Below are positions 1 through 64,000 of a stretch of 64,000 nucleotides of DNA, in pieces (the first letter of the stretch is position 1; every line of letters begins with the position of its first letter). The stretch is from an uncultured Clostridia bacterium (GTDB lineage Bacteria; Bacillota; Clostridia; Christensenellales; Aristaeellaceae). The stretch is from positions 1 to 64,000 of the forward strand of contig CANQEW010000003.1 of the NCBI GenBank assembly GCA_947596085.1, written 5' to 3'. The notes beneath the pieces were generated by a model. The model did no database searches and was not told the DNA's origin. It was given only the letters and a program-made list of their open reading frames with translations. The position numbers and the translations under genes were made by a program.

Positions 1-743
1 ATGACGCCGATGTTGGCGGTGGTGTCCACCGGCTTCGGCGTGCCGAAGAGCACGTCGGACATCTCGGTGCCCATCATCGATCCGCCCCAGCCGTCGGACA
101 GACCGGCGCGCAGGGACTGGCGAACCAACGCCTCGGGCAGCGAAGAGCAACCCATGTGGGTCATGTGCATGGACTGGGAGACCTCACGGTCGATGGCGCG
201 GGGCTCGATCTGAGCGTCGTGCCAGACCTTCTGGCGGACCTCCGGCGCGCGCTTGAGGAAGCGCTGGATGCCGAAAGGCTTGCCGTACTCCAACAGACCG
301 ATGTGGGCGACCTCGTGGGCGATGTCGTAGATGTCGCGACCCTCAGTCTCCACATCCCACTCCTTGGCGATGCGGATGAGCTTCTCGGGATCTTTGACCT
401 GATAGTTGCCGTCCGGCTTGGCCAGATACAGCGTGTGGGCGATGTTGCGGCCGTGGTCGGAGTGCGTCGCCGCGCCGCCGGCGGTGAAGCGCAGGTAGTT
501 GCGGCCGACGATGCCGTTGGCGTCGCAGCCGCAGATGCCGCGGGGAGATTTCGGGGTGATGCGGCAGGGGCCCATGGTGCAGATGCGGCAGCAGATGCCC
601 TCCTCACCGAACTTGCAGTGGGGAGTTTGATTCTTCACGCGCTGCTGCCAGGTGTCCGCGCCGACTGCCTTCGCCGTTTCCAGCAGGGCGTCGGTTGCCG
701 CTTCCATCTGCTCAATCGTGATGAAGGTGTTGTTCGTTGCCAT
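1..743 (-). CDS. cooS: Anaerobic carbon-monoxide dehydrogenase catalytic subunit (3' part outside window)
   Basis: Reading leftwards from ATG at 743 (preceded by a GGGAGGAAG ribosome site), 247 codons remain open to the window edge. The N-terminus carries the CooS/AcsA cysteine signature CKFGEEGICCRICTMGPCRI, then GICGCDANGIVGRNYLRFTAGGA and SDHGRN, and later MGTEMSDVLFGTPKP. In this family these cysteines bind the B and D [4Fe-4S] clusters; the Ni-Fe-S C-cluster ligands lie further on and are not visible. The enzyme interconverts CO and CO2 in the cytoplasm and passes electrons to a ferredoxin. A four-cluster ferredoxin gene diverges from it. I cannot tell from here whether an acetyl-CoA synthase follows, so CO oxidation alone and the Wood-Ljungdahl pathway both remain possible. 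The family call is firm; the physiological role is inferred. Confidence 0.95.
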   Translation of the reverse strand, partial: MATNNTFITIEQMEAATDALLETAKAVGADTWQQRVKNQTPHCKFGEEGICCRICTMGPCRITPKSPRGICGCDANGIVGRNYLRFTAGGAATHSDHGRNIAHTLYLAKPDGNYQVKDPEKLIRIAKEWDVETEGRDIYDIAHEVAHIGLLEYGKPFGIQRFLKRAPEVRQKVWHDAQIEPRAIDREVSQSMHMTHMGCSSLPEALVRQSLRAGLSDGWGGSMMGTEMSDVLFGTPKPVDTTANIGV

Positions 744-900
744 TAGAGCTTCTTCCTCCCATTATAATGATCTGTGAAACAAAATCGCCGCGCGGAAACG
801 TTCCGGGGTTCGCGCACCCTTGCGCGCACGCCTCCCATGAGGGGAGGAGAATCCATCCCCGGCCCGGGGCCTGACGCGGCACAAAACCCCAGTCATGGTT
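744..900 (-). ncRNA. Structured 5' leader of cooS (possible four-helix junction)
   Basis: A strong promoter at 907-935 would give about 155 nt of untranslated leader. The segment 805-890 can fold as one closing helix (GGGGTT 805-810 with AACCCC 885-890) around three hairpins: CGCGC 811-815 with GCGCG 822-826, CCTCCC 831-836 with GGGAGG 842-847, and CCCC 857-860 with GGGG 866-869. The pairing is seen directly. A regulatory role is inference, and I could not match it to a known riboswitch class. Confidence 0.45.
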
Positions 901-906
901 AATATC

Positions 907-935
907 ATTGTATCAAATTCATGTCACAAAGTCAA
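907..935 (-). promoter_or_regulatory. cooS promoter
   Basis: On the minus strand TTGACT (930-935) is followed after 17 bp by TACAAT (907-912), a near-consensus sigma-A promoter pointing at cooS. Confidence 0.8.
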
Positions 936-942
936 TGGCGCA

Positions 943-965
943 ACCCCCTCCGGGGGTACTTTTTT
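943..965 (+). other. Hairpin with T-run in the cooS/ferredoxin divergent region
   Basis: ACCCCC (943-948) and GGGGGT (952-957) form a perfect stem with a 3-nt loop, followed by six T. It looks like an intrinsic terminator on the plus strand, but no plus-strand gene precedes it. It sits 7 bp upstream of the cooS -35 box, so an operator or a barrier between the divergent promoters is also possible. The rest of 744-1129 holds only the leader and the two promoters. Confidence 0.4.
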
Positions 966-1060
966 CCGTGAAAATTGACGGGAAAAGCTGCAGAAATTGT
1001 CACGTGAATCACGAAAAAATCCACGCAGCGCTTTTTGTGCAGTTTTTTCGCGGCGAATCA

Positions 1061-1089
1061 TTTACTTTTTCGCGCCGCTCGTGTATAAT
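1061..1089 (+). promoter_or_regulatory. Ferredoxin promoter
   Basis: TTTACT (1061-1066), 17-bp spacer, TATAAT (1084-1089), about 40 bp before the ferredoxin start. Confidence 0.7.
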
Positions 1090-1129
1090 AACAGACAGGA
1101 GAAGAATCCGTTTGGAGGTATGTATAGGA

Positions 1130-1510
1130 ATGAAAAAGCTTTCCGTGCGCAAGGACGCGCGCTGCATGGCGTGCCTGAGCTGCGTCCGCGCCTGCTCCGA
1201 GGCGTTCTACAAGGAGTTCGATCAGGCCAAGTCCTGCATCCAGATCCTCGAAAAGAACGGCGAACCCAAGGTCAACGCCTGCATCCAGTGCGGCAAGTGC
1301 ATGCGCACCTGCAAGCACGACGCCATCACCCAGAACCCCAAGGGCGTGTACATGATCAACAAGAAGAAGTGCGTGGGCTGCGGCGAGTGCGTGGCGGCCT
1401 GCCCGATGAAGGTCATGGTGCTGGCGGGGGAGACCGCGAGCAAGTGCATCGCCTGCGGCATCTGCGCCAAGGCCTGCCCGATGGAGGTTCTCGAGGTCAT
1501 CGAGAAGTAA
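1130..1510 (+). CDS. Poly-ferredoxin with four [4Fe-4S] cysteine motifs (CooF-like)
   Basis: A 126-aa cytoplasmic iron-sulfur protein. Four CxxCxxCxxxC motifs are visible: CMACLSCVRAC, CIQCGKCMRTC, CVGCGECVAAC and CIACGICAKAC, so up to four [4Fe-4S] clusters. Each cluster-distal cysteine is followed by hydrophobic or charged residues rather than proline in the first two motifs, and by proline (CPM) in the last two. The start at 1130 (MKKLSVRKD) follows GGAGG at 1114-1118; the frame is open further upstream but the promoter lies at 1061-1089, so a longer protein is unlikely. Divergence from cooS suggests it is the electron acceptor or donor of CO dehydrogenase, like CooF. That partnership is inferred from position; a general electron-transfer role is the safe call. 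Confidence 0.85.
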   Translation: MKKLSVRKDARCMACLSCVRACSEAFYKEFDQAKSCIQILEKNGEPKVNACIQCGKCMRTCKHDAITQNPKGVYMINKKKCVGCGECVAACPMKVMVLAGETASKCIACGICAKACPMEVLEVIEK

Positions 1511-1520
1511 GGCCGGAATC

Positions 1521-1564
1521 AAACACAAAAGGGAATCGCGAGGAAGCGATTCCCTTTTGTGTTT
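1521..1564. terminator. Bidirectional terminator between ferredoxin and the convergent membrane-protein gene
   Basis: A perfect 19-bp stem (1521-1539 with 1546-1564) and a 6-nt loop, with CTTTTGTGTTTTC on the right arm and the complementary A-rich stretch on the left, so it can serve both strands. Confidence 0.9.
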
Positions 1565-1617
1565 TCAATAGAGGACGCGGCCGCCTCCGGGCACGGCCGC
1601 GCGATTTTTCAATTGGT

Positions 1618-2622
1618 TCAGCCGACGCTTCCGGCGGAGCCGGCGTCGTCGGAGGGGAATTCGCCGCTGATGTCGCCCAGGCCGGCGGCCGCGAAGTCCT
1701 CGTCCAGGGAGCCTTCGTCGGCGAAATCGTTGTCCGCGAAACCGGCCGCGGCGGCATCCGCGGCCGCATTGGCGAACGCCTGCGTCGCCTCGACGGCGGC
1801 CTCGTCCTTGACGTTCAGCGTATCGGAGACTTCATAATAGGAGTAGGCGTTCTTGCCGTCGCGCTTGTACATCAGCACCACGCCGAGCTTGTACTCGCCG
1901 TCCGCGTAGTCCTTCAGGCGCAGCACCACCTCGAAGTCGGCGTTGGCCGCGTTCTGGCACAGGGCGGCGTCGTGCGTAACGCCGCTGACGCCGGGGGTCA
2001 TGGAGGCCTGATAGGCGATCTGCTTGCCGGACTCCGCCTGCGTGACGATCAGAAACGCCTTTGAGGTGACGGCGTCGAAGCTGGGATCGTCGAGGTAGCA
2101 GTAGCCGGTGATGTCGACGTACTGATTGTTGTTGGGCGCGGACACGTATACCTTGGTGAGCGCCACCACCGCGTCGGTCGAGGGGGACGGCACCGTGAAG
2201 CCGCTCTTCTTGGACTTGGACAGACTGCTGCTCGGGATGCGCGTGGGATCCGGCGTGGGTTCCGGGGTGGGCGTGGGCACCGGCGTGGCCGTGGGGAGGG
2301 GCGTGGGCTCCGGGGTGGGCGTGGGATCCGGCGTGGGTTCCGGGGTCGGTTCGGCGGTCGGAAGCAGATCGACGACGCTGCTCGCGTCCGAGATCGGATT
2401 GGAAAGCACGCCCTGCGCGTCAAAGCCGTCCGGCGTGGCGGTCATCTCCACATAGGGGCGCACTGTGGTGTCAGGGTTGAGGCGGTGGGAATAGTCCCAC
2501 TTCTGCAGGAAGAAATAGGCCGCGATCAAAAAGATTGCGACCATGAGAAGGCCAATGAAGAAGTGCAATACCGCAATGGCCTTGTTGGTTCGCTTGTATC
2601 CCTTTTTCAATCCCTTTTTCAT
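1618..2622 (-). CDS. Membrane-anchored protein with a Pro-Thr repeat stalk, function unknown
   Basis: 334 aa. A short basic cytoplasmic tail (MKKGLKKGYKRTNK) is followed by one transmembrane segment (about residues 17-41). From about 90 to 130 the protein is built of PTPEPTPDPT-type repeats typical of a wall-spanning stalk. A folded segment follows (about 150-275, containing VYVSAPNNNQYVDITGYCYLDD), then an Ala/Asp/Gly-rich tail. The topology implies an extracytoplasmic domain. It is a monocistronic gene, convergent with the ferredoxin and separated by a terminator. I do not recognise the domain, and there is no sequence basis for a function. Confidence 0.8.
   Translation of the reverse strand: MKKGLKKGYKRTNKAIAVLHFFIGLLMVAIFLIAAYFFLQKWDYSHRLNPDTTVRPYVEMTATPDGFDAQGVLSNPISDASSVVDLLPTAEPTPEPTPDPTPTPEPTPLPTATPVPTPTPEPTPDPTRIPSSSLSKSKKSGFTVPSPSTDAVVALTKVYVSAPNNNQYVDITGYCYLDDPSFDAVTSKAFLIVTQAESGKQIAYQASMTPGVSGVTHDAALCQNAANADFEVVLRLKDYADGEYKLGVVLMYKRDGKNAYSYYEVSDTLNVKDEAAVEATQAFANAAADAAAAGFADNDFADEGSLDEDFAAAGLGDISGEFPSDDAGSAGSVG
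2240..2360 (-). repeat. GC-rich tandem repeat encoding Pro-Thr stalk
   Basis: Imperfect 12-30 bp units of the type GGCGTGGGTTCCGGGGTG encode the PTPEPTPDPT stretch of the membrane protein. In-frame copy-number change would alter stalk length without breaking the gene. Confidence 0.75.
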
Positions 2623-2658
2623 GGATGTTGCCTCCTGTATACATATACGGCTGATAAC

Positions 2659-2687
2659 ATCTTAGACAGTGCGGGTTGAAAAGTCAA
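2659..2687 (-). promoter_or_regulatory. Promoter of the PT-stalk membrane protein
   Basis: Minus strand TTGACT (2682-2687), 17 bp, TAAGAT (2659-2664), just upstream of the GGAGGCAAC ribosome site. Confidence 0.7.
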
Positions 2688-2715
2688 GCGAGTGCGGTTT
2701 ATTTTAGAAATATTG

Positions 2716-5562
2716 TTACAATGGCGCGCGATTCGCGCCCAGCTGCAGCAGGGGGGCGAGATACGCGCCGGTGCTGCTGGCGGGATTCGCGGCCACTTCC
2801 TCGGGCGTGCCCCGGGCGATCACCGTGCCGCCCCGGTCGCCGCCGCGCGGGCCGAGGTCGATGATGTAATCGGCGGTCTTGATCACGTCCAGATTGTGCT
2901 CGATCACCACCAGCGTGTTGCCCGCGTCGGCCAGACGGTGCAGCACTTCGTTGAGCATCGCCACGTCCGCCGTATGCAGGCCGGTGGTGGGCTCGTCCAG
3001 CACGTAGAGCGTGCGGCCGGTCGCCTTGCGGGAGAGCTCCGTGGCCAGCTTGATGCGCTGGGCCTCGCCGCCGGAGAGCGTGTCGGACGGCTGGCCGAGC
3101 TTGACGTAGCCCAGCCCCACATCGCGCATGGTCTGCAGCTTCGCGCGCAGGCGCGGCAGCGGATCGAAGAACTCCAGCGCCTCCTCCACCGTCATCTCCA
3201 GCACGTCGTAGATGCTCTTGCCCTTGTAGCGCACCTCCAGCGTCTCGCGGTTGTAGCGCCGGCCGTGGCAGACCTCGCAGGGCACGTACACGTCGGTCAG
3301 AAACTGCATTTCGATCTTGAGGATGCCGTCGCCGGAGCAGGCCTCGCAGCGCCCGCCCTTGACGTTGAAGCTGAAGCGGTTGGCCTTGTAGCCGCGCGCC
3401 TTGGCGTCGGGGGTGGAGGCGAACACATCGCGGATCATGTCGAAGAGCCCGGTGTAGGTGGCGGGATTCGAGCGCGGCGTGCGGCCGATGGGCGACTGGT
3501 CGATCAGAATCGCCTTGTCGAGCTGCTCCGCGCCGTCGATGCCGTCGTGCTCGGCGGCCTTCTGGCGCGAGCGGTTGAGCGTGCGGGAGAGAGACTTGTA
3601 GAGGATTTCGTTGACCAGCGAGCTCTTGCCGCTGCCGGACACGCCGGTCACGCAGCAGAGCACGCCCAGCGGGAAGGCGACGTCGATGTTCTTCAGGTTG
3701 TTGGCGCGCGCGCCGCGCACGGTCAGCCACCCCGATGGACTGCGGTGCCCGAGCGGCAGCGGAACGGATTTCGCGCCGGAGAGGTACTGGCCCGTCAGCG
3801 AGTCGGGGCAGGCCATGATCTGTTCGGGCGTGCCCGCGGCCATCACGCGCCCGCCGTTGATGCCCGCGCCGGGGCCGATGTCGACGATGAAGTCCGCCGC
3901 GCGCATGGTGTCCGCGTCGTGTTCGACGACGATCAGCGTGTTGCCCAGGTCGCGCAGGTGGCGCAGCGTGCCCAGCAGCTTTTCGTTGTCGGACTGGTGC
4001 AGGCCGATGGACGGTTCATCCAGTATGTAGAGCACGCCGGTGAGCCCCGAACCGATCTGCGTGGCCAGGCGGATGCGCTGGGCCTCGCCGCCGGAGAGCG
4101 TGCCCGCCGAGCGGGAGAGGGTCAGGTATTCGAGCCCCACATCGGTGAGGAAGCTCAACCGCGCGTCGATCTCCTTCAGGAGCTGATTGGCGATGATTCG
4201 CTCCTTTTCGCTCAGCGTCAGCCCGCGGAAGAATTCGCGCGCCTGCGATACGGTCATCGCGGAGACGTCGTAGATGGACCTGTCGGCGATGGTCACGCTC
4301 AGCGCCTCGCGGCGCAGGCGCCTGCCGCCGCAGTCAGGGCAGGTGATGTTGGCCATGTAGTCCTCGTAAGCGGATTTCATGCTTTCAGAGGTGGTCTCCC
4401 GGTAGCGGCGCTCGAGGTTGGTCACCACGCCCTCAAAGGGCACGCTGAAGCTACCGCTGCCGCTGGCGCGCTCGTACTCCACGCGGATCTTTTTGCCCCG
4501 CGTGCCGTAGAGCACGGCGTTCATCTGCTCCTCGGTGAGCTCCGACACCGGCCGGTCCAGCGAGAAGCCATAGGCCTCGGCCAGGGCGCGCAGGTAGGAC
4601 GCGGCCATCGAGCCCGGCTCGGAGGTGTTCCAGCCGGTGACCTTGATCGCGCCCTCGTTGAAGGAGAGGCTTCGGTCGGGGATGATGATGTCGGGATCCA
4701 TCTTGAGCAGCACGCCCAGGCCCGTGCAGGTGGGACACGCGCCGTAGGGATTGTTGAAGGAGAACAGCCGGGGCTCCAGCGCCTCGATGGAGATGCCGCA
4801 ATCCGGGCAGGCGTAATTCTGGGAGTGGAGCGTCTCCCGGCCCGTGTCCATCTCGATCACGTTGACCAGCCCGCCACCGAGATTCAGCGCCGTCTCCAGC
4901 GAATCGGTGAGGCGCTGCTGCAGGTCGGGCCGGATGATGACGCGGTCGACCACAATCTCGATGGTGTGCTTCTTGGTCTTGGCGAGCTTCGGCGGGTCGG
5001 AGAGCTCGCAGAGCTCGCCGTCCACGCGCGCGCGCACGAAGCCCTTCTTCTGCATGTCCTCGAAGAGCTTCGAATACTCGCCCTTGCGGCCGCGCACCAC
5101 CGGCGCCAGCAGCATCAGCTTCGTGCGCTCGGGCAGGGCGGTGATGCTGTCGATGATCTGATCGACGGTCTGGCGCTCGATCACCCGGCCGCACTCAGGA
5201 CAGTGGGGCACGCCCACGCGCGCGTACATCAGGCGCAGATGGTCATAGATCTCCGTGACCGTGCCTACGGTGGAGCGTGGATTGCGGCTGGTGGTCTTCT
5301 GGTCGATGGAGATCGCCGGGGAGAGGCCCTGGATCAGGTCCACGTCAGGCTTGTCCATCTGGCCGAGGAACTGCCGGGCGTAGCTGGACAGGGATTCGAC
5401 GTATCTTCGCTGGCCCTCGGCGTAGATCGTGTCGAAGGCGAGCGAGGACTTGCCCGAGCCGGACAGGCCGGTCATCACGATCAGCTTGTTCCGGGGCAGG
5501 TCGATGTCGATGCTCTTCAGGTTGTGCTGCCGCGCGCCGCGGATGCGAATGAAATCGTTCAT
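2716..5562 (-). CDS. uvrA: Excinuclease ABC subunit A
   Basis: 948 aa, the usual UvrA length. It is the damage-recognition ATPase of nucleotide excision repair and loads UvrB. The first Walker A is GLSGSGKSS (32-40) and the second is GVSGSGKSS in the C-terminal half. Two ABC signatures [10 protein letters not shown] are visible, one per half. Zinc-module cysteines appear as [15 protein letters not shown] and CEACSGDG...CEVCHGRR. The N-terminus [16 protein letters not shown] is canonical and AGGAG lies 8 nt before it. It follows uvrB with a 36-bp gap, so the two are one operon. No missing motif was noticed. Confidence 0.98.
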
Positions 5563-5598
5563 AGAGGGGACTCCTGTTCAAATTCAAGCGTTGACCGG

Positions 5599-7605
5599 TT
5601 ATGGTTTCTTTTTCCGCTTTCTCCGCGCCTGCCGGCCCTGCTCGCTGTTCGCCATGGGCTTTTCGCCGCGCAGCGCCAGCATCTGGTCGCGCAGCTCGGC
5701 GGCCTTTTCGAAGTCCAGGTTGTTGGCGGCCTCCAGCATGCGCTCCTCGATGCGCTCGATGGCGAGCTGGCGCTCGGTGTCGTCCATCGCCTGGGCGGCG
5801 TCCCTGTCGGGAACTCGGGTGATCTCCATCAGCGTCCGGATCGCGCTGCGCACGGTCTGCGGCGTGATGTGATGCTCCTCGTTGTACTTCCGCTGAATCT
5901 CGCGGCGGCGGTTGGTCTCGGAGATGGCGCGGTTCATCGAATCGGTCAGGCCGTCGGCGTACATGATCACCCGGCCGTCCACGTTGCGGGCCGCGCGGCC
6001 GATGGTCTGGATCAGCGATTTCTCGCTGCGCAAAAAGCCCTCCTTGTCGGCATCCAGAATCGCCACGAGGGAGACCTCCGGCAGATCCAGGCCCTCGCGC
6101 AGCAGGTTGATGCCCACCAGCACGTCGAACTCGCCCTTGCGCAGTCCCTGGATCAGCTGGATGCGGTCCAGTGTGTCCACGTCCGAGTGCAGGTACTCTA
6201 CCCGCACGTCCATGCCGCGCAGGTACTCGGTCAGGCTCTCGGCCATGCGCTTGGTCAGCGTGGTCACCAGCACGCGCTCGCCACGCGCCGTGACCGTGCG
6301 GATCTCGCCCAGCAGGTCGTCCACCTGTCCGGTGGCCGGACGGACGACGATCTCCGGGTCGATCAGCCCCGTGGGGCGGATGATCTGCTCCACCACCTGC
6401 CCGGCGCGCTCGAGCTCGTAGGGGCCGGGCGTAGCGGAGACGTAGATGATCTGGTTCGTCTTTTGCTCGAATTCGTAGAATTTGAGCGGGCGGTTGTCGA
6501 AGGCGGCGGGCAGGCGGAAGCCGTACTCCACCAGCGTCTGCTTGCGCGCGAAGTCGCCATTGTACATGCCGCGAATCTGCGGCACGGTCATGTGGCTCTC
6601 GTCGATGAGGATCAGCAGGTCCTTCGGGAAGTAGTCCAGCAACGTAAACGGCGGCTCGCCGGGCCGCCGGCCGTCAAAGTAGCGGGAGTAGTTTTCGATG
6701 CCGTTGCAGTAGCCGATCTCGCGCATCATCTCGATGTCGTATCTGGTGCGCTGCTCCAGGCGCTGGGCCTCCAGCAGGCGGTCGTTGGCGCGCAGGTCGT
6801 TGAGCCGGTCCTGCAGATCAATCTCGATCTGGGCGATGCAGTTTTCGAGCTTGTCCTTGGCGATGGCGTAGTGGGAGGCGGGGAAGATCATCACGTGGCT
6901 CATGTGCCGCAGCACCCGGCCCGAGACGATCTCGATCTCCGAGATGCGCTCGATCTCGTCGCCGAAGAACTCCACGCGCACCGCGTTCTCCTGCGAGGCG
7001 GCGGGGATGATCTCCACCACGTCGCCGCGCACGTGGAAGGTGCCGCGCTCGGATTCAAAGTCGTTGCGCGTGTACTGAATCTCCACCAGGCGGTCGAGCA
7101 GCTCCTCGCGGGTCACGATCTCGCCCTCGCGCAGCGAAACGGACAGGTCTTCGTACTCCTGCGGGTCGCCCAGGCCGTAGATGCAGCTGACCGACGCCAC
7201 GATGATCACGTCGCGCCGCTCCGCGAGCCACGCCGTGGCGCTGTGGCGCATGCGGTCGATCTCGTCGTTGACGGAGGAGTCCTTTTCGATGAAGGTGTCC
7301 GTGGAGGGGATGTAGGCCTCGGGCTGGTAGTAATCATAATAGGAAACGAAGTAGCCCACGGCGTTGTCCGGAAAGAACTCCCGAAATTCGCCCGCGAGCT
7401 GGGCCGCCAGCGTCTTGTTGTGGGCGATGACCAGCGTGGGGCGGTTGGCGTTCTTGATGAGGTTGGCCATGGTGAAGGTCTTGCCCGAGCCCGTCACGCC
7501 CAGCAGCACCTGGTGCTTCATGCCCTTTTTCAGGCCCTCGGTGAGCGCCTGGATCGCCTCGGGCTGGTCGCCCGTGGGTTGATAGTCGGAGCGCAGTTGG
7601 AACAT
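5599..7605 (-). CDS. uvrB: Excinuclease ABC subunit B
   Basis: 668 aa. It is the helicase-like subunit that verifies damage and recruits UvrC. Walker A GVTGSGKT is at 36-43, the beta-hairpin that inserts into DNA is [12 protein letters not shown] at 89-100, and a DESH box ([13 protein letters not shown]) is present. The C-terminus carries the UVR domain ([20 protein letters not shown]) that contacts UvrC, then a lysine/arginine tail. The start follows GAGGAGAGGA. It is the first gene of a uvrB-uvrA operon with its own sigma-A promoter. uvrC is not in the window. Confidence 0.98.
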
Positions 7606-7635
7606 GGCCGGACATCCTCTCCTCGCGTTTCCAAC

Positions 7636-7664
7636 ATTATAGCACGAATGAATTTAAATGAAAA
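7636..7664 (-). promoter_or_regulatory. uvrBA promoter
   Basis: Minus strand TTTTCA (7659-7664), 17 bp, TATAAT (7636-7641). I saw no clear LexA box of the Bacillus type next to it. Confidence 0.65.
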
Positions 7665-7705
7665 CGGGGTCGGCAGAATTTAAACATATGTTCGATTGAA
7701 CGCAG

Positions 7706-7729
7706 AAAAAGAGAGCGCGCGAGGCGCTC
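7706..7729 (-). terminator. Terminator of the small membrane-protein gene
   Basis: GAGCGC/GCGCTC stem (7713-7718 with 7724-7729), read on the minus strand and followed by a T-rich run (A5 on the plus strand, 7706-7710). Confidence 0.65.
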
Positions 7730-7737
7730 CCCGTTTT

Positions 7738-8148
7738 TTAAGCCTTTGATTTTGCCTTGAACCTGCCGCGCGCCGGCAGGTTCGCCCGCACCGCGCCTGT
7801 AACCGCCCCGGCGGCGGAGCCCGTCAGCATCTCGCCCAGCATGTTGCCCACGGCGAAGCTGCCGCCGCCCAGCGCCAGGTACATTCCGTAGCCCGCGGCG
7901 GAATAGAGCAGCGCGATCACCACGCCCGTCACCAGTCCACGCTCGCCGCCCCGGGGCACGGCCACGCACACGCCCAGCACCACGGCGGCGAGCTTCAGAA
8001 TCTGGTTGAGCATGGTGAGCGTGCGGTCCCCGAAGCGCAGGTAGACCAGCGCCGCCGCAATCAGCAGCATGGCGGCCACCGTGACGAACGCGGAGAACAG
8101 AAACCCGAGCAGCAGCGAACGCGCGATGCTCTTGCGGCTTCTCGACAT
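7738..8148 (-). CDS. Small polytopic membrane protein, TIGR04086/YrzE-like
   Basis: 136 aa with four predicted transmembrane segments (about 10-35, 45-65, 68-92 and 97-120) between basic ends (MSRSRKSIAR and RGRFKAKSKA). Length, topology and the glycine-rich last two helices fit the TIGR04086 membrane family found in many Clostridia, whose function is unknown. The gene has its own GGGAGGGA ribosome site and a downstream terminator and appears monocistronic. The family assignment is from pattern memory and could be wrong; the membrane topology is clear. Confidence 0.65.
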   Translation of the reverse strand: MSRSRKSIARSLLLGFLFSAFVTVAAMLLIAAALVYLRFGDRTLTMLNQILKLAAVVLGVCVAVPRGGERGLVTGVVIALLYSAAGYGMYLALGGGSFAVGNMLGEMLTGSAAGAVTGAVRANLPARGRFKAKSKA

Positions 8149-8241
8149 CGGACATCCCTCCCTGGAAAGCGATTCTGCGCAATCCTATGCGCGGATGCGG
8201 AGGTACATGAGCGCCGCGCGCGCATCTTAATCCCTCTGCGC

Positions 8242-8271
8242 TTGACAATGCGAGGGGGTTCTTGTTACAAT
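8242..8271 (+). promoter_or_regulatory. pth-mfd-ygiQ promoter
   Basis: TTGACA (8242-8247), 18-bp spacer, TACAAT (8266-8271). Confidence 0.8.
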
Positions 8272-8309
8272 AAAATAATTCAGAAATGCTTCTTTCGGAG
8301 GGAATCGCC

Positions 8310-8882
8310 ATGTATGTGATCGTGGGCCTGGGCAATCCGGGCAGGAAGTACGAGCACACGCGCCACAACGTGGGCTTCGATGTGATCGACATCCTCTCGC
8401 AGAAATATGATATACCGCTGACGCGGCTGCGCTGCAAGGCGGTGATCGGGGAGGGGAGCATCCGGGGAACCCGCGTGGCGCTCTGCCAGCCGCAGACGTT
8501 CATGAACCTCTCCGGCGAGTCGGTGGTGCAGCTCGCGAACTGGTACAAGCCCGAGGACGATCAGCTGATCGTGGTCTATGACGACGTGGATCTGCCCGAG
8601 GGCAAGATCCGCTTCCGGCCGTCGGGCAGCGCGGGCACCCACAACGGCATGCGCAACATCATCTACCTGCTGGGCCGGGAGAACTTCCCGCGCGTGCGCG
8701 TGGGAATCGGCCGCCCGCCCGAGGGATGGGATATGAAGGATTGGGTGCTGGCGACCTACCGCACCAGGGAGCTGCGGCAGACGATGTTCGACGCCTACTG
8801 CGGCGCAGCGGACGTGATCGCGGAGCTGATCGAGAAGGGCGTGGAGCCGGCCCGGCAGCTGGTCGCCAGGCTGAACGGTTGA
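8310..8882 (+). CDS. pth: Peptidyl-tRNA hydrolase
   Basis: 190 aa. It hydrolyses peptidyl-tRNA released from stalled ribosomes. The N-terminus MYVIVGLGNPGRKYEHTRHN contains the invariant GNPG and the catalytic histidine (His19). YDDVDLPEGKIRFRPSGSAGTHNG is the substrate-clamp region with the conserved aspartate. The start at 8310 is chosen over an in-frame ATG at 8286 because GGAGGG (8297-8302) lies between them at the right distance for 8310. It lies directly upstream of mfd (13-bp gap), an arrangement common in Firmicutes. Confidence 0.97.
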   Translation: MYVIVGLGNPGRKYEHTRHNVGFDVIDILSQKYDIPLTRLRCKAVIGEGSIRGTRVALCQPQTFMNLSGESVVQLANWYKPEDDQLIVVYDDVDLPEGKIRFRPSGSAGTHNGMRNIIYLLGRENFPRVRVGIGRPPEGWDMKDWVLATYRTRELRQTMFDAYCGAADVIAELIEKGVEPARQLVARLNG

Positions 8883-8895
8883 TTTCGGAGGTAAG

Positions 8896-11800
8896 ATGAA
8901 AGACGCGCTGGGAAAACTGAATTGCCTGCTCGAACCGCTCCGGGAGCTGGACGCCTTTTCGCGCCTGAGCAAGGCGGTGGACGCGGGGAAGCTCTGTGCG
9001 CTCTACGGTGCGGACGACTCTCAGCGCACCCACCTGCTCGCGGCGCTGATGCTGGAGACCGGCCGGTCCATGCTGATTCTTACGCCCAACGACTCGCTGG
9101 CGATGCGCGCCGTCGAGGATCTGAACGTGCTGACCGACGGCGCGGCGCGCTATCTGCCCGCGCGGGACGTGTCGTTCGTCAAATCCTCGGCGGCGAGCCG
9201 GGAGCTGACGATGCGGCGCGTGGAGGTGCTGGGCGCGTGCGCGACGGGCGCGTGCCGGGCGCTGGTCGCGCCGGTGGACGCGGCGCTGCATCGCATGGTC
9301 GCGCCGGAGCGGTTTCGGGAGCGGATGCTTTCGCTGAAGGCGGGGGACCGAGCCGAGCCGGGGGCGCTCGTGGAGCGGCTCACGGCGGCGGGCTACGAGC
9401 GCGTGCCGCTGGTGGAGGCGCGCGGCCAGTGCGCGCTGCGCGGCGGCATACTGGACGTGTATCCCGTGGGCGAGCCGAACGCGCTGCGCGTGGAGTTCTT
9501 TGACGATGAGATCGACTCCATCCGCAGCTTCGACGTGATGACCCAGCGCTCGATCTCCCGGCGGGAGTCGGCGCGGATTTTCCCGGCGGACGAGTTTTTG
9601 CCGACATCGGAGGAGGCGAAGCGGGCCGCCCAGCGACTGCGGTTTGAGCTCACCCGGCGGGAGCGCTCCGCCGACCGCGACGCGCGCCAGCGCGAGCTGG
9701 AGAGCGAGTTCGGCCTCGATCCCTTCGAGGAGTTCTTGAAGGCGCAGTCCGAGGGCGAGGCGGAGGACGGCGCGCGCGCGGCGCTGGGCAGCCGCCGGGA
9801 CCGCGGCTTTCTGCAGATCGCCGACGCGCTGGAGACGGGACGAAGCGTCGACAGCGCCGCGTCCATACTTCCGGCGCTGCTGGATTTCAAGGGCACGCTG
9901 TTCGACTGGATGGACGATCCGATTCTGGTGTTCGATCAGCCGGAGCGCCTGCGCGAGCGCTGCGAGAACCGCTTTCTAGAGTTCAAGGAGGCCGTGGTCG
10001 CCGCGCTGGAGCACGGCGACGCGCTGCCGCTGCAGGCGGAGCTGCTCTATACTTACGATCTGCTGCTGGCGCGCGCGGACGGCCGGCGCGTCGTGATCGC
10101 CAATCCCTTTCCCCGCACGGAGAGCGACTTTCAGCCGCGCGAGATCGCCCAGATCGAGGGACGCGGCGCGACGGGCTACCAGGCGAACGTGAAGGAGCTC
10201 GCCGCAGACGTGGAGCGCTGGAAGCGGGACGGCTGGCGCGTGGCGCTGCTGGCGGGCGGCGCGGCGCGCAGCGCGCGGCTGGCGCAGGCGCTCATTGCCC
10301 AGGAGAGCGGCGCCGAATTTACCGAGGAGCTGCCGCGCGCGCTCGAACCCGGCGCGCCGGTGATCCTGCCGCTGACGCTGAACCGGGGCTTTCTCTATCC
10401 GGAGATCAAGCTCGCCGTGACGGCGGAGGCGGACATCTACGGCGTGAACCGCCAGAAGAGCCGCGCCCGTGCGCGCTCTGGCGAGAAGCTCGCGGCGTTC
10501 ACCGATCTGAAGGTGGGCGACTACGTGGTGCACGAGAACTACGGCGTCGGCCAGTTCATGGGCGTGGTGCGCCTCGCCAGCGAGGGCACCTACCGCGATT
10601 TCCTGCACATCCGCTATCAGGGCACCGACAAGCTCTACGTGCCCACCGACCAGCTCGACCGGGTGCAGAAGTACATCGGAAGCGAGGGCGAGGCCCCGAA
10701 GCTCAACCGCCTCTCCGGCGGCGAATGGCAGCGGCAGAAGTCCAAGGTGCGCCAGAGCATCAAGGACATCGCGGGCGATCTGCTCAAGCTCTACGCCCAG
10801 CGCGAGGCCACGCCCGGCTTCGCCTTCGACCGCGACACCCCCTGGCAGCGGGAGTTTGAGGACAACTTCCCCTACGAGGAGACCCCCGATCAGCTCGCCG
10901 CCATCGAGGACATCAAGCGCGACATGGAGAAGCCGAAGGTCATGGACCGGCTGCTCTGCGGCGACGTGGGCTACGGCAAGACCGAGGTGGCGCTGCGAGC
11001 CATATTCAAGGCCGTGATGAGCGGCAAGCAGGCGGCGATGCTCGCGCCGACGACGATTTTGGTGCAGCAGCACTACGCCACGATGCTCAACCGGTTCGCC
11101 GGCTTCCCGGTGCGCGTGGAGGTGCTCAGCCGCTTCAAGAGCGCGGCGGAGCAGAAGCAGATTTTGCAAAAGCTGAAGGAGGGCTCCATCGACGTGATTG
11201 TCGGCACCCACCGCCTGCTGGCGAAGGACGTGGAGTTCAAGGACCTCGGGCTGCTGGTGGTGGACGAGGAGCAGCGCTTCGGCGTGACCCACAAGGAGGC
11301 CATCAAGAAGCTGAAGAGGAGCGTGGACGTGCTGACGCTCACCGCCACGCCGATCCCGCGCACGCTGCACATGTCCATGGTGGGCATCCGGGACATGAGC
11401 CTGTTGCAGTCCCCGCCCGAGGAGCGCTATCCCGTGCAGACCTACGTGGTCGAATACACCGACGGCCTGGTGCGCGACGCCATCCTGCGCGAGATCAATC
11501 GCGGCGGGCAGGTGTACGTGCTCTACAACCGCGTGCAGACCATCGAGGTGATGTATTCGCGGCTGAAGCGGCTGGTGCCCGAGGCGCGCATCGCCGTGGG
11601 CCACGGCCAGATGCGCGAGCAGGCGCTGGAGGACGTGATGCTCGACTTCTACGAGGGCAAGTTCGACGTGCTGCTGTGCACCACCATCATCGAGGCGGGG
11701 CTGGACGTGCAGCGGGCGAACACGCTGATCGTCTGCAACGCCGACCAGTTCGGCCTGGCGCAGCTCTATCAGCTGCGCGGGCGCGTGGGTCGCAGCAACC

Positions 11801-12543
11801 GCCTGGCCTACGCCTACCTCACGGTCAACCCCAACAAGGTGCTGACCGAGGCCGCCGACAAGCGCCTGGCGGCCATCAAGGAGTTCACCGAGTTCGGCGC
11901 GGGCTTCCGCGTGGCGATGCGCGATTTGGAGATTCGCGGCGCGGGCAACCTGCTGGGCAGCGAGCAGAGCGGCTTCATGGCGAGCGTGGGTTACGACCTG
12001 TACGTCAAGATGATCGAGGACACCGTGCGCGAGATGCGCGGCGACGTGGCCCTCGGCGACGTGGAGACCCGCGTGGACGTGAAGGTGGACGCCTACCTGC
12101 CCGGCGACTACGTGACCGACGATCTGCTGCGCGTGGAGATGTACAAGAAGATCGCCTCCATCCGCGACGAGGCGGGCCGGGACGACATGCTGGAGGAGCT
12201 GATCGACCGCTTCGGCGATCCCAGGAAGCCGGTGATGAACCTGATCGAGATCGCGAGTCTGAAGGCGCTGTGCTCGAAGCTGGGCGTGGATCTGGTCACG
12301 GTGCGGGGCGACGAGCTCCGAATGCGCTTCTACATCGGCGCGGACGTCGATCTGATGGCCATACTGATGGCGATTCAGCCGCACGCGGACTGCCTGCGCA
12401 TGCAGGGCAACAATCCGCCGGTGCTGGTCTACTTCAAGCGCGGCGCGGACGCGGAACAGCTGTTGCGCGGCGCGGTGAAGGCGCTGCGGCAGGTGGAGGC
12501 CGCCTGCCGCGAGACCGAGGAGGGGGAGAAAGTTCATGGCTGA
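8896..12543 (+). CDS. mfd: Transcription-repair coupling factor
   Basis: 1215 aa, slightly longer than most Mfd proteins. It removes RNA polymerase stalled at lesions and recruits UvrA. In order: an N-terminal UvrB-like module, including the [27 protein letters not shown] stretch near 180-210; the RNA-polymerase-interacting domain with [18 protein letters not shown] (about 540); the translocase motor with Walker [10 protein letters not shown] (about 693-701) and DEEQ box VVDEEQRFG; the TRG-type motif region [12 protein letters not shown]; and the C-terminal domain that masks UvrA binding. The start follows CGGAGGTAAG. The stop overlaps the next gene by 8 bp, so translation is probably coupled. 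With uvrA and uvrB nearby, most of the repair pathway is clustered here. Confidence 0.98.
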
Positions 12544-14434
12544 CGGCTTTCTGCCGGTGACGCCCGAGGAGGCGCGGGCGCTGGGCTGGGACGCGCCGGA
12601 CTTCGTGTACGTGACGGGTGACGCCTACGTGGATCACCCGTCCTTCGGGCTGTCCATCATCTCGCGCGTGCTGGAGGCCAGCGGATACAGGGTGGCGATG
12701 CTGCCCCAGCCTGACTGGCACTCCTGCGAGGACTTCAAGCGCTTCGGGCGGCCGAGGCTGGGCTTTCTGGTCACGGCCGGCGTGATCGACTCCATGGTCA
12801 ACCATTACACCGCGGCGAAGAAACCCCGCAGCGAGGACGCCTATTCCCCGGGCGGCAAGGCGGGCCGGCGCCCCGACCGGGCGACCGCCGTCTACTGCAA
12901 CCGCATCCGCGAGGCCTACGGCTCGATCCCCATCGCCATCGGCGGCGTGGAGGCGTCGCTGCGGCGCTTCGCCCACTACGACTACTGGGACGACCGCGTG
13001 CGCAATTCCATGCTGGTGGACAGCTGCGCGGACGTCTTGATGTTCGGCATGGGGGAACGAAGCGTGGTGGCGGTGGCGAAGTTTATCGAGGAGGGCCGGG
13101 AGTTCTCCGAAATGCGCATCCCCGGCACCTGCGTGATGAGCCGGGAGCTGCCCGAGGGCTTTCTGGAGATCGCGCCGATGGAGGCGGTGGCGAAGGATCG
13201 CCGCGCCTACGCGGAGGCGTTCAAGGCGCAGTACGATCAGCAGGATCCGGTGCGCGGGAAGCCCATCGCGCAGAAGCACGGCAGGCGCTGGCTCTTGCAG
13301 AACCGGCCCGATCTGCCGCTCACCCGCGCGGAGCTGGACGCGGTGTACGCGCTGCCCTACAAGCGCGCGTGGCACCCGATGTACGACGAACAGGGCGGCG
13401 TGCCCGCGCTGCAGGAGGTGCAGTTCTCCATTGCCCAGGTGCGCGGCTGCTTCGGCGCGTGCAACTTCTGCGCGCTGACGTTCCATCAGGGGCGAATCGT
13501 GTCGTCCCGCAGCCGGGAATCCATCGTGGCCGAGGGCCGAAAGCTCACGAAGCTCCCCGGCTTCAAGGGCTACATTCACGACGTGGGCGGCCCCACGGCG
13601 GATTTTCGCGAGCCCGCCTGCGCCAGGCAGCTCCAATCCGGTGCATGCGCCCACCGTCAGTGCCTGTTCCCGGAGCCGTGCAAGAATCTCCGGGCCGACC
13701 ATCGGGAGTACATCGAGATTCTGCGCGAGCTGCGCGCTCTGCCGGGGGTGAAGAAAGTCTTCGTGCGCTCGGGCATCCGCTTCGACTACGTTTTGAAGGA
13801 CGCAAAGTCGGGCTTCCTCAACGAGCTGGTGCGCCACCACGTGTCCGGCCAGTTGAAGGTCGCGCCGGAGCATGTGAGCCCGCGCGTGCTGCACTACATG
13901 GGCAAGCCCGAGCACGAGGTGTTCGAGGACTTCGTGCGCCGCTACAGGCAGGCCAACAGGAACGCGGGCATGGATCAATACCTGGTGCCCTACTTCATGT
14001 CCAGCCACCCCGGCAGCACGCTGGACGACGCGATTCAGCTCGCATGCTACCTCAAAAAAAGCGGCCTGCGCCCCGAGCAGGTGCAGGACTTCTATCCCAC
14101 GCCGGGAACCATGTCCACGGCGATGTTCTACACCGGCCTCGATCCCCGCGACATGCGGCCCGTATACGTGCCGCGCGATCCGCGTGAGAAGGCCATGCAG
14201 CGGGCGCTGATGCAGTTCTACGTTCCGGCCAACCACGCCCTCGTGCGCGAGGCGCTCGTGCGCGCGGGGCGGGAGGACCTGATCGGCTGGGGCGGGGAAT
14301 GTCTGATTCCGCCGTACCTTCGGCGGAAGGAGGACAGGCCGAAGGCGAAGTCCGGCGGCGCGAAGACAAGGAGAACAGAACGCGGTCGGAAGGGAAATTA
14401 TGACAAAAAACCGACCAAGGCGCGAAGAAAATAA
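12536..14434 (+). CDS. ygiQ: YgiQ family radical SAM protein
   Basis: 632 aa. The radical-SAM cluster motif is C305-FGA-C309-NF-C312 (VRGCFGACNFCALTFHQGR). The N-terminal half has the UPF0313 hallmarks GDAYVDHPSFG, NHYTAAKKPRSEDAYSPGG and GGVEASLRRFAHYDYW. A basic C-terminal tail (KSGGAKTRRTERGRKGNY) is typical of the family. The reaction is not established for this family; a cobalamin-like N-terminal fold has been suggested. It overlaps mfd by 8 bp and ends just before the tetR promoter, closing the pth-mfd-ygiQ operon. Confidence 0.93.
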   Translation: MADGFLPVTPEEARALGWDAPDFVYVTGDAYVDHPSFGLSIISRVLEASGYRVAMLPQPDWHSCEDFKRFGRPRLGFLVTAGVIDSMVNHYTAAKKPRSEDAYSPGGKAGRRPDRATAVYCNRIREAYGSIPIAIGGVEASLRRFAHYDYWDDRVRNSMLVDSCADVLMFGMGERSVVAVAKFIEEGREFSEMRIPGTCVMSRELPEGFLEIAPMEAVAKDRRAYAEAFKAQYDQQDPVRGKPIAQKHGRRWLLQNRPDLPLTRAELDAVYALPYKRAWHPMYDEQGGVPALQEVQFSIAQVRGCFGACNFCALTFHQGRIVSSRSRESIVAEGRKLTKLPGFKGYIHDVGGPTADFREPACARQLQSGACAHRQCLFPEPCKNLRADHREYIEILRELRALPGVKKVFVRSGIRFDYVLKDAKSGFLNELVRHHVSGQLKVAPEHVSPRVLHYMGKPEHEVFEDFVRRYRQANRNAGMDQYLVPYFMSSHPGSTLDDAIQLACYLKKSGLRPEQVQDFYPTPGTMSTAMFYTGLDPRDMRPVYVPRDPREKAMQRALMQFYVPANHALVREALVRAGREDLIGWGGECLIPPYLRRKEDRPKAKSGGAKTRRTERGRKGNYDKKPTKARRK

Positions 14435-14463
14435 TTGACAGACCAGGGTCTGTTTGATATAAT
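14435..14463 (+). promoter_or_regulatory. tetR promoter
   Basis: Perfect consensus sigma-A promoter: TTGACA (14435-14440), 17 bp, TATAAT (14458-14463). Confidence 0.9.
14438..14453. promoter_or_regulatory. Palindromic operator inside the tetR promoter
   Basis: ACAGACC (14438-14444) and GGTCTGT (14447-14453) are perfect inverted halves separated by AG. The site overlaps the -35 box and fills most of the spacer, the usual position for a self-repressing TetR operator. Confidence 0.8.
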
Positions 14464-14495
14464 GAGGGCAGATTTCGAAAGGGGGGGAGCGCGCC

Positions 14496-15200
14496 ATGAA
14501 GAAGGGGGAGCTGCGGCGGGAGGCCATCGTGCGCACGGCGGAGCGTCTGTTCTTTGAAAAGGGCTATGACGAGACCTCGATCCAGGACATTCTGGACGAG
14601 CTCGCTATTTCCAAGGGCGGCTTTTACCATCATTTCGATTCCAAAATCTCGCTGCTGGCGGAGATCTGCCGCCAGCGCGGCGAGCGCGATATGGAGCGCG
14701 TGCGCAGCGAGCTTCGAACCGGTCGGCTGAACGCCGTGCAGAAGCTCAATCTGCTGCTGGGGGCGCCGATGCTGCTCTCCGGGGACGATCCGGGCTATGC
14801 CGCGCTGGTGCTGAAGGTCAGCTATCTGGACGGCGACGTGCATTTCCGCGAGCAGATGCGTGCCTTTCTGTTGGACGCGCTGCGCCCGCTGGTGGACGAC
14901 GCGGTGCGCGAGGGGCTCGCCGACGGCAGCCTGTTCACCCGTCACCCGGCGATGCTCGGCGAGCTTCTGCTGATGCTCGTGTGCGACCTGAACGACGAGG
15001 TCTGCCGGCAGCTCGCGGAAGACGCGCAGAACCCGGACTGCGTCGTCGAGATCATGGAGCGCATGGACGCGTACCGGGAGGCGGTCGAGCTGCTCAGCGG
15101 CGCGCCCCATGGGAAAATTTTCCTGTTCGAATTGGAACATTTGCTGGATATGCTTCGTCAAACGGCGCGGGAACTCAATTCATTGAGAGAGAAGGCATGA
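14496..15200 (+). CDS. TetR/AcrR family transcriptional regulator
   Basis: 234 aa. The N-terminal TetR DNA-binding domain is clear (RREAIVRTAERLFFEKGYDETSIQDILDELAISKGGFYHHFDSK), with the recognition helix near residues 38-46. The C-terminal ligand domain (about 60-230) is divergent, so the inducer cannot be read from sequence. A perfect palindrome within its own consensus promoter makes autorepression likely. It is followed after 3 bp by an amidase lipoprotein gene that should be co-transcribed, and a MATE exporter with its own promoter lies beyond. Regulation of that exporter is possible, but no copy of the palindrome was seen in front of it. Confidence 0.93.
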   Translation: MKKGELRREAIVRTAERLFFEKGYDETSIQDILDELAISKGGFYHHFDSKISLLAEICRQRGERDMERVRSELRTGRLNAVQKLNLLLGAPMLLSGDDPGYAALVLKVSYLDGDVHFREQMRAFLLDALRPLVDDAVREGLADGSLFTRHPAMLGELLLMLVCDLNDEVCRQLAEDAQNPDCVVEIMERMDAYREAVELLSGAPHGKIFLFELEHLLDMLRQTARELNSLREKA

Positions 15201-15203
15201 GCA

Positions 15204-16256
15204 ATGATGAAGCGAATCCTCTGCGCCCTGCTGTCCGCGCTGCTGCTGTGCGCCTGCGCGCCGGCGGAAGAGACCTCGGTCGGTGCGAACGCGCCGTCGA
15301 TGGTCTTTATGGAGCCCGAACCGGAGACGGTCGGAATCGTCGGCGCGCTGGAGAGCGCGCCGGTTTCGGACGCGCCCGAACCGTCGCCGGAACCATCGCC
15401 CGAACCCACCGAGGCGCCGCCGCTGGCGGGCGTTTCCATCGGCATCGATCCGGGCCATCAGGAGCACGCGAACAGCGAGCGGGAGCCCGTCGCCCCCGGC
15501 AGCGGCGAGACGAAGGCGAAGGTCGCCTCCGGCACGCAGGGCGTGCGCACGGGCATACCGGAGTACGAGACCAACCTGACGATTTCGCTGCAGCTGCGCG
15601 ACGCGCTGGAGGCGCTGGGCGCGACCGTCTACATGACCCGCGAGACGAACGATGTGGACATCTCCAACATGGAGCGCGCACTGATGTTCAACGAACTGAA
15701 CGTCGATCTCGCGCTGCGCATCCACTGCAACGGCGCAAGCAGCAAGAGCGTCCACGGGGCGGGCACCTACGCGCGCAAGACCGGCGACAAGCAGGCGGAG
15801 AGCGAGCGCGCCGCCACGCTGATTTTGGACGCGCTGTGTGAAGCCACCGGCGCGCGCCGGGACGGCGTGTTTCTGCGCGACACCTACACCGGGCAGAACT
15901 GGTCCACCGTGCCCTGCGTGATGGTGGAGATGGGATACATGTCCAATCCCGAGGAGGATGAAAAGCTCAACGACCCCGGCTACCAGAAGCTGCTGGTCGC
16001 GGGAATGTCGGAGGGCATCTGCCGCTACTTTGATCCGAACTACAAGCCCGACGCGACGCTGCGCGAGGACAGCCGGGGCGAGGCGGTGGCGGCGCTGCAG
16101 GCGCGGCTGATCGAGTTGGGGCATCTCAACGACGTCGCGGACGGCATCTACGGCGCAAAGACCGCCGCCGCCGTGCGCGCGTTTCAGGCCGCTGCAGGAC
16201 TCGAGGAAACCGGCGTCGCGGACGAGGCGACGCAGGAGAAGCTGTTCGCCAAATAA
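15204..16256 (+). CDS. Lipoprotein N-acetylmuramoyl-L-alanine amidase (Amidase_3) with peptidoglycan-binding domain
   Basis: 350 aa. A lipoprotein signal ends at LLCAC (Cys18). A Pro/Glu-rich linker (about 37-73, PEPSPEPSPEPTE) leads to an Amidase_3 domain (about 76-278) with the zinc ligands and catalytic residues in place: His85 (IDPGHQ), Glu122 (PEYETN), His174 (LRIHCNG) and Glu242 (VMVEMGYMSN). A PG_binding_1 domain covers about 285-348 (RGEAVAALQARLIELGHL). The enzyme cleaves the bond between MurNAc and L-Ala in peptidoglycan outside the membrane. An alternative start one codon later is possible (ATGATG). It sits 3 bp after tetR, in the same operon. Confidence 0.93.
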   Translation: MMKRILCALLSALLLCACAPAEETSVGANAPSMVFMEPEPETVGIVGALESAPVSDAPEPSPEPSPEPTEAPPLAGVSIGIDPGHQEHANSEREPVAPGSGETKAKVASGTQGVRTGIPEYETNLTISLQLRDALEALGATVYMTRETNDVDISNMERALMFNELNVDLALRIHCNGASSKSVHGAGTYARKTGDKQAESERAATLILDALCEATGARRDGVFLRDTYTGQNWSTVPCVMVEMGYMSNPEEDEKLNDPGYQKLLVAGMSEGICRYFDPNYKPDATLREDSRGEAVAALQARLIELGHLNDVADGIYGAKTAAAVRAFQAAAGLEETGVADEATQEKLFAK

Positions 16257-16309
16257 CGCGAAGATACCGGCTTGACAGACAGGGAGCGTCCGCATACACA
16301 GCGTAGGAG

Positions 16310-16347
16310 AGCGCTTCGCGCCGTTGAAATGGCGCGAAGCGCTTTTC
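16310..16347 (+). terminator. Terminator after the tetR-amidase operon
   Basis: Perfect 13-bp stem (16310-16322 with 16331-16343), 8-nt loop, then TTT. Confidence 0.8.
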
Positions 16348-16395
16348 GATGTACCTGCACGCGAAATCCTTAATCGGATATTAGCATTCGAGGTC

Positions 16396-16424
16396 TGGAC
16401 GGATTGTCGCGCAGGCTATATAAT
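16396..16424 (+). promoter_or_regulatory. MATE transporter promoter
   Basis: TGGACG (16396-16401), 17 bp, TATAAT (16419-16424). Confidence 0.65.
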
Positions 16425-16456
16425 CGTGCCAGAAAACTACACGGGGTGTCCTTCTG

Positions 16457-17815
16457 ATGCAGCTGGATCGCGGATTCTACCGCAAATTTTTTTCCATCGC
16501 GCTTCCCATCGCGATGCAGAACCTCATACTTTCCGCCGTGGGCGTCGCGGACACGGTGATGCTCGGCTACGTCGGCCAGACGGCGCTGGCCTCCAGCGCC
16601 CTCGCCGGCCAGATCATGTTCGTGCTGAATACCATCTACTTCGGCGTGGATGCGGGCATTACGATGCTGGTGGCGCAGTATTGGGGCCGGGGCGACATGA
16701 GCGCCATCGAAAAGGTGCTCGCCATCGCCGAGAAGCTCTCCATCGCGGTGGGAACGATATTTTTCGTTGGGGCCGTGTTCTTTCCCGGCGCGCTCATGCG
16801 CATTTACACGAATGATCCCGGCATGATCGCCGCCGGCTGCGAATACCTGCGCGTGGTGGGCTTTTCCTACCTGTTCCTCGCGCTCTCGCAGCCCTTCCTG
16901 GCCGCGATGAAGGCCATTGAGCGCGTGCGCGTCAGCACCTTCATCAACTGCACGGCGCTGCTGATGAACATCGTGCTCAACGCGGCGTTCATCTTCGGCT
17001 GGATTCCCGGCGTGCCGCCGATGGGCATTCGGGGCGTGGCGCTGGCCACCGTCATCTCGCGCGCGGTGGAATTTTTGCTGTGCATCGTCGCGGGGGAGCG
17101 CTTCGGAAAGCTGCGGCTGCGGCCCCGGCTGCTGACGCTGCACTCCAGCGCGCTGTTGAAGGACTTCCTGTGCTTCTCCCTGCCCGCCGTCGGCAACGAC
17201 TTCGTTTGGGGGCTGGCCTTCTCCATGTACTCGGTCATCATGGGCCACCTGGGGGAGGACATCACGGCCGCCTATTCGGTGATCTCGGTGATCCGCAACC
17301 TGGCCACCGTGTTCGGCTTCGGCGTGGCCAACGGAGCGACGATCATCCTCGGCAAGTCCATCGGCGCGAACCAGATGGAGCGCGCGAAGGCTGAAGCCAC
17401 GCGGCTGGCATGGCTGACGCTGGCCGCGGCGCTCATCGGCAGCGCCGTCGTGCTGATCTGCCCGCTGGCCATCGGGCGGATGGTCGAACTCACGCCGGTG
17501 GCGAGGGGGTATCTGCAGATCATGATCTGGATCAGCGCGGTCTACGTGATTGGCCCGCCGCTGAACACCTTCTTCATCTGCGGCGTGTTCCGTGCGGGCG
17601 GGGATTCACGCTTCGGCTTCGCGCTGGACTGCGTGTGGCTGTGGGGCATCTTCGTGCCGGTGGGCTTTCTGCTGGCGTTCGCGCTGCGCGTGCCGCCGAT
17701 CTGGGTGTTCGTGTTTTTAAGCTTCGATGAGTTCTCCAAGATGCCCATCGTGTTCGCCCGCTACCGCAAGCGCAAGTGGCTGCGGAACATCACCCGCGGC
17801 GCGGAGGCTGCCTGA
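16457..17815 (+). CDS. MATE family efflux transporter
   Basis: 452 aa, with about twelve hydrophobic segments spread over the whole length, as in MATE/NorM proteins. It has two MatE halves; the first begins FFSIALPIAMQNLILSAVGVADTVMLGYVG, the second near KDFLCFSLPAVGNDFVWGLAFSMYSV. Members export cationic drugs or metabolites using Na+ or H+ gradients. Substrate cannot be inferred. The ribosome site is a weak GGGGTG. It has its own promoter and appears monocistronic. Confidence 0.93.
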   Translation: MQLDRGFYRKFFSIALPIAMQNLILSAVGVADTVMLGYVGQTALASSALAGQIMFVLNTIYFGVDAGITMLVAQYWGRGDMSAIEKVLAIAEKLSIAVGTIFFVGAVFFPGALMRIYTNDPGMIAAGCEYLRVVGFSYLFLALSQPFLAAMKAIERVRVSTFINCTALLMNIVLNAAFIFGWIPGVPPMGIRGVALATVISRAVEFLLCIVAGERFGKLRLRPRLLTLHSSALLKDFLCFSLPAVGNDFVWGLAFSMYSVIMGHLGEDITAAYSVISVIRNLATVFGFGVANGATIILGKSIGANQMERAKAEATRLAWLTLAAALIGSAVVLICPLAIGRMVELTPVARGYLQIMIWISAVYVIGPPLNTFFICGVFRAGGDSRFGFALDCVWLWGIFVPVGFLLAFALRVPPIWVFVFLSFDEFSKMPIVFARYRKRKWLRNITRGAEAA

Positions 17816-17848
17816 GCGCGGCGCGCCATGTTATTTTTTGAAATCGGA

Positions 17849-17877
17849 TTGACTTTTCAGGGGAAAATAGCTATAAT
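17849..17877 (+). promoter_or_regulatory. rplU promoter
   Basis: TTGACT (17849-17854), 17 bp, TATAAT (17872-17877). Confidence 0.85.
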
Positions 17878-17883
17878 AGACGA

Positions 17884-17956
17884 GTAAGCCGCTCGGAGAC
17901 GGCTTCGAACGCATGTCCATGCGGCCGTGCTCCGGCGAGTTTTAGAGGATAGGAGG
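17884..17956 (+). ncRNA. Structured leader of the rplU-prp-rpmA operon (L21-leader type)
   Basis: About 75 nt lie between the predicted transcript start and the AGGAGG ribosome site (17951-17956). It contains paired elements such as GCATG/CATGC around 17911-17922 and CGGAG/CTCCG around it. Position and size fit the L21 leader known in Firmicutes, a presumed autoregulatory site for L21. The match is by position and partial pairing only. Confidence 0.5.
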
Positions 17957-17964
17957 TGCAACGC

Positions 17965-18276
17965 GTGTACGCAGTCATTCAGACCGGTGGCAAGCAGTAC
18001 CGTGTTCAGCAGGGCGACGTGATCTACGTTGAGAAGATCGACGCGCAGGCGGACGAGACGGTTACTTTTGACAAGGTTCTGCTCGTCGGCGAGGGCGAGG
18101 CCGTGAAGGTCGGCACTCCCGCCGTGGAAGGCGCGAAGGTCGAGGGCAAGGTTCTGGCGCAGGTGAAGGGCCAGAAGATCGTCGTCTATAAGTACAAAGC
18201 CAAGAAGAACGAGCGCAAGAAGCAGGGCCATCGCCAGCCCTACACGAAGGTGGAAATCACCGCCGTCAACGGCTGA
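17965..18276 (+). CDS. rplU: 50S ribosomal protein L21
   Basis: 103 aa, starting at GTG ([18 protein letters not shown]). AGGAGG at 17951-17956 is 8 nt upstream; an earlier in-frame GTG lies inside that ribosome site and is rejected. The C-terminal [23 protein letters not shown] is the typical L21 rRNA-binding tail. The stop overlaps the prp start by one base. Confidence 0.97.
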
Positions 18277-18629
18277 TGCGCTTTTCCGGAACGACCGTGA
18301 CCTTTCGGAAGCGGTCAGACGGCGCTCTGCTCGGCTACTCGGCCGACGGACACGCGGGTTACGCGGAGGCGGGCGCGGACATCGTCTGCGCGGCGGTTTC
18401 TGCGCTGACCCAGACCACGCTGAACGGATTGAAAGAGGTTCTGAAGGCGCCGGTCATGTTCGAACGGGATGACGAGCGGGCGTTTCTGGAGGCAAATCTA
18501 ACCCCGGAGGCCACCGAGGCGCAGATTCAGCAGGCGCAACTTCTGCTGGTGACGCTGCTCGAGGGGCTTCGGGCGATCGAGAGGGAGTACCCTCGCAATC
18601 TTCGGATCATCTTGAAGGAACGGAGGTAA
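18276..18629 (+). CDS. prp: Ribosomal-processing cysteine protease Prp
   Basis: 117 aa. The family's catalytic pair is visible: His in DGHAGYAEAG (about 26) and Cys in DIVCAAVSALTQT (about 38). Prp removes the N-terminal extension of L27 in Firmicutes. Its own substrate, L27, is encoded 6 bp downstream and carries such an extension here. The start overlaps the rplU stop (TGATG), so translation is coupled. Confidence 0.93.
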   Translation: MRFSGTTVTFRKRSDGALLGYSADGHAGYAEAGADIVCAAVSALTQTTLNGLKEVLKAPVMFERDDERAFLEANLTPEATEAQIQQAQLLLVTLLEGLRAIEREYPRNLRIILKERR

Positions 18630-18635
18630 GGCAAA

Positions 18636-18932
18636 ATGTTCAGAATGAATCTCCAGCTCTTCGCGCATAAGAAGGGAATGGGTTCTTCCCGCAACGGCCG
18701 CGACAGCCATGCGCAGCGCCTGGGCGTGAAGCGCGCGGACGGCCAGTTCGTGCTCGCGGGCAATATTCTGGTTCGCCAGCGCGGAACGAAGTTCCATCCC
18801 GGCCACAATGTCGGCATCGGCGACGACGACACGCTGTACGCGAAGATCGACGGCGTTGTGAAGTTCGAGCGCTACGACAAGAAGCGCAAGCAGGTCAGCA
18901 TCTATCCCAAGCAGGAAGCTGCGGCCGAATAA
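18636..18932 (+). CDS. rpmA: 50S ribosomal protein L27 (with Prp-cleavable extension)
   Basis: 98 aa. The N-terminus MFRMNLQLF precedes [15 protein letters not shown], the normal mature start. In S. aureus the equivalent extension ends in LQFF before the cleavage point; NLQLF here fits the same rule with one substitution. The mature tail reaches the peptidyl-transferase centre. The ribosome site is CGGAGGTAAG. The usual next gene, obgE, is absent; a terminator follows instead. Confidence 0.97.
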
Positions 18933-18947
18933 TTCGCATGGAACAGG

Positions 18948-18975
18948 GGAGCATCGTTTGCGCGATGCTCCTTTG
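18948..18975 (+). terminator. Terminator after rpmA
   Basis: GGAGCATCG/CGATGCTCC 9-bp stem (18948-18956 with 18963-18971), 6-nt loop, then TTTGT. The T-run is short. Confidence 0.7.
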
Positions 18976-19000
18976 TCATACCCGGGGAGGTAACTATGCC

Positions 19001-19834
19001 ATGTTTGTCGGGAACGAGAGCGCCGATCTGCGCCTGATGCTGGTCGACAGCGCCCAGTGCTTCCACTGGTCGCTGCTGGGGGACGGGAGTTTTGCCGCCG
19101 TCGTGGCGGGCAGGCCCGTGCGGCTGTGGCGCGACGAGCGCGGCGTTCAGGCCGAGGGCGGCATGGACGCGCTCGCGCTGCGCCGCTACCTGGACCTCGA
19201 CCGGGACTACGCGGCGCTGGCGGCGGAGTACGCTCACATCCCGGCGGCGCGGCGGGCCATCGAGCTGTATCCGGGGTTGCGCGTGCTCAATCAGCCCGCG
19301 TGGGAGGCGCTGGTGGCGTTCATCCTCTCCGCGAACAATAACGTGGGGCGCATCCGCGGCCTGGTGGACGGCTTGAGCCGCGCCCTCGGCCCGGAGTTTG
19401 AGATCGGCGGGCGGACGTTTCACGGCATCCCCTCGCCCGCGGCGCTGCTGGACTGCGAGGAGGAGGAGCTGCGCGCGCTGGGCGCGGGCTATCGCGCGCC
19501 GTTTCTGATCGGCAGCGCACTGACGGTGGCCGAGGGCTTTCCCCTCGACGAGCTGGGGACGATGGACTACGAGGAGGCCCACGAGCTGCTCGCCGAGCTG
19601 CCGGGCGTGGGGGACAAGGTGGCCGACTGCGTGCTGCTGTTCGGCTGCGGACAGGCGTCGGCGTTTCCGGTGGACGTGTGGGTGGAGCGGCTGCTCAAGT
19701 GCTGGTTCGGCATCGACTGCGGCGGCAGCCGCGCGCGGATGGCGCGCGCCGCCCGCGAACGGCTGGGCGCGCACGCGGGACTTTTGCAGCAGTTCCTGTT
19801 TCACGCCGCGCGGATGGGGGATATGGAACTGTAA
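19001..19834 (+). CDS. HhH-GPD DNA glycosylase, OGG1-like
   Basis: 277 aa. It has an N-terminal OGG-type beta domain (LVDSAQCFHWSLLGDGSFAAVV), then the helix-hairpin-helix ELPGVGDKVADCVLLFG with the catalytic lysine (GDK) and, 18 residues on, the aspartate in FPVDVWVER. This is the bifunctional glycosylase/AP-lyase arrangement expected for 8-oxoguanine or 3-methyladenine removal. The frame is open back to 18938, but that start would overlap the rpmA terminator; GGGGAGG at 18984-18990 supports ATG 19001. An ATG at 18996 is out of frame. No promoter is evident, so read-through from rpmA is possible. Confidence 0.88.
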   Translation: MFVGNESADLRLMLVDSAQCFHWSLLGDGSFAAVVAGRPVRLWRDERGVQAEGGMDALALRRYLDLDRDYAALAAEYAHIPAARRAIELYPGLRVLNQPAWEALVAFILSANNNVGRIRGLVDGLSRALGPEFEIGGRTFHGIPSPAALLDCEEEELRALGAGYRAPFLIGSALTVAEGFPLDELGTMDYEEAHELLAELPGVGDKVADCVLLFGCGQASAFPVDVWVERLLKCWFGIDCGGSRARMARAARERLGAHAGLLQQFLFHAARMGDMEL

Positions 19835-19888
19835 AATGACGTATGGGATAAAATGCAGTACGCGAAATACATAGATAGGATGAGTGTT

Positions 19889-20518
19889 ATGTTTGGATTG
19901 AAGAAAAAACTCGGAGGGGAAATAGGATTTCTTCACCTAGAGAAGTTTTGGTATGATTGTTCTTCGTTGGAGCAGAATAAGCTGCAGCATTATGCAAGCC
20001 AAAATCTGACAACGGGTGCGAGACATTCAACTCTTACGCAAGGCACAATAACAGGTAGTTCAATAACTCCTTTAAAATTTTTGATAGGGATGCTCACCTA
20101 TGCGGAATCTGATAAACAATATGTGCTGTGTGACAAACTCATAAAACACGCTGAATTATCTTTTGGGAAGGCATCCCTTGTGGATCAACATTTCTTTCTT
20201 CAAACTGCGGCAGAAGTATACTACAAGCAACGTGAAATACGCGAAGATGCAATCGAGTTATGTGAGAAATATTGTCAACGCGATATTGACCTATTTCCCA
20301 AATATAAAAGTCCGCTTATTAAGGATATTGGGGTTTTACCCAACATCAAAACCTTTCAACGACTTGCAATCTTATATGAAAAGCGCGGTGATTATACATC
20401 GGCGATTCAGGTTTGTAAATTAGCTCTAAAGTATGGTTTGTCGGATGGCACACAGAGCGGTTATGAAGGTCGTATGAAGAAGCTCGAAAAAAAAACAACA
20501 ATCTACTATATAAACTAA
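19889..20518 (+). CDS. AT-rich orphan gene, helical repeat protein of unknown function
   Basis: 209 aa from MFGLKKKLGGEIGFLHLEKFWYDC, with AGGA 7 nt before it; in-frame starts at 19880 and 19853 exist but have poorer ribosome sites. The second half (about 90-200) is helical and TPR-like, for example FQRLAILYEKRGDYTSAIQVCKLALKYGL. No catalytic motif, signal peptide or membrane segment was seen. The DNA is strikingly AT-rich, with A/T-ending codons, unlike every neighbour, which points to recent acquisition. A 36-bp palindrome closes it. No integrase or repeats flank it, so how it arrived is unknown. Confidence 0.75.
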   Translation: MFGLKKKLGGEIGFLHLEKFWYDCSSLEQNKLQHYASQNLTTGARHSTLTQGTITGSSITPLKFLIGMLTYAESDKQYVLCDKLIKHAELSFGKASLVDQHFFLQTAAEVYYKQREIREDAIELCEKYCQRDIDLFPKYKSPLIKDIGVLPNIKTFQRLAILYEKRGDYTSAIQVCKLALKYGLSDGTQSGYEGRMKKLEKKTTIYYIN

Positions 20519-20553
20519 AAGCTGAGGAAACATGATGGTAGAAAAGAGTATTA

Positions 20554-20589
20554 TTTTTCATCGAGAATCTGCAGATTCTCGATGAAAAA
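20554..20589. terminator. 36-bp perfect palindrome, bidirectional terminator
   Basis: 18-bp arms (20554-20571 and 20572-20589) meet without a gap and end in TTTTT/AAAAA. It lies between the convergent AT-rich gene and the ruvX operon, so it can terminate both. It is AT-rich like the orphan gene and may have come with it. Confidence 0.8.
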
Positions 20590-20605
20590 AATCAATCAAA
20601 AAGCC

Positions 20606-21376
20606 TCAATCCTCGTCCGCTTCCGCGATCTCCAGGTACTTTTCGAAGGCCTCGTTCAGTTCCTCCTCGGATTCGATGGTGGTGTAGAAGTCGTTGCCGT
20701 CTTCGTCCTGCTCGATGCGCATGATGACCAGCTCATCCTCCTCCACGTCCTCCATGGGCTCGGCGGGGGCCAGGCAGATGTACACCTTGCCCTTGTGCTC
20801 CAGCGTCATCAGGTGCTCGAAGCGCACCTCGTTGCCGTCGTCGTCCACCAGCTCCACGATGTTCTCCGCGTCCAGCTCCATGTCCTGTTTTTCGAATTCC
20901 TTCTCGCTCATATGCCAAACCTCGCTTTGAAATAGACTCTTCTTGTGATTCCCGGAGGGTGCGTCCTTCCAGCCGCCCGCGTCCAGAAAGGTCTGCAGAA
21001 TGCAGGTGGCGGCCAGCTTGTCCACCACTTCCTTGCGCTTCGCGCGCCGCACGTCGGCTTCGAGCAGCACGCCCGTGGCGAGCTTCGTGGTCAGCCGCTC
21101 GTCCTGATAGCGCACCTCGCAGCCCATCGAGGCGAGCAACTCGCCCATTCTGCGCGCGCGCTCCGCCTGAAAGCCGGACGATCCGTCCATGTTCAGCGGC
21201 AGCCCGCAGAGCACGCGCCGCGTCTCATAGCGGTCGCACAGCTCCAACACCCGCGCCGCGTCCTGCCTGCGGCCCTTGCAGAAGATCGTCTCCACGCCCT
21301 GCGCGGTGAGATCCAGCGGGTCGGAGACGGCCACGCCGATGCGCTTTTCGCCCACGTCCAGGCAGATCACCCGCAT
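20606..21376 (-). CDS. ruvX: RuvX/YqgF Holliday-junction resolvase-like protein fused to a DUF1292 domain
   Basis: 256 aa from ATG 21376, 2 nt after the reductase stop. Residues 1-138 are YqgF/RuvX: MRVICLDVGEKRIGVAVSD with the metal-binding aspartate, the glutamate-type motif in CGLPLNMDG, and DERLTTKLA. The family normally ends about here. Instead the frame continues through WKDAPSGNHKKSLFQSEVWH into a complete DUF1292 protein (MSEKEFEKQDMELDAENIVELVDDDGNEVRFEH), an acidic small protein usually encoded by the next gene. GCGAGG precedes an internal ATG at 20911, so the 101-aa DUF1292 protein (20606-20911) could also be made separately. YqgF acts in 16S rRNA end processing and possibly on junction DNA. 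Confidence 0.88.
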   Translation of the reverse strand: MRVICLDVGEKRIGVAVSDPLDLTAQGVETIFCKGRRQDAARVLELCDRYETRRVLCGLPLNMDGSSGFQAERARRMGELLASMGCEVRYQDERLTTKLATGVLLEADVRRAKRKEVVDKLAATCILQTFLDAGGWKDAPSGNHKKSLFQSEVWHMSEKEFEKQDMELDAENIVELVDDDGNEVRFEHLMTLEHKGKVYICLAPAEPMEDVEEDELVIMRIEQDEDGNDFYTTIESEEELNEAFEKYLEIAEADED

Positions 21377-21378
21377 GC

Positions 21379-22314
21379 TCACACCACCTTGATGCAGAAC
21401 TGCGGGCACACCCGCGCGCAGTAGCCGCAGAACACGCACTTGGATGAATCGATCCGCGCCCGGCCGTCCACGATGGAGATCGCGCGCTGATGGCAACGCT
21501 CGGCGCAGCGGCCGCAGCCCTCGCAGTAGTCGTGCACCATCATCTCGCGCCGGCGGCCGCGCAGCGCGTCCATGGGAGCGGCGTCGCCCTCGGCGATGGC
21601 GACGTTGGCGTCAATTTCGGCCGCGCTCTGCATGCCCACGGCCACGCTGTCGATCAGCGGCGAGGTGAGCGCGTACTCCATGGCCTCGCGGTTGCTGGCG
21701 ATCAGATGGCCGCCGCCCAAAGGCTTCATGGCAAACACGCCGATGCCGTACTCCCGGGCGAGGGCTACCGCCGATTCCATGTCCTCCCGCGAGCCGTCGC
21801 GGATGCCCACGCCGCCCAGATTCAGGATCGGATGCACCACGCGGATCGCCGGGAAGCGCACGCAGGCGCGCACACAGCCCGCGTAGTGGGTGCTCGCACC
21901 CACCGCGCCAATGCGGCCCAGCGCGCGTTGTTCCTCCAAAAAGTCGAGCGCCTCCTCATGGCCGCGCAGCGTGTACAGGGATTCCTGCTCGTGCAGCATG
22001 AAGAGGTCGATGTACTCGCGGTCGACACCGCGAAAGGCCCGCTCCAGCGCGGCGCGCGCGGTGGCGCGGTCGTAGCAGTAGGCCTTTGTGCTGATCACAT
22101 AGTCCGGCGCCTTGCGCAATGCCAAGCGAATGTGGGGGTAGGTTTCATACAGATCCGCCGTGTCCAGAAAGCGCACGCCCCGTTCGTAGGCGTACACCAG
22201 CAGTTCCGCGCCGCGCTCGGGGGACATGTTGCGCTGCAGCGGGGACATGGTCAGCGTGCCGAAGCAGAGCTTCGATACGGACAGCCCCGAGCCGCCCAGT
22301 CGAACGGATCGCAT
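21379..22314 (-). CDS. Aldo/keto reductase with C-terminal ferredoxin domain
   Basis: 311 aa. The TIM-barrel aldo/keto reductase part carries the tetrad residues Asp51 and Tyr56 (FLDTADLYE), Lys77 (STKAY) and His in LFMLHEQES. After about residue 265 come two 4Fe-4S motifs, CEGCGRCAERC and CVFCGYCARVC, which single-domain reductases lack. This group is common in anaerobes; the substrate is unknown. It is inserted between ireB and ruvX, genes usually contiguous in Firmicutes, and overlaps the ireB stop by one base (TAATG), so it is translated with them. Confidence 0.92.
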   Translation of the reverse strand: MRSVRLGGSGLSVSKLCFGTLTMSPLQRNMSPERGAELLVYAYERGVRFLDTADLYETYPHIRLALRKAPDYVISTKAYCYDRATARAALERAFRGVDREYIDLFMLHEQESLYTLRGHEEALDFLEEQRALGRIGAVGASTHYAGCVRACVRFPAIRVVHPILNLGGVGIRDGSREDMESAVALAREYGIGVFAMKPLGGGHLIASNREAMEYALTSPLIDSVAVGMQSAAEIDANVAIAEGDAAPMDALRGRRREMMVHDYCEGCGRCAERCHQRAISIVDGRARIDSSKCVFCGYCARVCPQFCIKVV

Positions 22315-22580
22315 TATTTCTTGTCGTGCTCCACTACGTAGAAGCGCACAAACTCCTCCAACAACTCATCTCGCTCGAGCCTGCGGATCAGCGAGCGCGC
22401 GTTGTTGTAGCTGGTGATGTAGGTCGGATCGCCGGAGATGATGTAGCCGACCAACTGGAGGATGGGATCGTGTCCCTTGGCCTTCAGCGCCTGATACACA
22501 TGCTCAATGATCTCCGCGGCGGATTCCGGCGCGTTTGAAGGCAGACGGAAGTTTTGGGTCTCTCCCAAGCGATTATTCAT
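22314..22580 (-). CDS. ireB: IreB family regulatory phosphoprotein (YrzL)
   Basis: 88 aa, the family's length. [14 protein letters not shown] and [45 protein letters not shown] are diagnostic. In Enterococcus, IreB is a substrate of the IreK Ser/Thr kinase that tunes cephalosporin resistance; here the role is unproven. It is the first gene of the minus-strand ireB-reductase-ruvX operon. Confidence 0.95.
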
Positions 22581-22616
22581 AGCACGCCGCCCTCCCTTCG
22601 AACATAGACACCGGTT

Positions 22617-22645
22617 ATTATATCACACCTAATCGGGAAATTCAA
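22617..22645 (-). promoter_or_regulatory. ireB operon promoter
   Basis: Minus strand TTGAAT (22640-22645), 17 bp, TATAAT (22617-22622). It overlaps nothing, but abuts the stop of the upstream transporter gene. Confidence 0.8.
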
Positions 22646-23746
22646 TCATTTTTGCGCTTTTTCTGAAAATATACCGAAATTATTGTTGAGCGCCGCGCGC
22701 GGTTCGACGGCGTCGTTGCGCTGCACGCAGGCCCGATAGAGGCAGCGGGCGGCCATCAGCGCGGGCAGGGCGAACAGCAGACCCGCGACACCGGAGATTT
22801 CCGCGCCCGCGAACAGCGCGAGCAGAACCACCGCCGGTGAGAAGCCCGTGACGCTGCCCATTACCCGCGGCGAGATCACCATGCCGTCGATCTGCTGCAC
22901 GCCCAGCAGGACGGCCAGCGTCAGCAGCGCGCGCTCCCAGCCGGCGCTCAGCGCCGACACCACGGCCGGGACTCCACCCAGGAAAGGGCCGAGGTAGGGG
23001 ACTACGTTCAGCGCGCCCACGAGCAATCCCAGAAGCGGCGCGCCCGGCAGGCCGATCAGAAGGAACCCCAGTGCCGCCAGCGCGCCCACCGCCAGCGAGA
23101 TGGCCGCCTGTCCGCGCAGGTAGAGCTTCAAATCCCGCAGCAGCATGTTGCCCGCGCGCACGGCAACCCTGCGCCAGCGCAGCGGCACGAGAAGCTCGAG
23201 CCGCAGCAGAACGCGGTCCCGATCCGCCAGATAGAAGCAGCTCATGGCGGCCATCAGCGCGAAGCGGTACACCCGCCCGCCGAATCCGGCGATCCATGCC
23301 GCCGCGCGGCGCGCCGCCTCCGCCAGCGCGCCGTCCATGGCCGAGAAATCGAACTCGGGAAGCGCCAGCCCGGGCACGCGCCGCCGAAGGCGCTCCGCCA
23401 GCGCAACGAGCAGCGACTGCAGGCGTTCGATGCCCTCGGGCAGCAGCTTGGCCAGCGCCGCGAACTGTCTCGCCAGCGCGGGGAGCAGCAGCGCCGCCAG
23501 CCCCAGCAGCGCGCCCGCCGCGAGCGCCAACGTCAATCCCGCCGCCGCAGGGCGCGGGAAATGGCGCTCCATCCGGCGCATGAGCGGCGACAGCAGAAAC
23601 GCGATCACCGCGCCGCCGAAGGCGATGCCGATGAGCTCCGCCAGCACGCCGCCCCAGAGCGCGCAGGCGGCGGCGACGGCGAGGATCAACAGGATGGCGC
23701 GGCCCAGCTTTTCGGGGCGCCCACTCCATGGATTCGTAAGCTGCAC
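22646..23746 (-). CDS. AI-2E family transporter (PerM/YdiK-like)
   Basis: 366 aa, with about eight membrane segments. Conserved family features are present: the GIAFGGAVIAFLLSPLMRRMER entry, the amphipathic stretch in the middle (ALAEAARRAAAWIAG), and NVVPYLGPFLGGVPAVVSAL followed by QQIDGMVISPRVMG. Members export small molecules or ions; AI-2 transport is a name inherited from one member. It is followed immediately by the ireB promoter. Confidence 0.9.
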   Translation of the reverse strand: MQLTNPWSGRPEKLGRAILLILAVAAACALWGGVLAELIGIAFGGAVIAFLLSPLMRRMERHFPRPAAAGLTLALAAGALLGLAALLLPALARQFAALAKLLPEGIERLQSLLVALAERLRRRVPGLALPEFDFSAMDGALAEAARRAAAWIAGFGGRVYRFALMAAMSCFYLADRDRVLLRLELLVPLRWRRVAVRAGNMLLRDLKLYLRGQAAISLAVGALAALGFLLIGLPGAPLLGLLVGALNVVPYLGPFLGGVPAVVSALSAGWERALLTLAVLLGVQQIDGMVISPRVMGSVTGFSPAVVLLALFAGAEISGVAGLLFALPALMAARCLYRACVQRNDAVEPRAALNNNFGIFSEKAQK

Positions 23747-23773
23747 GCGAACACTTCCGTTCTTCTGGAATAA

Positions 23774-23792
23774 GCCCCGCGAAGCGCGGGGC
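23774..23792 (-). terminator. GC-rich hairpin after the mini membrane-protein gene
   Basis: GCCCCGCG/CGCGGGGC perfect 8-bp stem with a 3-nt loop. Only a weak CTTATT follows on the minus strand, so termination efficiency is uncertain. Confidence 0.5.
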
Positions 23793-23797
23793 CGGGT

Positions 23798-23968
23798 TCA
23801 AAGCTTCCTTGCGATTTCGTCGGTCTTTCGGGTGAGCCAGCGGCCCGTGCGCCGGATCTGCTGGTTCCATCTGCGCTCCGTCTGCCAGTTCATCACGCCG
23901 AACATGGTGGCCGCCATGCCGCCGACGATCATGCCCGTCATCAGTCCCCGCATCATGCCATGTCTCAT
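23798..23968 (-). CDS. 56-aa membrane-associated mini protein
   Basis: Found by translating below the usual length cutoff. It begins MRHGMMRGLMTGMIVGGMAA, a methionine/glycine-rich hydrophobic helix, then NWQTERRWNQQIRRTG and a basic tail ending KTDEIARKL. The layout (one short helix, charged helical tail) resembles YtxH-type small proteins. The ATG overlaps the stop of the PRC-barrel gene (ATGA), so it is translationally coupled. Function unknown. Confidence 0.65.
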   Translation of the reverse strand: MRHGMMRGLMTGMIVGGMAATMFGVMNWQTERRWNQQIRRTGRWLTRKTDEIARKL

Positions 23969-24426
23969 GGTTCTTCCTCCTCACTGTCCGTTTCCTGCGC
24001 CGCGTCCAACACGATTACGACGGATTGCTCCGGTTGCACCGAATACCGCTCGATGCGCGCGCGTCCGGCGCTCAGATCGTCCCAGAACCCGCGCGTGAGC
24101 TCCAGCGCGCGCACCTGAAAGCTCATCTCGTCCAGCTCCGCGCCCACGATCGCGCCCATGCGCTCCCCGGCGGCGCTCACCGCGCGCAGAAACAGCGGCC
24201 GGGCATCGCATCTCCGGCGGACGCCGCGTCCATCGGAGAGCACCGCCACCTCGCCGATCATGCCCAGCTGTTCGGCCGGGATGTAGCGCGTGCCCCGCAG
24301 GCCGCCGTCCACCCAGATGCCGTCGAGCCGCGCCAGGTCCTCCGAGAGCTCCGCCTGCACCAGCCGCCCGATCTTCTGCCGCTGGCAGAGCACCGGCATG
24401 CCGCTCAGATTCCTCAACTTTCGCAT
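23965..24426 (-). CDS. PRC-barrel domain protein
   Basis: 153 aa. Two PRC-barrel-like segments are visible: LSGMPVLCQRQKIGRLVQAELSEDLARLDGIWVD (about 8-42) and VSAAGERMGAIVGAELDEMSFQVRALELTRGF (about 83-114). The tail is acidic (ETDSEEEEP). PRC barrels occur in RimM, photosynthetic and sporulation (YlmC/YmxH) proteins; the present one best fits the small Firmicutes sporulation-associated type, but this is tentative. It is coupled to the mini membrane protein by a 4-bp overlap. Confidence 0.75.
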   Translation of the reverse strand: MRKLRNLSGMPVLCQRQKIGRLVQAELSEDLARLDGIWVDGGLRGTRYIPAEQLGMIGEVAVLSDGRGVRRRCDARPLFLRAVSAAGERMGAIVGAELDEMSFQVRALELTRGFWDDLSAGRARIERYSVQPEQSVVIVLDAAQETDSEEEEP

Positions 24427-24730
24427 GCCGCCGCCTCCGTTCGCGTCGAATTCGACCGTCCACAGTTTGCGCGGCGCATGGCCGATTGTTGCGCACCAAT
24501 ATTTTGCTGGAATTTTTCCAATCTATTTTGTAAATATGAAACAAAATTGATAATAGACATGAATGTGAAATAATATTCAAAATTTAGACATGATTTTGAC
24601 AAACTTTTACGATATGGTAGAAGCCAGATGAGCATCAAAAAGGTTTATTTCCAAAACGGATTGCAATACGGATGGAATGAACTTAAATCGAGAAGGATGA
24701 AGGGCGCACGGAGGAGACGGAGGTGTCCAC
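24427..24730 (+). promoter_or_regulatory. AT-rich intergenic region with response-regulator promoter and direct repeats
   Basis: No gene is seen in these 304 bp. A candidate promoter is TTGACA (24596-24601), 16 bp, TAGAAG (24618-24623). TAGACATGA occurs twice as a direct repeat (24554-24562 and 24585-24593), 31 bp apart, the second ending 2 bp before the -35 box. A second candidate is TTGATA (24547-24552), 18 bp, TAATAT (24571-24576). Confidence 0.5.
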
Positions 24731-25441
24731 ATGGAGAATAAACGCGCAGGCTATCGCATCCTCGTGGCGGACGACGATCCGCGCGTGCATGAGCAGCTCC
24801 GCGCGCACTTTCAGCGAGAGGAGTTTCAGATGCACTCCGCCTACGACGGTGAGGCGGCGCTGGAGCTCGCGCGCCAGCTCCGCCCGGACGCGCTGGTTCT
24901 CGACGTGCTGATGCCGAAGATGGACGGGCTGATGGTCTGCCGCGAGCTGCGCAAGGAGTCGAACGTGCCCATCATCATGTTGAGCGCCAAGGCGGAGGAG
25001 TTCGACCGTCTGCTGGGCCTGGAGCTCGGCGCGGACGACTATATTACCAAGCCCTTCAGCGGACGCGAGGTGGTGGTGCGCATCAAGGCGGTGCTGCGCC
25101 GCCTGCACGACGCGGTGGGTGAGCGGAGCGAAAGCCATCTGGTCGTGGCCAATCTGGACATCGACCTGAACGCCTACCAGGTGAAGGTCGGCGGCGAGGT
25201 GGTGCCCTGCACCCCCAAGGAGATCGAAATTCTGTGGACGCTGGCCAGCAACCCCGGCATGGTGTTCAGCCGGGAACACCTGCTTCAGAGCATCTGGGGC
25301 TACGATTATCTGGGCGATACCCGTGCGGTGGACAGCCACATCAAGCGCATTCGCGCGAAGCTTTGCAGCGCGGGAAACGGCTGGGACATCCGCACCGTCT
25401 GGGGCGTGGGCTACCGCTTTGAGACGGTGGCCGATGCCTGA
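24731..25441 (+). CDS. OmpR/PhoB family response regulator (orphan)
   Basis: 236 aa. The receiver domain (about 8-122) has the acidic pocket ADDDP (Asp14-16), phospho-acceptor Asp58 (VLDVLMPKMDG), switch Ser in MLSAK and Lys in YITKPFSG. The winged-helix output domain (about 140-232) ends VDSHIKRIRAKL...IRTVWGVGYRFE, the OmpR signature. No histidine kinase gene is adjacent; the next gene is a phosphatase on the other strand. The ribosome site is GGAGGTG. Direct repeats upstream may be its own binding site. Confidence 0.95.
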   Translation: MENKRAGYRILVADDDPRVHEQLRAHFQREEFQMHSAYDGEAALELARQLRPDALVLDVLMPKMDGLMVCRELRKESNVPIIMLSAKAEEFDRLLGLELGADDYITKPFSGREVVVRIKAVLRRLHDAVGERSESHLVVANLDIDLNAYQVKVGGEVVPCTPKEIEILWTLASNPGMVFSREHLLQSIWGYDYLGDTRAVDSHIKRIRAKLCSAGNGWDIRTVWGVGYRFETVADA

Positions 25442-25465
25442 ACCCATACGCATAATTGAGAGAAG

Positions 25466-25491
25466 GCGGAGCCGGTTGCGCTCCGCTTTTT
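25466..25491 (+). terminator. Terminator after the response regulator
   Basis: GCGGAGC/GCTCCGC stem (25466-25472 with 25480-25486), 7-nt loop, T5. It borders the convergent phosphatase gene. Confidence 0.85.
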
Positions 25492-26144
25492 CATTCTTCC
25501 AGCAGAAACGCTTGCAGCGCCTCCACGCTTTCGAAGCAGTGCGCGCCCGCCAGATCGTCCATCTCCTCCCGGCGGCGGAAGCCCCAGGACACCCATGCGG
25601 CGTCGCAGCCGGCGTTGCGCGCGGTGTGCAGATCGACCGCGCTGTCGCCGATGTAGATCGTGCGCGCCGGGGACGCGCCGAACGCCTCCATCATGCGCTT
25701 CGCGGCGGTGGGATCGGGCTTCTTCGGCGTGGTTTCGGATTCGCCCGCCGCGATGTCGTAGAGCCCGGGAAAGTGGATGCGGCAGAGGTTTTGCAGCGCC
25801 TGGTCGAATTTGTTGGAATTGATTCCCACGCGCACGCCCGCGCGCCGCAGCGCGCGCAGCAGCTCCGGGATGCCGGGATAGGGGCGGGTGCGGTCGTTGA
25901 TGTGCTCCCGGTAGCGCGCCTTGAAGTCGGAAAGCACCCGGACGCGCTCGGCCTCGGGCGTGCCCTCGGGCAGCGCGCGCGCGATCAGATTCGCCACGCC
26001 GTTTCCGACAAAGCGGCGCGCTTCGTCCAGCGTGCGCGGAGGAAAGCCGTGCTTTTCGAGCGCGAAATTTACGGCGCTGGAGAGATCCTCCAGCGTGTCG
26101 AGCACCGTTCCGTCCAGATCAAAGATCGCGAGATCGTATTTCAT
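25491..26144 (-). CDS. HAD superfamily phosphatase, phosphoglycolate phosphatase-like
   Basis: 217 aa. HAD motif I is FDLDGTVLDT (nucleophile Asp9, Asp11), motif II is around GINSNK, the lysine is in KKPDPTA, and motif III/IV is IYIGDSAVDLHTARNAG. The helical C1 cap between motifs I and II fits phosphoglycolate phosphatase/Gph-type enzymes. The start at 26144 (MKYDLAIFDLDG) has GGAG upstream; longer in-frame starts pass through the promoter and are rejected. The true substrate is not determinable. Confidence 0.9.
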   Translation of the reverse strand: MKYDLAIFDLDGTVLDTLEDLSSAVNFALEKHGFPPRTLDEARRFVGNGVANLIARALPEGTPEAERVRVLSDFKARYREHINDRTRPYPGIPELLRALRRAGVRVGINSNKFDQALQNLCRIHFPGLYDIAAGESETTPKKPDPTAAKRMMEAFGASPARTIYIGDSAVDLHTARNAGCDAAWVSWGFRRREEMDDLAGAHCFESVEALQAFLLEE

Positions 26145-26177
26145 ATTTTTCAACTCCGTTTTTGCGTTTCGAAAACC

Positions 26178-26206
26178 AATATAGCAGAATGCGCGCGTAA
26201 AAGCAA
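26178..26206 (-). promoter_or_regulatory. HAD phosphatase promoter
   Basis: Minus strand TTGCTT (26201-26206), 17 bp, TATATT (26178-26183). Confidence 0.7.
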
Positions 26207-26235
26207 GCGCGCCCGGGTAGAATTTCCCCATGCGC

Positions 26236-26264
26236 TTGCCAACGTGCCTGCGATATGTTACAAT
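26236..26264 (+). promoter_or_regulatory. Promoter of the methyltransferase-hslO cluster
   Basis: TTGCCA (26236-26241), 17 bp, TACAAT (26259-26264), about 35 bp before the methyltransferase start. Confidence 0.75.
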
Positions 26265-26302
26265 ATAAATGGTATATCAGTGATTTGCGAAGGGTGGAGC
26301 GG

Positions 26303-27043
26303 ATGGAAGCCTACGCGAGCTTCGCGGCGGTCTACGACCGGCTGATGGACGACTTCGACTATCCCGCCTGGGCGGCCTACTACCTCGCGCTGCTGCGCCG
26401 CGCCGGGGTCGAACCGCACGCGCTGTGCGACTGTGCCTGCGGCACGGGTTCGCTGTCGCTGGAGTTCGCGCGGGCGGGCATACAGGTGACCGGCGTGGAC
26501 GTCTCGCCCGAGATGCTGGAGGTCGCCTCCGCCAAGGCGCGATCGGCGGGATTGCAGATTCGCTACGTCTGCCAGGACATGGCGAGGCTGCAGCTTCCGC
26601 GCGGCGTGGACGCGCTCGTCTGCGGCTGCGACGGTGTGAACTACCTGACTACGGACAACCGCGTGCGCGCGTTCTTTCGCGCGGCGCGCGCGGCGCTGCG
26701 GCCCGGCGGCGCGCTGGCCTTCGATGTCTCTTCGCCCCACAAGCTGCGCGACGTGCTGGGGAACGCCTTCTTCGGCGAGGAGCGCGACGACGTGGCCTAC
26801 CTCTGGCAGAATTCGCTGGAGGGGGACGTCGTGACGATGGACTTAACCTTCTTTCTGCGCGAGCCCGACGGCCGCTACCGCCGCGAGGCGGAGGTGCACC
26901 GCCAGCGCGCGCACGATCCCGAGGCGCTCGCGCGAATGCTGGCGGAGTGCGGGTTTGGAAAGATCGAGATATTCGGCGATCAAAGCTTTGCCGCGCCGGG
27001 GCCGGAGGAGATGCGCGTCCACCTGCTCGCCGTGCGCGAATAG
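26303..27043 (+). CDS. Class I SAM-dependent methyltransferase
   Basis: 246 aa. Motif I is LCDCACGTGSLSLEFARAG (glycine-rich SAM loop), the acidic residue ending strand beta2 is in VTGVDVSPEML, and motif II/III lie around CQDMARLQLPRGVDALVCGCDGVNYL. The N-terminal YASFAAVYDRLMDDFDYPAWAAYY is typical of a Firmicutes methyltransferase group next to ribosomal or chaperone genes. The substrate is unknown. The start at 26303 has AGGGTGGAG upstream. It begins a cluster with hslO 12 bp downstream. Confidence 0.88.
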   Translation: MEAYASFAAVYDRLMDDFDYPAWAAYYLALLRRAGVEPHALCDCACGTGSLSLEFARAGIQVTGVDVSPEMLEVASAKARSAGLQIRYVCQDMARLQLPRGVDALVCGCDGVNYLTTDNRVRAFFRAARAALRPGGALAFDVSSPHKLRDVLGNAFFGEERDDVAYLWQNSLEGDVVTMDLTFFLREPDGRYRREAEVHRQRAHDPEALARMLAECGFGKIEIFGDQSFAAPGPEEMRVHLLAVRE

Positions 27044-27055
27044 AGGAGAATGCAT

Positions 27056-27955
27056 ATGGAAACGCGGCGCGAAGATGGAATTTACCACATCTCGCTGATG
27101 GGCGGACAGGCCCGGGCGATTCTGATCGAGAGCACGAATCTGGTGCAGCGGGCGATGGAGACCCATCGCCTGACCCGCGTGGCGACGGCGGCGCTGGGGC
27201 GCACGCTCACCTGCGCGGCCATGATGGGCAGCATGCTCAAGGGAGAGAACGAATCCGTGAGCGTGCAGATCAAAGGCGGCGGCCCCATCGGCACGGTGCT
27301 GGCCGTGGCCCACGGCAATCTGGATGTCAAGGGCTATGTGGACAATCCGGGAGTCGATCTGCCCCGCACCGGGCCGAAGCTGCCCGTGGGCGCGGCGGTG
27401 GGCCGGGACGGAAAGATGACCGTCATCAAGGATCTGGGCATGCGCGAGCCCTACATCGGCCAGGTGAACCTGGTGTCCGGCGAGATTGCCGAGGACTTTG
27501 CCATGTACTTCACCGCCTCCGAACAGACGCCGTCGCTGGTGTCGCTGGGCGTGCTGGTGGACGACGAGCGCGTGCGCTCGGCCGGTGGGTTGATTGTGCA
27601 GATGATGCCTGGAGCGACGGAGGCGGCCATCGCCTCCGTGGAGCAGAGCGCGGGCATGTTCATGGATATTTCCGGCACGATGCAGGAATACCATTTGGAG
27701 GGCGCGGCGCGGCAGCTTTTGACGCACCTGGAGCCGGAGATTCTGGAGAAGCGGGTTCCGCATTGGCGCTGCGATTGCAGCCGGGAGCGCATCGAGGGCG
27801 TGCTGGTGACCCTCGGCGTGGAGGAACTGCGGGACATGATCGAAACCCAGCGCGGCGCGCAGGTGGACTGCCACTTCTGCCTGAAGCGCTATCAATTCAA
27901 CGCGGAGGAGCTGTCGAAGCTTTTGCAGGCGGCGACGGCCCGGGAGGGGAAATGA
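27056..27955 (+). CDS. hslO: Redox-regulated chaperone Hsp33
   Basis: 299 aa. The N-terminal domain includes GRTLTCAAMMGSMLKGENESVSVQIKGGGPIG. The C-terminal zinc redox switch is complete: RCDCSRER and, about 30 residues on, DCHFCLKRY. Oxidation releases zinc and activates holdase activity in the cytoplasm. The ATG at 27056 is chosen because GAGGAG (27043-27048) is 7 nt upstream; an ATG at 27050 would be too close. The stop overlaps the next start by 4 bp (ATGA). Confidence 0.96.
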   Translation: METRREDGIYHISLMGGQARAILIESTNLVQRAMETHRLTRVATAALGRTLTCAAMMGSMLKGENESVSVQIKGGGPIGTVLAVAHGNLDVKGYVDNPGVDLPRTGPKLPVGAAVGRDGKMTVIKDLGMREPYIGQVNLVSGEIAEDFAMYFTASEQTPSLVSLGVLVDDERVRSAGGLIVQMMPGATEAAIASVEQSAGMFMDISGTMQEYHLEGAARQLLTHLEPEILEKRVPHWRCDCSRERIEGVLVTLGVEELRDMIETQRGAQVDCHFCLKRYQFNAEELSKLLQAATAREGK

Positions 27956-29640
27956 AGTATAATCCCAAGGTCTTGCCCTTCGATCGCAGCGCGGCGTACG
28001 TGCACCACCGGGCGCTCAAGAACATGCGGGCGAACAATCCCGTGGATGCGCTCGAACTGATGCGCCACGCCGTGGAGCATTCGCCGGACAACCGGGAATA
28101 TTTGCTCGATTTGGCGGAAATGTACTGTGAGTTTGGCCTGCACGAACAGTCCAATCGCATATTATTGGATATGCTGGCCGAAAAGGACGCGCCCGCCGAG
28201 TGCTACTACGGGCTGGCGCTGAATCAGTTTGGGCGCAACGAGCTCGAGTCCGCGCGGCAGGCGCTGGGGCTGTACGACCGCTACGCCTCCAGGGACGAGT
28301 ATCTGGAGGACGCGGGCAACCTGCGCGCGGAGATGGATTTTTACGACGCCATGCGCCGTCCAATGGACCGCAAGGTGGGCCGGGCCGAACACATCGCCGC
28401 CCGCGCCTGCGACGCGCTGCGCGCCGAGAACCCGGATCGCGCCTGCCGGCTGTTCCGCCGGAGTCTGGAGCTGCGCTCCGATCAGGATGAGATGCGCGCG
28501 CTTTACGCCATCGCGCTCAAATTGCGCGGCGACAGCGCGGAGGCGCTGAAGCAGGCGGAGCTCTGCGCGGCGCGGCCGGAGCCCAGCGTGCGCTCGGCCT
28601 GTGTGGCCGCCCAGGTGTACTGGATGTGCGGCCGGCGGGAGGAGGCGCGCGCGCTCGCGCTGCGCGCCGTGGAACAGCGCCCCGCCGGCGTGGAGCTGCG
28701 GCTGATGATCTACGCGCTGTCGGAATTGGAGATGTTTCAGGAGGCCGCCGACGCGGTCAAGGCCGCGCTGCGGGAGGCGCCGCTGGACAAGGCGCTTCTG
28801 CACCTGCGCGCGGTGACGCTGCACCGCGCGGGCGCGCCGGACAGCGCGGTGGAGGGGTTCTGGCTGCGGATTCTGCGCATCGACCCCGAGGACAGCGTGG
28901 CGCGCTTTTACCACGAGGCCGCCGCCCGGGGTGCGCTGAGCGAGGTGGGCTGCGAGCTGACCTACGAGGTGCCCGGGGACGAGTTCCGCCGCCGGATGGC
29001 GGGCATTGCGGACTGCCTGAGCCATGGATTGGACGTTGCGGTGAAGCGCTGGCGGGAGGATAAGGAGTTTCATTCGGTGCTGCAGTGGGCTGCGGGCAAC
29101 GGCGAGGAGAGCTGCGGCCGCGCGGCGGTGATGATCATCGCCTCCTCGAACGACGAGGAGTCCGAGGGCACGCTGCGCGAACTGTTCTACCGGGGCGATG
29201 TGCCCATGAGCGTGAAGCTGCACGCGCTGGTGTTTTTGCGGCTGCGCGGCGCGCGGCTGAGCCGCATCCTGCCGCCGGGCATGAACCTGCGCGACGGCGT
29301 GGTGGCGGAGCCGGAGACGGTGATGAAGGAGCTGCCCGTGGGCGAGCGGCAGCTGATCCGACTGGCGGCGGACGTGCTCGAAGCCGAGTTCGGCTTGCGC
29401 GCGCTGCCGGCGCTCTCGACGCTGTGGTGCGCCTACAGCGAGGGCTCCGAGGGGGAAGTCGATCCACTGATGAGCACGCAGGAGGCCGCCGCCGCGCTGG
29501 CGTGGAATTACCTGCTGCGTCACGGGCGCGAGGTCTCCGTGGAGAAGCTGGCGAAGATGTTTCTGTGCCGGCCGCGCAGGCTGGTTTACTATGCCCGGCA
29601 CATGGCGGGCGTGCTGGATCGAGGAGGTACGAACGAATGA
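27952..29640 (+). CDS. Large TPR-repeat protein, function unknown
   Basis: 562 aa, cytoplasmic (no signal or membrane helix). Tandem helical pairs of the TPR type fill the first 330 residues, for example NNPVDALELMRHAVEHSPDNREYLLDLAEMYCEFG and LDMLAEKDAPAECYYGLALNQFGRNELESA. The last 200 residues are a second helical region (FHSVLQWAAGNGEES...REVSVEKLAKMFLCRPRRLVYYARHMAG) I do not recognise. It is translationally coupled to hslO upstream and to the HEAT-like protein downstream. A scaffold role for co-encoded proteins is plausible but unproven. Confidence 0.85.
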   Translation: MKYNPKVLPFDRSAAYVHHRALKNMRANNPVDALELMRHAVEHSPDNREYLLDLAEMYCEFGLHEQSNRILLDMLAEKDAPAECYYGLALNQFGRNELESARQALGLYDRYASRDEYLEDAGNLRAEMDFYDAMRRPMDRKVGRAEHIAARACDALRAENPDRACRLFRRSLELRSDQDEMRALYAIALKLRGDSAEALKQAELCAARPEPSVRSACVAAQVYWMCGRREEARALALRAVEQRPAGVELRLMIYALSELEMFQEAADAVKAALREAPLDKALLHLRAVTLHRAGAPDSAVEGFWLRILRIDPEDSVARFYHEAAARGALSEVGCELTYEVPGDEFRRRMAGIADCLSHGLDVAVKRWREDKEFHSVLQWAAGNGEESCGRAAVMIIASSNDEESEGTLRELFYRGDVPMSVKLHALVFLRLRGARLSRILPPGMNLRDGVVAEPETVMKELPVGERQLIRLAADVLEAEFGLRALPALSTLWCAYSEGSEGEVDPLMSTQEAAAALAWNYLLRHGREVSVEKLAKMFLCRPRRLVYYARHMAGVLDRGGTNE

Positions 29641-30455
29641 AGATCATCGACTTCGATGCGAAGTTCTTCGAATTCGCCCGGCAGTGGGTGGCCGCCCATC
29701 CGGGCCTGAACGAGCGGCAGATCGAGGAGAGCTACAATCGCATGATGTTGGAGTGGATCAACAAGCCCGCCGACTGGCTGGACGGCGCGACCCCGGCGGA
29801 TTACTTCCGCCGCTACGGCGATCCCGCCGAGCTGCTGGAGTTGATGGAGGGATATCTGTCCTCCGGCATCACGCTGCCGGAGCCGCTGTACAGCCGCATC
29901 GTGGAGCTGGGCGAGGCCTGCGCGCCGGGGTTGATCGCGATCCTCGCCGACGAGGGCCGCGACGAGGCGCTCCGGGCGGAGGCGCTGGGGATGCTGCGGG
30001 ACATGGACAGCCGCGCGGCGGACAAGCTGCTGGAGGACATGATTTGTACGGCGCGGGAGCAGGGGGAGCTGCCGGAACTGGCGGCGGAGGTGCTCTCGGC
30101 GCGCGACGCGCGGACCGCCGACCGGCTGCTGGATCGCTACGAGGCCGCCCCCGAGTATGCGCAGACGCTGATACTGGACGTCTGCTGCAACTTTCCGGGC
30201 GATCCGCGCACCTGCGAGTATCTGCTTCGGCGGCTGCGCAACCAGCCGGAGCAGCGCGCGCTGTGGGCGTCCTGCCTGGGCAAGCTCGGCGACGAGCGCG
30301 CGCTCGACCCGATGCGGGAGATGCTCAAGTCGATCGACCTGCGCTATCTGGATTACATCGAACTGCGCGCCGCGGTGGAGGCCCTCGGGGGCGATCCCGG
30401 CGAGGAGCGCAGCTTCTTCGGGGACCCGGATTTTGAGGCGTTGCGCCTGCTCTGA
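29637..30455 (+). CDS. HEAT-like repeat protein, function unknown
   Basis: 272 aa of short antiparallel helices, with HEAT-like units such as GLIAILADEGRDEALRAEALGMLRDMD and ASCLGKLGDERALDPMREML. The N-terminal 90 residues (MKIIDFDAKFFEFARQWVAAHPGLNERQIEESYNRMMLEWINKPADWLDG) form a distinct segment. No catalytic motif. The start overlaps the TPR-protein stop by 4 bp, and GAGGAGG lies upstream. Two adjacent solenoid proteins with coupled translation suggest a complex. Confidence 0.85.
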   Translation: MKIIDFDAKFFEFARQWVAAHPGLNERQIEESYNRMMLEWINKPADWLDGATPADYFRRYGDPAELLELMEGYLSSGITLPEPLYSRIVELGEACAPGLIAILADEGRDEALRAEALGMLRDMDSRAADKLLEDMICTAREQGELPELAAEVLSARDARTADRLLDRYEAAPEYAQTLILDVCCNFPGDPRTCEYLLRRLRNQPEQRALWASCLGKLGDERALDPMREMLKSIDLRYLDYIELRAAVEALGGDPGEERSFFGDPDFEALRLL

Positions 30456-30483
30456 GGCGCGCGGCGCATAGGGAGGAAAGGCT

Positions 30484-31692
30484 ATGTTTTGTGGACAGTG
30501 CGGCAAGCGCGTGCTGGATGACATGCTGTTTTGCCCATTTTGCGGTTCGCCCATCGTGATCCCGGATCAGGATGGACCCAAGCCGCCCGCGCCTCCGGCC
30601 CCGGCGCCGCAGGCGGAAGCGGAGCCGAAGCGAACGGACGAACCGGCAGCGGCTTCTGCGCCTCGCGCGGAGGAATCCAGTGCGGAATCGCGGCCGGAGC
30701 CCGCGAAGCGGATGGACGCGCCCACGCGGGAGCCGCTTTTGCCGTCGGATGCGGCGGAGGGTGAGCCGGCGCAAGATGCGCTCGCTGCGGATTTCCAGGA
30801 GGATATTCCCTTCGAACCGCTGCACTTCGACGCTCCGGAGCCGCCGGAGGAATCCAGTGCGGACGCCACAACGACTTGGGTGTCCGAGCGGCGGCCCAGC
30901 CTGTTTGATGATGATGAGTGGAGCGACGCGGATTTGGACGACGCAAGTTCAAATGCTGCGCGGGAGGATGCCCCGCATGAGGCTGCGCCCGCTCCGGCGG
31001 ACGTGCCGGCCGGGGATGCGAACGCGACGCGGCGGACGCCGGAGCGCCGTCCGCCGCAGAATGCCGCGCGGCGCTTGCGCCAGAGCTATATTCCTGTGCG
31101 GGATGTGGATCCGGACGACATGTTTATGGACGACGCCCATCCGATCGATCAGGAGTTCGATCCCTACGACGACGAGGATGACGACGATTACGAGGATGAC
31201 TTCGACTTCGAGGAGCCGGAGGAGGGCGGCTTTTTGCAGCGCCACATCCGCGGCCTGGTGGGGTTGACGCTGCTGGCGATGCTCGTCGTGATCTTTTTGA
31301 TCTGGACGGCGACAGGCGGCGGACAGCGCTTTCTCGCCACGATGAACCTGGCATGGAACGCTGGCGTATACAACGATCTGGGCTACGAGGCGTATCAGGA
31401 CGGGCAGTACGAGCGCGCGGCGGACTACTTCGAACGCGCCTTCGCCCGGGACGGAGAGAATTATGAGTATGCCCACAGCGCCATGGTGTCCTACTATGAA
31501 GCGGGGCAGACCGAGGCGGCGCTGGCCATGCTGAAGAAGTGCATCGAGATGAATCCCGACAGCCCCGAGCCCTATCACGAGCTGCTCTACCTCTATCCCG
31601 ATTCCGCCTCGCGGCCGTGGGAGGCGCAGGAACTGCTGCGCCTGGGCTACGAGCGCACCGGGGACGAGCGGCTTCGGCCGTCCGGGGAATAG
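30484..31692 (+). CDS. Zinc-ribbon, single-pass membrane protein with TPR tail
   Basis: 402 aa. An N-terminal zinc ribbon (MFCGQCGKR ... LFCPFCGSP, four cysteines) is followed by a long, acidic, low-complexity linker to about residue 250. One transmembrane helix follows (about 258-277, GLVGLTLLAMLVVIFLIWTA), then a TPR-like C-terminal domain (VYNDLGYEAYQDGQYERAADYFERAFARDG). By charge, the zinc ribbon and linker should be cytoplasmic and the TPR part outside. Function unknown. It is 28 bp after the HEAT gene, probably in the same transcript. Confidence 0.82.
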   Translation: MFCGQCGKRVLDDMLFCPFCGSPIVIPDQDGPKPPAPPAPAPQAEAEPKRTDEPAAASAPRAEESSAESRPEPAKRMDAPTREPLLPSDAAEGEPAQDALAADFQEDIPFEPLHFDAPEPPEESSADATTTWVSERRPSLFDDDEWSDADLDDASSNAAREDAPHEAAPAPADVPAGDANATRRTPERRPPQNAARRLRQSYIPVRDVDPDDMFMDDAHPIDQEFDPYDDEDDDDYEDDFDFEEPEEGGFLQRHIRGLVGLTLLAMLVVIFLIWTATGGGQRFLATMNLAWNAGVYNDLGYEAYQDGQYERAADYFERAFARDGENYEYAHSAMVSYYEAGQTEAALAMLKKCIEMNPDSPEPYHELLYLYPDSASRPWEAQELLRLGYERTGDERLRPSGE

Positions 31693-31737
31693 CCGCCCCG
31701 CGCTTCGGGCAGAATGCGCCCGAAGGGAGGGGAGAGC

Positions 31738-31926
31738 ATGGAGGGAAAAAATCCCTTTGACGGCGCCGAGGATGTGATCAGCGCCACGGAGTGCACGGGC
31801 ATTCTGCCCGCGCTGCCCATGGACGACGCACCCGAGGCGCAGAAGAGCGCGGCGGAGCTGTACGCCATCCACGCGCCGAAGATGAACCGGAAGAAGCGCA
31901 GGCGCGCAGATTCTTCCGCAAAATAG
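31738..31926 (+). CDS. 62-aa protein of unknown function
   Basis: From MEGKNPFDGAEDVISATECTG to a basic tail KMNRKKRRRADSSAK; the frame is open to 31714, but GGGAGGGGAG lies just before 31738. The acidic N-half and strongly basic C-end suggest an interaction peptide. It sits 33 bp upstream of deoD. Family not recognised. Confidence 0.65.
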   Translation: MEGKNPFDGAEDVISATECTGILPALPMDDAPEAQKSAAELYAIHAPKMNRKKRRRADSSAK

Positions 31927-31959
31927 GAACTACCCGAGACAAACAAGGAGGAGAGACGA

Positions 31960-32676
31960 ATGAGCAACATTCCCACACCCCATATCAACGCCAGGGAGGG
32001 AGACTTCGCGAGGACCGTGCTGATGCCGGGCGATCCGCTTCGCTCGAAGTTCATCGCGGATCACTATCTGACCGGCGCGGTGCTGGTCAACAACGTGCGC
32101 GGCGTGCAGGGCTACACCGGCACCTACAAGGGCAAGCGCGTGTCCGTGATGGCCAGCGGCATGGGCATGCCGTCCATCGGCATCTATTCCTACGAACTGT
32201 ACAACTTTTACGGCGTGGAGAACATCATTCGCGTGGGCTCCGCCGGGGCGATGAGCGCCAAGCTCAAGCTGCGCGACGTGGTGGCGGGCGTGAGCGCCTA
32301 TTCGACCTCCAACTATGGCTATCAGTTTGGCTTCGACGGCGTGCTTGCGCCCTGTTGCTCCTGGGAACTGCTGGAGAAGGCGGTGGCTGCGGCCAAGGAG
32401 CTGGGACAGCCCCTCGTGCCCGGTCCGGTGTTTTCCAGCGACTGCTTCTATGAGCAGGGCGGCAATGTAACGGCCAGCCAAAAGCTGATGAAGCTGGGCG
32501 TGCTCTGCGTGGAGATGGAGGCCTACGCGCTCTACCTCAACGCCGCGGCTGCGGGCAAGAACGCGCTGGCGCTCCTGACCATTTCGGACAGCGTCGTGAC
32601 CGGCGAAGCGCTCTCCGCCGAAGACCGGCAGAATACGTTCACGAAGATGATGGAAATCGCCCTGGAGATCGCCTGA
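31960..32676 (+). CDS. deoD: Purine-nucleoside phosphorylase (DeoD type)
   Basis: 238 aa, family length. It phosphorolyses purine (deoxy)nucleosides in the cytoplasm as a hexamer. Phosphate-binding MPGDPLRSKFIA (Gly24, Arg28), RVGSAGAM, the purine/ribose residues in CVEMEAYAL and catalytic Asp in ISDSVVTGE (near 205) are all present. AAGGAGGAGAG precedes the start. Confidence 0.97.
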   Translation: MSNIPTPHINAREGDFARTVLMPGDPLRSKFIADHYLTGAVLVNNVRGVQGYTGTYKGKRVSVMASGMGMPSIGIYSYELYNFYGVENIIRVGSAGAMSAKLKLRDVVAGVSAYSTSNYGYQFGFDGVLAPCCSWELLEKAVAAAKELGQPLVPGPVFSSDCFYEQGGNVTASQKLMKLGVLCVEMEAYALYLNAAAAGKNALALLTISDSVVTGEALSAEDRQNTFTKMMEIALEIA

Positions 32677-32714
32677 CGCGCGAAGGTAAAATATCGCAGC
32701 GCGGCGGCTCGGAC

Positions 32715-32743
32715 TTGCGCCGGAAGCGGGAATGCACTATAAT
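32715..32743 (+). promoter_or_regulatory. Promoter of the SGNH/MBOAT/DHHW locus
   Basis: TTGCGC (32715-32720), 17 bp, TATAAT (32738-32743). Transcription should begin near 32750, which excludes translation starts upstream of that. Confidence 0.75.
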
Positions 32744-32840
32744 GGATGGCGAATTTCCGGTGGGGGAGAACGAGAGCGCGCTTTGCGCGAGCAGATACGA
32801 GGGAAGCAGATGGAGAATCCAAGGGCGCAACGTCCCGCGA

Positions 32841-32865
32841 GCTCCGGCCGCCATGCGGCCGGAGC
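32841..32865 (+). other. Perfect 11-bp hairpin at the SGNH gene start
   Basis: GCTCCGGCCGC (32841-32851) pairs with GCGGCCGGAGC (32855-32865) across a 3-nt loop, and the candidate ATG (32853-32855) lies in it. It could hide the start codon, or mark a sequence prone to replication or reading errors. Confidence 0.6.
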
Positions 32866-33827
32866 ACATTGCGTTACGCAAACATGCGAGGTTTCCGCGC
32901 GCCGGAAGCGCGAAAGGCGGCGCGCGCGGCGGGTTTCTGGCGGCGCTCGGCGCGAACCGGTTCTGGCTGTTCGGCGGCGTTGGCGTGATCCTCGTCGCTG
33001 CCATCGTGGCGCTGATCGCGGCGCGTCCATCCGCGCCGGAACCGCAGGAAGCTCCGGCCACGGCGGCGCCGTCCCCGATACCTGCGGTGGAGGCGCCGGT
33101 TTCCACGAACGCGCCCTTGCCGACGATGGTGCCGGCCTACGAGCTGCGCACGGACTATCCCAACACGATCGACCCGCTCGGCCTGCCCGAGAGCAGCCGG
33201 GTGGACGATTCCTACTTTGACGACGCGATCTTCGTCGGCGATTCCGTCACGCTCAAGCTGCGCCAGTATGCGCTCAACGCCAGAAAGAACGGCGAGCCGT
33301 CGCTGCTGGGTCAGGCCAACTTCCTCGCGGCGCAGAGCTTCAGCGCGCGCAACGCCCTGCATGAAGTTTCGGAGACCTCCATTCATCCGGTGATCGGCGG
33401 CGTGAAGATGACGCTGGAGGAGGCCGTGGCAGTTTCCGGAGCGAAGAAGCTCTACATCATGCTCGGCATGAACGACGTGGGCGTCGTGGGTGCGGAAAAG
33501 AGCGTGCAGAACATGATCGAGCTTCTGCGGCGCATTCAGGAAAAGAATCCGGGAATCCGTATTTTTGTCGAATCCGCCACGCCCCGTCTGTCGGGCACCG
33601 AGCCGACGACCGGGCAGCTGTTCGAATACGACGTGAAGCTCTACGATGCGATCCTGGCGCTGAACGATCCGAACATCCGCTATGTGGACGTTGCCTACGC
33701 CATGCGCGACGAGCAGGGCAAGCTGCGCGCGGAGTTTTGCGGCGATCCCGACGGCATGGCCATCCACTTCACCAACGAGGGCTGCCGGCAGTGGATCGAC
33801 TATCTCTATACCCACGCGCTCGCGTGA
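32853..33827 (+). CDS. SGNH/GDSL-type hydrolase, membrane-anchored (start uncertain)
   Basis: About 324 aa. A basic tail and one transmembrane helix (FWLFGGVGVILVAAIVALIAA) lead to a Pro/Ala linker and an extracytoplasmic SGNH domain: block I DAIFVGDSVTLKLRQYA with the nucleophile Ser, block III-like LGMNDVG, and the late Asp/His pair in CGDPDGMAIHFTNEG. Such enzymes add or remove acetyl groups on polymers. The best ribosome site (GAGGGAAGCAG) serves ATG 32810, which is in a different frame, so either a start at 32853 is used or the 5' end carries an indel. It heads an operon with a lipoprotein, MBOAT and DHHW proteins. Confidence 0.75.
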   Translation: MRPEHIALRKHARFPRAGSAKGGARGGFLAALGANRFWLFGGVGVILVAAIVALIAARPSAPEPQEAPATAAPSPIPAVEAPVSTNAPLPTMVPAYELRTDYPNTIDPLGLPESSRVDDSYFDDAIFVGDSVTLKLRQYALNARKNGEPSLLGQANFLAAQSFSARNALHEVSETSIHPVIGGVKMTLEEAVAVSGAKKLYIMLGMNDVGVVGAEKSVQNMIELLRRIQEKNPGIRIFVESATPRLSGTEPTTGQLFEYDVKLYDAILALNDPNIRYVDVAYAMRDEQGKLRAEFCGDPDGMAIHFTNEGCRQWIDYLYTHALA

Positions 33828-33856
33828 GCGTCGCGCTGCGAAAGGAAGATTTACAC

Positions 33857-34309
33857 ATGAAGAGGGCGTTTGCGATCGCGCTTCTGCTCGCGATGACACT
33901 GACGCTGGCCGCCTGCGGCGGGAAGGCGAAGTCCGCCGATCTGGCCGCCGTAATGGCCGAATTCAAGCTCGGCGACGAGATGATGACGCCTGGAATTGAG
34001 CGATTTGACCGACATTTACGGCATCGATGCGGCCACGTGAAGCAGTGCGCCGCCGCGATGCATTCGTCGGGCGTCAACTGCGACGAGATCATACTGATCG
34101 AGGCCGTGGATGCCGCCGCCGCGGGCCGCGTCAAGGCCATTCTGGACGCGCGCTATCAGGCGAAGCTCACCGAGACGAAGGACTACCTGCCCGACGAGTA
34201 CGCCATCATTCAGCAGTGCTCGGTGACGGCCAGGGGAAACGATGTGGCGATGATCGTCGCGCCCAACGCGGCGGAGCTCACCGCCATCTACGACAAGAGC
34301 GTTTCGTGA
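33857..34309 (+). CDS. DUF4358-like lipoprotein with a locally shifted reading frame
   Basis: 150 aa. Lipoprotein signal MKRAFAIALLLAMTLTLAAC (Cys20). The C-terminal half (VKQCAAAMHSSGVNCDEIILIEAVDA...KDYLPDEYAIIQQCSV) fits the DUF4358 family that often accompanies SGNH/MBOAT genes. Between 34001 and 34036 the encoded RFDRHLRHRCGH makes no family sense, whereas the next frame reads DLTDIYGIDAA, the expected sequence. One base gained near 34001 and one lost near 34035 would explain it. The protein is full length but has about 12 altered residues. The family name is from memory. Confidence 0.7.
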   Translation: MKRAFAIALLLAMTLTLAACGGKAKSADLAAVMAEFKLGDEMMTPGIERFDRHLRHRCGHVKQCAAAMHSSGVNCDEIILIEAVDAAAAGRVKAILDARYQAKLTETKDYLPDEYAIIQQCSVTARGNDVAMIVAPNAAELTAIYDKSVS

Positions 34310-34335
34310 CCGCGGATTCGCTGTAGGAATATAGG

Positions 34336-34370
34336 AACGACTCCGTGGCGAGAGCGCACGGAGTCGTTTT
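34336..34370 (+). terminator. Hairpin between the lipoprotein and MBOAT genes
   Basis: Perfect 12-bp stem AACGACTCCGTG/CACGGAGTCGTT (34336-34347 with 34357-34368), 9-nt loop, ending TTTTC. It is probably a terminator or attenuator inside the locus; no new promoter is obvious before the MBOAT gene. Confidence 0.7.
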
Positions 34371-34391
34371 CGGGAAGGGAGGCGCGGCGCT

Positions 34392-35793
34392 TTGGTATTC
34401 TCCAGCATGGTGTTCCTGTTCGGCTTTCTGCCATCGTGCTCTTTGCGTTTTACGCGCTGCCGCGGCCGCTGCGCAATCCGTTTCTGCTGATCGCGAACCT
34501 GGTGTTTTACGGCTGGGGCGAGCCCGTGTACGTGCTGCTGATGGTCTTCGCCACCGTCGTCAACTTCATTCTCGGCGGGCTCTCGACCGCTGGCGCGAGG
34601 TGTGCCCCGGCGTGGCGCGCGCGTGCGTCTGCGCCGCCGTGCTGATCAGCGTCGCCAGCCTGGGCGCGTTCAAATACGCCGGGCTGCTGGCGGAGTTGTA
34701 CAACGCGATTCCGTTCCTGCCGGACGTGGCCGTGCCGCAGATCGCGCTGCCCACCGGCATCTCCTTCTACACCTTCCAGGCGATGTCCTACACCATCGAC
34801 GTTTACCGCCGGGACGCGCCCGCGCAGCGGAATCTGGTGAACTTCGGCGTGTACGTGACGCTGTTCCCGCAGCTGATCGCCGGACCGATCGTGCACTACA
34901 AGGACGTCGCGGGGCAGATCAACGGCGAGCGCGTGCCCCTGGATCAGTTCGCGCTGGGGATTCGCCAGTTCCTGGTGGGCCTGAGCAAGAAGGTGTTGAT
35001 CGCGAATCAGATGGGCCTGTGCTGGGACATGCTGCGCGCCCATGCGGCGGCCAACGGCACGCTGGCCGCGTGGGTGGGCGTCGCCGCCTACAGTTTTCAA
35101 ATCTACTTCGATTTCAGCGGCTACTCCGACATGGCGCTGGGCCTGGGCAACATGCTGGGCTTCCGCTTCATGCGCAACTTTGACTACCCCTACGTCTCCC
35201 GGAGCATCACCGAGTTCTGGCGGCGATGGCACATCTCCCTGAGCACCTGGTTCCGCGACTACGTGTACATCCCGCTGGGCGGAAGCCGCGTCGCGCCGGT
35301 GCGGATGTATTTCAATCTCTTCGCGGTGTGGTTTCTCACGGGGCTCTGGCACGGCGCGAGTCTGAACTTCGTCGCCTGGGGGCTGTACTACTTTGTCATC
35401 CTCGCGCTGGAGAAGCGCTTCCTGCTGAAGCGGCTGGAGCGGCTCCCCGACGCCGCGCGCCACGCCTACGCGCTGCTGCTGGTGATGCTCGGCTGGGCGC
35501 TGTTCTACTTCGATGCGGGCATGGGCGACTGCCTGCGCTTCTTGGGCGCGATGTTCGGCGGAGCGGAGTGCTTCGTCTCGGGCGATGCGCTGAACGTGAT
35601 TCTGCGCTACCTGCCGCTGATGGCTGTAGCCGCCGTCGCGTGCACGCCGCTGGGGGCGCGCACCTGGCGGCACCTCGAGCGCTGGGCCGGGCGCGACGTG
35701 CTGGAGATCGCCCTGTGCGCGGGAGCGCTCCTTCTGTGCGCGGCGGCGCTGTCCGGGCAGAGCTACAATCCCTTCCTCTACTTCAAATTCTAA
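34392..35793 (+). pseudogene. MBOAT family O-acyltransferase, two frameshifts in the N-terminal part
   Basis: Expected product is a polytopic acyltransferase (AlgI/DltB/PatA-like) that moves acyl groups across the membrane. Three frames must be joined: TTG 34392 gives MVFSSMVFLFGFLP; a missing base near 34431 shifts to IVLFAFYALPRPLRNPFLLI...NFILGGL; a second missing base near 34582 (CTCCTC read as CTCTC) shifts to LDRWREVCPGVARACVCAAVLI to the end. The C-terminal part is intact, with ITEFWRRWHISLSTWFRDYVYIPLGG and the catalytic His in TGLWHGASLNFVAWG. AGGGAGG precedes the TTG. Either a recent pseudogene or an error in the sequence. Confidence 0.85.
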
Positions 35794-35805
35794 GGAGGTA
35801 TCGGC

Positions 35806-36917
35806 ATGCTCCATCGAGGAACGCGGCGCGCGCTGGTTCTCCTGTTCTGCGGCTGCCTCGCCGCCGTCGGCGTTCTCTACCTCGCCCTGCCGAAAGCGGA
35901 TTTTTCCGAGCGGGAGAAGCGCAGGCTGGCGGAGCTGCCGGAGCTGACGTGGAGCGGCGTACTCAGCGGCGACTTTGAGTCGGACTTCGAGAGGTGGATG
36001 AGCGATCACATTCCCGGCCGGGAGGCGCTGGTCGGGCTGAACGCCTACTATTCGCTCGCCAGCGGCCGCAACGGCCTCGACGGCACGCTGTACGCGGACG
36101 GAAAACTCTACGACGCGGCGTGGGAACTGGACGCGGACGCGGTCGCGCGCAAGTGCGAGATCATCAGCCGCTTCGCGCGGGAGACCGGCCTGCCCACGGA
36201 CGTGCTGATCGTGCCCACGTCGGGCTACATGTGCGAGAGCAAACTTCCGATGCACGCGAAGTACCGCGACGGCGAGCTTGCGGAGCTCGTGCGCGGCGGG
36301 TTGAGCGGTGGAGCGCATTTGATCTGGCCGGAGGAGGCGCTACGCGCGGCGGGCGGCCAGCTCTACTACAACACCGACCATCACCTGACCTCCCGCGGCG
36401 CGTACGAGATCTGCAAATTGTACGTGGAGTCGCTCGGGCTCGAAATGCCGGGCGAGGACGAGTACGACGTGGAGGTCCACGAGGGCTTCTACGGCTCCAT
36501 GTATGCCCAGTCGGGGCTGTGGGCCGTGAAGCCCGATTCGCTGGAGTCTGGCGCAGCCGCCGCCTCGGAGCGGTGGAGGTCGCCTTCGACGACCGCGAGA
36601 GCGCCGGCGAGCTGTTCTTCCCGGAGCATCTGGCGGAGATGGACAAGTATCCCGTATTCCTCGACGGCAACCACGCGCTCGTCACCATCGAGACGGACAA
36701 CGAGGCGGGGGAGAACCTGCTGATGATCCGCGACTCCTTCGGCCACTGCTTCGCGCCGTTCGCGGCGGACAGCTTCCACCGCATCGCGTTGGTGGATCTG
36801 CGCTACTACCGCGGGTCCGTGACGGAGCTCGCGAAGGAGATGGAGATCGACCGCGCGCTCGTGCTCTACGGCGCGGACAGCTTCGCCGGCGACAGCAACT
36901 TCGGCTGGCCGCGGTGA
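35806..36917 (+). pseudogene. DHHW/AlgX-like acetyltransferase partner, one frameshift
   Basis: Expected about 370 aa. Short N-terminal signal-anchor (RALVLLFCGCLAAVGVLYLAL), then LPELTWSGVLSGDFESDFERWMSDHIPGREAL and the signature YYNTDHHLTSRGAYE. The frame opened at 35806 runs correctly to LES at 36546; there a base appears lost (36547-36549), and the neighbouring frame continues WRSRRLGAVEVAFDDRESAGEL to NFGWPR, stop at 36917. MIRDSFGHCFAPF, the second catalytic-type motif, lies after the break, so the truncated product would be inactive. DHHW proteins work with MBOAT proteins in acetylating surface polymers. It starts 12 bp after the MBOAT gene. Confidence 0.85.
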
Positions 36918-36923
36918 GAATGC

Positions 36924-36952
36924 TTGACAGGCGCGCACGGAGACGGTATAAT
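36924..36952 (+). promoter_or_regulatory. metK promoter
   Basis: Perfect TTGACA (36924-36929), 17 bp, TATAAT (36947-36952). Confidence 0.9.
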
Positions 36953-36974
36953 GGAAGCGACAACAGAAGATCAT

Positions 36975-37119
36975 GCCTTATCGAGAGTGGTTGAGGGACG
37001 GGCCCGATGAAACCCGGCAACCGGTCGCGAAAGCGACAAGGTGCCAATTCCCGCGGCGCATGCCGAAAGATGAGGCGAGCTTGAAGCAAAATTTCGACTC
37101 GCCGGCGGCGGGTCTTTTT
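36975..37119 (+). promoter_or_regulatory. SAM-I (S-box) riboswitch with terminator
   Basis: The S-box core is unmistakable: CTTATCGAGAG, GGTTGAGGGACGGGCCCGA, TGAAACCCGGCAACC, AAGGTGCCAATTCC and GATGAGG. P1 pairs GCCTTATC (36975-36982) with GATGAGGC (37069-37076). The expression platform is a terminator, GACTCGCC/GGCGGGTC (37096-37103 with 37107-37114) plus T5. SAM binding should terminate transcription before metK. Confidence 0.97.
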
Positions 37120-37148
37120 GTTGATCTCAATCACAGGAGGCAGCATAC

Positions 37149-38306
37149 ATGCGCCATCTCTTTACTTCCGAGTCCGTGACCGAGGGACATCCGGACAAAA
37201 TTTGCGACCAGATCTCCGACGCCGTGCTCGACGCCATTCTCGCTCAGGATCCCGACGCCCACGTGGCCTGCGAGTGCGCCACCACCACGGGCATGGTGCT
37301 GGTGATGGGAGAGATCTCCACCAGCGCCTACGTGCCCATCGACCAGATCGCGCGAAACAAGATTGTGGAGATCGGCTACGACCGGGCCAAGTACGGCTTC
37401 GACGGCCAGAGCTGCGCCGTCCTCACCAGCATCGACGACCAGTCGCCCGACATCGCCCGGGGCGTGAACCGGGAGGTCGACATGGACCAGGGCGCGGGCG
37501 ATCAGGGCATGATGTTCGGCTACGCCTGCGACGAGACGCCGGAATACATGCCGCTGGCGATCTCGCTCGCGCACAAGCTTACCCGCCGCCTTGCCGAGGT
37601 TCGCAAGAGCGGCGCGCTGCCCTGGCTGCGTCCGGACGGCAAGGGCCAGGTGACGGTGGAGTACGACGACGACCGCCCGCTGCGCATCGACGCGGTGGTG
37701 CTCTCCACCCAGCACGCGCCGGAGATCGGCCAGGACGAGATCCGCGCGAGCGTGCTCGATCAGGTGATCCGGCCGGTGCTTCCGGCGGACATGCTGGACG
37801 AGCGCACGAAGTTCTTCGTCAATCCCACGGGCCGCTTCGTGATCGGCGGTCCGCAGGGCGACTCCGGCCTCACGGGCCGAAAGATCATCGTGGATACCTA
37901 CGGCGGCTACGCCCATCACGGCGGCGGCGCGTTTTCCGGCAAGGACCCCAGCAAGGTGGATCGCAGCGCGGCCTACGCCATGCGCTACGTGGCGAAGAAC
38001 CTGGTGGCGGCGGGGCTCGCCCGGAGGTGCGAGGTCGGCGTGGCCTACGCCATCGGCGTGGCGGAGCCGGTGAGTGTGTTCGTGGACAGCGAGGGCACCG
38101 GCGCGCTCCCGGACGACAGGCTCGCCGGGGTGGTGCGGCGGGTCTTCGATCTGCGCCCGGCGGCCATCATCCGCGACCTCGACCTCAAGCGCCCCATCTA
38201 CGCGCAGACCGCGGCCTACGGCCACTTCGGCCGGGACGATCTGGATTTACCCTGGGAGCGCCTGGATCGCGTGGACGCCTTGCGGAAGGCGGCGCGGGAG
38301 GCGTAA
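37149..38306 (+). CDS. metK: S-adenosylmethionine synthetase
   Basis: 385 aa. It makes SAM from methionine and [26 protein letters not shown] with the catalytic HPDK (14-17), [20 protein letters not shown], and the P-loop-like [20 protein letters not shown] are diagnostic. AGGAGG at 37135-37140. It is controlled by the SAM-I riboswitch directly upstream, that is, by its own product. Confidence 0.98.
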
Positions 38307-38318
38307 GATTCGAACGCC

Positions 38319-38354
38319 GCGAGCGCGGGCGCGACTCGTGCTCGCGCTCGCTTT
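38319..38354 (+). terminator. Terminator after metK
   Basis: GCGAGCGCG/CGCGCTCGC stem (38319-38327 with 38343-38351), 15-nt loop, short TTTC. Confidence 0.6.
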
Positions 38355-38413
38355 CACTCTGCCACTTTGCCATAGTGACGCAATAAAATAACATTTTCTA
38401 CACAGCCGAAGAA

Positions 38414-38442
38414 TTGACGAAAAGTCGAAAAAGTTGTATAAT
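38414..38442 (+). promoter_or_regulatory. Promoter of the aroE-like/TRAP operon
   Basis: TTGACG (38414-38419), 17 bp, TATAAT (38437-38442). Confidence 0.8.
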
Positions 38443-38479
38443 TCCTAATTGAATACACTGCGGAATTGGGAGAATTCAC

Positions 38480-39343
38480 GTGAAAATTGACATCGATACC
38501 CGGATGGTCACGCTGATCGGCACACCGCTCAAGCAATCCTTCGCCGCGCGAATGCAGAATGCCGCCTACGCCGCGGCGGGCATCAATATGCTCTACTTCT
38601 ACACGGAGGCGGATTCCGAACACCTCGGCGCGATCATCGAGGGCGTGCGCCGGATGCCGTCGTTCGCGGGCTGCGCCGTGACGAAGCCGAACAAGGTGAG
38701 GGTGCTGAAGTATCTGGACGAGCTCGACCCGCTCTGCGCGAAGATGGGTGCGTGCAATACGGTGGTCAAGGCGGAGGATGGACGCCTGATCGGCTACAAC
38801 ACGGACGGCATGGGCTTTCTGCGCTCCATGACCGAGGAGGCGCATTTCTCCCTGCGCGGCGCCTCGATCTTTTGCCTGGGCGCGGGCGGCGCGGGGCGGG
38901 CGATCTGCTCCATCGCCGCGCATTCCGGCGCGCGGAAGGTCTACATCGCGGACGTGGACGCGGAGAGCGGCCGCGCGCTGGCGGCGGACGTCAATCGAAG
39001 ATTCGCACCCGTGGCCGAATTTATTTCGGCCGGCGATTACGCGAAGCTGCCGGAATGCGAATTGGTCGTCAACGCCACCGGCATCGGCATGGGCGCGACG
39101 GTGGGCCGCAGCCCGCTGGACGCCGCGCACCTCTCGCCGGAACAGTTTTGCTACGACACCTGCTACAACCCGGGCCGGACGAAGTTTTTGCAGGACGCGC
39201 AGGCGCGGGGCTGCCGGGTGATGAACGGCCTGGGCATGTCGCTGTACCAGGGCGCGGTGCAGATTGAACTCTGGACGGGCCGGGAGGCGCCGGTGGAGGT
39301 CATGCGGCAGGAACTGATGGACATACTGGCCGAGCGGGCCTGA
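38480..39343 (+). CDS. Shikimate dehydrogenase-like oxidoreductase (divergent substrate site)
   Basis: 287 aa. It has the AroE two-domain fold. The nucleotide loop FCLGAGGAGRAI (about 131-142), CNTVV, GYNTDGMGFL (catalytic-type Asp) and NGLGMSLYQGAVQ are conserved. The N-terminal substrate region differs from biosynthetic AroE: GTPLKQSFAARMQNAAY replaces the usual hSxSP signature, and the catalytic-lysine region reads VTKPNK rather than VTxPFK. It therefore may act on quinate or another hydroxy-acid rather than in aromatic synthesis. The following TRAP transporter genes (18 bp gap) would import its substrate; this is inference from context. Confidence 0.85.
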   Translation: MKIDIDTRMVTLIGTPLKQSFAARMQNAAYAAAGINMLYFYTEADSEHLGAIIEGVRRMPSFAGCAVTKPNKVRVLKYLDELDPLCAKMGACNTVVKAEDGRLIGYNTDGMGFLRSMTEEAHFSLRGASIFCLGAGGAGRAICSIAAHSGARKVYIADVDAESGRALAADVNRRFAPVAEFISAGDYAKLPECELVVNATGIGMGATVGRSPLDAAHLSPEQFCYDTCYNPGRTKFLQDAQARGCRVMNGLGMSLYQGAVQIELWTGREAPVEVMRQELMDILAERA

Positions 39344-39361
39344 CGAGGGGACGGTGATTCC

Positions 39362-39925
39362 GTGAAGGCGATCAAGTGGCTGGACGCGCACTTCGAGGAG
39401 GCGCTGATGGTCTTTCTGCTGGTGCTGATCTCCTGCATCGAGCTGATTCAGGTGATCTTCCGCAACCTGCCCTTCGTGCCGGCGCTGACCTGGGCGGAGG
39501 AGTTCTGCCGCTTCTGCTGGATTTGGAGCGTGTTCGTCTCGCTGCCCTACACCATCCGCAAGGGAAGCATGCTGCGGGTGAGCGTGCTGCTGGATCTGTT
39601 CCCGCGCGCGGTGCGCGGCGCGATCAACGTGGCGGTAGATCTGATCACCGCCGGGGCGATGCTGCTGCTGGGCTGGCACTCGGTGGGCGTGGTCGCCAAG
39701 ATCGTCGAGAGCGGCGAGACGTCGCCGGCGATGCGCTGGCCCATGTGGATCATCTATTCGATCATGCTGCTGGGCTTCTTCCTGGGCGCGCTGCGCGGGA
39801 TCCAGCAGGCCGTGATTCACATCCGCCACTTCGGGGACGAGGGCGAGAGCACCATTGAACAGACCATGCGCGAGGCCGAGGCGGAGGCCGAGGCCGCGCA
39901 GCGCACGGAAGGAGGGGACGCGTAA
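39362..39925 (+). CDS. dctQ: TRAP transporter small membrane subunit (DctQ type)
   Basis: 187 aa with four membrane helices (about 13-32, 48-62, 88-110, 128-150); FRNLPFVPALTWAEEFCRFCWIWSVFVSLPYTIRKGSMLRV is the DctQ core. The start is GTG 39362 after GAGGGGACGG. The C-terminus is an acidic tail. Its stop overlaps the DctM start (TAATG). DctQ pairs with DctM to import the ligand delivered by DctP, using the sodium gradient. Confidence 0.93.
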   Translation: MKAIKWLDAHFEEALMVFLLVLISCIELIQVIFRNLPFVPALTWAEEFCRFCWIWSVFVSLPYTIRKGSMLRVSVLLDLFPRAVRGAINVAVDLITAGAMLLLGWHSVGVVAKIVESGETSPAMRWPMWIIYSIMLLGFFLGALRGIQQAVIHIRHFGDEGESTIEQTMREAEAEAEAAQRTEGGDA

Positions 39926-41214
39926 TGGCGGCGCTGTTGGTATTCGTCGTATTTCTGATCGCCATCGCGGTCTCGGTGCCCATCGGAGTCTCGATGATTC
40001 TGGGCTCGGCGGCGCCGATCTTCCTGATGGACAAGGGCGGTTCCATCGCTCAGATTCTGAACAATACATTCTCCGGCGCGAACTCCACGCCGATTCTGGC
40101 CGTGCCGCTGTTCATACTGGGCGGCGTCATCATGGCCGAGGGCGGCATCTCGAAGCGCCTGTTCAACTTCTTCGCCTACTTCGTGGGCAGGTTCGCGGGC
40201 GGCGTGCCCTGTGCGGTGATCCTGACCTGCCTGTTCTACGGCGCGATCTCGGGGTCCGGCCCCGCGACCACCGCGGCGGTGGGCGCGATGTGCGTGCCCT
40301 TCATGATCTCGCTGGGCTACGACCGCCGCTGGAGCGCGGGCCTCGTGGCCGTGGCGGGCGGCTTGGGGGTCATCATACCGCCGTCGATTCCGTTCGTGCT
40401 CTACTCGCTGGCGACGGGCGTCTCCACGGGGGACCTCTTCCTGGGCGGCGTGCTGCCGGGCATCCTGATCGGCCTGTTTATGATGATCTACGCCGTCTGG
40501 TACTGCAAGCGCGAGGGCGAAAACCGCGCGCTGATCGACGAGAAGATGGCGGAACTGCGCTCCATGGGCTTCGGTAAGCTCTTTCTGGAGAGCTTTCCGG
40601 CGCTGATGTGCCCGATCATCGTGCTGGGCGGCATCTACGCGGGCATTGTCACGCCCACCGAGGCGGCCTGCATCTCCGTGTTCTACGCGCTGATCGTGTC
40701 GCTGTTCATCTACCGCACGCTCCGGCCGAAGGACCTCTTGCCGCTGCTCTGCAGCGCGGTCAAGACATACGGCGGACTGGCCTTCGTGCTGGCCTTTGCC
40801 ACGGCATTCGGCCGCGTGCTCTCGCTGACGAAGGCGACCAGCGTGATCACGAACTTCATCACCGCGAACTTCACCTCCGGCTGGGTGGTGATGTCGGTGC
40901 TGGTGCTGATCTTCCTGCTGCTGGGCATGGTCATGGACACTGGCCCCGCGATCATCATCCTCGCGCCGGTGCTGCTGCCGGCGGTGCAGGAGCTGGGCGT
41001 GCAGGCGGTGCACTTCGGTGTGGTGCTGGTGTGCTGCCTGTCCATCGGTTTGGCGACGCCGCCGTTCGGCCTCGACCTGTTCGTGGCGGGCAATCTTTCC
41101 GACGAACCGCCGATGGCCGTGGCCAAGCGCGCGCTTCCGTTCATGGCGGCGTTTTTGCTGGCGCTGCTGCTGATCACCTACGTGCCGTGGTTCTCGATGG
41201 CGCTGCTGGGGTGA
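39925..41214 (+). CDS. dctM: TRAP transporter large permease subunit (DctM type)
   Basis: 429 aa, about 12 hydrophobic helices. Family hallmarks: VPIGVSMILGSAAPIFLM, FILGGVIMAEGGISKRLFNF, YGAISGSGPATTAAVGAMCVPFM, GGLGVIIPPSIPFVLYSLATGVSTGDLFLGGVLPG, and MDTGPAIIILAPVLLPAVQELG. It forms the elevator-type transport domain in the cytoplasmic membrane. Confidence 0.96.
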   Translation: MAALLVFVVFLIAIAVSVPIGVSMILGSAAPIFLMDKGGSIAQILNNTFSGANSTPILAVPLFILGGVIMAEGGISKRLFNFFAYFVGRFAGGVPCAVILTCLFYGAISGSGPATTAAVGAMCVPFMISLGYDRRWSAGLVAVAGGLGVIIPPSIPFVLYSLATGVSTGDLFLGGVLPGILIGLFMMIYAVWYCKREGENRALIDEKMAELRSMGFGKLFLESFPALMCPIIVLGGIYAGIVTPTEAACISVFYALIVSLFIYRTLRPKDLLPLLCSAVKTYGGLAFVLAFATAFGRVLSLTKATSVITNFITANFTSGWVVMSVLVLIFLLLGMVMDTGPAIIILAPVLLPAVQELGVQAVHFGVVLVCCLSIGLATPPFGLDLFVAGNLSDEPPMAVAKRALPFMAAFLLALLLITYVPWFSMALLG

Positions 41215-41227
41215 GAGATGCTGTTTG

Positions 41228-41245
41228 GCGCCGGCTGTCCGGCGC
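41228..41245 (+). other. Intercistronic stem-loop before dctP
   Basis: GCGCCGG/CCGGCGC (41228-41234 with 41239-41245), 4-nt loop, no T-run. It probably protects or separates the dctP message rather than terminates. The TTGACA just after it (41246-41251) lacks a matching -10 box. Confidence 0.6.
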
Positions 41246-41276
41246 TTGACAAAATAAAGAAAAGGAGATTGTTCCA

Positions 41277-42302
41277 ATGAAGAAAATGATCGCGGTGCTG
41301 CTGGCCCTGACGCTGGCACTCTCCGCCTGCGCGCTTGCGGAGGCCGACCCCTACGCGGAGCTCGATTCCGTCGAGCTGATCGGCGCGGATTCCACCGGCA
41401 AGGGCGCGGCGGGTCAGATTTTCGGCGAGTACGTCGCCCAACGCGTGGATGAAATCACCGGAGGAAAGCTGACCATCGACTACCATCCCAACGGCGACCT
41501 GGGCGGCGACGCCGACCTGATTCGCCAGATGCAGTCCAACGACATCCAGCTCGTGGTCTGCCAGACCGCCCCCATCGTCTCCTTCATCCCGGAGATGGCG
41601 GTGTTCGATCTGCCGATGGTGTTTTCCCAGTACGACGGCGATAAGATCGACTCCGTGCTCAACGGCGAGAACGAGTTCCACGACGCGCTCAACGCAGCCT
41701 ATGAGGCGGCCGATCTGCACCTGCTGGGCTTCTTGCAGAACGCCACCTACCGTCTGACCACGGCGCACACCGACCTGTCCACACTGGATGCCTTCAAGGG
41801 CCTGCAGATCCGCACGATGGAGAACAGCAATCACATGGCGTTCTGGACGGCGATCGGCGCGCAGCCCACGCCGCTGGCCTGGGCGGAGGTCTACATCGCC
41901 CTGCAGAACGGCACCATCGACGCGCAGGAGAACGCCGCGGATACCTGCGTGGGCGCGAGCCTGCAGGAGGTGCAGGAGTATCTGGCCTGCACCAACCACA
42001 TCCTCTATTGCAACCAGATCTGCATCAGCGCGGAGGCGTGGGCGGAGCTCGACCCGGCCTATCAGGCGGCACTGAATCAGGCTGTGACCGAGGCCATCGC
42101 CTACATGCGGCCCCAGCTCGAGCAGATTGATCAGGACAATAAACAGACGCTGATCGACGGCGGCATGACGCTGATCGAGTACGACGCGGACTTCTATGAT
42201 TCCATCCTCGCGCTGGACGGCGTGCAGGCGCTCTATAAGGAGATCGACGAGAATCAGGTCAATGGCCTCGGCACCCTGCTGCAGAACGCGCTGGCCGAGT
42301 AA
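41277..42302 (+). CDS. dctP: TRAP transporter solute-binding protein (DctP family)
   Basis: 341 aa. An export signal MKKMIAVLLALTLALSAC has a lipobox (Cys18), so it is probably a lipoprotein. The DctP fold is supported by GAAGQIFGEYVAQRVDEITGGKLTIDYHPNGDLGGDADLI, AFKGLQIRTMENSNHMAFWTAIGAQPTPLAWAEVYIALQNGTIDAQEN, with the conserved Arg of RTME that usually binds a ligand carboxylate. This agrees with an organic-acid substrate for the operon. Unlike the usual P-Q-M order, the gene is last. The ribosome site is AAAGGAGAT. Confidence 0.95.
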   Translation: MKKMIAVLLALTLALSACALAEADPYAELDSVELIGADSTGKGAAGQIFGEYVAQRVDEITGGKLTIDYHPNGDLGGDADLIRQMQSNDIQLVVCQTAPIVSFIPEMAVFDLPMVFSQYDGDKIDSVLNGENEFHDALNAAYEAADLHLLGFLQNATYRLTTAHTDLSTLDAFKGLQIRTMENSNHMAFWTAIGAQPTPLAWAEVYIALQNGTIDAQENAADTCVGASLQEVQEYLACTNHILYCNQICISAEAWAELDPAYQAALNQAVTEAIAYMRPQLEQIDQDNKQTLIDGGMTLIEYDADFYDSILALDGVQALYKEIDENQVNGLGTLLQNALAE

Positions 42303-42338
42303 TTAAGCAGCTCATACTCGTATCCAAAAACAAAAAGG

Positions 42339-42371
42339 GGAGCCTCTCGCACGTCGAAAGGCTCCTTTTTT
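42339..42371 (+). terminator. Terminator after dctP
   Basis: GGAGCCT/AGGCTCC stem (42339-42345 with 42359-42365), 13-nt loop, T6. Confidence 0.9.
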
Positions 42372-42410
42372 CAAATGCCCTTCGCTCAAACGCGGCAGAA
42401 GGATGGGATT

Positions 42411-42576
42411 CCAAAGGGTCGATGACCCTTTGGCAGGTCTGGGCAGCGCCCAGCGTAGCCCCAGCGGCCCGCGCAGCGATCCACGCCGAAACATCCGGTG
42501 CCAACCCAACATCGCCATCCGTCGCGGGCCGCAGCGGCGCTTTTCGGTTTGGAAAGTAAAACTTTCCAAACCGAAA
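42411..42576. repeat. Intergenic element with three perfect hairpins
   Basis: Stem 1: CCAAAGGGTC (42411-42420) with GACCCTTTGG (42424-42433). Stem 2: CTGGGC (42439-42444) with GCCCAG (42448-42453). Stem 3: TTTCGGTTTGGAAAG (42542-42556) with its 15-base complement (42562-42576), loop TAAAA. No gene. The layout suggests a dispersed intergenic repeat (REP or MITE-like) or a structured RNA; only one copy is in this window. Confidence 0.55.
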
Positions 42577-43038
42577 CAGCCGCCACTATCTCTTTTTTCT
42601 ACCGTTTTTTCTTCAAAGATGTCCGAACCGTTCCTGCCACCGCAGTTTTTTCACACTTCGCGGAACCCGTGAGAGTTTTCCACGAAAAAACCAGCGGCTT
42701 GCCTAAAAATCTCGCGATCCTTCAGACGAACGTTAACACATCAAGATTGTTTTCCCCTTTGCGTCGCTCAAACAAAACCAAATCCGCCATACCCGCTGTC
42801 GAATTCAATTAAACTGGCTCGAGATTTTGAATTTTTTTGACCAGTAAAGCTTTCGTACGACGGGAAGTCCTTGTATGCGTCGTACAATAGGTAATTATCG
42901 GATAAGATGTAGAAGCAAATCCCTGAGATTCCAAAGCAAACTGTTGCTTAGAAACATAATAATTGCGCAGATTGCGAAAATTGCGGACAAATATTCTATT
43001 CATTCGGGAAAGTATCAAAAAAAATGTACCCGTCGCTA
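42577..43038. other. Gene-free, AT-rich stretch upstream of mglB
   Basis: No supported coding sequence. The only structure noticed is an inverted repeat, GTACGACG (42855-42862) with CGTCGTAC (42878-42885), 15 bp apart, about 160 bp upstream of the mglB promoter, a possible regulator site. Several T- and A-runs are present without a stem. Confidence 0.5.
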
Positions 43039-43068
43039 TTGACGCGAGCGTAAAAAATGCGCTATAAT
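43039..43068 (+). promoter_or_regulatory. mglBAC promoter
   Basis: TTGACG (43039-43044), 18 bp, TATAAT (43063-43068). It leaves a leader of about 150 nt before mglB, in which nothing was recognised. No clear catabolite-responsive element was seen. Confidence 0.8.
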
Positions 43069-43222
43069 AATTACAGAATCCGTATCGTTGCGTTCAAACA
43101 TGATTTTCATGTCGCAAAATTACCTATTCTGCGACACAGCGATCAGGAGCGCACGCGATAGCTTGTGGTTATACGGCGGCTTCGGCCCCTGGAATAACAA
43201 ATCAACAAGGAGGAATTTCATC

Positions 43223-44254
43223 ATGAAGAAAATCCTGGTAATCCTGCTGGCGCTCGTTCTGGCGCTGGGCACCTGCGCGGCTTTCGCCGAGGGTGAGTCC
43301 TATGACATCCGCGCGCTGATCTGGAAGTACGATGACACCTACGGCTCCTCCGTCCGCAAGGCTATGGACGCCGCCGTTGAGGACATCAACAAGGAACTGG
43401 GCATCAACGTCACCCTGACCATGTACGACGCCGCCGACGATATGGCGAAGCAGGTCGAGCAGGCCACGCAGCTGGTCGGCGAGAAGCCGGACTTCATCAT
43501 CATCAACCTGGCGGAGGTCGCTTCCGGCCAGACGCTGGTGGACATGTTCACCGAGGCCGGCATCCCCTTCCTGTTCTATAACAAGGAGCCCTCGGCCGAG
43601 ACCGTGCAGTCCGTCGTGGTTGACTCCGGCTCCATCTTCATCGGCACCACCCCGCGCGAGGCGGGCGACATGCAGGGCGAAATCCTGGCCGACCTGTGGG
43701 CGGCCGATCCGTCCATCGACCTCGACGGCGACGGCGTGCTGTCCTTCATCGAGTTCGAGGGCGAGCCGAACAACCCCGAGGCCATTGCCCGCACCCAGTA
43801 CTCCGAGGAGACCGCCAAGGAGCTGGGCGTGCCGCTCGAGCCGGCGATCGACGAGTACGTGATCGTGGCCAACTGGGATACCGCTCAGGCCGCTGAGAAG
43901 ATGACCGCCACCTTTGCATCCAACAAGGACATCGAGGTCGTGTTCTGCAACAACGACGACATGGCCAACGGCGTCGTGGCTTCCCTGCGCGATATGGGCT
44001 ACAACACCGGCATCGAGGGCGATCCCAAGCTCACGATCATCGGCGTTGACGCCACCGACTGGGCGCTGACCGCTGTTCAGAACGGCGAGATCTACGGTAC
44101 CGTCAAGCAGGACGGCGACGCGATGGGCTATGCCAACGTCCGCATCGCTGTGAACTACCTGCAGACCGGCACCTGGCTGGACGGCCTGGATTACACGATG
44201 GCCGAGGACGGTTACTCCGTCCGTATCCCCTACGCGAAGATCACCAACGAATAA
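43223..44254 (+). CDS. mglB: Galactose/methyl-galactoside-binding protein
   Basis: 343 aa. A cleavable signal MKKILVILLALVLALGTCAAFA precedes a type I periplasmic-binding fold. The calcium-binding loop typical of the galactose/glucose-binding protein is present at 166-177 (DLDGDGVLSFIE), which separates it from ribose-binding relatives. Ligand residues fit, for example FCNNDDMANGV and GVDATDWALTAV. The start at 43223 follows AAGGAGG; the frame is open for 45 codons upstream but includes no better start. First gene of mglBAC. Confidence 0.94.
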   Translation: MKKILVILLALVLALGTCAAFAEGESYDIRALIWKYDDTYGSSVRKAMDAAVEDINKELGINVTLTMYDAADDMAKQVEQATQLVGEKPDFIIINLAEVASGQTLVDMFTEAGIPFLFYNKEPSAETVQSVVVDSGSIFIGTTPREAGDMQGEILADLWAADPSIDLDGDGVLSFIEFEGEPNNPEAIARTQYSEETAKELGVPLEPAIDEYVIVANWDTAQAAEKMTATFASNKDIEVVFCNNDDMANGVVASLRDMGYNTGIEGDPKLTIIGVDATDWALTAVQNGEIYGTVKQDGDAMGYANVRIAVNYLQTGTWLDGLDYTMAEDGYSVRIPYAKITNE

Positions 44255-44300
44255 TTCGATCTTCCGTCGAATTGGACGCGCGATCTGAACCGAGCGTGAA

Positions 44301-44339
44301 GGGAGGCGCTGGAAAGCGGGGCTTTCCGGCGCCTCTCCC
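44301..44339 (+). other. Intercistronic stem-loop between mglB and mglA
   Basis: Outer arms GGGAGGCGC (44301-44309) with GCGCCTCTCCC (44329-44339, one bulge), inner arms GGAAAGC (44311-44317) with GCTTTCC (44321-44327). There is no T-run, so it most likely stabilises the mglB message and lets the binding protein be made in excess. Confidence 0.75.
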
Positions 44340-44380
44340 TGTACTTGGATATATTTGAAACAAAAAGTGCGGTGATTTGA

Positions 44381-45895
44381 ATGCAGCAAACCAATTATCT
44401 GCTTGAGATGGAGGGCATCGTCAAGCAGTTTCCCGGCGTCCTCGCGCTGGATCACGCACAGCTGAAGCTGCGCCCGGGCACCGTGCACGCCCTGATGGGC
44501 GAGAACGGCGCGGGCAAGTCCACGCTGATGAAGTGCCTCTTCGGCATCTATAAAAAGGACGAGGGCACGATCAAGGTCAACGGCGCGGAGGTCAACTTTG
44601 CCAACCCACGCAACGCCCTCGACAACGGCGTCGCCATGGTGCACCAGGAGCTCAACCAGGTGCTGCGCCGCAACGTGATGGAGAACGTGTGGCTGGGCCG
44701 TCTGCCCGTCAAGGGCGGCCTCGTGGACGCGAAGAAGATGTACGCGGACACCAAGGCCGTGTTCCAGGATCTGGAGATCGACGTGGACCCCAAGGCCATC
44801 ATCGGTGACCTGTCCGTGTCCCAGCGCCAGATGATCGAGATCGCCAAGGCGGTCTCCTATAACGCGAAGATCCTCGTGCTGGACGAGCCCACCTCCTCGC
44901 TGACCGAGAACGAGGTCGAGCACCTGTTCAAGATCATCTTTAAGCTGACGGCGCAGGGCGTGGGCATCATCTATATCTCCCATAAGATGGACGAGATCCT
45001 GCGCATCTCCGACGACGTGACCATCATGCGCGATGGCCAGTGGGTCGCCACCCGGCCCGCCAGGGAGCTCACGACCGACGAGATCATCCGCCTGATGGTC
45101 AACCGCTCCTTCGAGAACCGCTTCCCGCCGAAGATCAACACGCCCGGCGAGGTGCTGATGTCCGTGCGCAACCTGACCGGCCGCTACGAGCCCACCTGTC
45201 ATAACGTCAACTTCGATCTGCACAAGGGCGAGGTGCTGGGCATCGCGGGCCTGGTGGGATCGCGCCGCACGGAGCTTTTGAATACGCTCTTCGGCTATTT
45301 TACCAAGGAGGAGGGCGAGATCACGCTCCACGGAAAACCGGTGGAGAACGCCTCGGCTTTCGAGGCCCAGCGCAATGGCTTCGCGCTGCTGACGGAGGAG
45401 CGCCGCGCCACGGGCATCTTCCCGCTGATGAGCATCAACTTCAACTCCACCATCGCGAACGTGCGCGCCTACGGAAAGCTGCTGCTCTCCAACGGCAAGA
45501 TGGCGAAGGACACCAAGTGGGTCATCGACTCCATGCGCGTCAAGACCCCCAGCCCGCGCACGCAGATCAAATCGCTCTCCGGCGGCAACCAGCAAAAGGT
45601 CATCATCGGCCGCTGGCTGCTGACCAACCCAGAGGTGCTGCTGCTGGACGAGCCGACCCGAGGCATCGACGTCGGCGCGAAGTATGAGATCTATCAGCTC
45701 ATACTGCAGCTCGCCAGCGAGGGCAAGGGCGTCATCATGGTGTCCTCCGAAATGCCGGAGCTGCTGGGCATCTGCGACCGCATACTGGTCATGTCCAACG
45801 GCCAGCAGGCGGGCATCGTGGAGCGCGGCAAGGAGTTCGGCGACATTCCCGGCGAGCAGGAGACGATCCTGGCGCTCGCCGCCAAGTACGTGTAA
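44381..45895 (+). CDS. mglA: Galactose/methyl-galactoside ABC transporter ATP-binding protein
   Basis: 504 aa with two ABC cassettes, as usual for sugar importers of this class. The first Walker A is GENGAGKST, with signature-like [13 protein letters not shown] and Walker [14 protein letters not shown]. The second half has the degenerate loop [11 protein letters not shown], signature [14 protein letters not shown] and [18 protein letters not shown]. The degenerate second site is normal for the family. It powers MglC. Confidence 0.97.
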
Positions 45896-45946
45896 GCGAT
45901 ACGCACGGATGAATCTCGATAACTGCTCGGAAAGAGGGAATTGGAA

Positions 45947-47632
45947 ATGAAAAGCAAGAAAATGCTGGCGACCCTGATCGCGGTCGTGCTGGCCGTGGTC
46001 GGCGTCGCGGTTGCGGGCGTGGGCATCTATGGCCGCTCCTACTATACGGACGCCACCGCGCTCATCGGCTGCAAGGCGCCCGACACCATCAACTATATCC
46101 TCGATCCTACGCTGATCGAAGAGGTCAGCGACGAGCTGAGCGCGGATCAGTTCGCGTCCATCCTCAAGCACCTCGGCGCGGACGAGGCGGCGATCGGCGA
46201 GGCCGTCGCGGCGCACACCGATTATCTGGCCGCGCTCGAGGCCGAGGCCGAAGCCGCGAAGGCCGCCAAGGAGGCGGAGGAAGCCGCCGCCAAGGCCGCG
46301 GAGGAGGCCTCCGCCGTGGAGGAAGCTCCGGCGGAAGATGAAGCCGATCCCGGCGCGGCGCTGGCGGAGGAAGCGGTCGAAGCGCCCGCCGAGGAAGCCG
46401 CTCCGGAGGAGGAAGCCCCCGCAGTGCCGCCCTCGGACGAGGTGATGATTGCCCTGGCGCAGGAGCGCGTGGGCAACCTGCCCAACGTATCGCTGTTCAA
46501 CAACGCGATCATGTACATGTTCCTGGGCATCGTGATCTTCATCGTCGGCGCGGCGATCCTGTTCATCCAGCTGATGGACGACTCCCGCAAGGGCAAGGCG
46601 CACTCCGGCAAGGCCAACCCCAAAGCCGCGAAGGTGGGCGAGTTCTTCCTGAACTATGCGCTGTACATCATCCTTGGTCTGATCCTGGTGATCGTGTGCA
46701 TCGTGCGCCCGAACTTCCTGGATGTGTCGAACCTGTTGAACATCATCAAACAGGCATCCACGAAGGGCATCCTGGCGCTGGGCTGCGCGGGCCTGATCGT
46801 GCTGGCCGGCACCGACCTTTCCATCGGCCGCGTGCTGGGCGTGTCCGCCGCCGTCACCGCCTCGCTGGTGCAGTCCGTGGATTACGCCTCGCGCATGTTC
46901 CCGCAGATGACCCACCAGCTGCCGCTGTGGCTGCCGCTGCTGGCCTCCATCGCGGTGGCGGTGGTGTTCTGCCTGTTCAACGGCTTCGGCGTGGCGAAGC
47001 TGCACCTGCACGCCTTCATCGTCACGCTGGGCACGCAGCTGATCGCCCAGGGCCTCTGCTGCATCTACATCGAGTCCCAGCCGTCCGGCACGGCGCAGGC
47101 GCTGTCCACCTTTGACCGCAACTTCCTGAACTTCGCCGCCGGCAACCTGAACATCGGTTCCGTCCGCATCCCGCTGGTGGTGATCTACTTCGCGATCATC
47201 GCGGTCATCATGTGGTTCGTCTGGAACAAGACCCGCCTCGGCAAGAACATGTTCGCCGTCGGCGGCAACACCGAGGCCGCGGCGGTCTCCGGCGTGAACG
47301 TCGCTAAGACCATCATGCTGGTGTACCTGATCGCCGGCATCCTGTACGGCACCTCGGCCTACCTCGAGGCGGCCCGAATCACCTCGGTTGGCGCGAACAC
47401 CGGCCTGAACTACGAGACCGACGCGATCTCCGCCTGCGTGGTCGGCGGCGTGTCCTTCTCGGGCGGCGTCGGCACCATCCAGGGCGTCGTTATCGGCGCG
47501 ATCCTGCTGCAGGCCATTAACTACTCTCTGCAGTTCCTGGGCGTCAACCCGTACATTCAGTACGTGGTTCGCGGTCTGATCATCATCCTGGCTGTGTCCA
47601 TCGACGTGCGCAAGTACATCGCCAAGAAGTAA
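45947..47632 (+). CDS. mglC: Galactose/methyl-galactoside ABC permease with long N-terminal insertion
   Basis: 561 aa against about 330 for typical MglC. Residues from about 225 on are a normal permease: FFLNYALYIILGLILVIVCIVRPNFLDVSNLLNIIKQAS, LIVLAGTDLSIGRVLGVSAAVTA, and AVGGNTEAAAVSGVNVAKT with the EAA-type loop. Before it come an N-terminal helix (9-30), a roughly 155-residue extracytoplasmic stretch with an Ala/Glu-rich low-complexity part (about 95-165, EAEAEAAKAAKEAEEAAAKA) and a further helix (about 183-207). The start at 45947 follows AGAGGGA. The role of the extra module is unknown. Confidence 0.93.
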   Translation: MKSKKMLATLIAVVLAVVGVAVAGVGIYGRSYYTDATALIGCKAPDTINYILDPTLIEEVSDELSADQFASILKHLGADEAAIGEAVAAHTDYLAALEAEAEAAKAAKEAEEAAAKAAEEASAVEEAPAEDEADPGAALAEEAVEAPAEEAAPEEEAPAVPPSDEVMIALAQERVGNLPNVSLFNNAIMYMFLGIVIFIVGAAILFIQLMDDSRKGKAHSGKANPKAAKVGEFFLNYALYIILGLILVIVCIVRPNFLDVSNLLNIIKQASTKGILALGCAGLIVLAGTDLSIGRVLGVSAAVTASLVQSVDYASRMFPQMTHQLPLWLPLLASIAVAVVFCLFNGFGVAKLHLHAFIVTLGTQLIAQGLCCIYIESQPSGTAQALSTFDRNFLNFAAGNLNIGSVRIPLVVIYFAIIAVIMWFVWNKTRLGKNMFAVGGNTEAAAVSGVNVAKTIMLVYLIAGILYGTSAYLEAARITSVGANTGLNYETDAISACVVGGVSFSGGVGTIQGVVIGAILLQAINYSLQFLGVNPYIQYVVRGLIIILAVSIDVRKYIAKK

Positions 47633-47633
47633 G

Positions 47634-47900
47634 ATGGGACTGTTTGGAGGAAATTCCGGCAGCCGCGCGCAATCCGAGATGGAGGAGGCCGCGCAGCGCG
47701 CCGAAACGCAGACCCGGGAGGAGTTTCAGGAGAAGCTCCGCCTGCAGACCGGCGATGAGAAGTTCGCCAGAACCTACCGGAATCGCGGCAGACTCTACGA
47801 CAAGATTCCGTTCTCGCTGCGCACGATGGATATCATCATCTACGTAATCGTGGCGCTGATCGTGATCGCGGTTGTCGTGGGCGTCATCATCGGCCAATGA
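47634..47900 (+). CDS. 88-aa single-helix membrane protein in the mgl operon
   Basis: It begins one base after the mglC stop (TAAGATG), without a clear ribosome site, so it is probably translated by coupling. A hydrophilic, charged N-half (MEEAAQRAETQTREEFQEKLRLQTGDEKF) leads to one C-terminal helix (about 64-86, TMDIIIYVIVALIVIAVVVGVIIG). Function unknown; it might be an accessory to the transporter. Confidence 0.7.
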   Translation: MGLFGGNSGSRAQSEMEEAAQRAETQTREEFQEKLRLQTGDEKFARTYRNRGRLYDKIPFSLRTMDIIIYVIVALIVIAVVVGVIIGQ

Positions 47901-47916
47901 GTGAACCTTTGGGAGG

Positions 47917-47952
47917 GGAGAGGCGCGAGCCTCTCCTCTCTCTTTCTGCGTA
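47917..47952 (+). terminator. Terminator after the mgl operon
   Basis: GGAGAGGC/GCCTCTCC stem (47917-47924 with 47929-47936), 4-nt loop, then a pyrimidine run TCTCTCTTTCT. Confidence 0.75.
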
Positions 47953-47981
47953 AGCGTTCACGGCAGTCCCTGAAACGGGGC

Positions 47982-48010
47982 TTGCATTGTTTGCGCGCTG
48001 CGTGTATAAT
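47982..48010 (+). promoter_or_regulatory. Promoter of the zinc-ribbon DUF2007-like gene
   Basis: TTGCAT (47982-47987), 17 bp, TATAAT (48005-48010). Confidence 0.75.
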
Positions 48011-48032
48011 AGAGAATAGAGAGGTGGAACAT

Positions 48033-48368
48033 GTGATTTGCGACAAGTGCCGCGTACTCTGCGAGGGAACTTGCCCGGTCTGCGGGAGCGCGCGAAGGCT
48101 GCGCGAGAGCGACCCCAGCGAGCCCGCCCATCTGATCACGTTGAACGCCACGCAGGCGATGCTGGTGGAGCCGGTTTTGGCGGATACGGGCGTGCCCTAC
48201 TTCAAGAAGGGCAGCATCGGCGGCGGCCTCACGGCGCAGATCGGCATGATGCGAGAGATGTTCCGCTTCTTCGTTCCCGTGAGCGGGCGCGAGCGCTACC
48301 GCGAGGCCATCGAGGCTGTGTTCGGGGAGGACGCGGAGGTCATGCGCCTGCTGCACGAATTTGATTGA
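48033..48368 (+). CDS. Small zinc-ribbon protein with DUF2007-like domain
   Basis: 111 aa from GTG 48033, after GAGAGGTGG. Four N-terminal cysteines (VICDKCRVLCEGTCPVCG) make a zinc ribbon. The remainder (LNATQAMLVEPVLADTGVPYFKKGSIGGGLTAQIGMMREMFRFFVPVSGRERY) resembles DUF2007, a small alpha/beta domain in putative signalling proteins. The function is not established and the assignment is tentative. Confidence 0.7.
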   Translation: MICDKCRVLCEGTCPVCGSARRLRESDPSEPAHLITLNATQAMLVEPVLADTGVPYFKKGSIGGGLTAQIGMMREMFRFFVPVSGRERYREAIEAVFGEDAEVMRLLHEFD

Positions 48369-48401
48369 CTTTGAACCGAAAGAGGAGTGTGTCGTCCAAG
48401 C

Positions 48402-49649
48402 ATGGACACGGGTGATCTATCCACAATTTTCGCTTTTCTGCTTCTGGTGCTGTGCTCGGCGTTCTTTTCCGCGTCGGAGACGGCCTATACATCGCTCAAC
48501 GCCGTGCGGCTCAAGCGCATGGCATCCGACGGCGACGCGCGCGCGGCCAAGGTGCTGGCGCTGGCGGAGCGCTACGAGGATTTGCTTTCCAGCATTCTGA
48601 TCGGCAATAACGTTGTAAATATCCTGGCGACGGCGCTGGCGACGGCGATGTTCGTGCGCTGGATCGGCGGCAATGGCGTTTCCGTGGCGACGATAGTGAC
48701 GACGGTGGTGATCCTGCTCTTTGGCGAGGTCACGCCCAAGAACATCGCGAAGGATCACGCGGAGGCCATCGCGCTGCGCTTCTATCCGCTGCTGTTCGCG
48801 ATCACCAAACTGTTCACGCCCTTCAACTGGCTGCTGGGCTGCTGGCAGAAGCTGGTGGGGCGCGTGGTAAAGCCCGCCGAGGATCGGGGCTTCACCGAGG
48901 AGGAGCTCATCACCATCGTCGAGGAGGCCGAGAGCGAGGGCGAGATCGACGCTCACGAAAGCGAGCTGATCCGCTCCGCCATTGAGTTTACGGATGTGGA
49001 TGTGGAGGAGATTCTCACCCCGCGCGTGGACATCGAGGCCATCGCGCTGGACGCCACCGACGAGGAGATTGCCAGGGCGTTTCAGGCGGGCTTTTCCCGG
49101 CTGCCGGTGTATCAGGAGACGGTGGACAACATCGTGGGCATACTGCACGAGAAGGACTTCTACGCCCATCGCGGCGAAAAGGCCGTGTCGGAGCTCATGA
49201 CCCAGCCCACCTTCGTGCTGGAGACCACGAAGGTCTCCGACCTGCTGAAACTTCTGCAGAAGACCAAGACTCACATGGCCGTGGTGGTGGACGAGTACGA
49301 TGGCGTGACCGGCATCGTCACCATGGAGGACATCCTGGAGGAACTGGTGGGCGAGATTTGGGATGAGCACGACGAGGTGGTGGAGGACTACCGTAAGCTC
49401 GACGACGGCGCGTACCTGGTGGCGGGCTCCGCCAACCTGGATGACATGCTGGAACTGTTCGGCATCGACAAGGAGTACGACCCGGTCACGGTCAACGGCT
49501 GGATTCAAGAGGGATTGGGCCGCTTTCCGAAGGCCGGGGACCGATTTGAGCTGGATGGCTTGAGGATCACCGTGGAGAAGGCCGAGAAGCGGCGAGCCAC
49601 CGAGGTGCGCGTGGAGCGCGCCGAGCCCGTCCCCGCGACGGAAGGATAA
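48402..49649 (+). CDS. CNNM/HlyC-CorC family membrane protein with CBS pair
   Basis: 415 aa. N-terminal CNNM domain with four helices (SAFFSASETAYTSLNAVRLKRMA, LIGNNVVNILATALATAMF, and TTVVILLFGEVTPKNIAKDHAE with the conserved TPKNIA). Two CBS domains follow (about 200-330; ILTPRVDIEAIALDATDEE and DLLKLLQKTKTHMAVVVDEYDGVTGIVTMEDILEELVGEI), then a CorC_HlyC domain. Relatives export Mg2+ or Co2+; the haemolysin label is historical. The start ATG 48402 is 14 nt from AGAGGAG, rather far, so an upstream GTG at 48387 cannot be fully excluded. Confidence 0.93.
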   Translation: MDTGDLSTIFAFLLLVLCSAFFSASETAYTSLNAVRLKRMASDGDARAAKVLALAERYEDLLSSILIGNNVVNILATALATAMFVRWIGGNGVSVATIVTTVVILLFGEVTPKNIAKDHAEAIALRFYPLLFAITKLFTPFNWLLGCWQKLVGRVVKPAEDRGFTEEELITIVEEAESEGEIDAHESELIRSAIEFTDVDVEEILTPRVDIEAIALDATDEEIARAFQAGFSRLPVYQETVDNIVGILHEKDFYAHRGEKAVSELMTQPTFVLETTKVSDLLKLLQKTKTHMAVVVDEYDGVTGIVTMEDILEELVGEIWDEHDEVVEDYRKLDDGAYLVAGSANLDDMLELFGIDKEYDPVTVNGWIQEGLGRFPKAGDRFELDGLRITVEKAEKRRATEVRVERAEPVPATEG

Positions 49650-49678
49650 ATGCGCCCCGGCGCAAAGGAGAGATTTGA

Positions 49679-50797
49679 ATGATGTTTGACTACTTGATCG
49701 TGGGCGCCGGCCTGTTCGGCGCGGTGTTCGCGCGCGAGGCGATGGATCATGGAAAATCCGTGCTGGTGATCGACCGGCGCGATCATATCGCCGGCAACGT
49801 GTATTCGGAGAAGGTCTCGGGCGTCGAGGTGCACCGCTACGGCGCGCACATTTTCCACACGAACGATGACGAAGTGTGGAACTACGTCAACCGCTACGCG
49901 GAGTTCAACCGGTTCACCAACTCGCCCGTGGCCAACTATCACGGCGAGCTCTATTCGCTTCCCTTCAATATGTACACTTTCAACCGCATCTGGGGCGTGA
50001 CCACCCCGGCGGAGGCCGCCGAGCGCATCGAGGCCCAGCGCCGCGCTGCGGGCATCGCCGAGCCGCGCAATCTGGAGGAGCAGGCAATCTCGCTGGTGGG
50101 CACGGACATCTACGAAAAGCTGGTCAAGGGCTATACCCAGAAGCAGTGGGGCAGGCCGTGCTCCGAACTTCCGGCGTTTATCATCAAGCGCCTGCCGGTG
50201 CGCCTGACCTTTGACAACAATTACTTCAACGCCCGCCACCAGGGCATCCCGGTGCGGGGCTACACCAGGCTGGTGGAGAAGCTGCTCGAGGGCGCGGAGG
50301 TTCGATTGGGCGTGGACTATCTGAAGGACCGCGCCGCGCTCAACGCGCTGGCGGACCGCGTGATCTATACCGGCCCCATCGACGAATACTTCGATTATCG
50401 CCTGGGCGCGCTGGAGTACAGGAGCGTGCGCTTTGAGAACGAGGCGCTCGACATTCCCAACTTCCAGGGCGTGGCGGCCATGAACTACACCGACGCGGAG
50501 ACGCCGTTCACGCGCGTCATCGAGCACAAGTGGTTCACCTTTGGCAAGGATGAGAGCGGAAACGACATCCCCGGCACGGTGATCTCCCGGGAGTATTCCT
50601 CCGAGTGGAAGCCGGGTGTGGAGCCCTACTATCCCGTGAACGACGAAAAAAACGGCGCGCTCTACCAGCGCTACAGGGAGATGGCGGAGGCCGAGCCGAA
50701 CGTGCGCTTCGGCGGGCGGCTGGGGCAGTACCGCTACTACGACATGGATCAGGTGATCGCCGCCGCGCTGGAGATGAGCGCGCAGGAGCTGAGGTAG
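49679..50797 (+). CDS. glf: UDP-galactopyranose mutase
   Basis: 372 aa. It converts UDP-galactopyranose to UDP-galactofuranose, using reduced FAD. The dinucleotide motif GAGLFGAVFARE (9-20), DRRDHIAGNVY, HRYGAHIFHTND and YTQKQWGRPCSELP are diagnostic. This implies galactofuranose in a surface polymer. No glycosyltransferase gene is adjacent. Nearby mgl genes could feed galactose, but that link is speculative. Confidence 0.97.
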   Translation: MMFDYLIVGAGLFGAVFAREAMDHGKSVLVIDRRDHIAGNVYSEKVSGVEVHRYGAHIFHTNDDEVWNYVNRYAEFNRFTNSPVANYHGELYSLPFNMYTFNRIWGVTTPAEAAERIEAQRRAAGIAEPRNLEEQAISLVGTDIYEKLVKGYTQKQWGRPCSELPAFIIKRLPVRLTFDNNYFNARHQGIPVRGYTRLVEKLLEGAEVRLGVDYLKDRAALNALADRVIYTGPIDEYFDYRLGALEYRSVRFENEALDIPNFQGVAAMNYTDAETPFTRVIEHKWFTFGKDESGNDIPGTVISREYSSEWKPGVEPYYPVNDEKNGALYQRYREMAEAEPNVRFGGRLGQYRYYDMDQVIAAALEMSAQELR

Positions 50798-50828
50798 GGC
50801 ACCGGTTCAATGAACGATCATACATAAG

Positions 50829-50864
50829 GAGCGCCGCCGCATCCAAGAGGATGCGGCGGCGCTC
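50829..50864. terminator. GC-rich hairpin between convergent genes
   Basis: A perfect 16-bp stem (50829-50844 with 50849-50864) and 4-nt loop. No T-run on either strand, so termination would rest on the very stable stem. Confidence 0.6.
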
Positions 50865-50878
50865 GCGTGATTCGCGCG

Positions 50879-52258
50879 TCAGGCGGTCAGGTCGATGTAC
50901 CTGGCGACCAACAGCGGATAGTAGTTCTCCTGGTAGTAGTATCGTCCCGAAACGTCCGCGTAAGCGGAGTAGCTCGGCCCCAGGGTCGGGGAGGTGAGCG
51001 ACGTGTCATTTTCGAGGATCACGTATTTGGGATCGCCGTTCGGGTTCACGTTCATGACCATGTAGGTCTTGCCATCGTCACCGGTGATGACGTCCACGAG
51101 CGGGCCCTTGCAGAGGAACACGCGGCCCTCCCAAGTCTCGTAGTAGAGGCGCAACTGATCGTAATCCATGGCCCAGGCGTTGGCGGAGTAGCGCGCCAGC
51201 GTCGGCTTGTACTTGACCGTGAAGGAGACCACCGCGTCCTGGCGGCCTTCCATCGAGGCCCGGAAGCTGATCGTATTGTCGCCCAGTTCCTCCAGCATCG
51301 CGATGAAGGAGAATTCGCCGGTCGTCATGTCCTGAACGAGGCTCTCCGGAATATAGGGGGTATCGACGGTGATGACCGCGCCAGGCTCGCACTTGCCCTC
51401 GATGGTCATGGCGTCCTCGCTGCTGCGGGTGGAGACCTCCTCGTTCAGCTCGATGTCAATGTCGTACTTCTGGCGGAAGATGGTCACATCCCGGCGGGTT
51501 TCCTTGTGGTGGGGGGTGCGCACGATGATCGTGTAGGTATTGTTGCCGATGGGGCGCACGCTGACCTTCGATTCGAAGTCGCCCGCGCGGTCGACGCGGT
51601 CGGTCACGTCCGTGCCGTTGATGTACACGGAGCTGCCCGGCACCACCTTCAGATCCATCTCATAGCTGGAGGTCACGACGTGCAGGCCGTCCTCCTCCGG
51701 GCTGGTCACCGTCAGCGGCGATTCGGGCACGTCCACGGTGTAATTGATCGCGGGAAGCCGCACCTGCGCGCCGCTGGCCTTCATCAGTATCGGAGCGAAG
51801 GTGATGTCCGCGTAGTCGTACTCGCTGACGTCGCCATAGAACCAGTCGGCGTCCGCGATCTCCAGTCGCGCCACGCCGCCGCAAATGGACAGGCTCTTGT
51901 CCAGCTCGGGAAGGTACACCACGTCGCCGTCCTCGCCGTAGAACACCAGCGCGTGGCCCTGCCGGCCGTCCGGCATCGACACCAGATTGAGCGTCGGGGT
52001 GTAGGCACCATACTTATAGAGGCGCCTGAGCTTGTAGTTATCGACCCAGGAGAGCAGCTTGTAAGTGCCCACCGCCAGCGAAACGACGGATATCAACACG
52101 GTTCCGGCAATGATCCATCGCCGCAGCCGCGCGCTACTGACCTGTCGATTCTTTTGTTGGGGATCCAAATCCTCGATGACATTGGGCAGAGGCTGCTTGC
52201 ATACATCGCAGTACAGCGCGCCGTCGGGGCATTCGTTCCCGCAGTAAGGGCACTTCAA
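50879..52258 (-). CDS. Zinc-ribbon membrane protein with large extracytoplasmic region, function unknown
   Basis: 459 aa. A zinc ribbon opens the protein (MKCPYCGNECPDGALYCDVCKQP). One helix (about 47-71, RRWIIAGTVLISVVSLAVGTYKLL) leads to about 390 residues of mainly beta sequence with Ig-like or carbohydrate-binding-like repeats, such as SYEMDLKVVPGSSVYINGTDVTDRVDRAGDFESKV and AVITVDTPYIPESLVQDMTTGEF. This topology (cytoplasmic zinc ribbon, outside beta domains) recurs in Clostridia. No enzyme motif. GGAGGACGACC precedes the start. Confidence 0.82.
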   Translation of the reverse strand: MKCPYCGNECPDGALYCDVCKQPLPNVIEDLDPQQKNRQVSSARLRRWIIAGTVLISVVSLAVGTYKLLSWVDNYKLRRLYKYGAYTPTLNLVSMPDGRQGHALVFYGEDGDVVYLPELDKSLSICGGVARLEIADADWFYGDVSEYDYADITFAPILMKASGAQVRLPAINYTVDVPESPLTVTSPEEDGLHVVTSSYEMDLKVVPGSSVYINGTDVTDRVDRAGDFESKVSVRPIGNNTYTIIVRTPHHKETRRDVTIFRQKYDIDIELNEEVSTRSSEDAMTIEGKCEPGAVITVDTPYIPESLVQDMTTGEFSFIAMLEELGDNTISFRASMEGRQDAVVSFTVKYKPTLARYSANAWAMDYDQLRLYYETWEGRVFLCKGPLVDVITGDDGKTYMVMNVNPNGDPKYVILENDTSLTSPTLGPSYSAYADVSGRYYYQENYYPLLVARYIDLTA

Positions 52259-52381
52259 ACCGGTCGTCCTCCTGTCTGTCAGTCAATCAATATTCGACCC
52301 AAACGGGCCAAAATCCTGCTGAAATAGAAATGTTTCCACGGAATTTATAATTCAGATATATCCGTTTCCGCTAAACTATGC

Positions 52382-52387
52382 TATAAT
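52382..52387 (+). promoter_or_regulatory. Candidate -10 element upstream of the DUF6106-like gene
   Basis: TATAAT stands 34 bp before the start, but no good -35 box lies 16-18 bp upstream. The gap 52259-52420 separates divergent genes; nothing else was recognised in it. Confidence 0.45.
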
Positions 52388-52420
52388 GTAAACAGAGTTT
52401 TTATGGAGGCGCAGATCGAT

Positions 52421-52963
52421 ATGGATAATTATTTGGAACAGAGCGTTGCCGGGGAGCGCGGCCCTCGGGAGAGCCTGCTGTACAGCGCGTGCTGGGCGGG
52501 AATCGTACTGCTGGGAATCATGGCGATGTTCTTCGCGTTGAACATTTTGAGCGTCGGCGGCGAAGGCATGGGCGTCAACTGGCTGTTTCTGGCGCTGACC
52601 GTGGTCTGCGTCGCGCTGGCGTTTTTGCTCTACCGCGCGAAGGACAGCGTGTACCGGGAGTACGACTATATCCTTTGGAACGGTGAATTCGAGGTGTGTG
52701 CGGTGTACAACCGCCGCCGCAGGAAGAAGATGGGCACGATTCAGCTTGGTAAGGTGACCGCCTGGGGCCCCGCCGCCGCGATGGCCGGCCCGATGCACGG
52801 CGCGAAGGTGGAGAAGTATTGCGTCCACCCGGATGAGGCGTGGTGCCTGGTCTATGCCAGCGAATCGGGCAAGCAGGCGGCGCTGCTGGAGCTGAACGAC
52901 GAGATGCGCTCCCAGATCCGCGGCGTGAGCAGCGCGCTGCGCATTTCTGAGGTGAAGCCGTGA
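52421..52963 (+). CDS. DUF6106-like membrane protein
   Basis: 180 aa from ATG 52421, 11 nt after GGAGG; an ATG at 52403 overlaps that ribosome site. Two membrane helices (about 25-46 and 53-73) are followed by a cytoplasmic domain YREYDYILWNGEFEVCAVYNRRRRKKMGTIQL. The layout matches DUF6106 proteins as I remember them; function unknown. Its stop overlaps the cysteine desulfurase start by 4 bp (GTGA), so it is coupled to the thiolation genes. Confidence 0.7.
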   Translation: MDNYLEQSVAGERGPRESLLYSACWAGIVLLGIMAMFFALNILSVGGEGMGVNWLFLALTVVCVALAFLLYRAKDSVYREYDYILWNGEFEVCAVYNRRRRKKMGTIQLGKVTAWGPAAAMAGPMHGAKVEKYCVHPDEAWCLVYASESGKQAALLELNDEMRSQIRGVSSALRISEVKP

Positions 52964-54099
52964 CCGCCTATCTGGACAACAGCGCCACCACCCGCCCCTG
53001 CCCGGAGGCCGTCGAGGCGGCGACGCGCTGCATGACGGAGGGGTACTATAATCCCTCGTCGGTCTACGCGCCCGCGGTGGAGGCGTTTCAGCGCGTGCGC
53101 GCGTGTCGGGAATTGATCCTGCGCGCGCTTCACGGGAGCGACTGCGAGCTCACCTTCACCTCCGGCGGCACCGAGGCCAACAATCTCGCGATCCTTGGGT
53201 CCGTGGAGCGAATGCGTGGGAGGCAGATTCTCGCCGTCTCGACGGTAGAGCATCCCTCGGTGCGCGAGAGCTTCGACGAACTGGAGCGCCGGGGCCACGA
53301 GGTGCGGCGCATCGGCGTGGACGCGCGGGGCGAACTGGATTGGGAAGCCCTTGCGAAGGCGCTGGACGATGGCGCGAGCCTCATCTCCTGTATGCAGGTG
53401 AACAACGAGACCGGTGCGCTGCTGGACGTGCGGCGGCTGCACGCGCTGGTGGACGGCCGGGCGCTGATCCACGTGGACGGCGTGCAGGGCTTCCTGCGCG
53501 TGCCCATGGAGATGAAGTACTGCGACCTCTACAGCCTGTCGGGCCACAAGATTCACGCGCCGAAGGGCGTCGGCGCGCTGGTGTGGAGGCGGGGCGTGAA
53601 GCTCGCGCCGCGGCAGCTGGGCGGGGGACAGGAGAACAACCTGCGCTCGGGCACCGAGAACACGCCGGGCATCGCGGGCCTGATGGCGGCCGTGGAGGCG
53701 ATGCGCGCGATGGGGCCGGAAATGGCCGGCGCGCTGATGGCGAAGAAGCTTCGCATGATCGAGCGCTTCCGCGAGGCCGTGCCGGAGCTATTGGTGAACG
53801 GCCCCGCGCCGGAAGCCGCCGCGCCGCACATCGCGAACCTCAGTTTTCCGGGCGTGCGCGGCGAGGTGATGCTGCACGCGCTGGAGGCGGAGGGCGTGTA
53901 TGCGTCCACGGGTTCGGCCTGCTCCTCCAAGAAGCGCAAGGTCAGCGCCGTGCTCACGGCGATGGGCATCGGGGCGGACCGCGCCGAGAGCGCGCTGCGC
54001 TTCAGCCTGAGCCCCCACACCACGGACGCGGAGATCGCGACGGCCGCGGCGGCGCTGGGGAAGCTCTATCCACAGCTCAAAAAATATGCCAGGAGATAG
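52960..54099 (+). CDS. Cysteine desulfurase (NifS/IscS family)
   Basis: 379 aa from GTG. Pyridoxal-phosphate enzyme that takes sulfur from cysteine as a persulfide. PLP-lysine is Lys197 (SLSGHKIHAPKG), His98 lies in STVEHPS, and the persulfide cysteine is Cys321 (YASTGSACSSKKR). LDNSATTRP and RSGTENTPGI are class markers. The adjacent thiI suggests its main acceptor is ThiI, as with Bacillus NifZ. Confidence 0.95.
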   Translation: MTAYLDNSATTRPCPEAVEAATRCMTEGYYNPSSVYAPAVEAFQRVRACRELILRALHGSDCELTFTSGGTEANNLAILGSVERMRGRQILAVSTVEHPSVRESFDELERRGHEVRRIGVDARGELDWEALAKALDDGASLISCMQVNNETGALLDVRRLHALVDGRALIHVDGVQGFLRVPMEMKYCDLYSLSGHKIHAPKGVGALVWRRGVKLAPRQLGGGQENNLRSGTENTPGIAGLMAAVEAMRAMGPEMAGALMAKKLRMIERFREAVPELLVNGPAPEAAAPHIANLSFPGVRGEVMLHALEAEGVYASTGSACSSKKRKVSAVLTAMGIGADRAESALRFSLSPHTTDAEIATAAAALGKLYPQLKKYARR

Positions 54100-54103
54100 C
54101 AAG

Positions 54104-55249
54104 ATGCGCAAGGTATTGCTGGTTCGCTACGGCGAAGTGTTTTTGAAGGGCGCGAACCGCCCACATTTTTTGAAGATACTGACTGACAACGTGAAGAAGG
54201 CGGTTAAGCCCATCGGCGGCCACGTCTGGCTGTCGGACTCCCGCGTGTACGTGTCCGGCGTGGATGACATGGACGAGTGCGTGCGCCGCGTGCGCAAGGT
54301 ATTCGGCCTGTACTCCGTGAGCCCCGCGATCGAGTGCGAAAAGAACCTGGACGAGATCGCCGAGCAGTGCGTCGAGATGATGCGCGGCAAATCCGGCACG
54401 TTCAAGGTGCTCGGCAAGCGCAGCGACAAGAAATTCCCGATGAACTCGCTGGAGCTGGCCGCCGAGCTGGGCGGGCGGATTCTGGATTCCAATCCGAACC
54501 TGCGCGTGGACATCCACAACCCGGAGCACAAGCTGCGCGTGGAGATTCGCGACATGTGCTACATCTGCTGCGAGGAGATCATGGCCTCGGGCGGCCTGCC
54601 CATGGGCACGGGCGGGCGCGCCGCGCTGCTGCTCTCGGGCGGCATCGACTCGCCGGTCGCTGGGTACAGCATGATGAAGCGCGGCGTGCGCATCTGCTGC
54701 ATCCACTTCCAGAGCCCGCCCTACACCGGCGAGCTCGCCAGGGACAAGGTGATGCGGCTGGCCCGGGAGCTGGCCGAGTACGCGGGCGGCATGCGCGTGT
54801 ATCTGGTGCCGTTCACCAAGTGCCAGCTGGAGATTCACGAGAAGTGCCCCGAGGGGCTGGGCACGCTGATCACCCGCCGCTTCATGATGCGCATCGCGAA
54901 CGAATTGGCGAAGCGATACGGCGCGCAGGCGCTGATCACCGGCGAGAGCCTGGGCCAGGTGGCGTCCCAGACGATGGACGCGCTGGTCTGCACCGACGCG
55001 GTGGTGGACATGCCCGTGTTCCGGCCGCTGATCGGCATGGACAAGACCGAGATCATGGACATCGCCAAGCGCATCGGAACCTATGAAACCTCGATCCTGC
55101 CCTACGAGGACTGCTGCACCGTATTCACCCCGCGCCACCCCGTGACCAAGCCCAAGCTCGATACCATGCCCAAGGCGGAGTCGAAGCTGGACGTCGAGGC
55201 GCTGGTGCGCGAGGCGGTGGAGAATACCGAGATGGAGATCGTCTACTGA
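54104..55249 (+). CDS. thiI: tRNA 4-thiouridine synthetase ThiI
   Basis: 381 aa. THUMP domain (about 60-165), then a PP-loop ATPase with SGGIDSP (178-184). It adenylates U8 of tRNA and inserts sulfur. There is no C-terminal rhodanese domain, which is usual in Firmicutes, where the cysteine desulfurase supplies sulfur directly. The start at 54104 has AGGAGA inside the end of the preceding gene; an in-frame ATG at 54086 lies before that and is rejected. Confidence 0.96.
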   Translation: MRKVLLVRYGEVFLKGANRPHFLKILTDNVKKAVKPIGGHVWLSDSRVYVSGVDDMDECVRRVRKVFGLYSVSPAIECEKNLDEIAEQCVEMMRGKSGTFKVLGKRSDKKFPMNSLELAAELGGRILDSNPNLRVDIHNPEHKLRVEIRDMCYICCEEIMASGGLPMGTGGRAALLLSGGIDSPVAGYSMMKRGVRICCIHFQSPPYTGELARDKVMRLARELAEYAGGMRVYLVPFTKCQLEIHEKCPEGLGTLITRRFMMRIANELAKRYGAQALITGESLGQVASQTMDALVCTDAVVDMPVFRPLIGMDKTEIMDIAKRIGTYETSILPYEDCCTVFTPRHPVTKPKLDTMPKAESKLDVEALVREAVENTEMEIVY

Positions 55250-55276
55250 CGAAGGCTGCGGCCGGGGAGAGTGGCC

Positions 55277-57541
<2,265 letters not shown>

Positions 57542-57775
57542 AGCCGGATCGCGCGTCTAAGGCAGGAAAAACCTGTTAAAATTTCAATCGAACGGTAAAT
57601 CCGGACGGATTGTGGTATACTTATTCAGGAGCGGTGTGAGATTCACCGCCGCATTGTGCGTCTTTGACCGCGCACGGGCCGGAACGGACGGAGCGGTTGA
57701 TATAAAATTGGGAGGCGGACGCCGCCGCCCGGCGCTGTCGCTTGTCGCGCGGCGCAATGGAAAAGGAGGGAAATT
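57542..57775 (+). promoter_or_regulatory. Promoter region of the rnj operon
   Basis: An extended -10, TGGTATACT (57613-57621), lies about 150 nt before the RNase J start; no convincing -35 box. A long leader of about 150 nt would result. RNase J messages are often autoregulated, but no structure was identified. The rest of the 234 bp holds nothing else recognised. Confidence 0.5.
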
Positions 57776-59449
57776 GTGTCCAAAAAGAACAAGACACCGA
57801 AGCTCAAGATCATACCGTTGGGCGGCTTGGGGGAAATCGGAAAGAACCTGACCGTCTTTGAATATCAGGACGACATCATCGTGGTCGATTTGGGATCGAT
57901 CTTTCCGCGCGAGGACATGCCCGGCGTGGATCTGGTGATCCCGGACGTCAGCTATCTGGAAAAGAACGCCGACAAGATCCGCGGCTACTTCTTCACCCAC
58001 GGCCACGAGGATCACATCGGCGCGGTGCCCTACATCCTGCGCAAGCTGCCCGCGCCCATGTACGGCACGCGGCTGACGCTGGCGCTGTGCGAGCACAAGC
58101 TCAAGGAGCACCGGCTCACGGGCGTGGCGGAGCTCAATGTGGTGGAGCCCGGCACCATCGTCAAGGCCGGCGCGTTCAAGGTGGAGTTCATCAAGGTGAA
58201 CCACTCCATCGCCGGAGCCTGCGCGCTGGCGATCACGACGCCGGTGGGCGTGGTGTTTCACACCGGCGACTTCAAGGTGGACTACACGCCGCTGGACGGC
58301 GAGCCCATCGACCTGGGCCGCATCGCCGAGATTGGCAACAAGGGCGTGCTGGCGCTGCTGGCCGACTCCACCAACGTGGAGCGCCCCGGCTACACCATGT
58401 CGGAAAAGAAGGTCGGCGAGACGCTGTTCAACCTCTTCGACAAGTGCGAGGGCCGCATCATCATCGCCATGTTCGCCAGCAACGTGCACCGCATACAGTG
58501 CGTGGTGGACGCGGCGGTGCATTACAAGCGCAAGCTGTGCATGGTCGGACGGAGCATGGTCAACGTCACCAAGCTCGCCATGCAGCTGGGCTATTTGAAC
58601 ATTCCCGACGGCTATCTCATCACCGTGGACGAGCTCGACCGCTACCCGGACGAGCAGATCGCCGTGGTCACCACCGGCAGCCAGGGTGAGCCCATGAGCG
58701 GGCTTTCGCGCATGGCGTTCGCCGAGCACCGCAAGCTGGAGCTGCGCGAGAGCGACATGGTCATCCTCTCCGCCTCGCCGATCCCGGGCAACGAGAAGTC
58801 CATCTCCCGGGTGATCAACCAGCTCTTCCGCATCGGCTGCGACGTGATCTACGAGGCGCTGGCCGAGGTGCACGTCTCCGGTCACGCGCGGCAGGAGGAA
58901 CTGAAGCTGATGCACACGCTGCTCAAGCCCAAGTTCTTCATTCCGGTGCACGGCGAGTACCGCCACCTGCACCATCACGCGGAGCTGGCCAAGGCGCTGG
59001 GCATGAGCGAGGACAACGTGGTGATCGCCGAGATCGGCGACGTGATCGAGCTGGACGCCAATTCGCTGGACGTGACCGGCGTGGTCAACAACGGAAGCGT
59101 GCTGATCGACGGCCTCGGCGTGGGCGACGTGGGCGCGGTGGTGCTGCGCGACCGCAAGCATCTGGCAGAGGACGGGCTGCTGATCGTCGTCATGGGCGTG
59201 GACCACGACCTGGGCAGCGTGGTGTCCGGGCCGGACATCATCAGCCGCGGCTTCGTGTACATGCGCGAGGCGGACGAGCTGGTGGACGGCGCGCGCGGCG
59301 CGGCGCAGCGGGCCATCGAGTCCTTCGGGCCCATCGACTCGTCCGAGTGGAACCACCTGAAGAACGACGTGCGCGACTCCGTGCAGCGCTACATCTACGA
59401 TACCATCAAGCGAAATCCGATGATCCTGCCGATCATCGTGGAGATTTGA
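57776..59449 (+). CDS. rnjA: Ribonuclease J
   Basis: 557 aa. It is a 5'-3' exo/endoribonuclease of the metallo-beta-lactamase/beta-CASP group. Zinc motif THGHEDHIGA (74-83), HTGDFKVD, ADSTN and the beta-CASP motifs GRSM and SASPIPGNE, ending with the C-motif histidine in PVHGEYRHLHHH. The start is GTG 57776 with AAGGAGGG upstream. It might be RNase J1 or J2; both have this length. It heads rnj-ylbF-mltG. Confidence 0.97.
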   Translation: MSKKNKTPKLKIIPLGGLGEIGKNLTVFEYQDDIIVVDLGSIFPREDMPGVDLVIPDVSYLEKNADKIRGYFFTHGHEDHIGAVPYILRKLPAPMYGTRLTLALCEHKLKEHRLTGVAELNVVEPGTIVKAGAFKVEFIKVNHSIAGACALAITTPVGVVFHTGDFKVDYTPLDGEPIDLGRIAEIGNKGVLALLADSTNVERPGYTMSEKKVGETLFNLFDKCEGRIIIAMFASNVHRIQCVVDAAVHYKRKLCMVGRSMVNVTKLAMQLGYLNIPDGYLITVDELDRYPDEQIAVVTTGSQGEPMSGLSRMAFAEHRKLELRESDMVILSASPIPGNEKSISRVINQLFRIGCDVIYEALAEVHVSGHARQEELKLMHTLLKPKFFIPVHGEYRHLHHHAELAKALGMSEDNVVIAEIGDVIELDANSLDVTGVVNNGSVLIDGLGVGDVGAVVLRDRKHLAEDGLLIVVMGVDHDLGSVVSGPDIISRGFVYMREADELVDGARGAAQRAIESFGPIDSSEWNHLKNDVRDSVQRYIYDTIKRNPMILPIIVEI

Positions 59450-59462
59450 TTCGGAGGCGGAA

Positions 59463-59813
59463 ATGAACCCATACGATCAGGCCCACGCCCTCGCGCGCGC
59501 TCTCAGGGAGAGCGAGGAATACCGCGAATACGCCCGCCTGAAGGAGGCGGCCTACGAGAGCGACACCAACCGGGCGCTGCTGGACGAGTACAAAAAGCTG
59601 CAATTTCGCCTGCAGGCGAAACTGGCGGCGGGGGAGAGCATGCCCGCCGAGGACGCGCAGCGGCTCCAGCAGATCGGCACGCTTCTGCAGTTCAGCCCGG
59701 AGGTGAGCGCCTACCTGATGGCCGAGTTCCGCTTCCAGCGGATGCTCACTGACATCTTTAAAATACTGGCCGACGTGGCCGGCGTGGATCTGGACATGCT
59801 GGCGCAGGGCTGA
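59463..59813 (+). CDS. ylbF: YlbF family regulator
   Basis: 116 aa, all helical: MNPYDQAHALARALRESEEYREYARLKEAAYESDTNRALLDEYKKL. In Bacillus, YlbF, YmcA and YaaT form the Y-complex that steers RNase Y processing of messages. Lying 13 bp after an RNase J gene, it fits an RNA-decay unit. The partners YmcA and YaaT are not in the window. Confidence 0.9.
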   Translation: MNPYDQAHALARALRESEEYREYARLKEAAYESDTNRALLDEYKKLQFRLQAKLAAGESMPAEDAQRLQQIGTLLQFSPEVSAYLMAEFRFQRMLTDIFKILADVAGVDLDMLAQG

Positions 59814-59825
59814 CGGAGGAAGACC

Positions 59826-61100
59826 ATGGCGGATAAGAAGCGCCGCAGGCGCGCCCCGCGCCAGGCGGTGCGCACGGAAAACTACAGCATCAAGACGCTG
59901 CACGAGGACCGCGAATACGGCCTGTACTGGTATGCCTGGCTGTGGAAGCTGGTGCGGCCGGTGCTGATCTTTCTGTGCAGCGCGCTGATCGTAATCGGCC
60001 TGGTGAGCACCGGCTACAACTGGATCTATGACAACTTCCTCGGCCCGGCCGATCCGCAGGCAGAGCAGTCCGCCGAATTCGTGATCGAGTCCGGACAGTC
60101 GCTCACATCCATCGGCAACGCGCTGGAGGAGCAGGCGTTCGTTCGCAACGGCAGCGTGTTCCGCTATCTGGTGCAGCTGGAGGGCGTGGGCGACCAGATC
60201 AGCTATGGCTCGTTCCGGCTCTCGCCCGCGATGACGGTCAACGAGATCATCGCCGAGCTGACCAGCGGCAGCCAGACCAACGAGCGCACCATCACCATCG
60301 TGCCCGGCTGGACCTGCGAGGACATCGCGGACTACCTGCTGCGGGAGGGCGCGATTGACTCCGTGGACGAATTCCTGCGGCTCTGCAACGACGTGGACCG
60401 CTTCGTGGGCGATTCTTACGCGCTGCGCTTCGCGCAGGAGCACGGCGGCCTGGCCGGCCGCAAGTATGCGCTGGAGGGCTATCTGGCGCCGGACACCTAC
60501 CGCGTGTTCCTCTCCGCCAGCGCGGAGGACATCATCTCCACGCTGCTGGGCCAGCACAATTCCGTGCTCGACCGCACCTACTACGCGGACGAGCAGGTGC
60601 GCTACCAGGTGGACGAGAGCGGCGCGTACGTGCCGGTGGAGAGCTACGAATCCGAGCTCAACATGGATCAGTCCATCATACTGGCCTCGATGATCGAGAA
60701 GGAGGCCGCGCACGAGGAGGATTACGTCAAGGTCTCCGCGGTGTTCCACAACCGGCTGAACGCCGGCATGCGCCTGGAGAGCGACCCGACCGCCACCTAC
60801 CTCTTCGGCCTGAATCACTATATTCTGACCCCGGAGGAGGTCAGCGACCAGAACCTCTACAACACCTACCAGGTGCCGGCGCTGCCGGTGGGGCCGATCT
60901 GCAACCCCTCCACCGCCGCGCTGGAGGCGGCGATGCATCCGGATCTGGACTTCATCCAGCAGAACTACCTCTACTTCTGCGCCACCGATCCCGCCACGGG
61001 CGAACTCGCATACGCGACCACCGTGGAGGAGCATCAGCAGAACGTGAGCCGCTACCAGCAGATGTGGGCCGCCTATGACGCGCTGCATCCGGAACGGTAG
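59826..61100 (+). CDS. mltG: Endolytic transglycosylase MltG
   Basis: 424 aa. A basic cytoplasmic N-terminus, one helix (about 46-66, VRPVLIFLCSALIVIGLVSTGYNW) and a YceG-like domain outside. LEGYLAPDTYRV contains the catalytic glutamate; ASMIEKEAAHEEDYVKVSAVFHNRL and NTYQVPALPVGPICNPS are family blocks. It cuts nascent glycan strands in peptidoglycan and so sets their length. It closes the rnj-ylbF-mltG operon. Confidence 0.95.
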   Translation: MADKKRRRRAPRQAVRTENYSIKTLHEDREYGLYWYAWLWKLVRPVLIFLCSALIVIGLVSTGYNWIYDNFLGPADPQAEQSAEFVIESGQSLTSIGNALEEQAFVRNGSVFRYLVQLEGVGDQISYGSFRLSPAMTVNEIIAELTSGSQTNERTITIVPGWTCEDIADYLLREGAIDSVDEFLRLCNDVDRFVGDSYALRFAQEHGGLAGRKYALEGYLAPDTYRVFLSASAEDIISTLLGQHNSVLDRTYYADEQVRYQVDESGAYVPVESYESELNMDQSIILASMIEKEAAHEEDYVKVSAVFHNRLNAGMRLESDPTATYLFGLNHYILTPEEVSDQNLYNTYQVPALPVGPICNPSTAALEAAMHPDLDFIQQNYLYFCATDPATGELAYATTVEEHQQNVSRYQQMWAAYDALHPER

Positions 61101-61119
61101 CGAAGAGTGATTCCGAATC

Positions 61120-61180
61120 AAACAGACCAAGGCCGCATTTCAATGCGCTCTGCACATTTAAATCGACCTTGGTTTGTTTT
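61120..61180 (+). terminator. Terminator after mltG, with a large loop
   Basis: AAACAGACCAAGG (61120-61132) pairs with CCTTGGTTTGTTT (61167-61179) with a single mismatch. The 34-nt loop includes its own small hairpin GCATT/AATGC (61135-61146). Confidence 0.7.
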
Positions 61181-61226
61181 AATAGTTAAAAATCTTTAAA
61201 ATTTAAAACAATAAAACAACAGACAA

Positions 61227-61257
61227 TTAACGACGGGGGGGGGTAAACCATTATAAT
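61227..61257 (+). promoter_or_regulatory. Promoter with a G9 tract in the spacer
   Basis: TATAAT (61252-61257) is preceded by nine consecutive G (61235-61243). The best -35 candidate, TTAACG (61227-61232), is 19 bp away; losing one or two G would bring the spacer to 18 or 17. The region 61181-61306 is otherwise AT-rich and gene-free. Confidence 0.65.
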
Positions 61258-61306
61258 ATTAAGTAAGGGCAAAAAATGCCAAAAGGAGAAGAAGGGAAGA
61301 AGAGAG

Positions 61307-64000
61307 ATGAGGAGTAGCGTAATACGCCGAGTGATGGCAATGCTGGTCTGCTTCGCGATGCTGCTGGCGAACGTAGTTGTGGCTGAATCCGAGCCGTCAA
61401 TCGGCGGCGAAGTGGAAGCGCAACCGGCACAGGTGGCGGCCGTCGAGGGAGAAGCCTGCGAGGGTGCGACGCCCGAAGAAGAGGGAACCGCTGCCGAAGC
61501 GGCGGAGACCGCCGAAGCGGAGGAGATCGCCGAAGCAGAGGAAATCGCTGAAGAGGAACCGACCATCGAGACAGAGGGAACGCCGGAAGCGGAAGGAACT
61601 GTCGAAGAAGAGGAAACGCCGGAGACAGAGGAAACTCCTGAAGCGGAAGAGACTGTCGAAGCGGAGGCAACGCCCGAGGCCGAAGTGGCTACCGAGGAAG
61701 GCGATGCCGGGATCATGCCCATGATGGTGGTGCCGGACTGCGCGCATGAGTTTGTGGATTACAGCGAGGAAAATGTTTACGACGTCGTGGTGGTGGATTC
61801 GAAAACGCATACACCGCGGGTGCAGCGCATCACGGGAAAGAAGTGCAGCAAGTGCGGGTACTTCTCGGAATACGAGGTATCCGAACCGGTGCGTGGTGAA
61901 CCGGAGCCGCACGTATATTCGCCTGAGTGGCCAGGTTGTTGTGAGGAGTGCGGTTATGAGTGCACACATGAGGGTGCGACCGATGTGAAGACATGGACAG
62001 ACTGGGATTATTATGCCATTTCTCCAGAGAACCACGTTAAAGAAGGCTACGTATGGAGAATTTTTTCCTGCGCGACCTGCTATACGACGCAGGAAGATGA
62101 AGAAGAGTATGTACAGACCATCCCTGGCGAACCAGAGCCGCATCATTTTGTGGACGGCCGCTGTGCGGACTGTGGTTACAAAGCAAAGTGTGAAGACGGC
62201 GAACACAATTTTGTGCGGCAGAGCGTGATGAGATATAGCGTAAGCTTCGACTACTATACTCCCAGCGCTGACGGCAGCCATTGTGTTGGCCACGGAAAGA
62301 GTGAATCTATACTTTATGAGTGCGTAAAATGCGGGGAGCATTACTATATATCTTCCTATGACCCGGATGCCGTGGTCGAAATGGAGCATGTATCGGGGGC
62401 TTATGATCTCCAGCGTACGGGCATATGCACGCGGTGTGGTCAGGTGACTGCCTGCCAGCACGTGAATACTTCAGAAAGGTGGGAGAGTGAGGATGTCATA
62501 TTGAGCGATGTTCCCATTCAATCCAACGGCAATGGCACGCATACGGGAAAGCTTCGGCGCAGATGTTGGCTGTATTGTTACGACTGTGGCCGCGATTTTT
62601 TCCGCGAAAAAGTTGTAGATGTGACGGAGCGATGTGATTTCTCCAAAGATCCTCATAAGTGCTCAATCTGCGGTTTTGTGCGGACCATGGATGAGATAGA
62701 ATGCGAACACCCGAATAGAGTTCTTGTCGAGGGTTCGGAACGCAGAAGCGGATATGATGGCATTCATCCCGATCCTCAGGATGCGAGTCAGCATATTTAT
62801 GATTCTACATGGGTTGAACAGACATACTATTGCCCGGATTGCATGGGATATATTCAGGAAGAACACGAAGAGAGCGTTCCTTTCACGGAAAAGCATATCT
62901 ACAACTTCGAGAAAATCAGCGATGCGCAAGGGAACGCGGTGTGGCGTTGTGGCTGTGGCTTTGAACTGCCTGCTACGGAGGAGTGTGTCCATGAAGATTT
63001 AAGTCCTTTTGACTATACTGCTTCTTATGTTTATAATGTCGATTTTATGTGGAAGGACAGTCAATACCATTTAAGGTTGGCAGAAGGAGGACAAACATGG
63101 ATATGTGATTCGTGTGGGATGATTTTTTCGGCGCCTGCGGAAAGTGCCCTTACGGTGCTTGAACCGCACGTGTGGGATCCCACTGGCGTTTGCATCTACT
63201 GTGGCGGTTCAAAGACCGCAGCGCCGAAGCCGACGGAGGCCCCCACCGAAGCCCCGACGGAAGCTCCGACGGAAGCACCCACGCAGGCCCCGACCGAAGC
63301 GCCTACGCAGGCCCCGACGGAAGCACCCACGCAGGCCACGACCGAGGCACCCACGCAGGCTCCCACCGAGGCTCCGACAGCAGCACCCACACAGGTCCCG
63401 ACAGAGGCTCCCACCGAGGCTCCGACGGCAGTGCCCACGCAGGCTCCGACGGTAGCACCGACCGAGGTTCCGACTGAAGCTCCCACGGAGGCACCGAGCG
63501 AGACGCCTGTGCCGAGCGCGACGCCGAACGCTGAGGTGACGGCGACGGTCGAGCCGACTCAGCCGGTTCCCACCGAAGAGCCGGCCGCGACCGAGGAGCC
63601 CGCGCAGACGGCCGCGCCGAGCCCGACGCAGGAGCCGGCGGTGGACGAACCGGTGTTTACGGAGGTCGCGCCGGACGGCGATCTGCACGGAGTGCGCACG
63701 GGAAACGGCCTGCGCATGGCGGAGGCGCTGGGAACGGCGGCGCGGAACATCGCGCAGGAGTACGGCGCGGACGTGCGGGTGTTTGTACAAGGCGCGAACC
63801 GGATCTTGAGCGAGCATGAGTTTGCCGCGCTGGAAGCGCTGCCGACGGACGAGCAGGTCATGGTGGTACTCACGGTGCTGGGGTACGAGGAAGAAGTGCA
63901 GAGCGGGCTGAACGCGATGGTGATGACGCTGTCGAACGAGGCGACGGCGCTGATCGAAAGTATACGCGCGCGGATCGCGGGAATGAGCGAGGACGAGCGC
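61307..64000 (+). CDS. Large secreted surface protein with CxxC knuckle array and PTEAPT stalk (3' end outside window)
   Basis: 898 codons are open to the window edge. A signal peptide (MRSSVIRRVMAMLVCFAMLLANVVVA) is followed by an acidic Glu/Thr/Ala-rich part (about 45-130). Residues 180-632 hold eleven CxxC knuckles, such as CSKCGY, CADCGY, CVKCGE, CTRCGQ, CYDCGR, CSICGF, CPDCMG, CDSCGM and CIYCGG, plus one CGCG, often with a histidine some residues before (HHFVDGRCADCG, HVWDPTGVCIYCGG). A stalk of PTEAPTQAPT repeats runs from about 640 to 740, then a Pro/Glu/Thr linker. The last visible part (DGDLHGVRTGNGLRMAEALGTAARNIAQ) begins another domain. The ribosome site is GGGAAG. The function is unknown; zinc binding and exposure are inferred. 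Confidence 0.85.
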   Translation, partial: MRSSVIRRVMAMLVCFAMLLANVVVAESEPSIGGEVEAQPAQVAAVEGEACEGATPEEEGTAAEAAETAEAEEIAEAEEIAEEEPTIETEGTPEAEGTVEEEETPETEETPEAEETVEAEATPEAEVATEEGDAGIMPMMVVPDCAHEFVDYSEENVYDVVVVDSKTHTPRVQRITGKKCSKCGYFSEYEVSEPVRGEPEPHVYSPEWPGCCEECGYECTHEGATDVKTWTDWDYYAISPENHVKEGYVWRIFSCATCYTTQEDEEEYVQTIPGEPEPHHFVDGRCADCGYKAKCEDGEHNFVRQSVMRYSVSFDYYTPSADGSHCVGHGKSESILYECVKCGEHYYISSYDPDAVVEMEHVSGAYDLQRTGICTRCGQVTACQHVNTSERWESEDVILSDVPIQSNGNGTHTGKLRRRCWLYCYDCGRDFFREKVVDVTERCDFSKDPHKCSICGFVRTMDEIECEHPNRVLVEGSERRSGYDGIHPDPQDASQHIYDSTWVEQTYYCPDCMGYIQEEHEESVPFTEKHIYNFEKISDAQGNAVWRCGCGFELPATEECVHEDLSPFDYTASYVYNVDFMWKDSQYHLRLAEGGQTWICDSCGMIFSAPAESALTVLEPHVWDPTGVCIYCGGSKTAAPKPTEAPTEAPTEAPTEAPTQAPTEAPTQAPTEAPTQATTEAPTQAPTEAPTAAPTQVPTEAPTEAPTAVPTQAPTVAPTEVPTEAPTEAPSETPVPSATPNAEVTATVEPTQPVPTEEPAATEEPAQTAAPSPTQEPAVDEPVFTEVAPDGDLHGVRTGNGLRMAEALGTAARNIAQEYGADVRVFVQGANRILSEHEFAALEALPTDEQVMVVLTVLGYEEEVQSGLNAMVMTLSNEATALIESIRARIAGMSEDER
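63218..63520 (+). repeat. Tandem repeat encoding PTEAPT stalk
   Basis: Units of 12 bp of the type CCGACGGAAGCN, varied as TEAP, TQAP, TAAP and TVAP, repeat about 24 times. Whole-unit loss or gain would keep the frame and change stalk length. Confidence 0.85.

Follow-up and report, generated by a model that had tools for sequence, protein, structure and literature searches.

Where several single-base frame events crowd into one operon, has the cell lost the genes or has the assembly lost the bases? The locus that raises this question is a four-gene operon (SGNH/GDSL hydrolase, DUF4358 lipoprotein, MBOAT acyltransferase and DHHW protein) at 32.7-36.9 kb of the window, the window being the whole 64-kb stretch of DNA at the start of contig C3, which is 105 kb long. 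The contig belongs to a metagenome-type genome that totals 3.1 Mb, is spread over 132 contigs and is 87% complete. The operon and its surroundings contain the following features.

31960-32676, + strand: purine-nucleoside phosphorylase family gene (PF01048), the upstream neighbour of the operon, intact (profile match, gene model)
32841-32866, + strand: perfect hairpin (11 pairs, 3-base loop) ahead of the SGNH domain, with no T-run after it (z -5.7)
33126-33827, + strand: SGNH/GDSL-type hydrolase domain (PF13472), intact (profile match, gene model)
33857-34309, + strand: DUF4358 lipoprotein gene, whose frame is open throughout (profile match, gene model, relative comparison)
34334-34369, + strand: terminator-like hairpin with four T after it, between the lipoprotein and MBOAT genes (z -6.4)
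34393-35793, + strand: MBOAT acyltransferase gene (PF03062), spread across three frames (profile, relatives' alignments, gene model)
35806-36917, + strand: DHHW-family (PatB1-like) gene (PF14286), spread across two frames (profile, relatives, structure-sequence matches)
36975-37076, + strand: SAM riboswitch (RF00162), full length, downstream of the operon
37149-38306, + strand: S-adenosylmethionine synthetase gene, downstream of the operon, intact, with the SAM riboswitch ahead of it

A 2.56-kb part of this operon (about 33,991 to 36,547) contains five single-base frame events, two of them in the MBOAT gene, one in the DHHW gene and a gain/loss pair in the lipoprotein gene. The MBOAT gene cannot be read as one complete open frame, and requires three frames (34392-34433, 34433-34582 and 34582-35790) joined by switches near 34431 and 34582, each amounting to a net loss of one base; the longest piece scores 101.3 bits against the PF03062 profile (cut-off 27). 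Nine relative loci supplied open reading frame translations for alignment to the operon region, and the relatives' MBOAT frames crossed at least two frames of the window in all seven MBOAT-bearing loci tested, with the first switch, and thus all three frames, also seen in three of the seven (L050, L052 and L056). The base losses near 34431 and 34582 proposed in the first-pass annotation are thus borne out by the relatives. Among 80 related loci from named genomes, the N-terminal part of MBOAT is in frame in 77, the exceptions being two loci that run off their contigs and one that is short. Another full-length MBOAT frame is present in the genome, on contig C4.

In the DHHW gene, the frame switches at about 36546-36547, again with a net loss of one base, and the switch is seen against all six relative loci compared, in agreement with the event placed earlier at 36547-36549. 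The first half of the gene scores 41.9 bits against the PF14286 profile (cut-off 25); the second half scores 19.7 bits, which alone is under the cut-off, and covers a later portion of the profile. The two halves match consecutive parts of solved PatB1 (residues 4-180 and 258-358), and the blocks TDHHL, RDSFG and DLRY are all found but divided between the two frames, with the DHH block before the break and the RDSF and DLRY blocks after it. In the 59 related loci where both halves were found, the gene occupies a single frame in every case.

The lipoprotein gene presents a subtler case, with an out-of-frame stretch at about 33991-34036 between one gain and one loss that cancel, so that the ORF remains open. 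Compared with the nearest relative, whose homologue is intact, the shifted frame scores 31 and the reading frame 14, and 5 of 2000 shuffles were equally good; the gain/loss pair earlier assigned to about 34001 and 34035 can therefore be retained, at about 33991 and 34036. The hairpin downstream of this gene was not called by a pattern scan. For the SGNH gene, no frame event near 32810 could be confirmed, since the gene model found no frame with a clear coding signal in 32810-32960 and this stretch has no homology to relatives. The SGNH frame continues upstream through a membrane segment at about 32960, and the true start may lie anywhere in 32715-32886. Thus, of an earlier count of five or six events in four genes, five events stand, the sixth does not, and the broken genes number two. 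In relative locus L052 (G020:C76, about 2700-3720), a second SGNH gene adjoins an intact one and is apparently split over two frames.

The background rate of frameshifts was estimated by scanning 58 stretches (1,180,748 bases including the window) with a frame-aware gene model, whose training on the genome itself made use of an amino-acid plausibility filter. A separate filter was applied to the frameshift calls because loose calls proved to be mostly overlapping genes; it passed 116 of 200 simulated losses (196 of 200 gave a call of any kind), so that some frameshifts elsewhere may be missed by it. Three filtered hits fall inside the operon, and nine rows passed the filter outside it. All nine were read by eye: five are gene junctions, a single collagen-like repeat accounts for two more, and the last two are a decayed transposase and a likely true frameshift. 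Another 11 rows, which lacked a start codon close to the junction, were also read by eye and looked like ordinary gene junctions. With a background of about two events in 1.178 Mb, 0.004 events would be expected in 2.56 kb, and the probability of at least three is about 1e-8 for one stretch and 6e-6 over all such stretches. No supported frameshift was found by the scan in the window outside the operon, which upholds the earlier statement that the other genes there read cleanly. The likely single frameshift lies in a small membrane protein gene (L200, about 7787; C1:127.8 kb), and the decayed transposase-like gene (L199, about 17640; C1:97.6 kb) shows both a frame switch and an in-frame stop, illustrating how real decay looks in this genome.

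Apart from the frame breaks, the operon genes are well preserved. All 115 of the outgroup-invariant residues are retained (MBOAT 88/88, DHHW 13/13 and 8/8, lipoprotein 6/6), one further MBOAT column differs in both same-genus genomes, and no stop codon was found inside the frame-consistent pieces of the operon genes. In comparison with the nearest relative, unique changes number 48 in this genome versus 35 for the operon and 69 versus 57 for four control genes, so the operon rates match those of the controls, with no acceleration; MBOAT alone, at 29 versus 16 (p 0.07), gives a weak hint of faster change. The dN/dS values relative to the same-genus genome G001 are 0.27-0.49 in operon pieces of at least 89 codons and 0.11 in a 31-codon piece, compared with 0.12-0.31 in seven controls, a slight elevation that such genes may usually show, and dS is similar to that of the controls. 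A frame broken relative to intact homologues is found in MBOAT and DHHW only, and neither relaxed constraint nor stop codons accompany it. According to the figures given in PMC8717266, indels make up 1.8-11.9% of new mutations in most bacteria and above 26% in Acidobacterium capsulatum; under these ratios, five indels imply some 14 to 270 substitutions, or about 37 if indels are 12% of mutations, at the top of the usual range. The chance of finding none of the damage that was checked falls from 0.30 at 10 substitutions to 0.05 at 25 and 0.0025 at 50. Slow neutral decay is therefore unlikely, because five indels should bring substitutions, yet none of the checked damage is seen, and the retained residues, open pieces and control-like rates imply that inactivation was very recent or that the responsible process made indels only.

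The assembly itself bears on whether the lesions exist in DNA. Among 52 contig termini compared, exact shared runs are at most 77 bases long, with two dovetails and two internal runs of exactly 77, and these contig-end overlaps identify the genome as a k=77 de Bruijn short-read assembly, 77 being a k used by SPAdes. Every 77-mer in such an assembly should derive from reads. Single-base indels are rare among short-read errors, and errors in short-read assemblies are mostly substitutions; the signature thus favours lesions in the DNA itself. Long-read errors are an unlikely source, since short reads seldom give one-base indels and the contigs end at unresolved repeats, the many such ends speaking against long-read help in the assembly; overlaps of 77 bases or less do not have the character of a long-read assembly, with a hybrid gap fill still conceivable. 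The ends of 12 contigs (C2, C3, C5, C7, C8, C9, C10, C14, C15, C16, C23 and C27) share one common sequence of 66-77 bases, probably the edge of a multi-copy element.

The reading that we prefer, with a probability of about 0.5, is a recent loss of one MBOAT-DHHW acylation module in the sampled strain. It is favoured by frames that are broken relative to intact relatives, by the rarity of background frameshifts, by the patchy occurrence of the module among relatives and by the k=77 signature; five indels with no visible substitution damage, no stop and no rate acceleration count against it. The first-pass annotation had considered the operon to be decaying as a unit, and this applies to MBOAT and DHHW, both of which are cut, but not to the intact SGNH gene or the open lipoprotein frame. 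Long-standing decay is also made less likely by the full retention of invariant residues and the lack of any new stop.

The strongest competitor, to which we would give somewhat less than an even chance, not far behind recent loss, is a local assembly artefact, in which about 2.6 kb was closed with poor sequence (through few reads, gap filling or faulty read correction) and the genes are intact in the cell. An artefact would account for indels alone on a fully conserved background, for normal synonymous divergence, for the compensated pair in the lipoprotein gene and for the near lack of frameshifts elsewhere, and the contigs of both same-genus genomes end in or beside the locus, which may mean that it is hard to assemble. 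However, one-base indels are not what a k=77 short-read assembly would be expected to produce, short reads in too small a number would interrupt the contig or introduce substitutions, and no like patch was found in the rest of the 1.18 Mb. Poor coverage in its ordinary form, as first suggested, is thus weakened, and it is an unusual local artefact that remains.

Less probable still, and in our view unlikely, is a single error-prone synthesis event, such as the repair of a gapped or broken stretch, that scarred about 2.6 kb with indels and inactivated MBOAT and DHHW in one step. The tight cluster of indels only, in frames that are otherwise conserved and with synonymous divergence not raised, has the form that such an event might leave, but error-prone polymerases usually leave substitutions too, and a second patch of this kind was not found in 1.18 Mb of sequence. 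Recoding, whereby ribosome or transcript slippage at each site yields full proteins, is barely credible, because although protein sequence is conserved on either side of every break, no shift is needed in 77 of 80 related MBOAT loci or 59 of 59 DHHW loci, and several unrelated sites would have to coincide in one operon with almost none elsewhere. Two further candidates were rejected: phase variation by slippage, as no long homopolymers or tandem repeats were seen in the sequence read at the frame switches, and a second operon allele in the same genome, as a single copy was found.

If recent loss is correct, the MBOAT and DHHW genes would have been inactivated very recently by single-base indels in the sampled strain. 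The broken frames, their clustering and the short-read signature are observed directly, whereas we infer the presence of the lesions in the cell, the function of the enzymes and the reason that loss was tolerated or favoured. By analogy with known systems, the MBOAT/DHHW pair probably attaches acetyl groups to a cell-surface polymer; in Bacillus cereus, PatA1/PatB1 O-acetylate wall polymers, PatB1 being the wall-polymer O-acetyltransferase, and DXRY and DHHW motifs are described for the family (PMC9487903). On the PatA1/PatB1 model, MBOAT would carry acetyl groups through the membrane, and DHHW would then attach them to a wall polymer. Neither product is expected to be functional here, since both MBOAT breaks precede the main domain and the DHHW break parts the DHH block from the serine block. 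Such a loss may be tolerated because the module is dispensable, and it looks dispensable in the genus because searches of the second same-genus genome, G002, gave no match to DHHW and none to DUF4358, and because another full-length MBOAT frame is present here.

As in the secondary-wall-polymer O-acetylation pair of Bacillus cereus, the MBOAT and DHHW genes are adjacent, and both DHHW halves match PatB1 chains; unlike that system, both genes are frame-broken, DHHL replaces DHHW, and DUF4358 and SGNH genes are added. The same MBOAT/DHHW pair occurs in the clostridial cellulose ccs locus, where CcsH/CcsI are proposed to O-acetylate a surface polysaccharide (PMC7710045), but no cellulose synthase gene was noticed beside the present operon. 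The nearest solved structures by sequence to the present MBOAT are those of DltB, the MBOAT of D-alanyl transfer, yet it is not filed as DltB, as it reaches 143 bits against an NCBIfam cut-off of 375, the protein scored being incomplete. In 30 of the 80 related loci (L099-L178), a DUF4358 gene shares its strand with the MBOAT gene and lies within 3 kb of it, and the proximity to MBOAT-DHHW pairs suggests that this little-studied lipoprotein family has a role in envelope acylation modules.

Ordinary recent frameshift pseudogenes likewise arise by single-base losses in dispensable surface-modification genes, but here several indels occur without accompanying substitution damage; a literature search for parallel loss within an operon found no match. 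If the lesions are real, the locus would capture a surface-polymer acylation pair lost very recently, before other decay set in, with more indels than visible substitution damage. Otherwise, it would show that even an assembly of short metagenome reads can contain a local cluster of indel errors liable to be annotated as pseudogenes.

Downstream of the operon, a promoter at 36924-36952 of the window is a perfect consensus (TTGACA, 17, TATAAT) located 5' of the SAM riboswitch and the S-adenosylmethionine synthetase gene. Further along the window, a dispersed intergenic repeat of about 200 bases (42388-42598), for which no Rfam family reached its gathering score, has diverged copies in the form of 13 matching pieces in other sampled stretches of this genome, and many copies also in the same-genus genome G001.

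Follow-up and report, generated by a model that had tools for sequence, protein, structure and literature searches.

The window, the whole 64-kb stretch of DNA analysed, lies on contig C3 of its own genome (G000; 3.1 Mb in 132 contigs). The following features were located around a long run of G.

59826..61100, + strand: MltG/YceG-like gene (PF02618), the upstream neighbour, outside the proposed switch
61120..61179, + strand: inverted repeat read by eye in the interval from mltG to the promoter, with arms at about 61120-61132 and at 61167-61179
61218..61231, + strand: 14-mer AACAGACAATTAAC, which takes in the greater part of the -35 region and is identical to sequence next to the G10 tract in the promoter of a Cys-rich protein on contig C135 of the same-genus genome G001
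61227..61232, + strand: -35-like hexamer TTAACG, a 4/6 match to TTGACA
61233..61251, + strand: spacer of exactly 19 bp, ac-G9-taaaccat
61235..61243, + strand: G9 tract, the predicted slippage site within the promoter spacer
61252..61257, + strand: -10 hexamer TATAAT, a 6/6 match
61307..64000, + strand: the putatively controlled gene, encoding a secreted Cys-rich (CxxC-array) protein, with its stop beyond the window

The layout given in a preliminary description of this DNA, a G9 tract between TTAACG and TATAAT at a 19-bp spacing, was confirmed from the window sequence. A homopolymer of at least eight residues thus lies wholly inside the -35/-10 interval, which is the mark of a spacer-length (porA-type) promoter, and 63 bp separate it from the ATG at 61307. 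As a matter of geometry only, the spacing passes through the 17-bp optimum as the number of Gs changes, being 19 bp at G9 and 17 bp at G7. A consensus scan of 61095-61420 on the + strand returned no promoter with a 16-18 bp spacing, in keeping with the earlier view of this as the sole good promoter before the gene. Moreover, 61235-61243 is the only run of eight or more Gs in the window, and the statement that no other promoter there carries such a run also holds.

The Cys-rich protein is 960 residues long in the full contig; it begins with a signal-peptide-like segment and contains recurring CxxC motifs as well as acidic and PT-rich linkers. Pfam returned a PT repeat alone, below its cut-off, and the similarity to homologues in the family lies chiefly in PT-rich or C-terminal sequence. 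The nearest relative is a paralogue on contig C25 of the same genome (32% identity over 540 residues), which is extended by seven Big_2 domains plus one CAP domain. The gene had been called a surface-protein gene. The signal-peptide-like start agrees with this, but the protein has no recognisable anchor, and the wording was therefore softened to secreted or cell-surface, the safer label. Another G9 tract lies about 140 bp upstream of a 1929-residue CxxC-array secreted protein on contig C80 (L080 605-756), with no clear promoter around it. An RNA element at this tract and at that on contig C79 was considered and rejected, as Rfam matches at the two loci were limited to tRNAs.

The inverted repeat is a possible mltG terminator; a terminator scan of the region did not call it. 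No run of eight or more Gs was present anywhere in the DNA fetched for 32 of 34 MltG relatives, and in the two nearest of these relatives (74-76% identity) different genes follow mltG. Synteny downstream of mltG was therefore rejected, and the locus is not conserved. A search for DNA homology to the region in 40 relatives found nothing outside its own genome. The related assemblies are mostly bins of rumen and other animal-gut Clostridia, plus one that is rabbit-derived by name. A shared GACAATTAAC upstream of TATAAT was also tried as a family-wide promoter motif and was rejected because it gave 7 matches in 150 genomes versus 4 in controls; among the matches, a long G-tract was present only at G001 C135.

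The lengths of G-runs were evaluated in the window, the genome and its relatives, with one genome assembly per species as the basis of comparison. Dinucleotide shuffles of the whole window (63% GC) gave a mean of 0.98 G9 runs, and the single G9 is therefore weak evidence by itself; the local expectation from the upstream DNA, with G at about 0.18, is about 4e-5 G9 starts. Observed runs in the window drop about five-fold with each added G and are almost exhausted by G6. Exact counts in G000 were 25 G7, 6 G8, 35 G9 and 2 G10, with 43 runs of G8 or longer, and the 35 G9 runs compare with 1.4 predicted by extrapolated decay. The peak at nine is far above any smooth run-length decay in G000, so that the genome has many tracts above its own background, as a simple-sequence-repeat (SSR) phasome should. 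The same-genus G001 has about 30 runs of G8 or longer with a mode of 10 and a range of 8-14, a spread that G000, tight at 9, lacks. G002, also of the genus, has few runs, mainly in two low-complexity clusters. Among 200 family genomes most have a handful of G9+ matches and some have many, very long runs included. Very high G9+ counts were seen in G084, G108, G106, G060, G014 and G185, partly from runs of 20 or more Gs, and this excess could be a low-complexity artefact or real.

Five of 31 G-tracts in G001 lie exactly at contig ends (C11, C181, C199, C252 and C308; about 5e-11 by chance), which suggests that the assembly breaks there through either mixed tract length or sequencing failure. Illumina failure at G-runs has been noted (PMC9187656) and could also produce such contig ends.

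Poly-G tracts were also found in the spacers of other promoters, in G000 and in three relatives.

G000 C25, paralogue promoter: TTGACA-GC-G9-TATTGTAA-TATAAT (gc-G9-tattgtaa), spacer 19 bp
G001 C38: promoter with TTTACC, spacer 19 bp
G001 C135: promoter with TTAACC and G10, spacer 20 bp
G001 C75: promoter with TTGACA, spacer 19 bp
G001 C252: promoter tract incomplete at the contig start
G069 C111, C119 and C122: spacers 19, 18 and 19 bp, respectively
G155 C306: spacer 18 bp

The four G001 tracts precede genes for two Big_2 proteins, one Big_2-like protein with leucine-rich-like repeats discerned by eye, and one periplasmic-binding protein, all with signal-peptide-like starts. The window promoter and that of G001 C135 have 14 bp in common adjoining the tract, which is G9 in the former and G10 in the latter. 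The promoters of G069 C122 and G155 C306 are orthologous, with flanks 87% identical, and differ in tract and spacing (G10 and 19 bp versus G9 and 18 bp); they drive an ABC-transporter ATPase, a non-surface gene. The seven further tracts with both hexamers in G001, G069 and G155 all have spacings of 18-20 bp. In fetched sequences with a TTG-type -35 and TATAAT but no G-run, the spacing peaked at 17 bp, with 33 of 51 promoters, as against 0 of 9 poly-G promoters (Fisher P 3e-4). Good promoters contain 2 of the 43 tracts in G000 (P 0.005), a pair that includes the window finding itself, and 3 of the 30 in G001 (P 2e-5). Of random 9-bp positions at these loci, 0.17-0.33% are inside a promoter of equal quality (0.25% in G000 and 0.17% in G001). 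The G001 result is the cleaner test of enrichment because every run of G8 or longer was listed there irrespective of promoters; G069 and G155 were left out because they had been picked for containing promoter hits.

Two tracts of G000 occupy other positions upstream of genes. An inverted repeat of 11 bp (GCGAAAGCGGC...GCCGCTTTCGC) with a G9 in its loop is found upstream of the gene for a Big_2/CAP-like secreted protein (L081 1130-1240, C12), and another G9 immediately precedes the start codon of a gene reading as smpB (L070 about 2610, C1:49608), an unusual position for a switch.

Within genes of G000, runs of G8-G10 occur in HsdS, Acyl_transf_3, GT1, GT2, PMT_2 and solute-binding protein (SBP) genes. 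Eight genes stay in frame across the tract as assembled, among them those for HsdS, GT2, a transferase of PMT_2 type, the solute-binding protein, with its tract directly after the signal peptide, and an FkbH-like enzyme, in which the WGGVIGDDG stretch is open. Roughly as many genes are frame-OFF. In three Acyl_transf_3 genes (C7, C18 and C13) the frame changes exactly at the tract, and intact sequence on either side of such a homopolymer break would be the trace of past slippage. Short genes for nif11-like leader peptides are clustered at L056 (C36:16500-24500); four of them have a G9, and two copies are frame-OFF near the start at the assembled length. These leaders were named by eye; a Pfam search returned nothing for the leader. 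On contig C88, hsdS stands between ORFs read as hsdM and hsdR (L067 1944-3176), and its G9, with TAEL repeats just before, lies between the two Methylase_S domains. The tract in this type I HsdS is a candidate methylome switch. Genes for surface products, glycan modification or restriction thus carry tracts, and some are frame-OFF, as is characteristic of an SSR phasome.

The possibility was considered that a neutral G9 of a GC-rich genome happened to land in a promoter. The shuffles would supply one such run per window and many genomes of the family have a few; however, with runs decaying about five-fold per G in the window there are still 35 G9 in the genome, G002, of the same genus, is almost free of runs apart from its low-complexity clusters, and the same architecture is found before the paralogue. 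Chance is considered highly improbable. Homopolymer miscalling in sequencing or assembly, fixing many runs at 9, was likewise examined. Such an error would have no preference for promoter spacers or contingency-type genes, and G001, the sister species, has its peak at 10. At eight coding genes, HsdS and the FkbH-like gene among them, the frame is open with the tract as assembled, so that its length is right at those genes. Although the genomes are fragmented and apparently metagenome-derived, the run length of G000 is suspiciously uniform and G-runs of G001 lie at contig ends, an artefact is hardly credible as the explanation.

The tract could also be a fixed structural element, giving a spacer of 18-20 bp that is rich in G and A-form-like and makes the promoter dependent on supercoiling or on an activator in the style of MerR. 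MerR-type regulators twist DNA at promoters with 19-20 bp spacers, and their operators are dyads inside the spacer. By inspection no dyad is present in ac-G9-taaaccat, gc-G9-tattgtaa or the other spacers, and a MerR-type 19-bp promoter was rejected. The nine of nine measured poly-G promoters at 18-20 bp, never 17, and the highly uniform G9 of G000 fit a fixed spacer, but two species differ in tract length, G9 against G10, at an orthologous promoter. Furthermore, the same G9 class breaks frames in coding genes, so a role in promoter geometry cannot account for the class. A fixed element is unlikely.

The window G9 is probably a contingency locus, a spacer-length switch within a genome-wide poly-G set. 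The phase-variable reading of the preliminary description is supported by the paralogue with the same layout, the tracts in three relatives, the 18-20 bp spacings against a 17-bp background, the difference in tract length at one orthologous promoter and the genome-wide G9 set in classical contingency genes. Polymerase slippage would add or remove Gs and shift the -35 to -10 distance by 1 bp per G, so that individual cells would transcribe the downstream gene for the secreted Cys-rich protein more or less strongly. The predicted states are best or ON at G7 (17 bp), intermediate at G8 (18 bp), low at G9 (19 bp) and off at G10 (20 bp). Given the 17-bp optimum, the assembled G9 consensus would represent the low state. 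That all poly-G promoters exceed 17 bp may reflect a majority of low or OFF cells, or an optimum that is displaced when the spacer is rich in G. Against a switch, just 2 of the 43 G000 tracts are in good promoters, the -35 of the window promoter matches at 4 of 6 positions, the G000 tracts do not vary in length as those of G001 do, and the orthologous G069 and G155 promoters belong to a non-surface gene. Loss of mismatch repair as a cause was rejected: mutS is present in G000 and G001 and the G000 MutS appears intact, and therefore no repair defect accounts for hypermutability. From sequence, we infer that slippage would occur in this species at present and would affect expression.

More broadly, the roughly 40 near-identical G-runs look like slippage-driven on/off switches of surface, sugar-coat and DNA-modification genes, and some 35-43 of the G000 tracts would act as promoter-spacer or intragenic frameshift switches. 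The benefit would lie in a varied surface where hosts or phages exert pressure. We tentatively propose, at somewhat less than even confidence, a large poly-G phasome whose set-point depends on the species (9 here and 10 in the sister, with almost no tracts in a third). In this proposal three things would be varied jointly: secreted proteins by way of promoter spacers, cell-surface glycans by frameshifting and the methylome by the HsdS G9. If true, a phasome of 40 loci in an uncultured animal-gut lineage would make homopolymer switching also a main strategy in gut Clostridia, and commensal surface diversity would be legible from metagenome reads through G counts. The promoter tracts form a natural length series for the effect of spacer length on Clostridia transcription. 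Phase variation in gut Clostridia has been discussed mostly as DNA inversion, as in C. difficile (review PMC11868660). The open-access literature, subscription papers lying outside this coverage, yielded poly-G phasomes for Neisseria and Campylobacter and a Bifidobacterium case, and none for this lineage. The mechanism would thus be one already known from Neisseria porA, in a gut Clostridia poly-G set not found reported in that literature.

Phase-variable type I HsdS proteins with poly-G are known as the NgoAV type of Neisseria. The C88 HsdS resembles this type in having G9 between two target-recognition domains, where an off-frame length would give a half-size subunit, and differs in being known here from sequence alone. 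In Neisseria porA, the PorA transcript level tracks the number of Gs in the spacer (PMC3899988). The window promoter is like N. meningitidis porA in its poly-G between -35 and -10, the change of spacing by one per G and a secreted or surface product. It is unlike porA in phylum (Clostridia), in an assembled spacing of 19 bp that exceeds the optimum, in forming a set with a paralogous gene and in that the expression effect is a predicted one. The phasomes of Campylobacter and Neisseria comprise dozens of simple-sequence tracts in surface-modifying genes (e.g. PMC6321876, PMC5953494). The present set is similar in its many such tracts in surface-modifying genes, although it belongs to another phylum and is known from one assembly per species. 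The pilus of Bifidobacterium breve UCC2003 has G9-G12 tracts with measured slippage, and additional tracts occur in promoter spacers (PMC9187656). This organism is likewise a Gram-positive gut commensal; the tracts studied in it are intragenic and few, whereas about 40 are found here, including those in promoter spacers.
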